The notes beneath the pieces were generated by a model. It searched no databases. It was given only the letters and a program-made list of their open reading frames with translations, and was not told where the DNA came from. Position numbers and translations under genes: made by a program. This document shows positions 1-64,000 of a DNA stretch of 64,000 bases, piece by piece. Source of the DNA: Diphasiastrum complanatum (Eukaryota > Streptophyta > Lycopodiopsida > Lycopodiales > Lycopodiaceae); NCBI GenBank assembly GCA_029204225.1, contig CM055097.1:47614617-47678616 (forward strand), given 5' to 3'. Every line of letters begins with the position of its first letter. The stretch's first letter is position 1.

Positions 1-3000
1 TAGGTGGCAAATATGGCAGACATTGTAGGAGTTGGGGTACATTTTAATGCATTTGTTCGCTGGGGAGACAAGGTAAGGTTTTAGATCTGACATACTTCTG
101 TAGTTGTATTTGTGCCATTTATGCTATTTGAATACAAAAAATTGCACCACTGGCTTTAGATTTTGATTTCCTTCTAACCTGTGCATTGCAGACCATCAAA
201 TATGGTGTTATTGGCCTAGATAGTCTGGTTCAAGATATTTTTACATGGAAAGCTCTTTACATAAGTGGTCGCCTTCAAAAGCCAGTGGGTCACTGGATCG
301 AATTCTTCTTGGAAATTTGCTACTACAGCTGATCATTAATTTTGGGTTAAATCATAGCATGATTGATTTTTGCAACCCCATAAAGTACTTTTTTTCCTTG
401 CCAGACTGGTAACTGTGCCTATTTATGGAGCTTGTAGCTTTGAAAAATTTTCTAATAGAAAAAAAAATGCCTTTTTAATTTTAGGGCATTCAATGGTACC
501 GTATATCCCTACGTTCACTTCACTTAAATATGCATAGGCTTATTCATCATACGATTATTTTTGATATCTGGTCCTTAGGATGACGTTTTGCTATTGTGAA
601 TGATCTTTCTTCAGTATTTATAATTTTTGTACCTTTGATGTTTAGAAGCTTTGAAAAAGCAATGATTTAATACCGATGATCTGACCAATGCATCCTTTGC
701 AGGTCCGTGTCATTGTGGATAACGCTGGACTGGAAAAGGCAAACAGAGTGAATCTTCAAGCAGCAGTCTGTGCTGCATTGCTGCTACTGCCACAAGAATT
801 CTCAGAGGTGATTCCACAACATCTAGTTCACACCGTGACAATTTTGTGTCTAGAAACTCAGGCCAAATATGCTAGCCTCACAATCAAGTTTTGATATGTA
901 AGTTTTACTCCAAGATAGTTGTGGCTAAATTTGTTTTCTCAGAGGCACTTCTACAACATCCATTGTGTTGAGTTTCTTTCTTCACATATTATAGAGCTAC
1001 AATTGATTTCTACTTCCTTCACAATTGCCAATCTTGAAGTAAGCATGTTTTTTGTAAACTGTAATTAGACGTTGATGAAGCACTTGAATTGCACGTCTTC
1101 TTCCTTTTCTTCTTACAGTACAATTTTTTTTAATCCAAAGCTAACACACTTTAGGTGGTGTTGCAGAAACATCACGATTGATCTGAGACTTACATTCCCA
1201 GTGTTATTTTGGCCTACAGGTGATTGGCAGTAACCTAAATGTCCGAACTATGAACGTGAAACAAGAATCATAATCAATAAAGATAGATTGTAGAATTCCA
1301 TGCAAATGAAAAATCTTTGACAAGAACAATCATGCGCACCGCTTTGTAGTAAGAGTGACTCGAACATGAATGAGATGTGCCTGCCTCAAAAGCCCATCGA
1401 CAACAACCTAACAACTGTCACGACTGTACTGGGTCTTAGGAAGTCCGAGTATGAAATTCATGGACTGACTAAGAGGAATATGCTAATGCTATAGGGGGAC
1501 CAAGTGTACTATGTTCCGGAACCTTTCGGAAATTTTGGACGTTTATTAGTACCCCTAATGTTGCCATTTAGGATTAATTGGGATTATTGGGCCATGCCTG
1601 CTTGCTAATTCTAGGGGCCCTTACCTATATTTAGTATAGTCAAGTTAGAATTTAGCTAGACTCAAGTTCGAGATTGTAGTGCTTGATTTGAAGCACAAGT
1701 TTTGCTATGGATAGGTGTTGGTGCTTTTTACCATATAGACATTAACTAGGCAATTGCTTTTAGGCTGCTTGTCTGCGTTCTATACCACATGTTCTTCTTC
1801 CAAGAAGACCGTCCACTTCCTAATCTAATCTTCCAAAACTCTGTCTGTTGTGAAGCTCTCCAGGAATCTACGGTCACCGAAGGGAATTTTGGTCTCACCC
1901 TAATATTCCTAAAGTTGATAGATTAAGAAAGAGAAAAGAATGTGTAGGAATTTTATCCATTGAAGAACAAATTTGATACAATGATTAATTATTCGTGCAA
2001 ATAAAAGTTGCAATTAATTCTCCTTACATTTTTTTTAGTTGAATTAATCTTGCAAATTTTTTGGTTCTTTCAATATGCATCTCAAAGTCAAATTTCGGAA
2101 TAAGCTCTGCTCATTGGGGATCCATGACTAGGATGCTTAACCCATAAAACCAAAGGGAATTGGATGGTAGACAAACCTACCCAACCAAACCTAGATCGAA
2201 CAGATCTAGCCCCCAAGCTATGGACCGATCAATGCTCAATAGGAGAGAGATGTCACTCCGGCAGCGTACTGCTACAATTACCAAAATCAGGCATACACTA
2301 GTGAGAGCCCAAGGGGTATAAACTAGTGAGAGCCCAATGGGTATACTTATACCCTCCAAAGCCCATGCACCACTGGTAGTGCACTGTGACACCTCATTGG
2401 ACACATCAGCAGCCTAATTGGGCCACCTCATCCACTTCTCCTATGAGTCACTGATAGACCCATACAAATCCACCATCTTGAGTTATAGGCCTCCAACCAT
2501 TAATTGTGACCATAAATCCATGAGGGCCGCAATCCCTCATAATCATAATTAATTTAACCCAAGGGAGTTGGCTCAATTGGTTAACGCTTGACATCCAAAG
2601 TTTCTTTGGTCTCAAGTTCGAGCCTTCCATTGGAAACGAAGAAGCATAATCATAATTAATTTACAGGTCGAGGTAGGCCTACTTACCTCCTTACGGGATA
2701 ATAGTCCGAGATCAGTCTGAGCGTGGGCATGACAATAAATAGTAGCTAGGAACCCTTTCTCATGAATAGAGTACCGTTGCTCATAAGAGTGAAGACATCA
2801 TGACTCGTAAGCAATGACACACTGGGACTGACGAAGTAAGGCGCCTAAACCAACAGAACTAGCATCAGTTTCAACAATGAACTTATGATCAAATTGAGGT
2901 AAACAAATGACAGATGAAGAGATAAACTCATAAAGACCAAGGTGAATATGAACAACAGTCTTATACTTATTAGAAGGGTGCATCCTAATCTGGTGGTATC

Positions 3001-6000
3001 TTGAACAAAGGTCAACTTTGGAAAATATCTTGGAAGTACCAAGCTGATAAAAATGGTTATCCATATGAGGAATGGGATACTAGTTCCAGATAGTCAACTT
3101 ATTCAAGGCTCTGTAGTCAATGCAAAGGCATTTTGTCCGATCATTTTTAGCAACAAGGAGTACAGGGGCACCAAAGGGATTAGCAATAATAAGGCCTTGA
3201 CGCAAAAGTGTAGAAATTTGGAACTGGACCTCATCACGCTTGACCCTACAATAAGGAGGACGGGAAGGAGGAGTGGAACCAAGAAGCAAATCAATGTGTT
3301 GGTTGATATATAACGTGATGGTGGCAGAGATGTAGGTTTCGAAAAGACATGAGCATACTGATGTAATAAATCAAAAATCACTTGAGTTACAAAAACCAAT
3401 GCCATCGTAGTAGAAGCAACAACTGAAGCACATTGGATACTTAAAAGAGCTGCACAATGAGCCTTTGGCAGGCGGCGCATAAACTGCTTCCTAGTAACTA
3501 GTTGGTAATCCCCTTGGGAATTGACACCAACCTGTGAATGGGCGATAGTACCATGTAAGAATGTAAGTGTCTGCTGAATCAAATCTAATGTCATAGCACC
3601 AAGTGAAGCAAAACCAATCAGCACCAAGGATGAGGTCATAGCGCTCCCTAGGTATCATGTAGAAGTGCACCTGTCTAATAAAGTCCCCAATACGATATTC
3701 CAACCCCTGAAACATCTGAGAGCTGGTAAATGGATGAGAACTCGCAACCTCAACACTGAGCATTTGTGAAGCAGGAACAGGTGAAGAAGGAATCCGGCTG
3801 GAAATGTAATTGCTGAGAAAAGAATGAGTACTTCCGCGACCAAGGCAATATACTCACGCCTAGTAATGCGCACGTAACTGAATAGAGCGAGGACCAGGAC
3901 GCTCAACCCAAGTAGCATAAGCAAGCTGAGCATGGCATGTAGCAGATAGGATATCAGTAGTAGGTAAAAAAATCTCAGCAGAGTCAGGTTCATCAAGGAT
4001 CTGGATATAAACATCAAACTCATCCATATCAACATCCTCACGGTAGAAAATAGCAGTGATAGTGGTAGGGTTCTGAGGTAAAAGTGTAAGAAGAGGCTAC
4101 CTCCAAAGGCCTAGCATGAATGATCTCGATGTATGAAAGCCCACCATAAGCTTAGTCTTCTATATATTGACTTCCAACTCCCACAATTCTATTTATGGCC
4201 CATGAGATCCTTTCAATTTTTTTCTCCTTTTCATGTATTATCATTTTCTCAAAGTTTGAGCCACACATATGCTTGCTCTTTTCTTTCGGGATATATTTTT
4301 ACTCACTGTATTGATTCAGCTTTTCCCATTTGTGATTCTTTTTGCAGGAAGACCTCTATACCACAATTTGCAGTCTGTCTTACATGGGAGACGTTCGTTT
4401 GTTTTTTGCAGAAGATAGAAACAAGGTACAAAACAAATCACAAGGTTATTTCATCTGATGCAACTGAATGTGATTTCACATCTTGTTCCGCCGTATATTA
4501 CTACATCAGATTTAGTCTCATGGCAGTTTGGTACATAGTGAGACATTTTGATTGTGCACATTTAGGGGACTTGCACCTGTAATGTAAGCCTGTATGAGCT
4601 TGTAGTCATGTTTATTGAAATGGGCTGCAGTGCAGAGATAGAAATAGGTTGGTGACATCCTAATTTTTGAAATTCTGCTAGCAACTTCAAGATTGACTGT
4701 CACTTTCTAAAACCTACAGGTCAGAAAAATAGTACGGGGAAGTTCTATGAAGTTTCACAAGCTCTATCAAGAGTCACTCTACCAAATGGCAGCTATGAAG
4801 ATGTTGGAGTTGCCTTCTGGCTTTGGCAAGGAACCTCATATGAAGTTGGTTCAAGTTAGGTCATGACTTTCAACTGTCCCTCTCTTTTGCTGAATTGGGT
4901 TATGCGCACGTATGGTCTCTGTTTGTACAGATGATTGAGATACCTATCACAGAATTTTGCATTTTGTTTTCTTGACTGTTTTTTGTTCTATTATACTCGA
5001 GGCTCTTTTTCAAAGGACCTTGCTTCACTAGGTTCTCCCTCAAAGAAAAACGCAAAACTTCAATAGTAAAGCTACAAAAGTGAGGGAATCCATTCATTGG
5101 CTCCAGAGGCTCCATGCCGTACTTGTAGATCCTCGTACTTGTAGATCTCCTTCACGAAAAGGTCCGATGATATGAAGGCCTGATGATATAATGGCCAAAA
5201 TAGGACCCAAATGGTATCAATACAGTTTCAGGGGTTCCAAATGCAATCAATATTTTGAAGTTTCTTGATGAAGCAAACTGCTGATCTTCAATGCTGTCCA
5301 ATTTGCCAAAGTCAGTAGTCGAGTTGCTGTCAACTAAATTTGTTGGACACAATATGTGCTACACACAAACAGGAAGATTTGAAAATAGATGCCAAAAGAA
5401 AATGTTGGAAGATAAATAAGCCGGAAGAAAATGCCACAAAACAAAGACAAAAATTAAGCATGTGCCTCACAAATGAAGAATGTGCCACACAACGATTGCA
5501 AGATGTCATGTTGGAAAGACGTCAGGAGAAAGTTATCACATACAAGGGAAGGAGGTAAAGTTCAAAACTATGTGAGAGTATAGTGTTGGCTCTCCTCATA
5601 ATTAGCAATTCCTTTGTAAGGAAAATATTTGAGGTATCTCAAATAAGTTGATAAGTACATGTTCAAACAATGGCTGATACTCATGAGTGGCTATGACTTG
5701 TATAGCAAATTTTGTCCTCAACGTGTCATCATCACAGTCTTCTTGCCAATGTCAAAACTCCCAAACTGATGCAACAGCATGCACTGTACTTCTGTTGATA
5801 AGTGTTTGAGCCAAAGAAAAAAAAGACAAGAAAAGTCAACTCTTACAATGAGGGGGTGCCTACTATGTATGAGCAAGGCTTGATAGACCTCAAGTTTATA
5901 CGAGTATGCGTGCTGGTAGTATCTGCCAAAGCGATAAATTTTCTTAACTCCTATTTGTATGTGCTAGTGTGCCATAAAAAATCTATACATACAGTGGCAT

Positions 6001-9000
6001 CTGTGTCATCAGTATGAATCAAGTGAAGCATGAAATTAGAACAATCACTAGCACAATGAAACACAATTTTCTTGGTCTGATGTAGCACTCTCAAATGAAG
6101 TGCATTGGCGAAGAAAAATAGGTCACATATTACCTACTTGAAAGGACTACCTAGACTGTACTGGAGGGGCTTGAGTAGGCTGTGTACTATAATTATACAC
6201 CAGATGGGTAAGAAGCTTGGCCAAGAATGAAGGTATACATTTTGTTTTTCCATGTAGATGGATGAAAAAATTGAACATCAAGTTTATCTGAACAAGCAAT
6301 AAACTGAAATCATAGTTTCACAAAAACGCGTTTCTGGGAAAAAAACGTTTTTAGAAATGCGTTTCTGGATCCAGAATTGCCGGAGAAAAAATAAAACAGA
6401 TATTCATGATACTGCATTGCCTTGCAGGTTATACTAAACTGTGCCTTTCTTAGTTCTCCCTCAAAGAAACTCATTTCTCTATCAGTAAAAGCTACCAAAC
6501 GAGGACCCATCAATGGTATTCATAGTTTCCAATTAAAGTTTCCAGCCTCTCATGAGGGTTGGGGCACCCACGACTCAAGGTCTCCTTTGTAGAACTGCGG
6601 TTGGATCCTAGATGTTGTGACAGTGGTTCAGATGGGATTTAAATGATCGACATATTTTTTAGGTTCCAAATGCAGCTAATTAAGGCCCTAACTACCAAAA
6701 CAATCGAAAAAGCCAATAAACCCTTACTAGACATCCTAACTCTTCACTATTTAACATAATCAATGTTGTCAACATTCGATTGAGTCATGATAGCTTTTGA
6801 TTGAATAGCCACATCAAGTTTTTGATGATGATCCTGCAGCAAAGGTTGCAATCACATCAATGGGCTTCTCCCTTAAGGTCTTGTGATTAGGTTAACTTGA
6901 TGTCGAGGTTAGTTGTGTTGTAGCTGAACCTGAGAATGGTAACTAGCAAGAATGAGAGTACTCCAGAAGTTTAAGCCAACTGGCATCATAGGCCTCATTG
7001 GACCCAATAGTAGCTCTAAATGAATTGACAGAAAAGATATCAAAAGTAACACGACAAGCCATTCTAGACTTTTATCATTGGCAGAATCCAACAACGATTG
7101 ATGCACCTAAACTGGAGCACATTGTACCCGAAACATTCGGCAACCTACATACATGTATTGCCCTTAATTAATGCTCAGAAACATGTTTCTAGAAACGCAA
7201 TGCAACTATGATTGAAATAATGCCCGAGAAATGAAATCAGAAAATGAAATGTGAGAGACCCAAAATTCTATGTGCTCTAGAACTTGCCCAACCTGATTCA
7301 AATATTTGGTCACTTCTTTCCCACCAATATGATAGTAGCAAGCTGAATTTCCAACAAATTGATGTTTTGGTACATTTTAAAATATATTTACACCTCCAAA
7401 GAACCTGGAAATGATAGTTAATCATACTCTATACCAAGAATCTTGTATAAGTGAGGATACATATGCTAAATCTCAATTGATTGGTTTTCACAACAGTTAC
7501 CGTGGAAAACCGTACTGCTTAGTTGCATAGGTTGATGTTTTGCATAAGCAGTTATATGTGAATGAAAATTTAGTTAAAGACTATAAAAAAGAGGCCTTTT
7601 TTTAGTCCAAGAGGGCTTTATCTAGGCCACCAATTCAAATTATGCCATAACATCAATCGTTTGCCTTTTGACTTTGATGTTTGTCTAAAGAGAATAGTAA
7701 AAACATTTTTTTGCTATATGATATTGTAATCTTAGATGTTGAGAACTCTTCTAGCCAAAGAGCATCACATCCCCCCCTTATGGATCATCGAGACTCGTCA
7801 ACTTCCCCATGAAAGTTTTGGCAAGATATTTATCGTCTAGTTTAAATTCACCCACAACAATGCCAAACCTTTCATAATGAACTTCATAATCCAAATTCAA
7901 ATGCTTCAAGAGATGGAGACTTCTAAGGATCTTATGTAGGAAATTGGCAAGTTGGTTATTTAATCTTTCATATTTTTCTTATATATGACCTTTCTTTCAA
8001 GCATAGAAGGCCACTCCAACATCATTTGTATTTATACTTCCTTTTTTCTTTCATAGTGAGTAATGACAATGTTGGTAATTTGCCAATGACTAGCAAATTC
8101 CATGTTCGCTCATTTTTGACAACCAAAACAATGATGTGAACATATTTGGGAACTTTTGTGGACTTATTTAAAGAAATCAAGTTTTGTACTTTTTGTCTTT
8201 TGCAATCTCATGAGTGTTGACATTTTCTTTTCTTGTATTTCTTTTCTAGAAGCTTTTCCTTCTTTGTGTCATTTGTAGATATTGTCTTCTCATTCTTGTC
8301 TAACTCAATGTATAAGGCAGACATGATTTATTTTTTGAATTTCTTTGGAAGGATCATCACTTTGTTGTAAATGAAAAAGTTTTTTGCACTTTGACATGAG
8401 AATTAGCTAATAGGATGTGTTTCTTACCCAACATTTGTTAGCCCAATCAAGTGATGTGTTTTATTTCTTCATTTGTTAGCCCAAGCAAGTGGTTTGTTTT
8501 ATTTCTTCTTTTGCCAAGGCCATATATCTATAAAGAAAAGTTTGAATACAGTAAGATCATCTCTAAGTATCTCCTGTTGCTCTTCCCTGACAAAGATCGA
8601 AATTGACAAAAAGCCAAAATTTATCCTATTTTTGAAGGCTAGGCTTTGTAAGTAGAGGAGTTTCAAAATGTTATACTTTCTTAGATGTTTCATGCTAGTC
8701 ATACGTATTTGTGTATATCAGTTAGCAACCATGTAGCCTCACCACGCTCTACTTTTTTTTTTTTTTGCCTAAACATTATGTGATCCATGATTTGCACTCA
8801 ATTAGCATTTTTGCTAGCTTGTTCTAGTAAGGTCTATCAATCTTTATCATTCTAAACTCAAAGTATGATAGCAATAGGTGTTTGCTTTTTTAATTTTCAA
8901 TAGCCTTTAATGCTAAACGATGACATTTGTCCAGGATGTTAGCACTCCGGCTCTATGTTCCTTAATTACCTCGCTTCCCTCCATTGTACTACAGAAAATG

Positions 9001-9380
9001 GCCATTCAATCTGGAGTCAAGCCAGAATTATTGATCAATGGTAATGTTCTAATGTCATTCTTTTTTATTGGGAGATGAATTCATTTGGGCTCAATGCCTC
9101 ATCACCCCTTTGCATAAAGTTTTTTATATTATAGTTGAAATTCCATAACTTATCATTGTATATCTAACCATATATTGTTGAATATGTAGGCAATGAAGAA
9201 GTTCTCAATTTGTTGCAAAGGCATCATAGGCCAACAAGACTTGTACAACAAGCGATTAGTGGCATAGTTAGGACATCAAGCTTTAGACAAATGCTTTCGG
9301 GGTTCTTTGCATCTGGGAGTGCTAATGCCACGCATTATGTGATTAAAAAGATATCTAAGGCTTGGTATTCAAGACATTAA
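1..9380 (+). CDS. TAM41: TAM41-like mitochondrial phosphatidate cytidylyltransferase, 3' part of gene (7 exons)
   Basis: The family makes CDP-diacylglycerol from phosphatidate and CTP at the inner mitochondrial membrane, for cardiolipin synthesis. Exons read from the sequence are 4-72, 192-284, 703-807, 4348-4425, 4720-4854, 8935-9040 and 9190-9380 (stop TAA 9378-9380). All junctions are GT-AG and phases agree, giving 258 codons without a break. Family blocks in order are [96 protein letters not shown] and the C-terminal [11 protein letters not shown]. The N-terminal nucleotidyltransferase catalytic part lies left of the window. Introns 3 (3.5 kb) and 5 (4.1 kb) are swollen by repeats, but the exons look functional. 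The donor after 284 (GTGGGT) is weak. Identity rests on Tam41/Mmp37 family patterns recalled from knowledge. Confidence 0.88.
1490..2230. repeat. Probable LTR relics in TAM41 intron 3
   Basis: The stretch from about 1490 to 1800 reads like LTR-derived noncoding DNA and has no ORF. Bases 2165-2230, read on the minus strand, match part of the LTR at 18100-18516: both contain the block GCTTGGGGGCTAGATC followed by a GATCTAGGTTTGGTTGGGT block. The second part is therefore an old antisense fragment of the same LTR family (here called D). The boundaries of the first part are not resolved. Confidence 0.4.
2297..2346. repeat. 25-bp tandem duplication
   Basis: Two adjacent copies (2297-2321 and 2322-2346) begin ACTAGTGAGAGCCCAA and differ at about two bases. 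They lie in TAM41 intron 3 beside the LTR D fragment. No coding role is visible. Confidence 0.75.
2557..2644 (+). mobile_element. Short tRNA-derived SINE with perfect 19-bp target duplication
   Basis: The element starts with a tRNA-like head. An A box TGGCTCAATTGG is at 2569-2580 and a B-box-like AGTTCGAGCC is at about 2615-2624. Identical 19-bp sequences starting CATAATCATAATT flank it at 2538-2556 and 2645-2663, the hallmark of LINE-assisted insertion. At 88 bp it is near the lower size limit for a SINE. It lies in TAM41 intron 3, in the gene's orientation. It is too degenerate around the anticodon region to be a tRNA gene. Confidence 0.8.
2720..4085 (-). mobile_element. Ty3-gypsy pol fragment (protease, RT, RNase H), broken
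   Basis: Read on the minus strand from about 4085 down, the order is: protease region with [12 protein letters not shown] and [13 protein letters not shown] (about 3860-3610), RT start with [23 protein letters not shown] and CIDYRALNK (3290-3090), RT core with [20 protein letters not shown], then RNase H with [20 protein letters not shown]. At about 2920 the text jumps from GLYEF in RT straight to RNase H, so most of the RT palm and thumb is deleted. The expected protease aspartate before GSTHSF appears changed (LGRGSTHSF). Several frameshifts make it inactive. It lies antisense in TAM41 intron 3. Confidence 0.85.
4855..8934 (+). other. TAM41 intron 5, 4.1 kb, repeat-filled
   Basis: No TAM41 exon is missing here, because the flanking exons join in phase. 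It holds two diverged copies of one repeat (about 5021-5100 and 6441-6520; both have TTCTCCCTCAAAGAAA and a downstream AGCTAC block) and a minus-strand gag-like relic at 7770-8360. The rest shows no coding or structural signal that I can support. Confidence 0.6.
7770..8360 (-). mobile_element. Degenerate gag-like relic with decayed zinc knuckle
   Basis: On the minus strand, bases 7970-7770 give an open stretch containing [18 protein letters not shown] and ending KLTSLDDP before a stop. It is preceded by a stretch that keeps the KKGHI core of a CCHC knuckle but has lost its cysteines to substitutions and stops. Further upstream the translation is Lys-rich. This fits a retroelement gag C terminus, but the family is not identifiable and the call is inference from pattern only. 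Confidence 0.35.
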
Positions 9381-9381
9381 A

Positions 9382-9384
<3 letters not shown>

Positions 9385-9448
<64 letters not shown>
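9385..9448 (+). repeat. (CT)n microsatellite directly after the TAM41 stop codon
   Basis: About 32 CT units begin five bases after the TAA at 9378-9380, so the TAM41 3' UTR would start with a UC-rich run. A second short CT block at 9499-9511 is the far side of a SINE insertion. Confidence 0.95.
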
Positions 9449-9452
<4 letters not shown>

Positions 9453-9453
9453 G

Positions 9454-9498
9454 CTTCTTGGTTTCCAAGGGGAGGCTCGAACCTGAGACCAAAGAAAT
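9454..9498 (-). mobile_element. Truncated SINE inserted in the CT repeat
   Basis: The minus strand reads TTTCTTTGGTCTCAGGTTCG, then a GAGCCT block and GGAAACCAAGAAG. This matches the 3' half of the SINE at 2557-2644, including the B box. The sequence CTCTCTCTCTCAAATG is repeated on both sides (ending at 9453 and 9517), giving a target duplication of about 18 bp. The 5' head with the A box is missing. Confidence 0.75.
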
Positions 9499-9517
9499 TC
9501 TCTCTCTCTCTCAAATG

Positions 9518-10640
9518 ACCTCACAAAGAATCAATACACTACTTTTTACAATTGCCCTTTTTGCATATTTGATGTCTTTATTAGTTACATACGTGTATCA
9601 TATATTAAACATTTAAATGATCGGTATTGCATGGATTTATAACATAGACAAAGGATTGTTTGTTGATAGCTCAAAGTAATTAAAAAAAAGGGCTATTTGC
9701 TCGAAGAAAATAATGGACTATCCGATTAATGACTTTGGTAAATGTAAATGGTAGCTTGATTCGTCTATGAAAGTATGGACAATTATTGGTACTTTCAATA
9801 TCAGGTCTTAGATGCCCCACATGTAGTTACCAAGGGGTTAGTTAGCCAACCATTAGCCTAACTAAGGCAAATGGCGCCCCTACTTGTTGTTAGGGTTAAT
9901 GGTTGTCATTTAGTTAAATGAGAGGACTAACGGTAGTATACAGTAAACATATGCCATTTTTATGGAGACCTCTTGAGATCCTTTAGCCATTGGTCGAGCC
10001 ATAACAATTGAACAAAGGGGAAAGTTGAGATCATTTACTTGGATGGACTCCTAGATGCTCACTTTCATCCCAATCTTTATAAACAAAAAATTTTATTAAA
10101 CAAGGAGTGGTCTAGAGTCCCATTTTTTTAATTCTCTTGACATTTGGATAATTTGTGATAAAAATACCATCAACTATAAAATTCCTCAATGGCTGACAAT
10201 TAAATTCCACAAGGACTTGCAATCAATCAAAAGAAACTCATGTGTTTAGTTCCTCATAATGAGAAGAAACATTGTTATTGAAAGGATTGAATATCTATTA
10301 TTGTACAATATGGTCCCTTTGTGAGGATTGTATGGTTCGTTTTTCAAAAATCAAGGGAGGTCTTTTGTGTATACTTCTTTAAATGGTGTAAAAACGATTG
10401 ATTGTCTTATGAAAAAACACAAAAGCCTCCTTAAGATAATCATCAATCTAATTTTGATTTCTTATTGTGTAAGATTTCATAATCATCTAGAAGTTGAGAA
10501 CTAACCTATTGTCAAAATATTTCTAAAAATCATATGCTCGCACAAACATGCTGATTCGAAGCATATAGCAGATCGTAGGGAAGCTAATTTTGCAAGGAAA
10601 ATTCATGCACAATTAACAGACAAAGAACAAACACAGAATG
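9518..10640. other. Non-coding stretch
   Basis: Presumed TAM41 3' flank. No exon-like ORF, LTR boundary or repeat array is visible. Confidence 0.4.
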
Positions 10641-10643
<3 letters not shown>

Positions 10644-10707
<64 letters not shown>

Positions 10708-10942
10708 AGGCCCCAGGAGGTAGAAGGGAGGAGAGGCAGCAACGAGCGAGGACGGGGCAACGAGAGGAGAGGAAAGGCAGAAGCAAGCGAGGACAGACAA
10801 CGAGAGGAGAGCAGCTCCAGCGGAGAGAGAGCAGAGAGGAAAGGCAGCAGCAGCGAGCGAGGACAGCCAGCTAGCAAGGCAGCAGCGAGGAGAGGCAATA
10901 ACAACAGCGAGGGAGGTCGGTGCAGAGGAGAGCCAAGGAGGG

Positions 10943-11013
<71 letters not shown>
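10644..11013. repeat. Two (GA)n arrays joined by GA-rich DNA
   Basis: Pure GA runs at 10644-10706 and 10945-11013 enclose a purine-rich segment with irregular GAGGACAGC / GAGAGGAG motifs. Long open frames across this region encode Arg-Glu or Ser-Leu runs and result only from the absence of stops in the repeat; I do not call them genes. Confidence 0.95.
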
Positions 11014-11014
<1 letters not shown>

Positions 11015-11205
11015 ACGTGTCATGTGGGCCAAGCCACGTGTCAGTTTGGCTAAAAAAATTTCGATCACGTGTCGCGCAACATGTGTTTCGACATGTTGAT
11101 GTGGCATGGCACGTGCCTTGTGGTCCATGCCAAGTGTCAAGTTGGCTAGAAAATTTTTGAACACGTGTCATGCACCATGTGTTTTGACATGTTGATGTGG
11201 CATGA
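11014..11205. repeat. 96-bp tandem repeat (2 copies plus start of a third) with G-boxes
   Basis: Copies are 11014-11109 and 11110-11205, and a third starts at 11206. Each has CACGTG or close variants, then a TTGGCTA block, a run of A/T, another CACGTGTC and CATGTTGATGTGGCATG. CACGTG is the plant G-box palindrome recognised by bZIP and bHLH factors, but no gene start is nearby. The array abuts the second GA run exactly. Confidence 0.85.
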
Positions 11206-11599
11206 CACATGTCGTGAACATACTCACCGGTGGTATGTATACCATGTCCGTGTCGAGCGCGTATTGGTCGACTAAACGTTTTTCCAAATAGTGGGAACAT
11301 ATTGTCAAAATTTAGAAGAAGTCATTTACAATTTCCATTTGTGATTAGTCTTGGCATTGGAGAGAAGATTTGATAGCAAGCCACTAAAGAGAGTTTTGAT
11401 CTTTTATTTGCATGTTTAGATGTGATCATTAAACATTTTGAGAGCTCAAAAAAAATCTTTTTGGTTAAATCTCATCCTTTTGTGTTTATCAAGTGTAGTC
11501 GATATTGTGGTCAAATTCTAGTGATTTCTATATGATCAAAGTTTAAAATTGGTTGTAATTTTGATATTGATAGATATAGATATGATCTAATCTCGTGTG

Positions 11600-11815
11600 A
11601 AAATTTGAGGAACTTTATTTTCAAAGAGTTCTGTGATTAAAATGACATCAAGGAGGAGTACTCATGCCCTTATACACCTCAACAAAATGGAGTGGCCAAG
11701 AAAAAGAACCTCACCCTTTTATGAATTGCTTTTAAAAGAAAAGCCAAACGTAAGTCATTTGAGTATCTTTGGATCCATTTGCTTTGTGCATGTTCCCTTG
11801 GATTAGCATTCATTT
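11600..11815 (+). mobile_element. Copia integrase fragment
   Basis: Translation gives FKEFCD, a stop, then KEEYSCPYTPQQNGVAKKKN. This is the conserved copia integrase core around YTPQQNGVAERKNRT. It is truncated on both sides and carries stops. Confidence 0.7.
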
Positions 11816-12039
11816 TGTTGAAAGAACAGTACAAAGGACCATAAAAGAACCTACATAAGGCTCCAAGAGTGATTGATTGACACACCTATCCAATGCAAAA
11901 TTAACATTCAACTTCATTTTCTTGTCATATAAAGTACTAAACATCATCAATCTTAAAGATAAGAAAGAAGTCATTTCATGTCTTTTAATACTATCTAAGA
12001 AGGATTTAGATAGTAGACTCTCCAACGCTCTTCACCCTT

Positions 12040-13155
12040 GCAAGACGCGCACTTGAATGAAAAAATTGCTCAATTTGATGACTTGGCCTTTGTCTTTGAG
12101 GTCCTCCTTGGAGCTCTTGGATTTTGAGGTTGATCCTCAAAATATTCTTCTCTTTCATGCTCTTCTTCAATCCTTGCAAGCTTCTTGTCACCAAGATTGT
12201 TAATTGCATTCTCAATAGCAACACAAGCATCCAATTTAAACAAGTTTCCATGTTTAATTATCATTCTTCAAAATGGAACAAACACCATGCTTGAAGTGGA
12301 CATCCAAAAGTTGACCAACATTTAGCATATTTTTGGTGATTGATAATATATAAAGAACATTTTTTAGATCCATACTTTTTGAGGAATCTAGACACAAAGA
12401 GATGGTACCAGCACCATCTATCCTACACTCTTCATCACTTGCAGTAAAGACAGACTTCTTAGCATCATTGAAAGAGTGTAAAGTTGAGATGAAGTCATTT
12501 TCATAAGTCATGTGGGAGCTAGCCCCACTATCAATCTACCAAGTATCTCTTCAATTGCCATTGCTTGTTGGTGAGGATGTAGATGCCATCAAATATAGAT
12601 CTCCTTCATCCTCCTCTTCATGTGCAAGGTTTTCTTTTTTGTTCTCCTCCTCTTGTGCTCTTTGACACTTGCAGCATTCGGATGCAAAATGCCCTTTCTT
12701 TCCACAAAAGAAGCATTTTAGCCTTGACTTGTCCTTTGCCTTTGAACTTGATGCTTGATCCTCCTCCTTGGACCCCTTTGCTTGATCCTTCTTGGATCCC
12801 TTGGTCTTCTTCTTGCCTTGAATGAAAAATTTACTTTCTCATCTCCATCTTGCAATGATAAGGAACCCATCCTTGCTTTTGCATGGAGCATCATGCACTC
12901 TTTAGCCACTAGCACACTATGGAGGTTATCAATTGATGGCAATGTGTCTTGGATGGCAAAACTTTGAACCAAATTGGAGAACTCATCTCCTAAGCCATTG
13001 AGCATCACTTGTACAAGCTCATTATCTAGAATCTTCTCTCCAATAGAAACTAATTATGAGAGACTTGATCCTAAGCACATACTCTTGTGTACTTTCATCA
13101 CTTCTCCTCATGCTTTGTAAGATTTGAATTGTTAGCATAAGCACTCTTGAAGCTT
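12040..13155 (-). mobile_element. Copia gag-protease fragment
   Basis: Read on the minus strand, gag (MRRSDESTQEYVLRIKSL, MLNGLGDEFSNLVQSFAI, 13150-12790) is followed by a perfect CCHC knuckle CFFCGKKGHFASEC (about 12720-12680). The protease site IDSGASSHMTYEND follows at about 12540-12500, then ILSITKNMLNVGQLLD. A stop just before the protease site and several frameshifts make it inactive. The downstream part near 12070-12260 is basic and not recognisable as integrase. Confidence 0.85.
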
Positions 13156-13820
13156 TGTTGGATGTTTAGTTTAATAGATTGTCGATATTATTTTATTTTC
13201 TGTATTGGAAGTGATTGAGGGGGAAAATGGAATTGTTAACATCATTGAGCATTGTTGTCATAGCCCTATTATGTCAATTTACCATTTTTATCGACATTTC
13301 AATGACAATAACTAAGCCTTAATATGTTTTTGAAGTACGTAATATGTAACCTAGCTATATTTATGCTTACTTGCAAGACATTGTGTATGCCACCACAATG
13401 ACAAAGAGACTATTATTTATTTGTTTTGTAATCTCAAAGGCCAATGTAATTCCTAAGCTCTTATTCTATTAATAAGGCATAGCTTTTGTTTGAGGCATTA
13501 CTAAAACACAACCAACCTACTTAGAAAGATATTTATACCTTTCATTGGTCGTTTGGTGACCAATACAATAACTCTTTTGACAAATTCATCGGTAGAAGGA
13601 ACTATTGCATTGGTCACTAGATGCACTAGAAAATCACAAATGTCCCTTAGACATATGCTCAAAGGAAGCAATCTCAAATTGCTAGCTCAATTTCAAATGT
13701 ATAATTGTCCTTCAACTTGCTACTGACTTATTACACGTGCGCAATGTTTCTTGGTTTTGTTGAAAGCTCCAACAGCTCCTATGGGAGCTTCGTCTTCTTC
13801 TACATCAAAATGAGCAAAAT

Positions 13821-14548
13821 TGTGAAGAATTGAAAAAGATTATCTATGTTAGATATAGGGGTCTTATGTTTTTTATATCAAGCATCTAGGTGTAGGATGT
13901 TGATAGGACCAAATTTGGCATAGATGGCAAATTACCCATTTCCACTTGTAATGCCACTATTTAGCCAAAATAGAGTAAAAGGCTAAACTCGCGCCAATTA
14001 GAGTGTAGACAAGTGTAATACTTTTGTTTGATGAAATTTAAGAGGTCCAATAGGATTTAGAGGTGAAACCTTGAGGGGTCCAATAGAATTTGAGGTTTGC
14101 TTGAAAATGGTCCAATAGAATTTAGAGGTGAATGGATCAATGGTCCAATAGGATTAAGAGGTGGCAAAAGTGTGGTCCAATCATAGTTAAGCATAGTGGT
14201 AGCTCGTGGATCTACTAGTATCATTGTACTCCTCATTTAGATCTAATTGATTTTCAGATTGAGTGGATTTTGTGAGTAATTGATTTTCTAGCTTTCTCTC
14301 TCTACCCGAGAGCTCATGATGATTTTCTCTCTCTACTCGAGGAGAGCAGCTTGTTTTTACTTAGATTATTTTTGGAACACTTCCCACACGTGTGAGTGAG
14401 AGTTGGAAGTGATTGAATGCATGTAGTAGTTTGCCATAGAATCAAAGATAGATCTTGAATCTCAATCTAGTCTTGATCTTGGTGCATCTACACACCTTAG
14501 GAGATCACAAGTACATGTTGTGGACAGTCCACACGTGTGAAAGCAACA
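13821..14548 (+). mobile_element. Solo LTR, copia family A, with perfect AAAAT target duplication
   Basis: This 728-bp LTR begins TGTGAAGAATTGAAA and ends AAGCAACA. The pentamer AAAAT lies immediately left (13816-13820) and right (14549-14553). The sequence matches the 3' LTR at 60078-60813 along its length. No internal sequence remains, as expected from LTR-LTR recombination. It contains five CCAAT-bearing repeats (CCAAT at 14047, 14080, 14112, 14144 and 14177). Confidence 0.9.
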
Positions 14549-14553
14549 AAAAT

Positions 14554-16225
14554 GAGCATCTCTTCTATAAGGAGTTCCAAAAAAAATCTTGTCCTGCTTA
14601 AATAGCCAACATCCGCCTGCCCATCGTTTTGCATATGCTCAAGTGGCACCACATTGGCATTTTTATAAAAAAATTCTCACCTTCATCTATAAATTTCTCA
14701 TGCTCATTTTCCATTGTTGTTTGACAAGGTGGCTCTTGAATTTCTGCAAGAGTGGCCTATCCAACAAAAGCTGAATCTATTGTGAGACTCAAAGCCTCTT
14801 CCTTAGGAGAATAAGCCATGTCCTTCTTGGAAAATGAGGCACGAGTATGTCTATTGGACATACTACGAGCCAATCAATCAAACAATCAGAACTATACAAC
14901 TAGAATTGATCATGATCAATCAAATAATAAAATGTTGCTCAGTCATTGCTGATCAATCAAATTATAAACTCGCAATCAAATCACCATTTCAATGTTGATT
15001 AATCAATCACTCATTCTACTAGGCAATTTGCAAGTTGATCAATCAAACAAGCTAAGAACTCACTCACCCATACTTTGATTATTCATGACTATTCAAATCT
15101 AAAAGCTTCTTATGGTGATGAATCAGCTTTCACATTCCTTATATTGTTGATCAAAACCCATGTCATGATGAAAAAAAATTCCTTGTTAACTACCAACACT
15201 TTCACCCTCATTTACAATCAATGCACCTGCAGGTTGTTCATTCTTGTTTGCCATTGCACATGGGTAAAAGCTATTGGATCTTCCAAAATAATTAAGAAAT
15301 GTGGCACACAAGCAACAAGTCAGTAATTGCAACAAGCTCAATCATAGTCTTGAGAGGATTGGCCTAGGCCATTTTCAACTGCAAAGAGGCTTGTGCAGGG
15401 ATGTGCAGCTATAGTAGAAGCTCAAAATATTATGGGCACTTCAAACTTGAAAGCACATTTGGGAAAATATTGAAGTTATTTAATGCGACTTTTTTTTTAA
15501 ATCTTTGGCACCGGGTGCTCCCAAATTATGGTCCGTACATTCTTGAATATGTGCATCCAAAAGATGGTTTATCAACAATTCTCCCCAATAAGAAAGTTCA
15601 TGAAATATTGATAACCTCTTCATACTAGGAGGGAGGCACCGTGGATCTTGATTGGATCTCCAAATTTGAAGCTTATTGTTAGAACAAAGAGAGTAAATGT
15701 TTAAAAAATGACAATCGGCCCAAATATATGATGGTGTTGATATTGTAAATCGTATGACAGGAGCTAATGGGGACCGGAGGGCTGCGTCGGTGCAATTTGG
15801 TCATACAAGGAAAGCGCTGGGATGGACAACAATGGCTTGCCATGCATATGATGAAAGGTATTTATTGTTTTGAAATTTGTTGAACTTTTTAATGGAACGA
15901 TTAGGACATGCAAAGGCAAACTTCTGTGATACATGGCGGATGAGGCACAAACTAATTGGAGAGCAGTCCACACTATGTTTAATGGAGGCCCAAATAACGA
16001 GGTGATTGGACAAAAACGGTCATGTTTATTTCACTAGGCACAAAGCCTACACATCCACACCAAAAAAATTGTACAAAAGGATCACCAAATGGAACACAAA
16101 AGTCTATGTGAAAAGTGGAGGTTATGCGGGTCAAAAAGAGATGAGGCACTTGCCCAATGTAGACTAATTCAATAATGGTGGAGAATTGGAAAAGTTAGAG
16201 ACTCTGATCTGCCCTCGATGGATAG
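14554..16225. other. Unassigned stretch
   Basis: Short ORFs only (for example 15401-15628 +, ending in IRTSSY-like text), none recognisable. No LTR ends or arrays are visible. Confidence 0.4.
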
Positions 16226-16467
16226 TTGGATGAGTTATTTGTTGTTGATAAAGCAATTTCATTGGATAACTATTTTTGTAATAGTTTGAATAGTGTCATA
16301 AAAGATGAAACATCATTTGTATTGGAAATCTTTGGGTCCACATGCTTTGAGCATGATCATTCTCTACTTGTTTTCCACCAAAGAATTTGTCAATGGTGGA
16401 AATGTGATCTTTCAAGAGTGTAAGATTTGTAAACTTGAAGATGCACCTTTGGATCAACAACTTTGTA
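16226..16467 (+). mobile_element. Copia integrase C-terminal fragment
   Basis: The translation NSLNSVIKDETSFVLEIFGS followed by TCFEHDHS resembles the end of copia integrase (NRLPSSV-KDKTPFE, then FGSTCFVHDHSP). The fragment is fused at 16468 to H3-like tail sequence. Confidence 0.5.
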
Positions 16468-16745
16468 CCCACCTCGAAAAAGGAGAAAGCAAGCACAACC
16501 CAAGCGGGCACAACCTAAGCCTCGGTCTCCCAACTCTTCACCCTCACTCCTCCCTTGTCATAGAGATGTGAAAACTACCTCGCGAATTTGACCATGGGTT
16601 GAGAGACCTCCAACAACCCCCTGGTCTTGATATCCCCACTTCTCCTTCTCAACATTCGGAAAATTTAAATACAATGGTGGATAAGATTATATCTGATTTT
16701 GAAGATGTCAAAAAATTGTGGGATATTGGTGGGAGTATCCATTGA
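16468..16745 (+). pseudogene. Fragment of H3-like gene: C-terminal basic tail only
   Basis: The frame gives PPRKRRKQAQPKRAQPKPRS followed by a Ser/Pro stretch. After a one-base shift it continues LDIPTSPSQHSENLNTMVDK, then an IISDF helix-like end and GGSIH before TGA (16743-16745). The same text is found at 36018-36290 on the minus strand, where it follows a histone fold. Here the fold is missing and replaced by copia integrase sequence. The codon that is TAG in the 36-kb copy reads CAA here, so the tail was once open. Confidence 0.75.
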
Positions 16746-16790
16746 TATCGGATTAGTAGAGATATGATAGAAACAGAACTTTGATATCAA

Positions 16791-18099
16791 GTTCGAAATG
16801 TGTAATAGCAGTGGAAGTTTGCAAAGGATGGTTGCAGATCATAAGTGCGTCAGTTACCAGCAAAAGGATAAAGATGAATGAATAGTAGCAATGCGCAATA
16901 GAACAAAAAACAAAAGTGCGGACAAAATCCACTCTGATTGATAGAAAATGAGTACAAGAGCTTGAAGCATAAGCACGAGACAGTGTAGCGCTAAAACTGG
17001 CTTTAGCTGAAAATCATTGCATACTCAGCCTAATCAGCATGATCACTGACTGAAAGATACAGACTTTATTTGCATGTCTTACAGTTCAGTGATCAATACT
17101 TTAAATCTACTTAATTAATTAGAGCCACCTTGTAGTAGGTAGCCATCTTTGTAAGTACTAAAGTCTATGTACAAGTAGGTGGACTGTCAATGTTGTCCTT
17201 GAAGTCGTCTGACAGTGCATGGATCGACTTTTCCTTGATGAGGGAGTCTAGTCGAGTAAGTTGATGAAAAGTCGACGAAGTCGTCGGGCAAGTCGAGCAA
17301 GTCGATGGAGTTGGTGTTGAAGTAGATGTCAAGTAAGTTGATGTCGATGGAGTCAATTGTCAATGTAAGTTGGGTGATGATGGAATGTCGATGAAGTCGA
17401 GTTGTCGAGTGAGTCGAATAAGTCGATGAGATTGGTTGTCGATGGAGTCGAGTTGTCGATGATGTCGAGTGAGTCGATGAAGTTGGTTGTTGAGTGAGTC
17501 GATGAAGTCGATGATGTCGAGTTGATGGAATAAGTTGAGTATATACATGGAGAAGTCGAAGTCGGACTTCGGACTTCAATGACTTCGAAGTCGATGGAGT
17601 CGGACTTTGACAAATTTTTCAGGATGCTCATGACCGAATGGGGATCTTCATATTTAGCATGTCGTTAAATTGCCATAAAATTTGTCGTAAACCAATGACA
17701 CTTCCTTGATTTGCACTTTTTCTCTAAGGTAGTGATACATGATTTTGATATGTTTGCTTTGAGAGTGAAATCTCGGATTTAGAAATAGTGCAATTGTGCT
17801 TTGATTATCACAATATATGGTTGTTATAACTGAGCAAGGTCGATATCTACAAGCAGGTTCCTTAGCCAAATTGCCTCCTTGGTAGCATTTGTGCTATGTA
17901 TTTCGATTTTGTTGATGATAATGCTGTTGAGGTCTGTTTTCGGCTATTCCATGAGATTGGGCCTTGATTGAATAAGAATACAAATCCAGAAGTTGATCCT
18001 CTAGTGTCGATATCTCCTTCCCAATCTGCATCTGTATAATTGGTATGGCCAACTCCTCAGGACATGGAATAGTCCTAATATGGTAGATCGGCCCTCCAG
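16791..18099 (-). mobile_element. Copia family B: RNase H end and 3' LTR (minus)
   Basis: RNase H (18050-17650) reads TDADWEGDIDT and SGFVFLFNQGPISW, then YCDNQSTIALFLNPRFHSQS. The LTR follows (17642 down to 16791), and a primer-site-like TTGATATCAAAGTTCTG (16774-16790) is adjacent. Compared with the plus copy at 33.0-36.0 kb, about 60 bp with the polypurine tract and LTR start are deleted. The LTR body at 17180-17590 is a TCGAC-rich minisatellite. The matching RT part lies at 25301-26255, displaced by insertions. Confidence 0.85.
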
Positions 18100-18516
18100 T
18101 GTTCGAGATTATTGGTCACACCTAGATTTTATTCCACGTCAAGGCCTGTTGGTGACTAATAACCTTGAGAGGATCCAAATACTCACATATGGAGTAGTGC
18201 ATGTACGTGTGACTGATCTAGACAGGAGGTATGCATGAAGAGCTGTAACTTATTTATAGTTGACCTGCATGGAATTGCATGTGTTCATGCACAGGATCCT
18301 ACTCTCTATATATTGAGGTAATGATTATTTCGTCGACGACTTTGGTCTAAATTACCAATTGAGCTTTTCTCCTCTTGCTATTACATGGCATGGCTTGGGG
18401 GCTAGATCCAGGAGGATTCGTCAGGAGGGATCTAGGTTTGGTTGGGTGGTTTTGCTCCACAATCTCTCTTGTGTTTTTCTATTCTCATCTGAGGGGTTTC
18501 CCTAGTGGTCATTACA
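18100..18516 (+). mobile_element. LTR of element D with copia-type primer site
   Basis: This 417-bp LTR begins TGTTCGAGATTATTGG, has a TATA-like CTCTATATATTGAGG near 18305 and ends ATTACA. TTCGTATCAAAGCCCGG follows at 18517, close to the initiator-Met-tRNA primer site TTGGTATCAGAGCCCGG. It sits exactly at the edge of the copia B RNase H text, so D probably inserted into B. No matching second LTR was seen. Confidence 0.65.
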
Positions 18517-18534
18517 TTCGTATCAAAGCCCGGC

Positions 18535-21500
18535 TAAGATGCAGTTTTGGATGGGATTGAGATAAATTCTACATCAAATTGGAATGGAAATGCACTTGGA
18601 TTCACATCCCAGTTGGAGTGCTATTTTTTTAAGAAAAACTGGGGTTGGATTCACTGATTCATGAGGGAATCATGCTTTTCAAACTTGGTGGTAGAGTGCT
18701 CTTCTCCTTGTTTGATTTAATTGAGATGCTGTGGATTAGTGTGTAATCCATTCTTATTTTCTGAAGCCTTTGAAAATTCTCCATTTGAAGTAGAATGATC
18801 TGCTTGAATAGATCAACTTTCTTGTTCAAATCTGTTTTTTTTTTAAGATGAATGATTTGCATGAGTCCATAATGGTTTGGACAGTTTGATTCAGATTGGG
18901 CAGCAAAATGTTTATTGATAGATTGACATGGCATCGATTTATCCTGCATAAATAAACTGATTGCTACTGGAAATCTTGAATTTTTTTTTGGATTGCATGT
19001 GAGGAATTAAGATTTTATATGTACTTATGCAAACTGGAAACTGAAACCATGGAATGGATTTGTAAATTGTAGATTCTCTAGAAAAGCAGATTTGGAATTG
19101 GAAAAAGTGTTGCATGCAGAAAAACCCTGTAAAACCTTTGTGTGATTGATACTCGCTACCCCTGAGCAGAGTTATGTAAGAGGTTAGGTGCTGTATTTCT
19201 GAACCTTTTTGAGAAAGCTGATTTTGTAGAGATAGAAACCTTTGTTCTGGGCAAAAGAAAGCTACAGAGGGCTGCAACTATGCATGCAAACCCGTTGTAA
19301 GGGTTTGGGTAATCCTGTAAAAGAGTTGCAAGGCTTAGGAACTCGTTTTGGAACCTTAAGCTATAAACTTGAATTCAAAAATACTCTGCTTGTTATCTCC
19401 AGTTAGTGGAAACGTTCACCTGTGAGCGGGCTGAAGCACTGTTCTGGGCTCAGGAATCAGGTTGAATAATGGGTTGCAATGACCTCTATTCTGGTGCTGT
19501 CAGATCTGCTATCACGATCCTTACGGAGTATCTCTGCTGGTGAAAAAGAGTAGCGGTCGCAGACATTGTGTTTGCCTCTGATTATCTGATGCAAAGCGCA
19601 TTCAGGAGGTTTTGAGCAGGTTAGGAATAGAATCGCGCGTTCAAAAGCGCTGGTTAAAACCTTGGATTCCTGCAAACCTTGAATTCCTGCATGTAGATAG
19701 TCGTAGGAAGGGAGAGAGGCAGCCGATGGTAGCCATTGGGTGAAGAGAGCTCATGATCTGAGAAAAGAACTGGAAAGCGCTCGAACCATCCTCCTGCCTG
19801 CGTGAAAGACTTCTCTCTCTCCCTCTTGCGCTTCGGGCTGCCTCCTTTTATTGGGTAGATGGCGGCTGGAAAAAGTTCCAGATCTAATTCTTTTTAGGTT
19901 TTGAGAGGCCTTTTTCCTTTTGAGCTCGGATTTTGGGTATTTTAGAGTTGAGGGACCGCAATTTGTTATTTGCGTGGGTATGCATGTGGGTCGACTGAGG
20001 TTTTAAGAGCTTGACAAGTAGTGACTTCAAAAATTGGTTCCCGAAAGTGATTTTGGAAACTTAGAAAATTTGAGTTACTAGTTGATAGTGTAAGGAATTT
20101 TGGTTTCTTTAACAATGGGTGTCAAAGCTGTAAACTCGGTTTTGAATATTGCTTCCCGGCAAGAGGTAGAAAGAATTTGATTTTTTCTTTTCTGTGGACA
20201 ATATGCATGTATAAAGTCCTTATCAACTTGACAATTACCCGTAAGCCTAGCTTTTTGAGAACTTAATATTGTTGTTTTTGTGTGAAGTTGTAATTATTGG
20301 TCAAAATTTTATTAAACCGATCTTGACAAAATAATGGTAGTGCTTTGGTTCTCCAGGCAAGTACCCAGTTAGTGGGAATTTAGGGTCCTTGGTACTGTGC
20401 TTTTTATCGATTTAACTCTGGAGTAAGATTACTCCCAGTAGATTGAGTTAAATGGTATTTTTAGGATTCTTCCTTTTTGACTTCGATGTTGCACCGATAG
20501 GCTTTTCTTAAATGATTTTGATCTTTAGGATTGGGCAAATTAAAGCTTTTCAGGTATTTGTTAAAGTGAATAAATGAAATGAGGACGTAATTTTTTAAAG
20601 GTAGCTCTATATTCGATTGAAAAATAGGTGTATCGATTATCATAGAGAGTACCCGAATCCAAATTTTATTGATTTTCCATTAGGTTCAGACTACTTTAAC
20701 GAAGTAATGAAAATGGAGCTGGTATGGTCAAAAGGGAAGTAGCCTAGCATTTACTTGTGTCAATGGAGTTTTTTGGGGCCTTCGCTAATAAATTCTTCGG
20801 GTGATTGAAAAAACTAAGGGAGGAAGAAAATGAGACACATGTGTAGGTAAATGTGACAGTATGGTGTAATTTGGGTTGGTTAGTAATCCCTGTATAGAAA
20901 TTGCCTAGCACCGATATTTTGAATTCATTAAGTTGAATTTATTTTGGATATCTATAGAACTATGAGTTGACCCTATTTGAAAATTGTGATATGGAGAAAG
21001 AGTAGACACTGGATTCACATTTAAACTGTAAAGAACCTTATTCCTAAGAGTTGTAACTCTCAGATGCTAGGAATTTGGGATGATAGTACCAACCAGAGGG
21101 GTTGTTTTATGTGACGGAAATACCATGTGCAGATTCTTGTTAAATCATAATTTTGTCAATGGACTATTGCGATCCATTAGGAACAAATATGGGGTACTCC
21201 GATATTTGGTGGAAAAGATATGTGCATATCTGGTATTGGAAATCCAGATCGAGTTGAGATCTCTGGATTATCGGATAATGCGGTTAAAGATCTTCTTGAA
21301 GGAATTAAATTCCTTGTACCATTTCGAATATAGATATTGAACATCTATTGGTTTATACTTCAACTATTTTGAATTTTTCCTTTTGATTTTTAATAAATAC
21401 ACTTGGGTCATCTCGATTATGATTTGAACGAGGTTTCTCGTCCATACTTGTGTCAATGCCTAATGGTTTTCTTTGATGATATTGTCGTCTACTGTGAAGG

Positions 21501-22890
21501 AAATGGAGAATTCAATAGTTGGAGGTTTTTTTTTTGGGAAATGGTTGAAGTTTGGATCCTCTATTGGTTATAGGATGGTCGGGATTAAGTGGAATTTTGA
21601 CTTCTAGAGCCCAATTAATTAACTCTAATTGATAGCTGATTATTGATAGTGATGTTTCTATCACTCATGATAAGATATTTTAAGTTAAGGAAAGAGTCCG
21701 GGTTGTAATAGTATTGGATACTCATTACTGACTTTTTCAAATCTTTGATATCTTATACATTGTCTCCTAGGAACTTTTTAATTGAAATTATGGAATTTCT
21801 TTTAAAAGGGGGAGAAGAAAATGATAGGAATACGACTTTCATGGGATCAGCCAGTTGCATAGATTTCTTTTGTGAAATCCAGTTTGTGTGCAATGGAACT
21901 ATCCAGTGGAATAGAGAAAATCTCTAGTGATGGTTTTGAATAATCTAGAACTACAGTGATTTTGGGAGTTTTAAGTTGTGAGATATTCATGAGTATGGAA
22001 GATGTGGTAAAGATTAAATTAAGGTTCACTGATTGGCTACCTACCAATTACCATTTTATTATGGATTGGATCAGTGAAATAAGACTTTAATCTGAAACTT
22101 TTGTCCAAAGATGTTTGTATAAGTTAGCCTAATCTTGATTTGTGCACTGAGATCTGAAGCGGGTTGATTGGTTGAAGGAATTTTGTTGGTAAAAGTATGA
22201 TGGTCGGAGAACTTGTGAGGTGGAATTATTCACATCAAAGATTTCCCAGATATATTATATACTCAAGAGAAATAAAATCTTCTATAGTTGAGTTCTAAGA
22301 TTCTCAGTGGGATAGCTTGGAGTGTTGCTCCGTCGTGGCTTTTAACTTTTGTGCCAACATTTGATACACCACCACTGGAATCTGAGTTCCCTCGGGAATA
22401 GCTGGTGGTGCGAAATCATTAAAATTTCAGCTGTTCCTTCATAGCAGAACGTACTACTTGTGCATCTGCTAAGTGTGAAGAATAAAAAGCTATCCAACTT
22501 GTCTATAGGGGTTGATGAGGAAAAATCATCTTGTTTGTGCATTTACAAGTTGTAAATATTATTTTCTAGTATTTACAAACTCGAGCTACATGACATGCAC
22601 AATTTCTAGATGGTCATATTTCACTTTGTTCCATTGTATAAATCAAAGGTATGTGAATTGAGCACATGACCTTGTAGATTTGGGCGAGTTTGAGTTAGGG
22701 GAGATGGTGTCGTTGGTGCTCACTACCTTACCCTTCTGATTCTTCGTGGGAGGTGCAGGTGAGACAGGTTCTGCTGATACCTGTCCCACTTCTTTGTGCT
22801 AGGATAGACTTTCTCTAGCTCTTTCAGTACGGCGGTCGTTCAGTGGTCGTTCGCTGTCCCAGATGTTGTGTGACCAACATGTTCAAGAGA
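18535..22890. other. Internal sequence of elements C and D, no recognised coding
   Basis: Only short ORFs are present, and no retroelement domain is visible in either strand. Bases 19690-19880 are noticeably more GC-rich and, on the minus strand, show CCAATAAAAGGAGGC followed by CT-rich leader-like DNA and ATGs (19779 and 19733). That could be a promoter and first exon of a decayed gene. The rest is AT-rich, unassigned DNA. Confidence 0.4.
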
Positions 22891-23523
22891 TTAGCCACAC
22901 TTGGTAGGGGATTTTCTGGTTTTCAGAGCCACACATAACTCATCGACGACTTTCTCTGCCCACTTGTAATTGTTGGTTGGATCGTCCATAATCATAGTTA
23001 ATGAAAAGAGATCGCTTGGTGGGATGTGATCCATCTTGACAATCTGTACCTCCACCATGTGCAGGAGAATTTCTGTGGTTTTCCGGAGCTTAGGATCCTT
23101 GATCAGCTTGATGGAGATGCTGTCATTCGTTTGTGCAATGGTTTTGCCGTCTTCTTGTAGGAACTTCGTGAAATATTTGGAATCATAGCTAGTTCCTTTG
23201 CCGTGAATCATCTCACCCAAATTTGGAAATCCGATGTGTTGTAAGCCTTCTGGGGAGATGTCGATTATAATGTAACTACCATCCTTGGAAGTGAGTTTGA
23301 AGGAATGGAACTCATCGAAATATGTGGAATAGGCTATTCGGACCAGATTCTCACTTTGATGATCAGTGAAATGACTGAGATCAAAACCAATATTTGTTAA
23401 CAGATCTTTGGCCAGTATCAGCACATCAAGATAGTTCTTGAAATAAATCAGTGATAAATCGTCCAAAAAGGATTTGGGGACCTTTCGGCGATGCAGTGAG
23501 AGCGATGCGTCTTTGGAAGTCAT
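22891..23523 (-). CDS. Hypothetical 210-aa protein inside LTR element C
   Basis: One uninterrupted ORF (ATG 23523) in a region where every other retroelement frame is broken. It starts MTSKDASLSLHRRKVPKSFL, is mixed alpha/beta in character, contains DGSYIIIDISPEGLQHIGFP, and ends KTRKSPTKCG. After the stop, other frames continue with a Pro/Ser/Lys-rich text (PVSPAPPTKNQKGK), as if the protein once had a disordered basic tail. No RT, protease or CCHC motif is seen. It lies about 0.9 kb downstream of the primer site of LTR C, in the same orientation, where gag would be. It could be a divergent gag of a non-autonomous element or a captured gene; I do not recognise the family. Confidence 0.5.
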   Translation of the reverse strand: MTSKDASLSLHRRKVPKSFLDDLSLIYFKNYLDVLILAKDLLTNIGFDLSHFTDHQSENLVRIAYSTYFDEFHSFKLTSKDGSYIIIDISPEGLQHIGFPNLGEMIHGKGTSYDSKYFTKFLQEDGKTIAQTNDSISIKLIKDPKLRKTTEILLHMVEVQIVKMDHIPPSDLFSLTMIMDDPTNNYKWAEKVVDELCVALKTRKSPTKCG

Positions 23524-24437
23524 GATGGCAGTAATTCTAGATAGTTCTGGAGGGATTGAAAATTCTGAAAATTTTCAGCATGAACTCTCTTGGAGAAATC
23601 TAGAATGAACTCATGGAGAGAATGGGTGAGGCCTATATATAGACTTTTTTGGACAAGAATTCGTAACTTCACCCAGTAATCGGTCCCATGGATAATTTGG
23701 TCGTTTAACACGGTAGAACTTGGTATCAGGTTTTTTGACCATAACCTTGACAACCTCTGTGATTTTGGTGCAACCTCTGAACTAAAAAAGGTTAAATTGC
23801 ATTACGATGCAACCTCTGAACCAGAAAGGTTAATTTGTATCCGTTGAAGGCCCACTGAATCTCTACAAAATCGTACTCACTGTGGGCGATTTCGTGGTAT
23901 GGCTGGCAATTTCTGATACCGAGGTTTTGTTGACAGACAAGGTGAAAAAAGTGATTTTATGACAGAAAACAGGCTAAATCTCTGAGATAGAATTCGCGGA
24001 GTTGTTGGAGGACTGATCTTTGATAGATCTAGTCTCAGTGAAGGCAAGGAATTCTAAGACCAAGATTTGGTTGGAAAACAATGGATTTTGACAATATATC
24101 AGGGTGTTTTCAGGAAATCTGAGTAGGGTCAGAATTTGTTGAGGTGGTAGAATGCAAGATCAATGTCTGTTATGGCTGCAGACAGCCTGGCAAATTCTGA
24201 TATATCTGTTTAGTCAAAAAAATGTCACTTGGGTCACTTCTTTCAAAGAAAATGCCCAAGTTGACACTTTTGTTGCTTCCCCCTGGCTTGATAGATTGCT
24301 CAGCAGCTTGTTGAGGACCTGGAGAGAAGTCTCGTGCTGTGGTGTGAAGAGAAAAAAAAAAAAAACAAACAAGCATACACACAAGCACGTGAGAGAAAAA
24401 ACGAAAAACAAAGAAGCTTCGTAGAAAATCTTAAAAA

Positions 24438-25300
24438 GCGGGAATGGCACCAATGTTGGAAGTATTTCTAGTTAGGGCGGTGGCTAGATCTACTCACGAA
24501 TGTAGTGTAGGGATGTAGAGGATCATCCACTTCCTAAAATCTACAAGCTTCCTAACAAAATAAGAACATAAACGAAATGGAGCACTAAGGATTCCCAACT
24601 AGCTGTACTCGGAAATAATTGATATGGCTAAGGCGGTACCCAACTAGCCACTTACTTAAAAACACAAAATCTTGCCAAGGCTTCCCAACTAGCAAGAATA
24701 CTAATCTAAATCCTACTTAACACCCAATAGGGATTTGGAAATAAGATTGCGACTAGTACTAAGCATAAAACAAATAAAACGCATGCCACAATAAATCCAA
24801 TGAAAGGAGGCAAGAGGAGGCCCGAGCACCTTCCCTCAAGCTATGCACCTTCTAATGGGAACACAGAGAAATGGAATGGTAATCTCAAAGAGAGAGCAAT
24901 TTAGCATAATCTCAAAGTGTTGTTTACAAGGAAAATGTCTCTCTTCTTATAGCAAGAAGGGCCTTCCATAAGTATCCACTAACTTATGGGATTAGTTTAA
25001 AACTAGTAATTCTAAGGCCTCTAAAACTTCTAACTTAGAACTTATAACTTTAAAAAGTTTCTAACTTGTGATTTAAGAAAACTTAAGATCACTTAGAATA
25101 TTTCTAAGCTTAAGTTTCTTAAGTCTAAGTTCTAATTTTATTTTATTATTTTAAGCTTCTACCCATGGACTTTCAAAACACATGCCATAGTCGAAGTTTA
25201 TTGGCCAATACTCATACGTAGGCTTACAAGACACATGCCACGGAGTTTTATTTATTTCTTTTTTTTTTAAATTTTCACTGTGTTTGCATAGTTGCTAACA
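24438..25300 (-). mobile_element. LTR of element C (847 bp) and its primer site
   Basis: Minus strand: the LTR starts TGTTAGCAACTATG at 25300 and ends CTTCCAACA at 24454, then TTGGTGCCATTCCCGC (24453-24438) is in the primer-site position. The LTR has a TATA-like CTTGCTATAAGAAG and a CTCTCTCTTTGAG leader. On its 25301 side the copia B RT/RNase H text stops in mid-frame at GCAACGCTTTGCA, so C inserted into copia B. The matching tRNA is not certain to me. Confidence 0.7.
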
Positions 25301-26255
25301 TGCAAAGCGTTGCATACACCAGTGAGTCGATAATGGAGTAAAATAGATACTATTTCATTTCCTCCTTTTCTGCCTCGGTTTGTGGACATTGTTCCTTTTC
25401 AGACCAGGGTCGAGGGAGTGAAAAGTAGTTCGATTTGCAGTTGGTCATTCCATACTTTTCCAGCACATTAGTGAGATATCATTGTTCACTGATATAAATT
25501 TGTCTTAATCTGAAGTCTGAGGCAATAATGGGCTGGACTCATATCAATCATCTTTTGTATTCCTGTTCTAGCATGCATTTCGTATCCGTCAATAAATTCA
25601 AATTGTTACTAAACAGTAACATATCATCTACATAAAGAGTGATGATTATGAAGGAATTCAATACAGACTTGAAATAGACATTCGAGTCTGCTGAGTTTGG
25701 AATAAAACCATTCTCGAATAGAAATCCATTGATTTTTTGAAACCAGGCTCTTGGTGACTATTTCAAACCATACACAGCCTTGTGGATTTTGTAGACAAGA
25801 TGCTCCTTACCCTTGAGCTCGTATCCCTCTGGTTGTGACATATATATCTCCTCTTCGACAGTCTGTTTTAGGAAAGTTGTTTGGACATCCATTTTGTGGA
25901 CTTCGAGATCAGCTACAACTACAAAGGAGAGTAGTAGTCGAATTGAAGTATGCTTGTTACAACAAGGATACAGGTCTTGGAATAATCCAGATCTGGAATC
26001 TGAGAAAAGACTTTGGAGACTAGCCTTCTGTGTATCAATTTAGTCTTCCTTCAGCATCATACTTCGCTTTGAATATCCATTTGCATGGAATTGAATTTCG
26101 ATCCTTTGGAAGCTCAGTTACAGTCCATGTTTGATTCTCAATTAGAGAATCGAATTATGTGTCCATTGCTACTTTCCATTGATCAACATCTGGATTTGAC
26201 ATTGCCTCTGATACTGTAGGGTCGATGTTCTCACGTCGTAGTAGCCCTCCTGCCT
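25301..26255 (-). mobile_element. Copia family B reverse transcriptase fragment (minus)
   Basis: The minus strand reads SLIENQTWTVTELPKDR, PCKWIFKAKYDAEG, LEVHKMDVQTTFLKQTVEEE, LVYKIHKAVYGLK, then ITLYVDDMLLFSNNLNLLT with the YVDD catalytic motif, and ends at KEEMK. It corresponds base for base to 33300-34220 of the plus copy. It was probably once continuous with 16791-18099, separated by elements C and D. Stops and frameshifts are present. Confidence 0.85.
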
Positions 26256-26259
26256 GTCA

Positions 26260-27036
26260 ACAAGGGTTAGAACACTGGATAGGTGCCTAACTATGCATAG
26301 ATGCTACTTTTAGATAGTTATTTACTTTTTCCCTAACACTAACACCACTAACACTACTAACCCCTAACTCTACTCCACTAAATTGACATTCATCATGATT
26401 TTTTGAAGGGAAGGGAGAGTAGAAGAGAGTGAGGGAGAGAAAGAGAGAAGGGGGAGAGAGATTTGAGATGGAGGTTAGCTCAAATGCTCAATATCATTGC
26501 TTATGGGAAAACATTAACTAGCATAAACTAAAAACATAGCAAATGGGAACCAAGACACAAATCATCACAAAAGCATAAGCAAAGAGTGATTAGCACTTGA
26601 GGATGCTTGAGCTCCCAAAATGGTAGAGTCTCCTCCTCTCAATTAAGCATGAAAAATAGAGTACAAATGGTGTCTTTTTATAAATGGGGAAGGTCCGTGC
26701 CCCAAAATTCTATTGGCTAATATGTACATTGATCCTAACCACATTCATCTTGCACCCAACTTAATCCAAGGGTCCACAAAAAGTACATTAGACTTCACAA
26801 AGTTCATGTGAGTCCAAAGTTGGACCCAACTCTAAAATAATAAATTTCTAAGTTTAAAATGACTTTGGGCCTCAAGTTTTATTTTAATTACAAGGGGCCC
26901 AAGTCCATTATTTCTATTTACAATCGCCTTGCGTGCTCCTTGGGTCATGGACTTATACACATAGGAAGCCATGCACTCGTAACACATTTATTGACTCATT
27001 TTCTTTTATTCGCTCTATGTTGGGAATACCCCCAAC
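26260..27036 (-). mobile_element. LTR-like block E
   Basis: On the minus strand it starts TGTTGGGGGTATTCCC and has a TATA-like CATTTATAAAAAGAC near 26680 followed by a leader. It then has a CT-rich transcribed-like part (26405-26470 is GA-rich on plus) and runs to about TTGTTGACA at 26260. TG start, CA end, TATA and position against the copia B fragment suggest an LTR, but no second copy or coding region confirms it. Confidence 0.45.
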
Positions 27037-27445
27037 AGGACCCACGGCCTAAAGTAGTGTCGGTCCCTCGGCACTCTGCCGGTTCAGTACAGTGAGCGCT
27101 TGGCTCGTCGCTGGTTTAATGTTGTTATTATTATACAAGGTTGAAAAGTTAATGTGGTCCGTTTGTCTTTGGAGTCGTGGGACCTTAGGTGAGTTAGGAC
27201 AAGAGCCTTGCTTAAGGCACCAACAATAGACGATAATCATTGAGCATGAATTAGGCAAAACACACGAGTGTTATGGGGACAAGGCTTCTTAAACCGCATA
27301 TCAACATGCAAGGGAAAACAATTGGTGGCTATTGGACTTGTGAAATGAGAGTTTACTTTCATGATGAACCATTGTATGGTGGGGTCATATATTCTCATAG
27401 GTCAATGGAGACGGATAAATTATTTTCACAAATCTAGGTGAAAAT

Positions 27446-27843
27446 CATGGGTTTGACTAGGGGGCCATTTTGTGGGCTTCAATGAGGACTAGTTGTAATC
27501 CCAATAGTAATGGTAAAGAGACATTTGACCTTCTTTTGTTCCCCTCAGCCAAGTTGGATAAGAACATTCCTTATGATCTTGTTGACATGGACTTGATCAA
27601 ATTGCAGATGAAAAAGAGACCCAAGAGTTCACTCCATGTGGCCCATGGGTTTGACTATGGGACCATTTTGTGGGCTTCAATGGGGACTAGTTGTAATCCC
27701 AATAGTGATGGTAAAGAGACATTTGACCTTCTTTTGTTCCCACCTTAGCCAAGTTGGATAAGAACATTCCTTATGGTCTTGTTGACATGGACATGATCAT
27801 ATTGTAGATGAAAAAGAGACCCAAGAGTTCACTCCATGTGGCC
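27446..27843. repeat. 198-bp tandem duplication
   Basis: Copies 27446-27643 and 27644-27843 begin CATGGGTTTGACTA and are about 95 percent alike by eye. Copy 1 is open in one frame; copy 2 has gained stops. The encoded text is not recognised. Confidence 0.9.
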
Positions 27844-28080
27844 CATGCCATCTTCTACATGCAATACATCAAGCTAGTTGCTTACTTTGTAGAATAAATA
27901 CAAAATGGCCCCATATCAAACCACCTTCTACATGTGATACATCCAGCTAGTTGTTGACTTCGTAGAATAAATACAAAAATACCTCTTGACTTGCCTCTAT
28001 TCGGCTGATGGTCCCTTCTACATGCCATACATCAAGATATTTTCTTACTTTGTAGAATAAAAACAAAAAGACCTCTTGAC
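27844..28080. repeat. Three imperfect tandem units, about 75-90 bp
   Basis: Units start TTCTACATG at about 27851, 27926 and 28017, and each contains TAGAATAAATACAAAA or a close variant. They adjoin the 198-bp duplication. Confidence 0.75.
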
Positions 28081-29509
28081 TTCACGAGTCAATCTCTATT
28101 CAAGCTCTTTCACAAAGGACTTATGGATCAGGAGAAGCTATATTGTAATACCTGTGCTTTTTGAAGAGTTTATTTCTCATTCCGGATCGAGGGTGCAAAT
28201 GGGCCCGTCCTCAACCAAGAGGGGAGAGCGTATTCCACACCACCAGCCTTGCAGTTTGACGGTCTAGACTGCCTGTCATGCTTTTTTTGAGTGACGGTTT
28301 GAAAAACCATTTGACCTTCCAATCTGAAATGACTTTGATAGTTTAGAGATGGGTATTGATTTCAAAGATGAGCCGCCAAGTTAGAAAGGCTGAAAGTTGA
28401 ATCATGAATGTCAAACTTTGTGCTGAAATTTGTATAAGGTTTCAAGTGATGTGTATAATATATTTATTGTGAATTTATACAAGCAAAAAAACAAAGGTGC
28501 ATTTCAAACTGACGTTTTTGAATTGTATGTGCCTGTCTACTATGACGGCCAAATTTTTAAGACACATGTATTTTACGGCCAAAATGGCTCTTGACGGTCA
28601 ATACGGCTGTCAAACTGCAAGGCTGCACACCACAGATCTAAGGGTGGCCAATGATCGCATTGTTTTAAAAAACGAGTGCTATCGTTGTCCATCTCCATTA
28701 GATGGGCACTGCACCACCACTGCCATGGTGGTGGTGGTGGTGTGGAATAATACACTGCTCCAACCAAGAGAAGCTTACTCCTCAATTTCCGATGTGCAGG
28801 TGAACCCACCAAACTCATCCAACGATCAATATCGAAATATTCGATATTGTAATATTTTAAGATTCATGGATAGTTGGGACCTCCGACTCTAATCGACTCG
28901 GCATAAAAACAGTAGTATGCTGGTACCAGCCTTTCAAACCTAGGCCTGGCCAGAGTATCACACATGGCAAATATGGTCTGCCAATCTTGTGGGGCCCTGC
29001 TGAAAATGGAGGGCGCCTTGACGGTGTGACCGATCCGCGTGCACAGATTGTGTTTGTTCACTCACAGAAAACCGACGTTTGACTAGGAGTGCCCGGGAAA
29101 CATTTTTTAAGTTATACTCAAAATTACCTACAATTTTTAAACCTCCTCGATGTTTTAAGAACCAAAGGATTTATGTGCCTTTATAAGAAACCGTCAAAAA
29201 TTTATGATACTGATTTTTGAGAAATAATCCCGGTTCTTTTCTTATACTTTGCAGATTTTATTGAGCACTTTGGAGGTGGAGAAAAGATGCTTCACTAATG
29301 GATTATTCCTCTCAATTCCGTTGCTTGTCACTGAATTTGGTAGAAACAGCGAGCTTTGAGCTGGAGGAAAGCTGCTATATTAATGCTTGCTTATTCAGTT
29401 GCTTGTCAGAAGAGTGAAGAGTGGTATTTACTGCTGTGCATTAAGGAAGATTGCACTGCTTCTGAAAATTGATTGATCTTTTTAGTCTTGAGAGCTGCCA
29501 TAGAGTATT
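28081..29509. other. Upstream region of the CAD-family gene
   Basis: Only a (GGT)n run at about 28727-28742 and a TATA-like TATATTAAT at 29376-29384, about 130 bp before the CAD start codon, are notable. The latter is a plausible core promoter, unproven. Confidence 0.4.
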
Positions 29510-32035
29510 ATGGGCAACCTGGATGGCAGGCATGTGTCTGGATGGGCAGCCCTTGACGGATCGGGTACACTGTCACCCTTCCAATACACTCTAAGGTTTG
29601 GTTTAGAAACCTTAATTCACTGCTGCAGCATTTGCTTGAAAAAGAAATGTGAATGATAAAGTAAGTGATAAGTGATTGCCTGATGGAATTTGGACTGCAT
29701 GTTTTCTGTTAGTCTTTGCTGCTTGTTTTGATCATTCACCAAACAAAGTGAAAACGAACCAACAAACTCCAATTCAGCTAATCAGATTACACTAATTTGC
29801 TAAGCAATTGCTTTCAATTGATCCTTATAGAGCCTACATAATGTAATCTCATCTTAAACAACATTGGCTAGAGAATCCATACAGTACTGTCAACGCTTGC
29901 ATATCGTATGCTGATCTAAGCCCACATTGGCTTGCAATTCCTTGCACTATAAACTCCTGCGTGATATAATCTGATCTAATCTAACATTGGCCAGAGAATT
30001 CCATGGACTATTAGCTCCTTCGTGAACTTACTGTTCTGAGCCAACATTGGCCTGAGATAACTGTCAGCATGCCGTGACTTATATTCTTCTTATATGTGTA
30101 AGTCTGTTGTTGACGTTGATTTTCCAGGGAAACAGCCCCAAACGATGTTCTTATCAAGGTTCTGTTTTGTGGTATCTGCCACACTGATCTCCATCAACTC
30201 CGCAACGACTATGGTGCCTCAAAGTACCCAATGGTTGCTGGGTAAGCAAGACTTGTTACTTTCTGCTGTGTTGTGTGCAAGCGCCATGTTGGTTGGTACT
30301 TGTCTGAATTAGACGCAAAGAGTCTTGGAGTGCATTAGCTTGTGTAGTATGCCAATTTGGGTTGATCTGGCACCCGTGTGCATGTGGCCGCAGCCATGAA
30401 GTCACAGGCGTCGTGACAGAAGTTGGCAAGAAAGTTAAGGATTTTAAAGAAGGTGATAATGTGGGAGTGGGATGCTTGGTGGGTTCTTGCCAAGGCTGCA
30501 GTCCTTGTAAGCAAGATATGGAACAGTATTGTTCCAAAAGGATCTGGACCTACAATGATGCCTACCCTGATGGGCGTCCTACCTATGGTGGCTTTGCCAA
30601 TTTCATGATCGTTGATCAAAGGTACAATACTGCTACAAATTGAGACACATCCAAGCTCACAGGACTAAATTCCAGATGTAGTGATCAATTTAGAGCCATA
30701 TTTTCAAACTACGTAGATAGTTGTGATCTGCATTTGATGTTTTTGATCATCTTCTTGTCTGCCTGCAGCTTTGTTGTGAGAATTCCAGACAATCTTCCTC
30801 TGGATGTAGCAGCGCCTTTGCTCTGTGCTGGAATCACAGTCTATAGCCCCATGAAACACTTTGAAATGACAGAGTCAGGGAAGAGGTGCGGGGTAATTGG
30901 TCTTGGAGGTGTCGGGCACATGGCAGTGAAGTTTGCCAAGGCTTTTGGCCTACATGTGACAGTGATCAGCACCTCCCCCAGCAAAGAAGAAGAGGCAAAG
31001 GAAGTCCTTGGTGCAGATGAATTTTTACTGAGCACAAGTGAGGAGAAAATGCAGGTAAATAAATGGATCAAGCAACAGAGCCCAGCTAACTTATTTGCTT
31101 GATCTGATCCAAGCAACAGAGCCCAGCTTACTTATTTGCTTGATCTGATTTCTTATGTTGGTTAAATTTGAGAAGCCCTTTTCAGCCAAAAGACTCTTGC
31201 TACTCCACCTGGTGAACTTAATCAAGATTTGTCTGCCAAGATGAGATAGATAATTAAGCTCATCAAACTTGAGTCATATTTTCTTCTTCCATCAAAAGAA
31301 CTTTGCAGCAGATACTATCTGTATGATATCTTAGGGAGATTTTGGGTTATAATGGCCGTCTTTAAAAGTACGAAAGTCTTACTGTTACTCTTACTGCCTG
31401 TGATCATTTGATTATTTCTGAGCACATGTTTGCAATCCTTTGGCTATTAGTGCCTTTGACAAGTTGAATATTTCTGAGCAGCATGTTTGCGATCCTGTGC
31501 AGGCTGCTGTGCAATCATTCGACTACATTCTTGATACTGTTCCTTCGCCACATCCACTAGATCTTTATCTTTCCCTTTTAAATATAAATGGAAAGCTAGT
31601 AGTTTTGGGTGCAGTGCCTAGTCCATTGCACTTAGCCACAGCCAGTCTCATTTTGGGTAAGCATTAAATTGGCAAGTTTTCTATAAATTTCTACACAGAT
31701 TAAAAAAAGGTTTCACCAAACAAGCAATCTAGAATACGTGATCTTTCTTGTGTATTGAATAAGCCAATGCTTCAAATGAACAAATATACTTGACATAATT
31801 TTGTGATTTTCTGATCAATGGCAGTAAAATCTGGAATGCAGGTCGCCGAAGCATTGCGGGAAGCTTTATTGGCAGCATCAAGGAGACAAATGAGATGCTC
31901 AATTTCTGTGCTGAAAAGAACGTTACCTGCTTAATTGAGACAATTACACCAGACCACCTAAATGAATCCATGCAAAGACTGGACAAAAATGATGTCAGAT
32001 ATCGTTTTGTTGTAGACATGAGTAAGAGTATTTAA
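29510..32035 (+). CDS. CAD: Cinnamyl alcohol dehydrogenase family protein, complete, 6 exons
   Basis: A zinc-dependent NADPH alcohol dehydrogenase, presumably cytosolic, of the family that reduces cinnamaldehydes to monolignols or related aldehydes. Exons are 29510-29595, 30128-30241, 30394-30621, 30769-31054, 31503-31656 and 31842-32035, all GT-AG and in phase. They encode 353 aa, close to the usual 357. Catalytic zinc ligands appear at Cys46 (GICHTDLH), His68-Glu69 (GHE) and Cys162 ([11 protein letters not shown]). The structural zinc cysteines are 99, 102, 105 and 113 ([17 protein letters not shown]). The dinucleotide loop is GLGGVGH at 187-193, with STSPSK at 210-215 fitting NADPH preference. 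The C terminus reads [14 protein letters not shown]. Nothing is missing. Whether it is a lignin CAD or a CAD-like/ELI3 paralogue cannot be decided here. Intron 1 holds about four 61-bp repeats and intron 4 starts with a 41-bp tandem duplication. Confidence 0.93.
29861..30060. repeat. Four imperfect ~61-bp repeats in CAD intron 1
   Basis: The phrase ACATTGG recurs at 29861, 29923, 29984 and 30044 with similar surroundings (GATCTAA, ACTCCT, GAGAAT). Period is 60-62 bp. Confidence 0.7.
31069..31150. repeat. 41-bp tandem duplication in CAD intron 4
   Basis: Copies 31069-31109 and 31110-31150 start CAAGCAACAGAGCCCAG and differ at one or two bases. The first copy starts 14 bases after the intron donor at 31055. 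Confidence 0.9.
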
Positions 32036-32159
32036 GTCAAAACCTCAAGGTTTAGAAGCAATTTTAGCTTAGCCAGACTACAATGTTAGGAGTTACATCT
32101 TTATTATCTGATTATGAGCCATGAATCAACAAAGTGCTCATGAATAAGCAAAGTTCATG

Positions 32160-32700
32160 TTCTATTACATAGATTTATCTTGAGAGATGTAGTGCTCGGG
32201 TTGCTCCATGAAAACTCCCTCTTCAAGCTCACCATTCAAGAAGGCATTAATGACACCCATTTGCCTTAGATCCCATTCAAAAAATATATAAGTGACATGA
32301 GGATTTGAATGCTTACCACCTTTGCCATGGGTGCAAAGGTCTCATCATAATAATATCTCATACTCTTGAGCATATCCTTTTGCCACCAACCTTGCTTTGA
32401 ACTTATTGATTGATCCATCTTGGTGTGTCTGCAAAGAGCTTTAAGATCCTTTTGCATCCAATTGTCTTCTTGTCCTTTGGAAGCCTCACTAGCCTCCAAG
32501 TGTTGTTCTTCATTAGAGCTTGATACTCATGATCCATTGCTTGGATCCATTCCTCCTTTTGCATTACATCTTCTACACAAGAAAGTTTATCAAAAGAAGT
32601 GAGCAAAGCCATTTTACTGAGCCACATCTGCACTTGAAGAATGGTCTTCTCTAGTTCCACAAGCATGTAGCATGCTCAAGTACCCTGTTATATCCAGTAT
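32160..32700 (-). mobile_element. Copia RT fragment behind the CAD gene
   Basis: The minus strand reads KEEWIQAMDHEYQALMKNNT, WRLVRLPKDKKTIGCK, then in another frame DETFAPMAKVVSIQILMSL. This is the start of copia reverse transcriptase; the catalytic part is lost. It begins about 125 bp after the CAD stop codon, tail to tail. Confidence 0.85.
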
Positions 32701-32711
32701 CCAAGTCTTGT

Positions 32712-33071
32712 CTAATGCATGCCAAATTTTTTTTCTTTATTACATCTTCTAGATTCAAATTTGTCCATTCTTATAAGTGTGTCAAAGGCAATGGGTGTGT
32801 CAAATAGGGGGAGTCCATTAAGTGCATGGATTTTGCAATCATGGAGTTCATCCTCACTAAGATTAGCAAGTATAGTCCATAGCTCTATGGAAATGGGTGC
32901 ATTGAAGTTGACTATAGGAAGGCTCCACAACTTAAGGGATATGTTATTGGCTTTGGTTTCAATCGTACGGTTAGGTGCCATCGGTACTTGACATTTCTTA
33001 AAAAGGCAATAGTCAAAAGTAGAGATATATCCAAAATCATTACTCAAGCATATTCGAGTGTTTGGATGCAT
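32712..33071 (-). CDS. Hypothetical 119-aa ORF between copia pieces
   Basis: An open frame with ATG, unrecognised. Text such as ELWTILANLSEDELHDCKIH looks protein-like. It lies just upstream of the minus-strand copia RT fragment and may be a diverged integrase-RT linker, so a host gene is unlikely. Confidence 0.25.
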   Translation of the reverse strand: MHPNTRICLSNDFGYISTFDYCLFKKCQVPMAPNRTIETKANNISLKLWSLPIVNFNAPISIELWTILANLSEDELHDCKIHALNGLPLFDTPIAFDTLIRMDKFESRRCNKEKKFGMH

Positions 33072-35989
33072 TGCTTATGCTCAAATCGAATTCCGATCCT
33101 AGAGTCGACACCAGTTCCGAACTCAAGATTGATCAAAAAATTGACACAGACTACGACAATGAGTCAGACCCTCAACAAGTCAAATCCTTCAGAGGATTGA
33201 AGTTCAATCCAGAAGATCAAAATGATCTAGATAGCCTCCATCCCAATTTATGGATGATCCAGCCTGCTACTTTGTGCAAGAACCATGCATTGTATTAGAG
33301 GCATTGTCAAATCCAGATGTTGATCAATGGAAAGCCGCAATGGACACAAAATTTGATTCTCTAATTGAGAATCAAACATGGACTGTAACTAAGCTTCCAA
33401 AGGACCGAAATTTGATTCCATGCAAATGGATATTCAACGTGAAGTATGATGCTGAAGGAAGACTAAATCGATACAAAGCCAGATTGGTCTCCAAGCCTTC
33501 TCTCATATTCCAGATCTAGATTATTCCGAGACCTTTATCCCTGTTGTAACAAGCATACTTCGATTTGACAACTACTCTCCTTTGTAGTTGCAACTGATCT
33601 CGAAGTCCACAAAATGGATGTCCAAACAACTTTTCTGAAACAGACTATCGAAGAAGAGATCTACATGTCACAACTAGAGGGATACGAGCTCAAGGGTAAG
33701 GAGCATCTTGTCTACAAAATTCACAAGGCTGTGTATGGTTTGAAACAGTCACCAAGAGCCTTTTTTTAGAAAGTCAATGGATTTCTAATCAAGAATGGTT
33801 TTGTTTCAAGCACGACAGACTCAATGTCTATTTCAAGTCTGTATCGAATTCCTTCATTATCATCACTCTTTATATAGATGATACATTATTGTTTAGTAAC
33901 AATTTGAATTTATTGACAAATACAAAATGCATGCTAGCACAGGAATACAAGATGATTGATATGGGTCCAGCCCAATATTGTCTCAGAATCCAGATTCATC
34001 GAAATCGATCAAGTAGACAAATTTATATCAGTCAACAATGATATCTCACTAATGTGCTGGAAAAGTATGGAATGACCAACTGCAAATCGAGCTACTTTTC
34101 ACTTGGCCTTGGTATGAAATTATCAAAGGAACAATGTCCTCAAACCGAGACAGAAAAGGAGGAAATGAAACAGTATCCATTTTATTCCATTATCGGCTCA
34201 CTGGTGTATGCAACGCTCTGCACTCGACCTGACCTGGCATACTCTATCAGTTCACTCAGCCAGTTCCTATCCAGGGCCAAGCATTGGAAAGCACTCATAA
34301 AGATCATGAAGTATATCCAAGCAACAAAACATCTATGCATCTGTTATGGAGGCAACCAATCTGCCAACATTCTTGAAGATTATACAGATGCAGATTGGGA
34401 AGGAGATATCGACACCAGAAGATCGACTTCTGGATTTGTATTCTTATTCAATCAAGGCCCAATCTCATGGAATAGCCGAAAATAGACCTCGGTAGCATTA
34501 TCATCAATTGAATTGGAATACATAGTTGCCACAAATGCTACCAAGGAGGCAATTTGGCTAAGGAACTTGCTTGCAGATATCGACCTTGCTCAGTTATAAC
34601 AACCATATATTGTGATAATCAAAGCACAATTGCACTATCTCTAAATCTGAGATTTCACTCTCGAAGCAAACATATCAAAATCATGTATCACTACCTTAGA
34701 GAAAAAGTGCAAAGCAAGGAAGTGTCATTAGTTTACTACAGGTCAGATTTTATGGCAACATCAGATTTAATGACATGCTAAGTATGAAGATCCAAGTTTT
34801 TTAAGATCCACATTACGGAGGAGTGTTAGATTTTAATGCTCAGGTCCAAAATCCATTCCGTCATGAGCATCTTGAAAAATCTGTCGAAGTCCGACTCCAT
34901 CGACTTCGAAGTCATCGAAGTCCGAAGTATGACTTCATCGACTTCGACTTCTCCATGTATATACTCAAATTACTCCATCAACTCGACATCTTTGACATCA
35001 TCGACTTCACCGACTCACTCAACAACCAACTCCATTGACTCACTCGACATCAACTCGACATCACCGACTCACTCGACATCATCGACAACTCGACTCCATC
35101 AACAACCAACCTCATCGACTTACTCGACTCACTCGACAACTCGACTTCATCGACATTCCATCGTCACCCGACTTACATTGACAATTCACTCCATCGACTT
35201 ATCCGACTCCATCGACATCGACTTCAACACCAACTCCATCAATTCCATCCCACCTTAGTTGATTTGTCCGTTGACTTCATCGACTTTTTATCAACTGACT
35301 CGACTTACTAGACTCCCTCATCAACAAAAAGTCGATCCATGCACTGTCAGACAACTTCAAGGACAACACTGATAGCTTTCATCCTCAAAATAAACGTATT
35401 TGAATTTTCTTCACTCTTTTGAAAACAAGAAAAGATTTGTCTTCTTAGAGTCAACACTCTAGAAGTAGACTTGGATTCATAAAGCTTCTTCAATGAATCC
35501 CAAGCATCCTTAGATGAAGTACTCTTACCAACCTCCTTGAGAAGCTCATTGGTAACATTCATCTTGATAATGTGTAGAGCCCTTTTGGCCCCCTTATCAT
35601 ACCTCATTTGACAAAGATGGCTATCTGCTGCAAGGTGGCTCTAGTTAATTAAGTAGATCCAAAGTACTGATCACTAAACTGTAAGACATGTAAATAAAGT
35701 CTGTATCTTTCACTCAATGATCATGCTGATTAGGCTGAGTATGCAATGATTTTCAGCTAAAGCCAGTTTTAGCGCTACATTATCTCGCGCTTATGCCTCA
35801 GGCTCTTGTACTCAGTTTCTATCAATCAGAGTGCATCTTGTCCACACTTCTGTTTTTTGTTCTATTGCACATTGCTATTGTTCATTCATCTTGATCCTTT
35901 TGCTGGTAATTGACACACTTCTGATCCACAACTATCCTTTGCAAACTTCCGCTGCTATTACACATTTCGAACTTGATATCAGAGTTCTG
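33040..35989 (+). mobile_element. Copia family B: integrase end, RT, RNase H, LTR, primer-like site (plus)
   Basis: Order: integrase end FGCIAYAQ (33060), RT start SLIENQTWTVTKLPKDRN (33350), VHKMDVQTTFLKQTIEEE, a damaged YVDD region (TLYIDDTLLFSNN, 33865), and RNase H YTDADWEGDIDTRRSTSGFV (34380) to YCDNQSTIALSLN. The polypurine tract GGAGGAG is at 34817-34823. The LTR starts TGTTAGATTTT at 34824 and runs to about 35972. TTGATATCAGAGTTCTG (35973-35989) looks like an initiator-Met primer site. A primer site after what should be a 3' LTR is unusual. Frameshifts make the element inactive. Confidence 0.88.
34870..35345. repeat. TCGAC-rich minisatellite inside LTR B
   Basis: Dozens of short units built from CATCGACTC, ACTCGAC and TCGACTTC fill about 480 bp of the LTR. 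The minus copy of the LTR has the same array at 17180-17590. Ser/Thr-rich open frames here are repeat artefacts. Confidence 0.9.
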
Positions 35990-36017
35990 TTTCTATCAGA
36001 TCTCTATTGATCCGATA

Positions 36018-36718
36018 TCAATGGATACTCCCACCAGTATTCCACAGTTTTTTGATAGCTGCAACATCAGATATAATCTTATCCACCACTGTATTTAGAT
36101 CCTCCGAATGTTGAGAAGGAGAAGTGGGGATATCAAGCCAGGGGTTGTTGGAGGGGTCTCAACCCATGGAATTCCCGAGCTAGTTGCCAGATCTCTATTC
36201 AAGGGAGGAGGCGAGGGTGAAGAGCTAGGAGACCGTGGCTTGGGTTTTGCCCGCTTGGGCTATGCTTGCTTTCTCCTTTTTCGAGGTGGGACAGGCCCCC
36301 GGGCAAGAGGCACTTGCCTTTGTGTAAAGCCAGACTTAAAAATGCTATCATAGGTGTTCCGATGCCTCATGACAAGAAACATGTCTTTGGGCATCAGTGT
36401 CACCCTGTTGGCATGTATCAAGCACAAAATCGAATCCTCAATCATTTTGTCCTGGAAGTCCTCGTATGCAGTATGAAGTGCCTCCAAAGTAGTGATATTC
36501 CACCTCACTACATAGGGCAAATGAGTGGTCATATCCTGTGCGACCTCCCTCACAGCCCAGTAGAAAGCTGCTTTCAGGATCAAAAGCTTAGTGCTCCTTT
36601 GTACAGCTCTAATGTCCCTCAACCATGGATGGCGAGGTCTTCCGCGTCTTTGTGGACGAATGGGGCAGGCTGGCGCGACGAAGCTAGTCAACCTAGCAGC
36701 TTGTTTCGTTCGATCCAT
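36018..36718 (-). CDS. Divergent histone-H3-like protein with C-terminal basic tail
   Basis: ATG at 36718; 152 codons are open to a TAG at 36257-36259. The N terminus MDRTKQAARLTS mirrors H3 ARTKQTARKS but has Leu for Lys9. The N tail is about 16 residues shorter than H3 and lacks the other modified lysines. The fold follows: alphaN/alpha1 RDIRAVQRSTKLLI and AVREVAQD (35-62), a longer loop 1 (63-76), alpha2 LEALHTAYEDFQDKMIED (78-95, about 3 residues longer than H3), then CLIHANRVTLMPKDM (99-113), nearly identical to H3. A tail begins FTQRQVPLARGPVPPRKRRK. After the TAG the same frame, then a one-base shift, continues PKRAKPKPRSPSSSPSPPP to IISDVAAIKKLW and GGSIH before TGA at 36018. Either a 152-aa protein or a pseudogene in its tail. 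It could be a chromatin protein related to CENH3, but the termini argue for a separate H3-like family. Confidence 0.8.
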
Positions 36719-37000
36719 TGAGGTCGGATATCTCTACGATGCGAGAGAGGGCTACTATGGCGTAGAATAGCAGAATGGTTTGCATGATGGTGATACTGGC
36801 TGAGAAAGAAGGATATCTCTACGATGCGAGAAAAGGGCTACTATAGTGGAGAATGGTAGGATCATTCGTGTGATGGCAATAATGGTCAGTAAAGGCTGAT
36901 ATCGCTACGACACGAGGAAGTGGCAGTGAATTTACTTTTGTATTGAATTTGAACACGTCTGTAAAACCATTGAACTAGTTGAATGATGTAACTATGTGTA
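36719..37000 (-). promoter_or_regulatory. Upstream region of H3-like gene with ~85-bp direct repeats
   Basis: GGATATCTCTACGATGCGAG occurs at 36726 and 36810, and a diverged third copy lies near 36898. Each is followed by GAGGGCTACTAT-like or similar DNA. The repeats lie directly before the ATG (36718) of the minus-strand gene, so they would be in its leader or promoter. No clear TATA box is seen. Confidence 0.5.
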
Positions 37001-38139
37001 TTCTGATGAAATGTTGCACTAGCTTGGCAATGTGATTTCTCCATTCCTTGTAATGACCAAATACTTAGACTGCCATAAGCTTTTGCAAAAAATGATACAT
37101 GATGTCATAAAATGTGCTGCAATATCAGAGATACAAGCATTGGCATATTAATCACTTTAAATTATTATATGTGCAATGAAATTATAATTCTAAGAGTTAC
37201 ATTGAAAAGAGATTTACCATATAATGCGTAATATGATCTGCACCCCAGGCGCCTTTAACTGCATCCACAAAAATTGTTGATTTCTCAATTAGTAGGACAT
37301 CAACATCAAACAATATATCTTTTCTGAGCAATTTACCATGTTGTCAGGCTTTCTCCATACTTCAACTTTTTTAAGCCTTGTTGTTCCTTTTTCTTCAAAA
37401 TCTTGTGTGGCAGAAAGTACATCTTTCCAAATCAAGTACTAGATTTTGGTCAGTTTTCAGGAATGATTTGATAAGAAACGACGAGCTTTGGATCCTCATG
37501 TGCTTGGTTTGAAAAGGATGTTTCCCGTTATTCCCGAAAGCTTCTCGTCCTTTTGTATTTTAACGTGTCCTTTATGAAGACCCACTTTTGATAGATCTTC
37601 CTCCAATCGAGCTATTGCTTGTTTGGCTAATGACTCTGGCTTAGTATTCCAAGCAAACCAAATATCAAGGTGTATCAATCTTTCTATAATTCTTACTCTG
37701 ACTGTACCTGCAAGTACGGTACGTCAAAATAGAGTGATTTCCGTGGAGAAAGTGTTTGGAGTGCGCCAAAAGTGATTATCATTGGGCACGTAGTTGGGAG
37801 TTGGTGACAAGGAGCATTTCGGAAGGCGACGCTGATTTGGCTTTCAATTTGGAGGAAAAGTGGCAGGTGGCCTGGTAAGCCAAACATTGCAGGTCATTAT
37901 TTTTGAATTCTGCCATCACCGTTGTTTCACAGTCACTAAGTTTGACGGTATTACATGTGCTTAGCTCTAGATTTATTGGGTCGTTTCTTTTACGAGCCCT
38001 TGTTGAGTTCTTAAGCAATTTCTCCTTGTACTTGAGGATGATGGTGAATATACAGTTCATGGAGAGGTATTTCGTCTTGTCTTGTGTTGATGCACTTGAT
38101 GATGTGCTATAGTGATTGATTCAGTCGAGTTTTAAATCA
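37001..38139. other. Unassigned region with coherent minus-strand ORFs
   Basis: Minus-strand frames at 37678-37496 (AKQAIARLEEDLSKVGLHKG) and 38060-37779 look protein-like and share the H3-like gene's strand, but I do not recognise them. They could be exons of a decayed host gene or retroelement text. Confidence 0.25.
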
Positions 38140-38262
38140 TATTCTCAACTACCCCCACTATGATGGACTACACTTATGATTTGATCTACATGGAATCCCA
38201 GTATTCTCAACTACCCCACTATGATGGACTACACTCATGATTTGATCTAAATGGAATCCTAG
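38140..38262. repeat. 62-bp tandem duplication
   Basis: Copies start TATTCTCAACTACCCC at 38140 and 38202 and differ by a few bases. Confidence 0.9.
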
Positions 38263-38264
38263 TA

Positions 38265-39100
38265 TATTTGCCTATAATATATCTTTGATAGATTGGTAAA
38301 TTGACTTTCTTATCTAGATAGTCAAGATTTGATACTAAAGATTGTTTAGACATATTCAAACTATATGCATAATTTAAATGCCCAAGCCTATAGTGCCGAA
38401 CTAACTTTTATTTACAAGAACAAAAAAATTTAAAGCTTGATTTGTATAAAAAATAACACTAACAAAGTTTGTATAGATATCCATCAATATTTTCAATTGA
38501 AATCTACTTTATGTTCTAGATTTGTAGTCCTTATAGAAAATAGGCTTGTAGAAAGATTAGGTATATGAAAGAGAGTAGCTTGAATTGAAGTTTTGGATAT
38601 TTAGTCTAACAATGCATTCACCTTTGATCACATGTGAATATTGTCACCAAGGTGAACGAACTTCTTGGTATTGAAAGTCGTATAGGAGTGGAACCATTCT
38701 GGTAACTTGCCATGTGTTGAGTGGCTCCAGAATCAAAATCTCATACTGCCTCATTATGTGCTGCCTCATTGTGTGCATCCAGATGATTAGTCATGAATAC
38801 ATCTTCACCCACATGTGCAACAGGGGTCTAAGGTAACTGCATTGGCTTGTTCACTCGACTGCTGCTTCTTGTTATTCTTGAACTTCAATATCGTATAGTC
38901 TTAAATCTCATGAATGGATATTGAATTGGCTCAAGGAGTTGACAACACATGTAAAGGGTTGGCCTTGTAGAAATCATTGCATACATTAGGGATCCGATTA
39001 TTGATTGATATGGATACCCCTTCATTTGCTCCTTCTCCTCATTGGTTTGAGGGCATTGCTTTTTGAATAATTTTAGACTTGGATCCATGGAAAAATACAT
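38265..39100 (-). mobile_element. Copia fragment: gag tail, protease, pre-integrase, then RNase H start
   Basis: On the minus strand the text near 38880 is Lys/Gln-rich gag tail, then DSGATQHMASYQNGS (protease, about 38740), KKFVHLGDN, and HYRLGHLNYAYSLNM (pre-integrase, about 38400). Bases 39090-38900 carry LKLFKKQCPQTNEEKEQMKG and SIIGSLMYAMISTRP, the RT/RNase H connection. The order is scrambled, so two pieces or a rearranged element are joined. Confidence 0.75.
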
Positions 39101-39104
39101 GAGC

Positions 39105-39500
39105 TTGCAATCCATGAGCAATGGTGGTGCTAAGATGTATGTCACATTTATTGATGACTTTAGTAGATTTACTTGGGTATATCTTCTAAAGATTTGATTG
39201 TTTTGTGAAGTTCAAGAATGCAAGGGAGAACCAATCCAACACCAAGATCAAGTGCTTGAGGAGTGACAATGGTGATGAGTACATTTCTACCAAATTCAAA
39301 GCCTTTTGTGATGTACATGGAATTAAGAAGAAGCTACCAAGCCCAAGGACTCCACAACAAAATGGAGTGGCTGAGAAGAAGAATCGCTCTTTGTGTGAAG
39401 GTGTCAAAGGCATGAGATTAACATTAGAGGAGTTCCAAACCCCAAAAGGGTTGTCTAAGAAATGCCACATAAAGCTATGGGTTGATGGAAGTTTATAGCC
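39105..39500 (+). mobile_element. Copia integrase fragment
   Basis: Reads GGAKMYVTFIDDFSRFTWVY, then KIKCLRSDNGDEYISTKFKA and RTPQQNGVAEKKNRSLCEGV. It keeps the D and D of the DDE core but ends before the C-terminal part. It meets the minus-strand copia piece head to head at about 39100. Confidence 0.85.
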
Positions 39501-39834
39501 AATCGATCCAAGCTTAATGCAACATCCAAATTTTAGATTAGTCACACAACTCGTACTATTTTTGTGTAAAGGACACAATGGTTTATTGGGTTATTGTGAA
39601 AAATTGAAAAGTTATGGCATTAGTAACTCAATGAAATTGTTTGAAAAATATGTTGAATGGTTTGCTTATTGACTAAGGGCTGGAAGTTCAGGGCTGGAAA
39701 TTCTCTAAAGAGCAGTGTCGTTGAACAATAAAGGAGAAGAAACATATGAGAGGTTATTCATATCATTCATTATCGCATCTCTCATGGATGTGATGGTCTG
39801 CACCAAACCGAACATCACATTTGCAGTCAACTCA

Positions 39835-41038
39835 TTAAGCTAGTTCATGACTATAACCATCCTTTTGATATTCTTCGTGTTCTTCTACACCAAGATAGTT
39901 AGTAGAGATTGACGACAACTCCTTTATATCAACAAGCTCTTTCTCAATCTGATCTTTCTCTACATAGAGGGGCTTGAACATATCTGTTTTGAAGGCCTCT
40001 GCATCAGATTGTGGGCTTGCAACCATTTCGTAGCATCCACTCTTATTGTGACTTTGTCTTCGCAGTAGTATAATGTTGTCTTTGCACTTATTCAATTTAA
40101 TTTTTCTATATCGAAATGTGTTCGATACTATGCAGCTTCTTTTTTGTAGAATTCTACCTTATTCTGGAGCATCTGAGTTGTAGACTTATCTCCTTATTCT
40201 TCTCCTGTGCAGCTTTAATATCTGCTTTATTCTTGTCAATGCCAATCTGCTGCAATAATGAATAATCCCTGAACTTTTGAGCGAAAGCCCAATTTTCTCA
40301 TTTCTTCAGCAAAAAATCAGCATTTTTTTTAGTTATGTGTTTTCTACAAAAAGCTTTTGATTTTTTTTTTTTCTAGTTTTCTTATTCTGTGTAGCATTCA
40401 TTGATTCACTGCATCTGCCTTTGTATATGAAGCATAATGTCCTTTGTTGATTCGGGTAAGTAGGGGAACCAAGAGGGACCTGGTAATTCAAGTGTCTTCT
40501 TTTTATCATGTTTCTTGCATTTTTGAATCTCTGTGCAGCACTATCCTCTACAATAGGAGTGTATGCAGCTCCTTTTGCACCATCCTCCTCTACAATAGGA
40601 GTTTTAGTGGCATCCTGCCATAGGAGTTCCGGTGGCGGCTTGGGACTGGGGCTGTTGAATCTCTTGTTCTTCACTAGTGCATGCCTCATCCTGCTTCTCA
40701 GACATGGTGTCGTCTGTGATCTCGATCACCATTTTAGACATATCAACTCTCAATGGTATTGCAGCTATCGGCCTCCTTCCATACAAGGCTATTAGCTCCC
40801 CAGACATAAGCACATCATAATGGTGACACAAGCGAAAGATGTGTGTGCCAAATGCAGCGAACGTGCCATCCTTCACTGACCTGTGAAATGACTTGAAGAC
40901 AATGCTATTGACTTTCTCCTGTTTTGGTGCTGTTAGTATGTATCCGATATTCGTGAGGGAGATAGTTGCATCCGCAACAGTACAAAAAATCAAGGCTGCA
41001 TCCATAATCATTGATATCTTATAACCCTTGGTGGGCAT
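39835..41038 (-). CDS. Unknown ORF cluster: N-terminal domain, acidic/basic linker, coiled-coil-like end
   Basis: Three minus-strand frames follow one another: 41038-40604 (144 aa, starts MPTKGYKISM, contains FGTHIFRLCHHYDVLMSGEL, ends in a Glu/Gln-rich stretch), 40689-40333 (119 aa, has a duplicated TPIVEE/TPIVED motif and an Arg/Lys-rich KNARNMIKRRHLNY) and 40095-39835 (86 aa, KDQIEKELVDIKELSSI). Text between the last two translates as coiled-coil-like with shifts. Together they look like one broken gene of about 400 codons. The plan (folded N domain, charged linker, coiled coil) resembles gag-like proteins of non-autonomous plant LTR elements, but no motif proves it. Confidence 0.4.
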
Positions 41039-41039
41039 A

Positions 41040-41850
41040 TAAAAATTACCTTGATAAATTTGCCACCAAAACTATGTTCACTATTGACCTACTATGTCTT
41101 CCAAATGGAGAGCCTGAATTACGTTGCAAATTTTTGATGTTTCGAGACATCTTCGCAACTCTTCATCTGGTCCCATTTTATATAGTACATCCTTTATTAT
41201 CATGTATGACCCAACTGTGTACTAAAATATCATTCTTTTTTCAAGATCGTCCCCAACACAATACTTTTGATTCTTCACATACTCAATAATGTCTAAGTAT
41301 AATGAATTTTCTAACAATATGTGTAAAATTTGCTCATCAAGAAAATCGTCATTCAAATTTTCGACAGGTACTTCTGTACTTATTTGAAATAAATGGTCTG
41401 CATTTGTATAATATTTTCCTTGATGTATTTCTACTTGAAAATTGAATTCTTATAGCAATACAACCCAATGAGCTATCATGCCTGATAGGATCTGGTTTAT
41501 TGATAAGATACTTCAAGGCATAGTGATCAACATGGAATATAAAGAAATATCCAAGTAAATAGTGTTGAAACTTCTTCACCATGAATATCATTCCTAGCCC
41601 TTCATGTTCTATCATAGAATAATTCTTCTCTGAAGCACTCAGTCACCCTGGATAATAGACAGGATAATCTTTCTTTTCATCATCTTTCTGACTTAGGGTA
41701 ACTCCAATAGCAAATGATGAACTATCTACATAAGCCTGGAATGTTCGTACCCAGTCAGAGGGGTGTAATACTAGAGCTTGTGATAGCTTCAATTTCAAGT
41801 TGTTGAAACCTGAGTTGTCGTTCTGTTGTCTAGATAAATTCGACATCTTT
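41040..41850 (-). mobile_element. Ty3-gypsy RNase H and integrase-start fragment
   Basis: Reads SQALVLHPSDWVRTFQAYVD, SSSFAIGVTLSQKDD, VYYPG, then EKNYSMIEHEGLGMIFMVKK and HVDHYALKYLINKP. Then a linker with EELRRCLETSKICNVIQALH is the start of gypsy integrase. Frameshifts and stops are present. Confidence 0.85.
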
Positions 41851-42134
41851 CTTCAATAATTGAGTCATAGGTGAAGCTGATCAAAGGTATGATCAGTACC
41901 ATGAGCTCCCACTTATTGTATATATAGAGCCACATTTGACCATAATTATTGTGAGACACCAATCTTGGTTTTGGAAGCAATTTTGAGTGATTCTCTCCAT
42001 TTGTCTACATTTGTTTTGATTGTTTTGAGGTGCTATCAATGTGTACTTGATTTTCAGGTTGGAGTCCATACTCAGACAGGGCTTCACACGTGGGAAACCA
42101 TGAAGTACACCTACCTTCAATTAATGATTGTTCT

Positions 42135-43850
42135 TGTTAGGATTTTGTGTCTAGAATTGATCTAGATTGATTTTAATCTCAAGTAGATTGATAGATCAAG
42201 TAATCTGACCAATCCCTCTTGAGGATCAGATTAGGATCCACTCTTGGTCCTTTTTGTACTTTTTGCACAACAAACTCGATGGAGAGAACCACCATCTCTA
42301 GAAGTTCAAGATGAAGGTAGTACTGCTTGCCAAATAGCTATGAAACATCGTTGATGGCACAGAGGTCAAGCCAAAGGTCGATGCAACCAGCATCACCAAA
42401 TGGAGATAGAGAGATGGCAAGGCATTTGTCTTAATCTCTCTGAATATTAAAGACTCTCAAATCAACCATATTTGAGTTGTTCATACCACTAAGGATGCAT
42501 GGGACATCCTAGAAACCCTCTATGAGGGATGTTACATCCAAACTTCATCTGAGGAAGAAGTTCTTTACATTAAGAATGTCTGAAGCAGATAGTGTTTCGA
42601 GCCATCTCAACACTTTCAAAAATATTATGGAGCAGATGATTGCAACCGGCTCAGTCATTGAAGATTTCAATGTAGTGATGACTCTATTATAGAGTCTACT
42701 TGAAGCTTATGAAACTTGGGTTATGGCTATTTCAACCCAGGAGCATCTCATTCTATCAAGAGTCATTTTGATGCTACTTCAAGAGGAGATCAGACGAAAT
42801 GGATCCTCTTCCAGGATCGGATCCTCAAGCTCTATTCTCAAAGAAAAATCAGAAGTTCAGATCCAAGAGATCTACAAAGTCAGACTATCCTGACAATAGG
42901 AGCAACATGCAGTCTGCATCAAATACAACATCAACTTCAGAGCCTTCATCATTCCAGCCAAGATAGAAGCTATTATGTAAATATTGTAAGAGGATTGGTC
43001 ATCTTATCAAGGACTGTAGAACATTGAAATACAACAATGAAAAGAAGAAGCAGTTTCAACAACAAGCAAATGCTGCTACTACCAGTCACTCGATCCAGCC
43101 ACAAGAGGAAGATGAAGCAGCTTTCATGACTAAAATTGGAGAACAACATGATATTAATTCTTGGTATTTGGACTCTGGTGCGCTCACATGACCACCACCG
43201 AGATCGGTTCCAAGGCTACAAGCCTTACACCCATTGTATAGTTGTACAACTAGGAGACAACTCATCTCATACTATCGAGGGTGAAGGAACAGTCAAGATC
43301 GAATTTCAAAAAGGTGATGTAAAATTTTTGTCCAATGTTCTTCACGTACCAAATCTCACCAAAAATCTGTTTTCCATCAGCAGAATCACTGATTCTGGTC
43401 ATAGAGTTGAATTTGATGTAGAAGGCTGCACTATTCTTGACAAATCTAAAAAAGTTTTAGTTTCTATAGGAGATATGGCTATCTTTATAAGCTAATCCAG
43501 TGTTATTCTACAAATAGTCAAGCTCTTCATACTTCAACTTCTAAATTGACTGATATGCTATAGCATTTTAGACTAGGCCATTTAAATTTCAATAGTATTC
43601 AACAAATGTTGAATCAGAATTTAGTGCAAGATCTTCCATCTATTAGCAAATCGATTTCTCCTTGTGAAAGTTGTATTATCGGCAAACATGCCAAAAGTCC
43701 ATTCACTTCTGATTCAGTCTATTCTTCTAAAGGTTTGCTAGATCTTGTACATGGTGACATTTGTGGCCCTATGCAACCTATTTATTTATTGATGATTTTT
43801 CTTGAAGAACTGTCGCCTATCTAAAACATTCAATGTTATCAGGACAAGAT
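42135..43850 (+). mobile_element. Copia fragment: gag, zinc knuckle, protease, pre-integrase, integrase start
   Basis: Gag begins near 42270 (HHLWKFKMKVVLLAK, DGKAFVLISLNIKDSQI). A CCHC knuckle CKYCKRIGHLIKDC is near 42975-43020, protease near 43160, then VLHVPNLTKNLFSISRITDS. The pre-integrase follows: HFRLGHLNFNSIQQML, CESCIIGKHAKSPF, LVHGDICGPMQP. It stops in the integrase at about 43850. Many stops. A TGTTAGGATTTTGTG at 42135 may be an LTR start. Confidence 0.8.
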
Positions 43851-44499
43851 ATCTCTGAACTATGTTGCTTTGGCTTGTGCTACGATGTATGTTTCTCCTC
43901 TTTACTACATCTTATATTCATCAAACATCATTTACTCAAAAGATATTATGGCGGGTTTGGTCGTGAGTAAAATGATTTTTCCATTTTCGGCAAACCTCCA
44001 CCTTTAAATTTTGTTCCATCATAACAGGTAAATATTTGTCAACAAGCATGTAATAAAAGGTTTTCGAGATATTTATGATCATTTCATATATTTACACTTT
44101 GTAGTTTGTCTAGAGTTATTTGGGAGTCTATATAACGTGGGTGTGATATCTTGTATGATGCATGTGTATTAGTCATGGCAAATGCTTTGTTGCAGAGCAC
44201 AAAGCAACATGTGTACACTTTGGGTAGACACTTGGGAGAGGGCCTTAAAAAGCTCATCAATAAAAGTGACTCTAGGAATCCAACTAGACCAAGGGAGGTG
44301 CACCTAAAAATTCTAAACCAAGGTGTGACAAGAACACCCGTGCACCAACAACCACTACTTCGGAAGGGGACAATAAATTTGTATGTTGAAAAAGGTGGCC
44401 TTCAGCGGTTGTGGAAATTGACGACAATGGCAGCCATAGACCGGAGCTCAATTTTGAAAATGCAGGTCATAGGAACAAGGGACGTCGGATACGAGTTTC
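43851..44499. other. Unassigned stretch between copia and gypsy pieces
   Basis: One plus ORF at 44151-44507 (LINKSDSRNPTRPREVHLKI) reads protein-like and runs into the gypsy piece that follows. It may be the gypsy protease-RT linker. Confidence 0.3.
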
Positions 44500-45575
44500 A
44501 CATTTGACGAATCGTCTTATTCTCCTAATATTTTCAATGAAGATGACATTGAAGCTAATTTTTTGGAATGTTATGAGATTGAAAAACTCAACACATTGGA
44601 ACCTGTACAACAAGTCGAACCGTCGATAAGGGATATTCAAGGCCATAGTTCCAACAACATGACTATCGAGATGATCAACCTAGACGACATTATACTTGTA
44701 GAAGTTGCACCAGAAAAAAAATTGAGAGTCTCAAAATTTCTATCCAAAGAAGAATTTCGACAGTATGTTGATCTCCTTTGCAAACATAAAGATGTGTTTG
44801 CTTGGTCAATGGAGAACTTAAAAGGTATATCAAAAGAGTATGGTCAACATCAAATTGATTTAAAAAAGAATGCAATTTTGATACGAGAAAAACAATATCA
44901 GTTGAATCCAAAATATTTCTTACTTGTAAAAGACGAATTGGAGCAATACTTGGAAGCCAAAATTATCTATTTAGTTCTAAATAGTAAATGGGTTTCTCCT
45001 ATTGTAGTTGTACAAAGAAAAAAGCTGGCAACATTTGAGTATGCTAAGATTACATAAAGTTAAATGTTGCAACTAGGAAGGACCACCATCTCTTACCATT
45101 TGCGGATACTACTCTGGACCAAGTTGCAAGACATGAGCGATATAGCTTTTTATATGGATTTTCAAAATACAATTAAGTATCGATTCGAGAGGACGACCAA
45201 GTTAAGACAACATTCACCACTAATTGGAGCACATAGGCTTATCGACGAATGCCACTAGGATTGTGTAATGCACCCACCTGCCACTTTTCAACGTATGATG
45301 ATAGTGATATTTCAAGATTATCTCAGAGTTTTTCTTAAAATCTTTATCAACGACTTCTATGTGTATAGTACGAAAGATTGTCACCTTTAAAAACTTTGAA
45401 ATACACTTCAATGTTGTAGAGAGACATTTCTATGTCTTCATCTTGAAAAGTGTTTCTTCATAATGTCGAAAGGTATTTTACTTGGAAGTGATTCAGAATC
45501 TGAAAGAGCCAACCAACCTATGCGAATTATGTGGTTTTCTAGGCCATATCGGCTACTATTGAAGATTCATAAAAA
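44500..45575 (+). mobile_element. Ty3-gypsy RT fragment
   Basis: Reads LLCKHKDVFAWSMENLKGIS, YGQHQIDLKKNAILIREKQY, LNPKYFLLVKDELEQYLEAK and WVSPIVVVQRKK. Shifted frames follow with TRKDHHPLPFAD, FLYGFSKYNQ, RRMPLGLCNAPATFQRMM, the damaged catalytic loop and FLGHIGYY (about 45540). Both ends are truncated. Confidence 0.85.
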
Positions 45576-45899
45576 ATTGGTGTCTAATAATATTCTAGAA
45601 AACACCGCATCATCCCCACTCCAAAATCATCCCCTAACATTTTATCTTTATTTTCTAATTTGGTTGAGTCTAATTCAGTTAGGGTATAATTGATTCTTTT
45701 AAGAGGAGATCGAAAATTGTAATACTTGCCGAATGATTTAAGATGAGTGGAAAGTAATTGATCATACTGATCATATTTATTAGATTCTTGTGATGCCACA
45801 AAATTGTTAAATATTAAATATCAATATAAATATGGCATGATATACTCAAAAATGAAGATATGAGCTGGATAAGTATAAATCATGAAGAGGCCTAAGTCA

Positions 45900-47030
45900 T
45901 TTTTTTGGGAATATACCTCCTAAGTACTTGCCTTGTAATTAAGGGCAAGACCTTTTAAAGGAAAAGACATTGTCTTGGACAACCTTTACTAGGTTGTCCA
46001 TACGAAACGACTAGATACAAAAAGACATGATAAACTAGAGTAACTTTAACTCATAGCTAAGTATACCTCCTATAGTATAGGTGAACATATTTTTGGTCTA
46101 ATCGTTAACTAGACCCTTTCACGGGAGCGACGCACCTATTGTTTTAGAGGTGTGTTTGTTCGCCCCGTAGAACATATATTGATCTCACACTTCAGTCTCG
46201 ATCATCGAGAGAGAAGAGTTTATGCTAATGTAAGAGATTGAAGAAGTGAATAGAGTTCTGTGAGTTATTCTCTCTTATCTCTGTTCTCCGCACTGTTGAG
46301 TGTGAGTGATCTGGAGTCTGCTAACAATCTCTAGCGCATTTCATGAATTTCTCTCTGATCAGACAGACGCTCTAGTGCATTACAGTCGTTTGCTGTGTTT
46401 TCGTAAAGCATGCTCTAAAGAACTGTCTTTAACCATCTTATTTGTCTATCGTGAATACTTTCTTTTTGGCACTCGAATAACGACTATCTTTGGTACAATC
46501 TAGCACGATCATTGAATAAAGCTGTATGTATACATATGAGATGACAATCTCTGCCTAAAGAATTAAGTCTCTGATCTGTTTTCTTGATTGGCATTGACAT
46601 AAGTTTCTAACGTATTCTAAAACTCTTCGTGTTCTTTAACCATTAAGTTGGACTTTAAATGTTGAGAACTTCTGTCTAGAAACGAATAGTTCGCGAACGC
46701 GATTAACAATTCTCGATTATCTGTTGACACCTTAATCAGCCAGAGTGTAGTACCACTGTACTACTCTGATAACATCTCATCTATAGAACGCGCTTCATCC
46801 ATTTGATAGAGGCCAGATTGTTGTTCTGAATTTATTAGCACTGCCCATCCCAAATATAAGTAATACTGGTTACTTTTTAATGTCTATCGACAACCAGAAT
46901 AACACTCGAAACCACTTGCCATAACTGTACCAAAAACATAACTTTCTAGCGCTGTCCTCTGTGGGAACGACATTATTTACTATGAAATCTATATTAATTC
47001 TGTTGGTATAGTACGACATATACCAATTTT
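45900..47030 (+). mobile_element. 5' LTR of gypsy element (start not resolved)
   Basis: The right end is set by the primer site at 47031. Before it lies CTCTGTGGGAACGACATTA, a block typical of the LTR end of Athila/Tat-like elements, and TGGTATAGTACGACATATAC, part of a small hairpin whose arms are TGGTATA and TATACCA. Earlier DNA (46200-46350) is CT-rich leader-like. The left end is only approximate. Confidence 0.6.
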
Positions 47031-47046
47031 TGGCGTCGTTGTCGGG
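47031..47046 (+). promoter_or_regulatory. tRNA-Asp-type primer binding site
   Basis: TGGCGTCGTTGTCGGG matches the plant gypsy site TGGCGCCGTTGCCGGG except for two C-to-T changes, one of them in a CpG, as expected from decay of methylated DNA. Confidence 0.85.
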
Positions 47047-47100
47047 TATAGTTTAGGAAAGTTATAAGAAATTTGACAAATCCATTTCCATATCTAGTGT

Positions 47101-48520
47101 ATGTCAGATAGAGAATCTAGATTAGAACGATATCGTAAGCTTAGAGAGGAATTTTTACGAAGACAAAGTGAGAATACTAGTCGAAGAAATCTAGAGAAAA
47201 TCACTGCCCAGTTACTTGAACTCCTAATTAGCTTCAGTATGGAGGGTCCTGCTGCACGTTTCACTTCTATCTCCAAAATTAAATACGATTATTTTAAAGG
47301 GACTTCTTCCGATGACGCAAATAGCTATGTCTCACAATTCGAGTCAATCGCTAATGTAAATAATGAGGGAACTGACGTAGACAAACTACGAATTTTCCCT
47401 GGTTTGCTAAGAAAGCAGACGCGCATATGGTACAGTCAAGTTGAACCAGGCCATGTAGGAATCTGGTACTTGCTGAAAGATGCATTGCTGAACCAGTTCA
47501 GAGAGATTGGTTACAAATCTAGAATTCTTGGACGTCTGAACAATGTTCAGGAGAAGAGTAAAGAATCCCTTCGCAAATTTACATGTAAGGTTAAAAATCT
47601 CATAGGAAAACTAATCGGTGTATATCCCGTAGATATGCAAATCGAATGGTTTTTGGCTGGTTTACCACCAAAGATTGATCGGTATTGCAGACAAGGGGAC
47701 ATGACCTCCTTAGCAGCAGTAATAGCTAGTGCCGAAAATTATGAGACCTCAAAACTAGCACGAAAATGACGATCGACGAAGAAATCTTGAAAGTCGAAAA
47801 TTGATTCTAGTGAGAGCGATGAAGATTCTGATTCTGATTCAAGTACCAGTTCTTCAATCTCAGAATCTGAAAGCAGCGATTCATCAAAATCAGAAGCTGA
47901 CAAAGGAGAGAGAAATAATAAACAACAAATTAAACGAAAGGATGACACGAAGGTTGTCGAAAATAAGTCATCAACTTCTAAAGTTGAAAAGCTTTGGAAG
48001 AGTAATATGGCTGACCTTAATAAAAAAATTTAATGACTTGAAAGTGCAGATCTCTGAAATTGCAGATAAAAGGCCAAAAGCGTCTTCTTCCAACTCAGGA
48101 ATGTGGTGTACAAAATGTGGAACTTCTGGACACACTAAGGAAGACTGCACTATTGTGAATGTCAAATACATTGAAGATCCTGCCCAGGAGGTACTTTTTA
48201 TTTTTCAAAATGATGTGACTACTAATTATGTACAGGGTACTGCAACATTAGCCCAGCAAGACAGACCCAAGTTCGCACCAAGGAGGCATAATCCTCTTGA
48301 GTTTGTTGGACCAGCGAAGTCTCAAACTGTGACTAAACCAGTTTCGGGCAACTGCTACAACTGTGGAGAGCCGAGACATTTTTCTTCTAACTGTCATCAA
48401 CCGTGAAAGCTGGTTGGTTATGTACCATTATGTTCAAATTGCAGAGAGCCTGGCCACAAGTATCCTAACTGCCCTCAGCCGCAGAAGCGTGACCCAAATA
48501 TCAGTATGTAGCAACACCAG
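47101..48520 (+). mobile_element. Gypsy gag with Ser/Asp-rich linker and three zinc knuckles
   Basis: The first frame is open 47101-47769 (222 aa, starts MSDRESRLERYRKLREEFLR; the capsid core has YFKGTSSDDANSYVSQFESI and WYLLKDALLNQFREIG). A TGA and a TGA soon after interrupt it, then the same frame continues as a long Ser/Asp/Glu-rich linker. Three CCHC knuckles follow in shifted frames: CTKCGTSGHTKEDC (about 48108), CYNCGEPRHFSSNC (about 48353) and CSNCREPGHKYPNC (about 48436). It lies 54 bases after the primer site, the expected place for gag. Confidence 0.85.
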
Positions 48521-48559
48521 CTGCTGCAGACACGAAAGCGAATGCTGCGACTGATGCTG

Positions 48560-49492
48560 TTGTGTAGAGAATTGACGTTATTGAAGGAAAACTGGCAAAG
48601 ACAGAAGATCAGTCCTGGCCAAGTGACGTGGAGAAATTATTCAAAGTCACAACGAGAAGCAAAAGCTCCTCGAAATCTGATCAGAAATCTTTGACAAAGC
48701 GTAGAAAATCCTCGAAGAATAAATCCTCTAGACTAAGGAAGATCTCAAAGATGACCCTGACTATGACCGGAATGCTGCGAAGTTATTTGCAAAAGATATG
48801 TCGGCAGAAGCAAAGGAAATCATCAACACTAAACTTCAGACAGTTGTTGCAGAAAAGGTGGTCACTTTCGAGGAAGAGGACGAAGAAATCGCGAAGACAA
48901 AATCTCAAAATCAAAGACGAAAGAATATGACATCGTGACTGATATTGGATCCCTTCGTCCGAACATTACTTTTGAACAACTGTTGGCAGATAACACTTAT
49001 TACAGAATGCAACTGAAAGGTCTTTCTGTGCTCAAAAAGAGGAAAAAAAATAATCTGCCAGATGCTGGTGTCTTGTCTAACGATTTAGGTGATCTTGGTG
49101 CACCTGAGATTAATATTACCATTGTGGGATGCTTGATCAAAAAAGTGCCAATTGACTCTGGTTCCAGTGTAAATATAATAATAGAAGACATAGCTCATGC
49201 TTTGGGGCTGACTAACATTCAACCGACACAGCGAAACATCAAGTTAGTTGATTCGACACGACGAAAACCTGTTGGAGAACTGAAGGATGTCACTGTCTAC
49301 ATTCAAGCCAAGCCATTCACAATGAATTTCATTGTTATCAAAAAACTCGGTTTGTCATCATATTCTGTGCTGATTGGACGACCTTGGATCTATCAATCAA
49401 ATGCAAGTGTGCATTGGAAATCCAGAGAGTTGAGATTTCAAACTGGTGAGACCAGTAACCGAGGTAAGCCAGCAAAACAAATCATAAACTAG
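48560..49492 (+). mobile_element. Gypsy linker and aspartic protease domain
   Basis: A Lys/Glu-rich linker (48600-48930, shifted frames) leads into an open frame 48935-49492 (185 aa). It has the retropepsin site KKVPIDSGSSVNIIIEDIAH, the middle FTMNFIVIKKLGLSSYSVLI and GRPWIYQSNASVHWKSRELR. The family's ILGRPWL signature is recognisable. RT, RNase H and integrase are absent downstream. Confidence 0.85.
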
Positions 49493-49890
49493 AGTCATGA
49501 CAATTATGAAGGTGAAACTCCTTTGTCCGACACCAGCTTTACATCAGAAGAATCTTCGTATGCCTTGAATATTTTTCCCAATGGATCTGATATTGAAGTG
49601 CAGTACTTTGAATGTTATGAGAATGCTGATGACGAAGAATTCTTTGATGCCTGCGACGCTGAAGTAGATGTTTCGTATGAAGAAATTAACGTTGCAGACA
49701 CGAACTCGAAAGAGTCTAACGATTCAAGTGATGAATCTGAACACGAATTTGGTAACAAGAACCAGGTTGATGACAAGAAAACATATGTGGAGTCAACCAT
49801 GCGTGGAATTCATGGCCATACCAAGGCCGGTATGACAGAAGGTATTATCTTCTTGTCTTGGAAGGAGATACAAAAATTGATTTCTGTGAC
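49493..49890 (+). mobile_element. Acidic ORF after the protease, end of gypsy text
   Basis: Open frame 49523-49894, 123 aa, very rich in Asp, Glu and Ser (ECYENADDEEFFDACDAEVD), ending TEGIIFLSWKEIQKLI. The ECYE motif also occurs at 44563 just before an RT, so this is the protease-RT linker of the same type of element. Gypsy text ends here and the antisense H3-like gene tail begins. Confidence 0.6.
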
Positions 49891-50581
49891 TTAGATGAAG
49901 ATTTGGAAGAGGAAGAAGAAGGGGAAGAAGAGGCCACTGGCTTTAGACTAGCCCTCACTTTCTTTGGAGGGTTTGAGGATCTTTTCTTTTTTACAACAAT
50001 ATGTTGAACGTTTACTGGTAGCCTCTTTGGTTAAACATGCTTCCTTTTTCTCCCTGAAGTGGTGGTGGAGCAGAAGTTGTTGGTGGAGCAAAAGCTATTA
50101 GACGAAAATTTTGGGCAAACGTATCGTATGCATCCCTCATATGAAAAATCGACACAAAATCTTTAAGTATTATTGTTACTCTTTTTGTATGTACAACAAC
50201 AACCATACATTCTGAAAAGAATTTTATTTGAAAATCCTCATAAGCATTGTGTAGTGCTTCAACTGTAGTCACAACCTCACCTCACATCTGTTGAGATCTC
50301 TTTGGTCACCCCTCTTAATGCATCTTCACCCTGCTTAATGCATCTTTGCATGTGAGCCTTTGGGATCAAGAAGTTCATTGTTTTCTGAAGTTTCCTGATA
50401 TCTTTTAGCCATGTTGGGACTCTAGGATCTGACCCACTCTCCTTGGTGTTGCTTGCTATCTAGGAGATGAAGGTGGTGGCGGAGGAGGAGGTGTAGGTGG
50501 TGGTGGTACTCCTTGCCCTACAACAGCGTGTAAAGATACTCCTCCTGAGCTAAGTCTTGCAATCTACTTTGTACGTGCCAT
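49890..50581 (-). pseudogene. Second H3-like gene, broken
   Basis: ATG at 50581-50579 gives MARTK, a TAG stop, then IARLSSGG. This is the H3 N terminus, again with Leu for Lys9. A Pro-rich insert follows (two runs of prolines, about 50480-50460). In a second frame come PTWLKDIRKLQKTMNFLIPK and VTKEISTDVR, with an 18-bp internal duplication. A third frame (50272-50012) holds TTVEALHNAYEDFQIKFFSE, VVVVHTKRVTIILKDF and DAYDTFAQNF. The tail shifts into VVKKKRSSNPPKKVRASLKP then a Ser/Lys run, H1-like in composition. Helix 2 has the same extra length as the 36-kb copy. At least two stops and three shifts make it a pseudogene. Confidence 0.8.
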
Positions 50582-50926
50582 GTATCGATTGAATGTGCAA
50601 GAATGTTTTACAATACAGGAGGATTCATGTAATGGGAGCTGAATTGATGTCGACAGTTAGTGATCGGTGGAGTATCGTTGAACGCGGAGATAGACTTGGG
50701 TAGTGCATGAGAGGTAAACACACGTTGAATCGATATTAGAATCAGAGAATGATTGATTCAAGACGGAGTATCGATTGAGTGCGTAGAGTAGACGATGCAG
50801 GTGACGGTGATTTCTGAATGCGTGTTGAATCGATATCAGGATTTGGTGAGCAAGTGACTGAGAGAGTGAGTGAGTGAACGAGGAGGTCCAAACAAAATTT
50901 TGGTCCGGAATGTGCGTTTATATATG
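50582..50926 (-). promoter_or_regulatory. Promoter and leader of the broken H3-like gene
   Basis: On the minus strand a TATATAAA box (50925-50917) lies about 340 bp before the ATG. It is followed by a CTCACTCACTCACTCTCTC stretch typical of plant 5' leaders, and by repeated ATCGATA(C/T)TC motifs. The layout looks like an ordinary RNA polymerase II gene, not an LTR. Confidence 0.6.
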
Positions 50927-51309
50927 AGGAGGAGGGATGGGACGCATAGCCAATCATTAATGCCCTTCATTAAAGTTTGTAATCATCATTGTATATGTTT
51001 CAGATCATGTCAGTCTCGAAAATGACATCCATAAATTCTAGGATCTGGTGGAAATTTGTAATATTTTTTTAATATTTTTTGCTACGTGTCATATGGCGAA
51101 TATCTTGAATTTTGCACCCATAAATTAACAAGTTGGTTTATGAGAATCATTTTCAACTGGTTGATCTTCTTCAAGATAAACTTGGTCATGTAATCACAAC
51201 CCCTCATATAGATATACAATTGTAGTTTTGTTCATTTCTCAAATCTTGTACATGCCCAACCATCTTCCAAACAAAATCATGATAGGAAATACTCAAAATT
51301 ATCAAAAAA
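50927..51309. other. Unassigned flank
   Basis: AT-rich; no feature I can support. Confidence 0.4.
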
Positions 51310-51786
51310 ATGACTCACTGTAGTATTCACAATAAAAAGTTTCATCTTCTTATGAAAGACATGGCATTTATTTTTTTCATCTCTGTTGAAGTTTTAAAAG
51401 ATAAGCCCGTTGGTTCATCTTCATTAGGTTTACCTACCATCCCTTCATTTGTTCCAATGAATGTAGATGAAGATGACGTTGATATAGGTATTGAAGCTGA
51501 AGCTGAAATGACATCTGAATATGAGCAGACCACTTGTTGCTCAATAATTTTGTCCGATTTTAAATCTTCAGAAATTTCTTTTAGGGAGAAAAATTTACTG
51601 GATCTTCTTGTATATATTATAAATAATGATCATTATATGTTCAATGATATTGAAGATGTTTTTGATTTTAGAAAAAATAAAATATTCTCAATTTTTTCGA
51701 AAGAATTGTTAGACTTTTTAGATATTATTGATTATGATTATGATGATTTCGAGCCCAAGATTGATATTGTGACGGATGATAACTAG
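51310..51786 (+). CDS. Hypothetical acidic ORF, up to 158 aa
   Basis: The open frame is strongly acidic in its second half (VDEDDVDIGIEAEAEM, then FLDIIDYDYDDFEPKIDIV). No domain is recognised, and the start is uncertain (ATGs at 51310, 51352 and 51361). No splice or promoter evidence is clear. It may be an exon of a host gene or chance coding in AT-rich DNA. Confidence 0.3.
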   Translation: MTHCSIHNKKFHLLMKDMAFIFFISVEVLKDKPVGSSSLGLPTIPSFVPMNVDEDDVDIGIEAEAEMTSEYEQTTCCSIILSDFKSSEISFREKNLLDLLVYIINNDHYMFNDIEDVFDFRKNKIFSIFSKELLDFLDIIDYDYDDFEPKIDIVTDDN

Positions 51787-52878
51787 AAATCTGGCAATGA
51801 GACATTGGATGCCATGATAAAAAACTACAAAGCTTATTCAGAAACCTTATCGAGTGAAGAAGAATTTTTTGGAGTTTGAGAAAATGTATCCACTAAGATT
51901 CATCATTAACTAGTGAGAACTGAAGAGTCTAGTGGTCTATTTTTTTGTAATTGTGATTTTCATTTTTTAATCTAAATAAATCTCTTATTGCGCTTCTTTA
52001 CAGAATACAATTATAGTAGAATCCTTTGTTAAGACGTGGAGGTCTTCGCAAGGGATCATTAGTTATTGGGCACAAGGAGACATCCCTTGCCCACTATTTA
52101 GTTTTTTTTGTAAATAACAAAATTTGTATATATCATACAATTTATAGTCCATTCGCTGCAACTATTATAACGACAATTAGACCATTGTCTGTTTGCTTAG
52201 GAGGCCACAATTATGCCAAAGGAACATTCAATTTTTTTTGTTAAGAGGGATCTAGCTATTAAAATACTAAGTTATGTCTCTAAAAATACCACAGAAAGAT
52301 CATCTTCAATGGCCCTTTATTCGGGATATATAGACATGAGCAAAAAGAAAAATATATAGTTTTTAGATCCATGTGAAAGGAGATTGTTCCTTCATGACAA
52401 TACCATGCATCTCAAACTTGGAGATGATGAAAATTGAAACTAAAATAAATTATATATACGTTATATATATCTCTCCTTTTTGATGAGTTTGAATGCTTTC
52501 TAAAAGACCACCATCCATTAATGGTTTAGGTGGAAGATTAGAGGCGATATCATTACCCTCTTTCTCAATCAAAGAATTAATTCCTCCGGATTCTACCATA
52601 GTAGAGAGCTTCTGATCAAGGTTTTTTATGGACATTCAAAACTGTATGAAATGTAGCACAAGTTCAAAAAATAATAGATTGCACTGGTTTCTGCCTTTTG
52701 CAATGTTTGTAGATTTTTTTGTTGAATGTAATATTCGTAGAACAACGACAATGTTTATTTGTAGGATCAATGGGATAAAAAGAGTGATGGCAATATCGAG
52801 TGCATAGTTAATAGATCGTCAATGAAATTTAGATATCATATAGAAAAACAAATGCTTTCTTTAACATTTTTATTATAG
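51787..52878. other. Unassigned stretch
   Basis: One minus ORF at 52635-52450 (LDQKLSTMVESGGINSLIEK) reads protein-like but is unrecognised. No repeats or LTR ends are seen. Confidence 0.3.
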
Positions 52879-53095
52879 AAGATGGTCCAAAGTTGGCAAT
52901 GAATGGAAAGCATTGGATTAAGATTTTACATTGAATCATCAAGATCAAATAGAAATCCAAGTGAAGCAAAATGATTCTACTATTACAACAATTGAGGTGG
53001 AGGAAGATTGGACACTGAATCACATTCGATCAAAGCTTACTTTGCTGCAACATCGTATTCCTGAATACTTTTGTTTTCAAGTCAATGAGAGATTG
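52879..53095 (+). pseudogene. Ubiquitin-like domain exon relic
   Basis: An acceptor TTATTATAG precedes 52879 and a donor GTATGT follows 53095. The frame reads RWSKVGNEWKALD, one TAA, then DQIEIQVKQNDSTITTIEVE, EDWTLNHIRSKL and IPEYFCFQVNERL. The pattern of two beta strands, an acidic turn and a helix fits the ubiquitin-like fold (compare the TITLEVE and VKAKI positions of ubiquitin). Neighbouring exons were not found, and the internal stop argues for a pseudogene. Fold assignment is inference. Confidence 0.4.
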
Positions 53096-53883
53096 GTATG
53101 TGTATGTGTGTTTTCTTTAATACACATTTGAACTGACTTTCAATGAGTTTATTTAAACTTATTTCAATTTTTTTACTAGTTTGCGCTTAAATTTAAAAGT
53201 ATCTGAATGTTGGTATCGTTTAACAAGTTTCTTTGATGTACAAGTAAGACCAAGTTAAGAAAATTGTATACAGTGCAAGAATTTGAATAGAACGGTAGAA
53301 ATTGTCGAAACCGCATAAACATTGGGATGGTAGACGTGCAACAATGTACCTTTCAAAAAAAGGAATAGAAAACTATCTCAAATGATTTCAAGATTTCATC
53401 GAACATATAGTATTCAATATTTTGAAAAATGTACATTGTTAGCAAAATCGAAATAAAATATTCGTGGCTTTCAATAATAGCCCACTTTCTATTTGCCTAT
53501 CTATTCTATGCATCAACACGTGATCATATCTTATTGACAAATGTGAAAAATGCAAAAATAAGCTTGGTAGAAGCCAAAAATCTTGTATATAGGATGATTA
53601 CACATGTGTGGAGCCTGTTCCCACGTGTGAAAATAGTGTACTTGTCATGTACCATAATCATATAGGCTGTACATATGATTTAATTCAAGTTCTAGTGGCT
53701 AAAAAGGCCAAAAACTAGTTTTCTAGACATATGACACATGGCATCAATCTATTGATTGCATGAGCCACATCCTTTAGATAGGTGTCACATCCCATGTGTA
53801 GAGGACAGCTCACATGTGTGGAATAAGTTGAAGTAGACGAATTTTGACTTCTAGAAGATTTTCAAGTAGATCTCCATATAGAA

Positions 53884-53928
<45 letters not shown>

Positions 53929-54195
53929 AGTAAGCTTCTCTTTTTTTTCACAATTTAGCTACTGTTATATTTCTTGAGATATCACATTTAGAAGTTTATC
54001 CTTATTCACATGCCAATTTGTTATTGCAATGAATATTGGAGTGTATATGTTTTGGCATTATATGTAAAAAGTGACGGTATATGCAACCCAGTGTGCATAA
54101 AAATGAATTCAATCTCGCACACGCACAGGTCTCCAAAAAAACTTATACGGATTTTGGTTGAAAAGTCAAATATTGATTGCATCAATGGTTCCTCT
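53096..54195. other. Unassigned stretch with a (TA)n(CA)n microsatellite
   Basis: Bases 53886-53928 are about 15 AT units followed by about 6 AC units. Otherwise no supported feature. Confidence 0.6.
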
Positions 54196-55238
54196 TGTTG
54201 GAATATTCTCCTACTAATCGACTAATCGACATTTTAATCTTCGTCCAACTTTTATCTAGATCTGCAGATTTCTTTGTGTTCTTACACAGTCTGCATAACT
54301 ACTTGGAAACAGTTTATAGTGTGGGCATTTTCAGGATATTTGCCTTTCGGAATTTTCTCTCACTTTGGCTTTTTCAAAAGATGCCAGTGCCTGAAATGTC
54401 AAGGAAATGACGTTGGCAAAGACCTTCGCATTTTCGCAAAGACAATTTACTGTTCGTCTTAAAGACTATAGACTTGCTCTAACCATTTAGCAAGTAAATT
54501 TTCAGGAAGACTATCTGGATGGATGCCAGCACATCATAGCCAACTAGATGATGCATTTGATGACCTAATTAGCTGTCCTACTATTGGACATTGCCGCATT
54601 TGCTTAGTATAAATAGTTGTTCATATTTCTACATTTGTGTGTGGTGTTGATCTTATAGCATTAATGCGATCAAGAGATCAACAAGTATTGAATAGTTTGC
54701 TCTCTCTCAGGCCTGCGAGCTTGAACACTCTTGAGCATTCTAGCTCAGTTCTTTAGAGTTGATTAGAGATTGCTATTGTGCTTACTGATAATCAATAGTT
54801 GCACTTAATTCAGACTTTTATTTAGTCGTTCAAATATAGCTTAGAGTACGCAGCTTCGATCCGCAAACTTGTTGTACTCGTTTACATTTATTTCATTTCA
54901 TACTGAATCAATACTATCTTCTTATTGCGTTCAGATTTGTCTCAGAATGTATGCGTTTCTGTAGTTCTTCGTGATAGATTATTTGTTTAATAATTCAATG
55001 GTAAATGTTTGGCTACGTAATCACTGTAGTACTAATGATTTCAAAGTTAGTTACTAGAAGATCGAACATGATTTCTATCACTATTGTTTTTGTTCAAAAT
55101 TGATAGGCGTAGTTATGCATAGAGAAAGAGAAAGATAGTTTATTCCGCTACGCACAATAAGTTTTCTTTCTTAATTGTGGTTCGAACTCTTTTCATTCGA
55201 TTCTTTTCGACCTATCTTTTACACACCTCTTTCCAACA
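54196..55238 (+). mobile_element. 5' LTR of a copia element, 1043 bp
   Basis: Begins TGTTGGAATATTC and ends CTTTCCAACA; the 8-bp ends TGTTGGAA and TTCCAACA are perfect inverted repeats. A TATAAATA box lies at 54608-54615. It is followed at once by the primer site at 55239. Confidence 0.88.
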
Positions 55239-57378
55239 TGGTATCAAAGTGTTGATTCTTCTTCAAAGCCTAATACTCTATTAGAACACAAGCTCTTATA
55301 CTTGATATCTTTCGCGATATCAAATTATTCTTTAGTTTGAATCAATTTGTTTCGGTATCAAAGAATTGATTTCCAATTGTAGGACAACACAATATCTCTC
55401 TAACGTCGTCAGACTAAGTTCCATATGGATTCTCAAAGTAAAGCCGGTCTTGTCGCAGACAACCTGAATGGACCCAATTACCATCTATGAAAATTTAAGA
55501 TGAAGACCTTGCTAATTGCCAACGAGCTATGGGATGTTATTACAGGTATCGAAGTGAATCCTGAAGATGACATAGACTCAAAATGGAAATCGAGGGATGG
55601 TAAAGCTTTCGTGCTTATTATCCTCAATATATCAGATACTCAGATTGGCCACAAAGCTGAAGCCAAAACTTTGAAAGAAGTTTGGGACATCTTGAGATCA
55701 CTATATGATGTGAGAGACATAACTATCAAGTTACATCTTTGAAGGAAATTCTTCACACTCAAGATGTCGAATAATGATTCTCTTCATAATCATATTAACC
55801 AGTTTAAGAATCTCTTACAACAGATGGCGTTGTCGGATCAGTCATAGACACAATCATGACATTGCTTTCAAGTCTGCCCTCTACATATCATGACATTGCT
55901 TTCAAGTCTACCCTCTACATATGAGAACTGGATGGTGATCATCACGACACACTCAGATTTAACTCTAACCAGAGTTATCACTATGTTGCTGCAAGAAGAT
56001 AATCGAAGAAGTCAAGAAACTTTGTCTACTTATTTGTCTCATGCTCTATATGTCAACAAGGGCTCGAAACGACAAAAGCAGAAAATCTCCAAGCAGTCTA
56101 CATCGAATCATAGACAGACTCAAAGTCAAGAACAATCATTGAATCCACATTTGTTGAAGAAGAAGATGTTTTGCAGGTATTGCAAACGCAATAACCATGA
56201 GATCCAAGATTGCCGAATTCTCAAAGCGAAGAATGCAGCCAAGCAACCTGATCAACAAGCAAATACAGTTACAACATCTCCTAAAGTCGAAATAGACAAA
56301 GGCGCTTTTATGGTCAAAGACAAATATGCGAATTCGGATGATTCGTGATTTCTGGATTTTGGAGCTATTCAACATATGACCAATCATCGTGAGATTTTCC
56401 ATTCCTATATGCCTTATAGCACAAAGAAGTTTATTCATCTTGGTGATGATAGCACTCACACTATCGAAGTTGAAGGTACGGTAAGATTAAGATTCCAGTA
56501 TAATCAATTCAAACTACTATCAAAAGTCTTGTATGTTCCTAGACTCTCTACAAACCTGTTATCAGTAAGTAGAATTACAAATTTAGGTCATAAGGTGGAG
56601 TTTGAGTCTGATCAATGTAGAATTATCGATAGGAGTAATAAGATCCTTTCACTCGGCAAGAGCCATGGATACTTATATAGGTTGGCACATTGTTATTTTG
56701 ATTCTAGTGAGGCCTTGAAAACCTCTTTTCTTGTCAATAAAGCATTACTATGGCATCATCGCTTAGGACACTTGAATTATGCATCTGTTTTGAACATGTT
56801 CGGACAATCCCTAGCACTTGATCTCAACTATCCTTCTGGCAAAGTCAATCTCTCTGTCTGCCAAAGTTGCATTCTTGGAAAGCAGACTATCATTCCTTTT
56901 AGATTGCGTCATAGGCATGCAGAAAAAAAGTCTGTTAGATGTTATTCATTCAGATATATGTGGACCTATGCAAACTTCATCATTGCTAGATGCAAAGTGT
57001 TTCATTACCTTTATTGACAAATTCTCTAGAAGAACAGTTGTTTACTTCATCAAGTAGAAATCAAAAGCTTTCATCAAGTACATCTCCACCGAATTCAAGG
57101 AGTACTACTTTAACAACGACATTGAGCAACAATACATTACCTCATATTTGCCTCAGTCAAATGGTCTTGCTGAGAGAAAGAACAGAACCTTAGTTGAATC
57201 TACAAAGTGCATGTTATCACATGTGACACTTCTAAAGTCCTTCCGGGCTTAAGCTGTTTCAACAACAACCTATATTCAGAACATATGTCCTACTAAAGGT
57301 CTCTCAGACAAAACATCATTCGAAGTTTGGATAGGTACCAAACCTTCTCTATCAAACTTATGAGTTTTTGGATGTCTT
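55239..57378 (+). mobile_element. Copia internal region: primer site, gag, protease, pre-integrase, integrase (truncated)
   Basis: The primer site TGGTATCAAAGTGTTG (55239-55254) is close to the initiator-Met type. Gag starts at about 55424 (MDSQSKAGLVADNLNGPNYH) with DGKAFVLIILNISDTQIGHK. A CCHC knuckle CRYCKRNNHEIQDC is at about 56170. The protease site is damaged to DFGAIQHM (about 56355; the family has DSGA). Then VLYVPRLSTNLLSVSRITNL, WHHRLGHLNYASVLNM and CQSCILGKQTIIPFR follow. Integrase runs to about 57378 (IDKFSRRTVVYF, QSNGLAERKNRTLV). RT, RNase H and the 3' LTR are missing. A duplicated 45-bp stretch lies at about 55850-55920. Confidence 0.88.
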
Positions 57379-57683
57379 TTGTAGCGGTGGGGCAGTTTGG
57401 AGATTGAGTACGCCGCAGATAGGCTTTTACAAACCTGTTTGATCTGTCGCAGCTCAAAAAATCATGCAGGGAGGCTATTGACAATCACTCACAGTACTCT
57501 GATTAGCATTGTATCAGCGAGTATGTTCAGCTGGAGCTTTGAGATGGGTGGCGCTTTGAGGGATCAACTACAAGCTTGATTAGTAAAAACACGATGAAGA
57601 AGCGGCAGTTGCATGTCTCCTTGGGAGCGAAGGTAGATTATGTGACTGGTGCGAGCCATGGAGGAAGATCATAGAAGCAGAAT
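57379..57683. other. Unassigned segment left of copia A
   Basis: GC-richer than its surroundings and not retroelement text. It and 60814 onward were contiguous before copia A inserted. No frame is recognised. Confidence 0.35.
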
Positions 57684-60600
57684 TGTGAAGAATTGAAAAA
57701 GATTATCTATGTTAGATATAGGGGTCTTATGTTTTTTACATCAAGCATCTAGGTGTAGGATGTTGATAGGAACAAATTTGGCATAGATCGCAAATTATGC
57801 ATTTCCACTTGTAATGGAGGTGGTGAATATATCTCCAATAAATTTCAAGATTTTTGTGAGCTTGAAGGCATCAAAAGAGAGTTCTCTTGTGCCTACTCTC
57901 CATCTCAAAATGGAGTGGCCGAGAGAAAGAATAGATCTCCATGTGAATGTGCAAAATCTATGAGAATTGAGGCATCTTTGCCCAAAGACTTTTGGGGAGA
58001 AGCCATTAATTGTGCAAATTATCTTTGCAATAGGCTCCCACATATAGCTCTTGGAGGAAAGTCACCATATGAAATCTTATATTTGAAGAAGCCTAAGGTT
58101 GATCACCTTAGAGTTTTTGGATGCATATGCTTTGTCCATATTCCCTTGGAAACAAGGAAGAAGGAAGATCCTAGTCATTGCAAAGGGATCATGGTTGGAT
58201 ACTCATCCACCAAGAAGGCCTATAGAGTCTTTATACTCTCTACTTCTCAAGTTATTGAAAGTAGAGATGTTGTCTTTCATGAAGATCAACACTCATCTTT
58301 TGAAGAGGCCGAGATCAAGAAGTCTATGGATGCATCACCAATTATTGATTTTGAAGACAATCATGATGTGATGGGGTCGAGATTTGAAGAAGACTCTCCT
58401 TGGATTTTCTCACCAAGAAGATCCATGAGAGATAGATCTGAGCCTAAGAGGCTCTCATATGTTGACAAAGGCAAACAAGTGGATCTTGATTCCACTAATT
58501 ATGTTTTTTATGTCTCTCATGAAGAGCCAAAGAATGTACAAGAGGCACTCAATACCAGGGAGTGGTATGATGCCATGAAGCAAGAGTATGATGCATTGAT
58601 CACCAACAATACTTGGGAGCTTGTGGATACTCCATCCAACAAGCATGTGATTGGTTGCAAGTGAGCATTTCGGATCAAGTTCAATCATGATGGCACCATC
58701 AACAAGCATAAAGCATATGTGCCAAAGGATTTGCTCAAATCCGTGGCCTTGATCATGAGGAGACTTTGCACCCGTTGCAAAGATGGTGACAATAAGAATT
58801 CTTATTTCTCTTGCTTGTTTTTTCAAGTGGAAGGTGTTCCAATTAGATGTATCCAATGCTTTTCTAAATGGTTATCTTGAGGAGGAGATCTATATGGAAC
58901 AACCTCAAGGATTCATCAAGGATGAGTCCAAAGTGTGCTTACTCTTCAAAAGTCTTTATGGACTCAAGCAAGCACAAAGATCATGGTATTCAAGACTTAA
59001 TTCTTTTCTTATCTCACTAGGATTTACTCTTAGTGACTATGATCCTTCCATGTATCTAAATTTTGTTGATAGCAATATTGTCATTCTTCTAATTTATGTT
59101 GATGACATTATTCTTTGTGGAATTTGTATCAAGCTAGTTGATGAATCTAAGCTAGCACTTGGATGTGAGTTTAAAATGCAAGATCTAGGAGAGATACATT
59201 ACATCCTAGGCCTAGAAATTGATATTTATGAAAATCATGTCTTTATATGTCAATCTAGATATGCTCACTCTATCTTGAAAAAATTCCATATGGAAAATTC
59301 TAAGAGCATAGATACTCCAATGGAGCAATTGTAAAAGATCCTAATAAAGGTGATGAAAGATCCTTTGAGGACATCACACTTTTTAGGAGTCTTGTAGGCT
59401 CCTTGATTTGGCTTACCATTACTAGGCCCGATCTAAGATTTTGTGTGCACAAATTGAGTCAATTTATGCAAGATCCTAAGATCCATCATTGGAAGATGGC
59501 CAAGAGGATTCTAAGATATGTATCTTCATCTTGTGATTATGGTCTACTCTATAAAAGTGAAGATCTATCCATTTTTGGCTACTTGGATTCGGACTTTGCA
59601 AGTGACAAGATGGATCGAAAGTCTATTAGTGCATACACTATCTTTCTTGGAGGCAATCTAATATCTTGGCTTTCCAAAAAGCAAAATACTATATCTCTGT
59701 CTTCATGTGAGACCGAGTACAAAGTACTCACTACAACTACCAAAGAGGTGCTTTGGATCAAGAGGTTACTAATGGAGCTAAAGTGCATCAAGGAAGAAGA
59801 TCTATCAATGATCAAGTGTGATAACATCTTGGCCCAAGATCTTGCCAATAATCCCATATTTCATGCAAGAACCAAGCACATAGAAGTGGCACACCATTTT
59901 GTGAGAGAACAGCTTATTGGAGGAGAAATCTATTTGGAGCATGTCAACTCGTCCTCTTGTATTGCCGATCTACCCACCAAGCCTTTGAGCAAAAGTGCTT
60001 TCATCAAGCATAGATCTAATCTTGGAGTTATATCAAGATCAATGCTCAAATTTTCATAGATAATTTTTTAGGAGGAGTGTGAAGAATTGAAACAGATTAT
60101 CTATGTTAGATATAGGGGTCTTATATTTTTTACATCAAGCGTCTAGGTGCAAGATGTTGATAGGAACAAATTTGGCATAGATGGCAAATTATGCATTTCC
60201 ACTTGTAATGCCACTATTGTGCCAAAATAGAGTAAGAGGCTAAACTCATGCCAATTAGAGTGTAGACAAGTGTAATGCCTTTGTTTGATGAAATCTAAGA
60301 GGTCCAATAGGATTTAGAGGTGGAACCATGTGAGGTCCGATCAAAATTTGAGGTGTGCCTGAATATAGTCCAATAGAATTAAGAGGTGCATGGATCAATG
60401 GTCCAATAGGATTAAGAGGTGACAAAGTGTGGTCCAATCATAGTTAAGCATAGTGGTAGCTCGTGGATCTACTAGTATCATTGTACTCCTCATTTTGGAT
60501 CTAATTGATTTGGTGATTATGTGGATTTTGAGTGTTATTGGATTTCTAGCTTTCTCTCTCTACTCGAGAGCTCATGATGGTTTTTATCTCTCTACCCGAG

Positions 60601-60813
60601 GAGAGCAGTTTGTTTTTACTTAGAATAATTTTTGAATACTTCCCATACATGTGAGTGAGAGTTGGAAGTGATTGAATGCATGTAGTAGTGTGTTTTTGCC
60701 ATAGGATCTAAGATTGATCTTGAATCTCAATCTAGTCTTGATCTTGGTGCATCTACACACCTTAGGAGATCACAAGTACATGTAGTGGACAATCCACACA
60801 TGTGAAATCAACA
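57684..60813 (+). mobile_element. Copia family A element, internally deleted, with both ends and target duplication
   Basis: A 133-bp stub of the 5' LTR (57684-57816) runs directly into integrase text (NGGGEYISNKFQDF, then SPSQNGVAERKNRS), so the rest of the 5' LTR, primer site, gag, protease and the start of integrase are gone. Integrase is open to a TGA at 58662-58664 replacing the Trp of IGCKWAF. RT has WKVFQLDVSNAFLNGYLEEE and LIYVDDIILCG with the intact YVDD. RNase H runs 59403-60059 (SDFASDKMDRKSISAYTIFL; SSCETEYKVL). The polypurine tract AGGAGGAG (60070-60077) precedes the 736-bp 3' LTR (60078-60813, TGTGAAG to TCAACA). Flanks are AGAAT (57679-57683) and AGAAC (60814-60818). Few lesions suggest a young age relative to the rest. 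Confidence 0.93.
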
Positions 60814-61753
60814 AGAACGGCGGCTGCAATGACTACTCATCAGAACTCGTGGATAAAAACAACTCCTACATCAATTCTCAGTCTACCTTCACCTCCCCTT
60901 CACATAGCTTTCAACGAGCTTGGCCTCAATACCCCACTCATTCCACAAAAAGTTCTCATCTTTGCTTCACTTCTGAAAGAATTCTCTCCCAACCACAACA
61001 ACACTATTTGCCACTCTTTTGCAACTCTCCTTGAATTCACGTGAACCAACATCAACCACTCTCTATCATCAACTATCTTCTCAACTCCTATAGATTTCAA
61101 CAAGAAGTCTCACCCTTCCACGTTCATTCTCTCACGCTCTCAAAACAAAAGTTCTCTCTCTCATCATCTCACCCTTCCACGTGAATTCCAAAAGGGGTCT
61201 CTCCCTTTTATAGGCATGTCTCACACCTTTCCCTTCAAAATGCCATATCTTCATTCTTCAAGCCCTTCACAAAAATTGTCCTCTTTTGTACATGGCTCTT
61301 AGTTGTGATTTGACCACAAGTGGTACCCTTCCCCTTTTAGAAAAGATGGATTGGGGCCATGGGTCAAGGGTACCACATGTTTGAGCCACTTTTCTCTTTT
61401 GCACTTGTGGATGGTGTAAGAGTGGTAAGTACCTCACTTCATTACTCTTCTTAATTGGGTAGTCCTCATGCCTATTTGTAGTCAACTCCTACCACTTTTA
61501 GGTGGGATATTTTTGTTAAGCACTTTTGGCCTCCACTTGTATTTTTCCATTGTGCACCCATTGCATATTGTCCAAGCTGTCGAGTTGCTTTGTCGTTCAA
61601 CTTGCACTAGAACTTGCCTATATTTTTGTTACAGTTTCCTTGACGCTGTCCCATAATTTTCGACAATTAGTTGATTTTTCTCATTGCCGTTGTTTCGTGT
61701 ATTGGTGCTGGCAAGCACTCATGACTTGGGGTTTCTTTAAGGCAACCGGTTCT
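60814..61753. other. Unassigned flank, CT-rich in part
   Basis: Continuation of the pre-insertion locus. It has CTCTCTC-rich segments and CCACGTG motifs near 61180, and CCCTTTTATAGGC at about 61206-61218 resembles a plus-strand TATA region. No coding frame is recognised. Confidence 0.35.
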
Positions 61754-61779
61754 CTAAAAAACACAATAGGCAATTTTTA

Positions 61780-61960
61780 TATTAATAAAAAGTAACAAAG
61801 TACATTGAAAAATTTGCTTGGCAGTGCCAGCTATTATAATCGGGCCAATTCTAAGTCCGTAACCTATTCTATGGGCCATTTCTAAGGCCTCCATATTGTT
61901 GCCAAGTGCCGGAATAGGATTCAACTTAATACAAGAAGAACTGTTGATGCACATAATGGA
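61780..61960 (-). mobile_element. Possible LINE (L1-type) RT scrap
   Basis: The minus frame reads SSCIKLNPIPALGNNMEALE followed by MAHRIGYGLRIGPI. This resembles the post-catalytic part of plant L1 reverse transcriptases (K-SELIP-G---N-EALA--LGC--G-LP). It is short and truncated on both sides. Confidence 0.4.
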
Positions 61961-63100
61961 TCATTGAGGACATGTCCCACATTTTGTACATGGTTAGGAG
62001 CTAATTAATTATAAGACGTGATTTATATTCATTCACATGCTTAGGAGGTGATTGAGTTGAGCCCATAAATCAATGTCCCATACTATAGGCTTAATCTGAG
62101 AAAAATTAGTGACTAGGCACATGTTTCACCTAATCCACCTACCAAACGGTTATGATTCCTAGATTAGGTATTGGATGGTAGGGTTAGTTCTATACTTAAC
62201 CATGGACAACCCTAGATCTCAGATTTGAGCTAATCTATTAGTATTTTGATGACGATCTTTTTATACATTAATTGACGAGATTTAATGTTTGAGTACACAT
62301 TGTTCTTCTAAGGCCAAGTTGAAGCATCTATGTTGGAGTGATTTTGATGATCTACATAGCTAATTGAATGATAGTGAAGCAATTTCCTATCCTATAAACA
62401 TTTAAGATTTATTTGATTGCTTGATCATAGTAATTCTAGGACCAATTGCCACATAATCAATTTAGATGCACTTATAGCCAAATCAGAAGCTGATCTTGAT
62501 TAATTTGGTTCCTTTGAAAACTCCAGTGCTTGATTGGACTCGTTGGAAATCTAACATATTAAGATTCATCATTATTAACAGATTAATGTACTATGTTGAA
62601 TGGTCAAGTGTTAGGAGGTCACTCAACTCAAGATTCAAGCTGAAGAAATAGTGGATGATGTTGCTTAATTAAAGAAAGTGAACATCAAACAATCAAGATT
62701 TAGAGCATACTCTTTTTTTTCATTGTTAGTAGGCCATCAATGTTGATCTATCCAAACCTTCTATGCCATAAAGTAATGTTAATGAGACACTTGCAACCTT
62801 TGTTCTGAATCTCCAAAACTCTAAACTCGCTTTTGTTTGGCACCATCTATTTGGTCAAACCAACCACTCCAAGTGAAAATTTAGAATGGACATCAAGGAG
62901 TTTGCTAGTCGCCTTCAAAGGAATTGAACATAACAATAACAATCAGTTAGAGCACCAGACAAAAAAAATGTTTTGAATAAACAAAATGTCAAATGCCCAC
63001 TACTCCCATAGCCAAAATACTACTTGATGAAAAAACAATGTCGAAATATTTGCAATCCTTAATTCAAGGTCAAATTTGGACAATGAATTGTGCCTTCACA
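61961..63100. other. Unassigned stretch
   Basis: AT-rich, short frames only; some text near 62560-62720 resembles decayed copia gag but is too short to support. Confidence 0.3.
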
Positions 63101-63104
63101 AAAC

Positions 63105-63192
63105 AAGTCTCATGCAGGTGTCCAGAACAAAAGATAAGCCTACAAGTCTCATGTAGGTGTGCAGATGCCAAGCTAACCAACTGAGCCAACCC
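63105..63192 (-). mobile_element. SINE-like fragment with A box
   Basis: The minus strand has GGGTTGGCTCAGTTGGTTAG, a good tRNA-type A box, but no clear B box. The phrase ACAAGTCTCATG(C/T)AGGTGT occurs twice on the plus strand (about 63102 and 63142), an internal duplication or a flanking repeat. Confidence 0.45.
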
Positions 63193-63269
63193 TGTGATGA
63201 TATTTTTTTTAAGTGACAAAATAATGCTAGTATGCTTTATACATCAATTCTATGGGGTATTAAGAGCAT

Positions 63270-64000
63270 TCAAGCACTTACAAACATTATGAAAGATAGA
63301 GTTCCTCAAGTTTCACACCAATGTGCACAAGAAGCTCACTCAAGACATCATCAGTGATACCACCAACTCCACCAAGAAAAATCTATGTCTATTCCTGTAG
63401 CTTAGTCAATGATGGAAGTAATTTAAGCACATTCATGTGTGCATAGCTCTCCAAAGAAAGAGAGTTCAACTTTGAAGCAAACCGTCAACAACTTTATTAA
63501 CTCCTGTTTTTGAAAGAAGAGAGCATAGACTGATATCCAAACAAGTCAATTGTGGAGTTGATTCGATCATAGTCGACATGCCTTTATCAGTCAACCTGTA
63601 TGCTCCTTTCAAAAACATTTTTCCAAGATTTGGCATAATCATAATATTTCCAGACTAGTAGCAGTGCTTTAGCATATTGTTTCAAATTACAACTTTATCT
63701 CCAGTTATTTCCATTTTCTAGTGACTAGGCCAAAGTTGCAAAATGAGATTCCCAAAATTGGTAACCAAACAATGTCACAAGATTGACCTCAATAGAATTT
63801 TTGGAGCATTGTGCAAGGATTTCTGTCAATTCTTGGTCAAAGATGAAAGAGCAATCGAGAAGTGCAATGCTGGACGAAGCTCCATCCACAAGAAGGTGCA
63901 AGATCTTGTAGTCCAATTTTTGACTACCACAAAGTTTTGCACACAAAACTTTCTTCATCATATCTGAAACATTCCGCAAAGACTCAACATACTCCATATT
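63270..64000 (-). pseudogene. RAD7-like leucine-rich-repeat gene, fragment at window edge
   Basis: The minus frame from 63997 to 63725 ends with LLDCSFIFDQELTEILAQC then FGYQFWESHFATLA and a stop. After a disturbed stretch come FLKGAYRLTDKGMSTMIES, TPQLTCLDISLCSLLSKTGV and NKVVDGLLQS. After a one-base shift come KLNSLSLESYAHMNVLKLLP and GGITDDVLSELLVHIGVKLE. These are ribonuclease-inhibitor-type LRRs. Order and spacing resemble plant RAD7-like/AMN1-like LRR proteins (nucleotide excision repair or ubiquitin ligase adaptors). The stop, frameshift and absence of clean splice sites suggest a pseudogene, although the stop at 63725 could be an intron boundary I failed to place. The rest lies right of the window. 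Confidence 0.55.

Follow-up and report, generated by a model that had tools for sequence, protein, structure and literature searches.

A diverged histone H3 gene carried by a probable multi-gene DNA transposon family in the lycophyte Diphasiastrum complanatum

Introduction

The locus described here raises the question of what an H3-like reading frame with a strongly diverged middle and its own basic C-terminal tail could be: a variant of the host, or something else. The frame lies in a stretch of 64,000 nucleotides of Diphasiastrum complanatum (assembly GCA_029204225.1, contig CM055097.1, positions 47,614,617 to 47,678,616 of the forward strand), which we refer to as the window. An original prediction, made from the letters alone, had proposed a divergent H3 of unusual architecture. 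We followed this prediction through profile and structure comparisons, searches of the genome (1.74 Gb, 5176 contigs), and analyses of the relatives that these searches returned.

Results

The window ORF is a cut-off copy of a diverged H3 gene

The motifs MDRTKQAAR, VREVAQD, RDIRAVQRSTKLLI and IHANRVTLMPKDM, which had suggested an H3-like protein, were all found in the minus-strand ORF (Table 1). The Pfam profile PF00125 (Histone) matched the ORF with an E-value of 6.7e-18 and a score of 65.6 bits, for which the cut-off is 26.4, and the best PDB sequence matches by phmmer were H3 chains, from 3.3e-18. These matches go beyond chance and thus identify the ORF, at the sequence level, as a strongly diverged H3 homologue. 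PF00125 also matched the H3-like proteins of two related lineages, A2 (8.5e-25) and B (2.1e-25). The reported dissimilarity of the middle comes down mainly to a loop 1 longer by four residues and a diverged α2 helix.

The frame does extend beyond the α3 helix as predicted, whereas the short basic PPRKRRK tail did not hold up as its end. Intact family-A copies continue for about 200 further residues, and the window frame is cut by a TAG after KRRKQA, at which four other copies (L014, L015, L018 and L020) also stop. The lower bound of 36018 proposed for the feature covers the homologous sequence behind this TAG, which reaches about 36062. Judged by comparison with its relatives, the window ORF is a decayed, cut-off copy of an element-borne gene and not a stand-alone histone variant.

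Structure prediction gave a mixed picture. The AlphaFold model of the window ORF with 13 relatives has four helices in H3 order (31-42, 49-66, 75-103 and 110-128), but its mean pLDDT is only 56. The best 36 Foldseek rows were nucleosome or histone chains, but with an E-value of 3.2e-3 at best, TMq of about 0.29 and rmsd of 8-20 Å. The best VIA hit had a Z of 4.4 at rmsd 7.9, next to 4.2 for an unrelated chain, a range described as common in the VIA notes. The predicted model agrees with the H3 fold by helix order, which is no proof of packing. A model of the full-length A1 protein (pLDDT 35) was set aside.

Table 1. Remains of H3-bearing elements in the window
Feature	Position	Strand	Basis or remark
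Second partial copy, element 3' part	16468..17641	+	blastn, 80-90% identical to 34.85-36.29 kb
Post-TAG stretch homologous to start of C-terminal extension in full-length copies	36062..36259	-	blastn/tblastn to C12 element
H3-like ORF, 152 aa	36260..36718	-	ATG start, TAG end; shortened copy of family-A H3-like gene
Histone-fold region, aa 20-119	36362..36661	-	Pfam PF00125, E 6.7e-18
H3 N-terminal tail tip MDRTKQAAR	36692..36718	-	Usual family form MARTKQTAR; K4 present, position 9 = Leu
Transposase-like fragment, third piece	36907..37122	-	tblastn E 4e-23, query lineage-C protein
Transposase-like fragment, second piece	37248..37696	-	tblastn E 8e-53, 79-83% identity
Left terminal repeat (element 1-46) joined to element 794-1001	39422..39675	+	blastn
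Second H3-like pseudogene, lineage D	50015..50578	-	MARTK*IARLSSGG start, Pro-rich tail; tail tip read
ORF2 fragments, second element	51197..52431	+	tblastn E 2e-21 and 1e-30
ORF4 fragments, family-A type	52520..53128	+	75-87% identity; tblastn E 2e-43, 9e-44 (two longest pieces)
Family-A element near right end (element 7585-7818)	53308..53532	-	blastn E 5e-58

The H3-like gene is repeated beside ordinary host histones

The window protein has at least 150 genomic copies (the best 150 of 6458 first-look candidates), all with E-values of 4.3e-61 or lower and 74-100% identical to the window ORF, many of them with stops. The matches listed are spread over many chromosomes and contigs. A transposase-like protein (at least 150 copies, the best 150 of 11906 candidates) and a further protein, ORF2 (at least 138 copies, 138 scored of 8015 candidates), are likewise repeated, all these counts being lower bounds. 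Canonical H3, by comparison, has 13 full-length matches at 97-99% identity; among the best 150 of 6076 candidates for this query, the 13 genes and high-identity pieces are followed by H3-like stretches at 44-57%. A single-copy variant of the host was rejected as an explanation, because the protein is repeated and canonical H3 has 13 full-length genes of its own. The genome's chalcone-synthase-like protein has its best PDB match in 3AWJ, from the clubmoss Huperzia serrata (E 1.5e-202, against 2.2e-169 for the runner-up).

The distribution of the copies is uneven in places. The region C3:18.5-21.5 Mb holds 12 of the 40 listed left-end matches and may be pericentromeric or the product of a local burst. 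Near-identical or clustered copies at C12:51.66 and 54.00 Mb, C1:5.47 and 63.9 Mb, and C2 21.37-21.67 Mb look like segmental duplications or assembly duplicates. At locus L027 (5394-9627), a unit of about 1.06 kb from the right half of the element stands four times in tandem at 96-98%.

For H4, 135 candidates gave 78 matches, including 17 full-length ones that are all canonical (98-100%), so that the partner of the element H3 would be host H4. A full-length non-canonical H4 did not turn up among these 17, nor was an H4 amplified on the scale of the H3-like gene seen among the 78 matches of the genome search. The other 61 matches are partial, at 42-80% identity, and 56 contain a stop; some cluster on C6, C21 and C22, where partial H4-like stretches at 42-50% mostly carry TAG stops. 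A search for the host CENH3 returned no row that stood out among the best 150 of 5529 candidates.

Family-A elements have terminal inverted repeats and four genes

Alignment of extended family-A copies, the family in which the terminal ends were mapped, revealed a left end CATTA[C/G]AGGAGTTCCAAGG (CATTA[C/G]AGGAGTT form) and a right end AACTCCT[C/A]TAATG, inverted relative to the left one. The sequences flanking these terminal inverted repeats differ from copy to copy. The distance from end to end is 8455 bp on C12, 9024 bp on C1, 9692 bp on C7 and about 9.9 kb on C9; a fifth pair, on C22, of which the ends were read, is separated by 16,122 bp. No target-site duplication was recognisable in these five left/right pairs (C1, C7, C9, C12 and C22), and one guessed left end, on C6, was absent at the expected place.

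Between the ends, transposase-like exons (+) are followed by ORF2 (-), H3 (+) and ORF4 (-). Family-A elements thus combine short terminal inverted repeats with transposase-like and H3-like genes on one strand and ORF2 and ORF4 on the other. By eye, the transposase-like protein contains an Asp in VLKLDESEV, another in WHLAGDLKSL with CLYC behind it, and further on a Glu in GMEKSHW, a layout that we read as that of a candidate DDE-type enzyme. The transposase-like, ORF2 and ORF4 proteins tested had no Pfam, PDB or PHROG match of note, so that the label "transposase" rests on these motifs and on linkage to the terminal repeats.

The genes travel together beyond the aligned copies. On five chromosomes, which hold 32 of the 150 scored H3 matches, 20 of the 32 have an ORF2 match within 6 kb, in all 20 cases upstream and on the opposite strand. 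Six of the 32 have a transposase match nearby among the matches listed, all six upstream and on the same strand, and the remaining H3 matches have no element neighbour nearby among the matches listed. On the same chromosomes, 9 of 41 ORF2 matches have a transposase nearby among the matches listed, many copies being partial. Taken from repeats, gene content and copy number, the element is probably a multi-gene DNA transposon ("jumping gene") family.

A copia retrotransposon gene was also considered, because a copia gag fragment lies at 35347-35607 of the window. The second window copy (16468..17641) is without the stretch corresponding to 35376-35610, which overlaps this fragment, and self-comparison of three 20-kb copies found no long direct repeats inside the family-A element; both argue against a copia origin, although the near-identical locus L002 does contain the stretch with the fragment. 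Between 34850 and 35300, the window is of low complexity with imperfect GTCGA-type repeats. Elsewhere in the window, the left terminal repeat joined to an inner segment (Table 1) is the end of a copy with an internal deletion, possibly a non-autonomous derivative, and the lineage-D pseudogene adjoins ORF2 and ORF4 fragments.

At least four lineages carry the gene

The full-length copies that had been sought in the same genome were found as intact relatives in at least four readable lineages: A1, to which the window belongs, A2 (L094, L095 and L087), C, and B. Intact proteins measure 337-364 aa in A and C, and about 410 aa in B. A1 and A2 proteins start with MARTKQTARLT[ST]F and continue through the fold into a C-terminal extension of about 200 aa. 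Lineage C (L072, L090, L092 and others) has the same layout with a start of MDR[RK]KQTRRD. In lineage B (L071 and ten others), MA[RW]TKQTARDP opens a long Ser/Arg- and Pro-rich N-terminal tail with the fold at the end of the protein. Family-A copies have a candidate second H3 exon behind the 357-aa frame, which was dropped as unsupported in lineage C (E 1.6).

Family-A proteins matched lineage C at tblastn E-values of 6e-21 to 1e-81; lineage B was matched by the H3 and ORF4 of A (2e-9 to 2e-23) and by a transposase piece of C (5e-10). In comparison with A, lineage C carries H3, an ORF2 at 31-45% identity and a transposase that reaches 54-71% in its first two pieces. In lineage B the order differs, with ORF4 (29-35%), H3, a transposase fragment 40-52% identical to the lineage-C protein, and ORFs that resemble ORF2 by eye. 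Since the gene set, whole or partial, recurs in lineages A, B and C, the H3 gene looks like a core gene, and these comparisons make it very probable that it is a conserved part of the element.

A tree of 23 rows, among them yeast and CENH3 sequences and the uncropped window row, separated the 16 element H3 sequences from the others by a branch with values of 80/89 (not starred). Canonical H3 stands apart at 97/95, and the CENH3 rows fall without resolution.

The H3 fold is conserved while copies decay

Between the window and 15 family-A copies, the H3 region has a dS of 0.44-0.72 and a dN of 0.09-0.11, giving dN/dS ratios of 0.14-0.25. Between A1 and A2, synonymous differences are saturated (pS 0.79-0.88) with pN at 0.23-0.25, and within lineage C the ratios are 0.12-0.19. 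Close A1 pairs have higher H3 ratios (0.35 and 0.62), as expected of copies decaying after insertion. The C-terminal part is looser, with ratios of 0.23-0.42 for A1 against A2 (dS above 2), 0.43-0.58 within C and 0.70 in the single A1-C pair; for pairs that involve the window such ratios are meaningless, since homology is lost after about 36062. These values, like the tail counts below, leave out the near-identical loci L002, L007, L011 and L019, whereas the very alike L015 and L018 were both kept. The substitution pattern indicates that the H3 fold is under purifying selection, and selection has preserved the protein while several element lineages diverged from one another.

The decay itself is patterned. 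Against the column majority of the 15 family-A copies, counted without the window row and on element sequence only, the C-to-T rate is 0.103 at CG and 0.030 at CHH, with 0.099-0.123 for the three CHG types. Apart from columns with a majority stop, 11 of 19 premature stops are CAG-to-TAG changes. C-to-T change at CG and CHG is the footprint of CG/CHG methylation, and the host thus appears to methylate these elements. In plants, CHG methylation depends on H3K9me2.

The tail keeps K4 and lacks K9

All 25 tabulated A and C copies (20 A1, two A2 and three C) retain K4. It is the sole tail lysine in 21 of them, the other four having one extra lysine, at index 3, 3, 8 or 22. Five further A2/C copies also keep K4, four with a stop right after it, which brings A and C to 30 of 30. 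In lineage B, K4 is present in 11 of 11 copies, and position 9 is Asp in ten and Gly in one. Together with the lineage-D copy of the window, K4 occurs in 42 of 42 readable tips (A/C 30, B 11, D 1) and a lysine at position 9 in none of the 42, the residue there being Leu, Asp or Gly. These counts omit L093 (B-type fold), whose fetched stretch has no readable tip, and take L061 and L072, which are the same locus, once. In the two B copies read, the long tail has later lysines, which start at index 33 or 92. Past position 9, the tails are unalignable with canonical H3, so that a K27-type loss is not inferable by alignment.

In the fold, we compared 32 positions chosen for their established roles in H4 pairing, the H3-H3 interface or DNA contact. 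Thirteen of them (42, 52, 83, 105, 106, 113, 116, 117, 118, 123, 126, 129 and 131) equal host H3 in all five representatives, including the contact-type residues R83, H113, R116, T118, D123, L126 and R129; over the whole fold region, this holds for 21 of 104 positions. The other 19 of the 32 differ in at least one representative. R63 is Pro or Leu in all five (Pro in four), R49 is changed in B and C, R69 is Trp and K115 is Asn in the window, R72 is Lys in B, and K122 is Gln in A2. Compared with canonical H3, loop 1 is longer by four residues in A1 and by one in C, and of equal length in A2 and B.

Discussion

What could a transposon gain from an H3 of its own? The best explanation, to which we give about an even chance on sequence grounds, is an element H3 that is incorporated together with host H4 into nucleosomes yet offers no K9 for marking. 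Taken by itself, incorporation into nucleosomes is rather probable; we infer it from finding no full-length non-canonical H4 and from the persisting core of contact residues. The expressed protein would pair with host H4, and the H3-H4 pairs would be built into nucleosomes, probably on element DNA. With K4, without K9 and, in A and C, with hardly any other lysine in the tail, such nucleosomes could not carry K9 methylation. They would not feed into DNA-methylation silencing, and the chromatin of the element would stay open, allowing expression or transposition. The C-terminal extension (A and C) or long N-terminal tail (B) might add targeting. That the protein shields element chromatin from K9-based silencing in this way is speculative, and we propose it tentatively. 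We are no more confident of the broader idea that a plant transposon clade builds its own chromatin, with a replacement H3 that keeps K4, sheds K9 and, in two lineages, nearly all other tail lysines, and escapes the loop between H3K9me2 and CHG methylation.

Alternatively, the protein may not be mainly a nucleosome subunit. The ARTKQTAR tip could bind host proteins that read the H3 tip, or else the transposase or ORF4 of the element itself, so that a silencing factor is sequestered or integration is steered, the fold serving for dimerisation or nuclear import. In A1, A2 and B the tip has indeed been preserved best while the rest of the tail was replaced, and a scaffold role would suit both the long B tail and the C-terminal extensions found in A and C. 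However, several residues involved in H4 pairing, in the H3-H3 interface and in contacts with DNA have likewise persisted while synonymous sites reached saturation, and lineage C has altered the tip to DR[RK]KQTRR. We consider this alternative less likely than the best explanation. Descent from CENH3, with a role in directing elements to centromeric chromatin or interfering with it, seems improbable to us. Resemblance to plant CENH3 lies in SMLC, RVTLM, the V-R-W of loop 1 and the Pro that four of the five representatives have at R63, and S. pombe Cnp1 matched the family profile at 7.4e-34, about as well as canonical H3 chains did (5.2e-34 and 1.8e-33). Yet the tree leaves the CENH3 rows without resolution, loop 1 is lengthened in A1 and C but not in A2 or B, and the copies listed lie on many chromosomes and contigs. 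A CENH3 origin was not adopted, as the residues are suggestive only and tree and profile scores do not decide.

Pieces of captured genes are common in plant DNA transposons, and many copies here are broken, as would be the case if a host H3 fragment had been captured by chance and had no function. This explanation, already disfavoured, is the least probable one, given the low dN/dS (0.14-0.25), the conserved protein between subfamilies with saturated synonymous change, and the presence of the H3 gene in lineages with rearranged gene order. Hardly more probable is an integrated large virus or virus-derived element instead of a transposon. Several genes on both strands with a captured histone might fit a virus, and single viral H3s have been described (PMC9145170), but the terminal inverted repeats do not, nor do the dispersed copies, at least 150 in number. 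In addition, no relatives were found in IMG/VR with one transposase protein (in a search for close relatives) or with the H3 alignment, and no polymerase or capsid match was found among the ORFs tested.

The element H3 shares with canonical H3 (H3.1/H3.3) the histone fold profile, the ARTKQTAR tip and core nucleosome-contact residues. It differs in the replaced tail after residue 8 with the loss of K9, in the long C- or N-terminal extension, and in being element-borne in at least 150 copies. Plant CENH3/CENP-A has in common with some lineages Pro at 63, RW in loop 1 and SMLC/RVTLM-type residues, whereas the equal loop 1 of A2 and B sets the element H3 apart and the tree gives no support. The plant "H3-like" variants are diverged H3 proteins as well, but they are described as host genes (PMC4357034), whereas here the gene shares a terminal-repeat element with three others. 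Viral histones, such as the bracovirus H4 and single viral H3s (PMC9145170), are also carried by selfish or virus-derived elements and possibly alter host chromatin; no viral hallmark was found here, and the histone belongs to a terminal-repeat element of high copy number. By description, KolobokP composite-like DNA transposons can be set alongside as eukaryotic DNA transposons with an extra protein, which accompanies the DDD/E transposase as a homing endonuclease (PMC9587614), as opposed to H3 here. The original prediction knew of no such family, and the literature matches listed contain nothing like it and no description of an element-encoded core histone. These matches mostly leave out subscription papers and preprints, and such partial coverage makes a prior description, for example in a repeat database, possible.

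Transposons are normally the substrate of histone-based silencing; here, a core histone is itself encoded, as a conserved gene, by what are probably transposons. The elements form a probable multi-gene transposon family that no profile match assigns to a superfamily, and new H3 variants of the host might arise from them. Should the protein be built into nucleosomes, it would be a natural H3 without the K9 site in which K4 stayed under selection, and it would offer a direct test of whether K9 on the element's own chromatin is what silencing needs. Should the proposed escape from K9-based silencing be true, the arms race with the host would be played inside the nucleosome.
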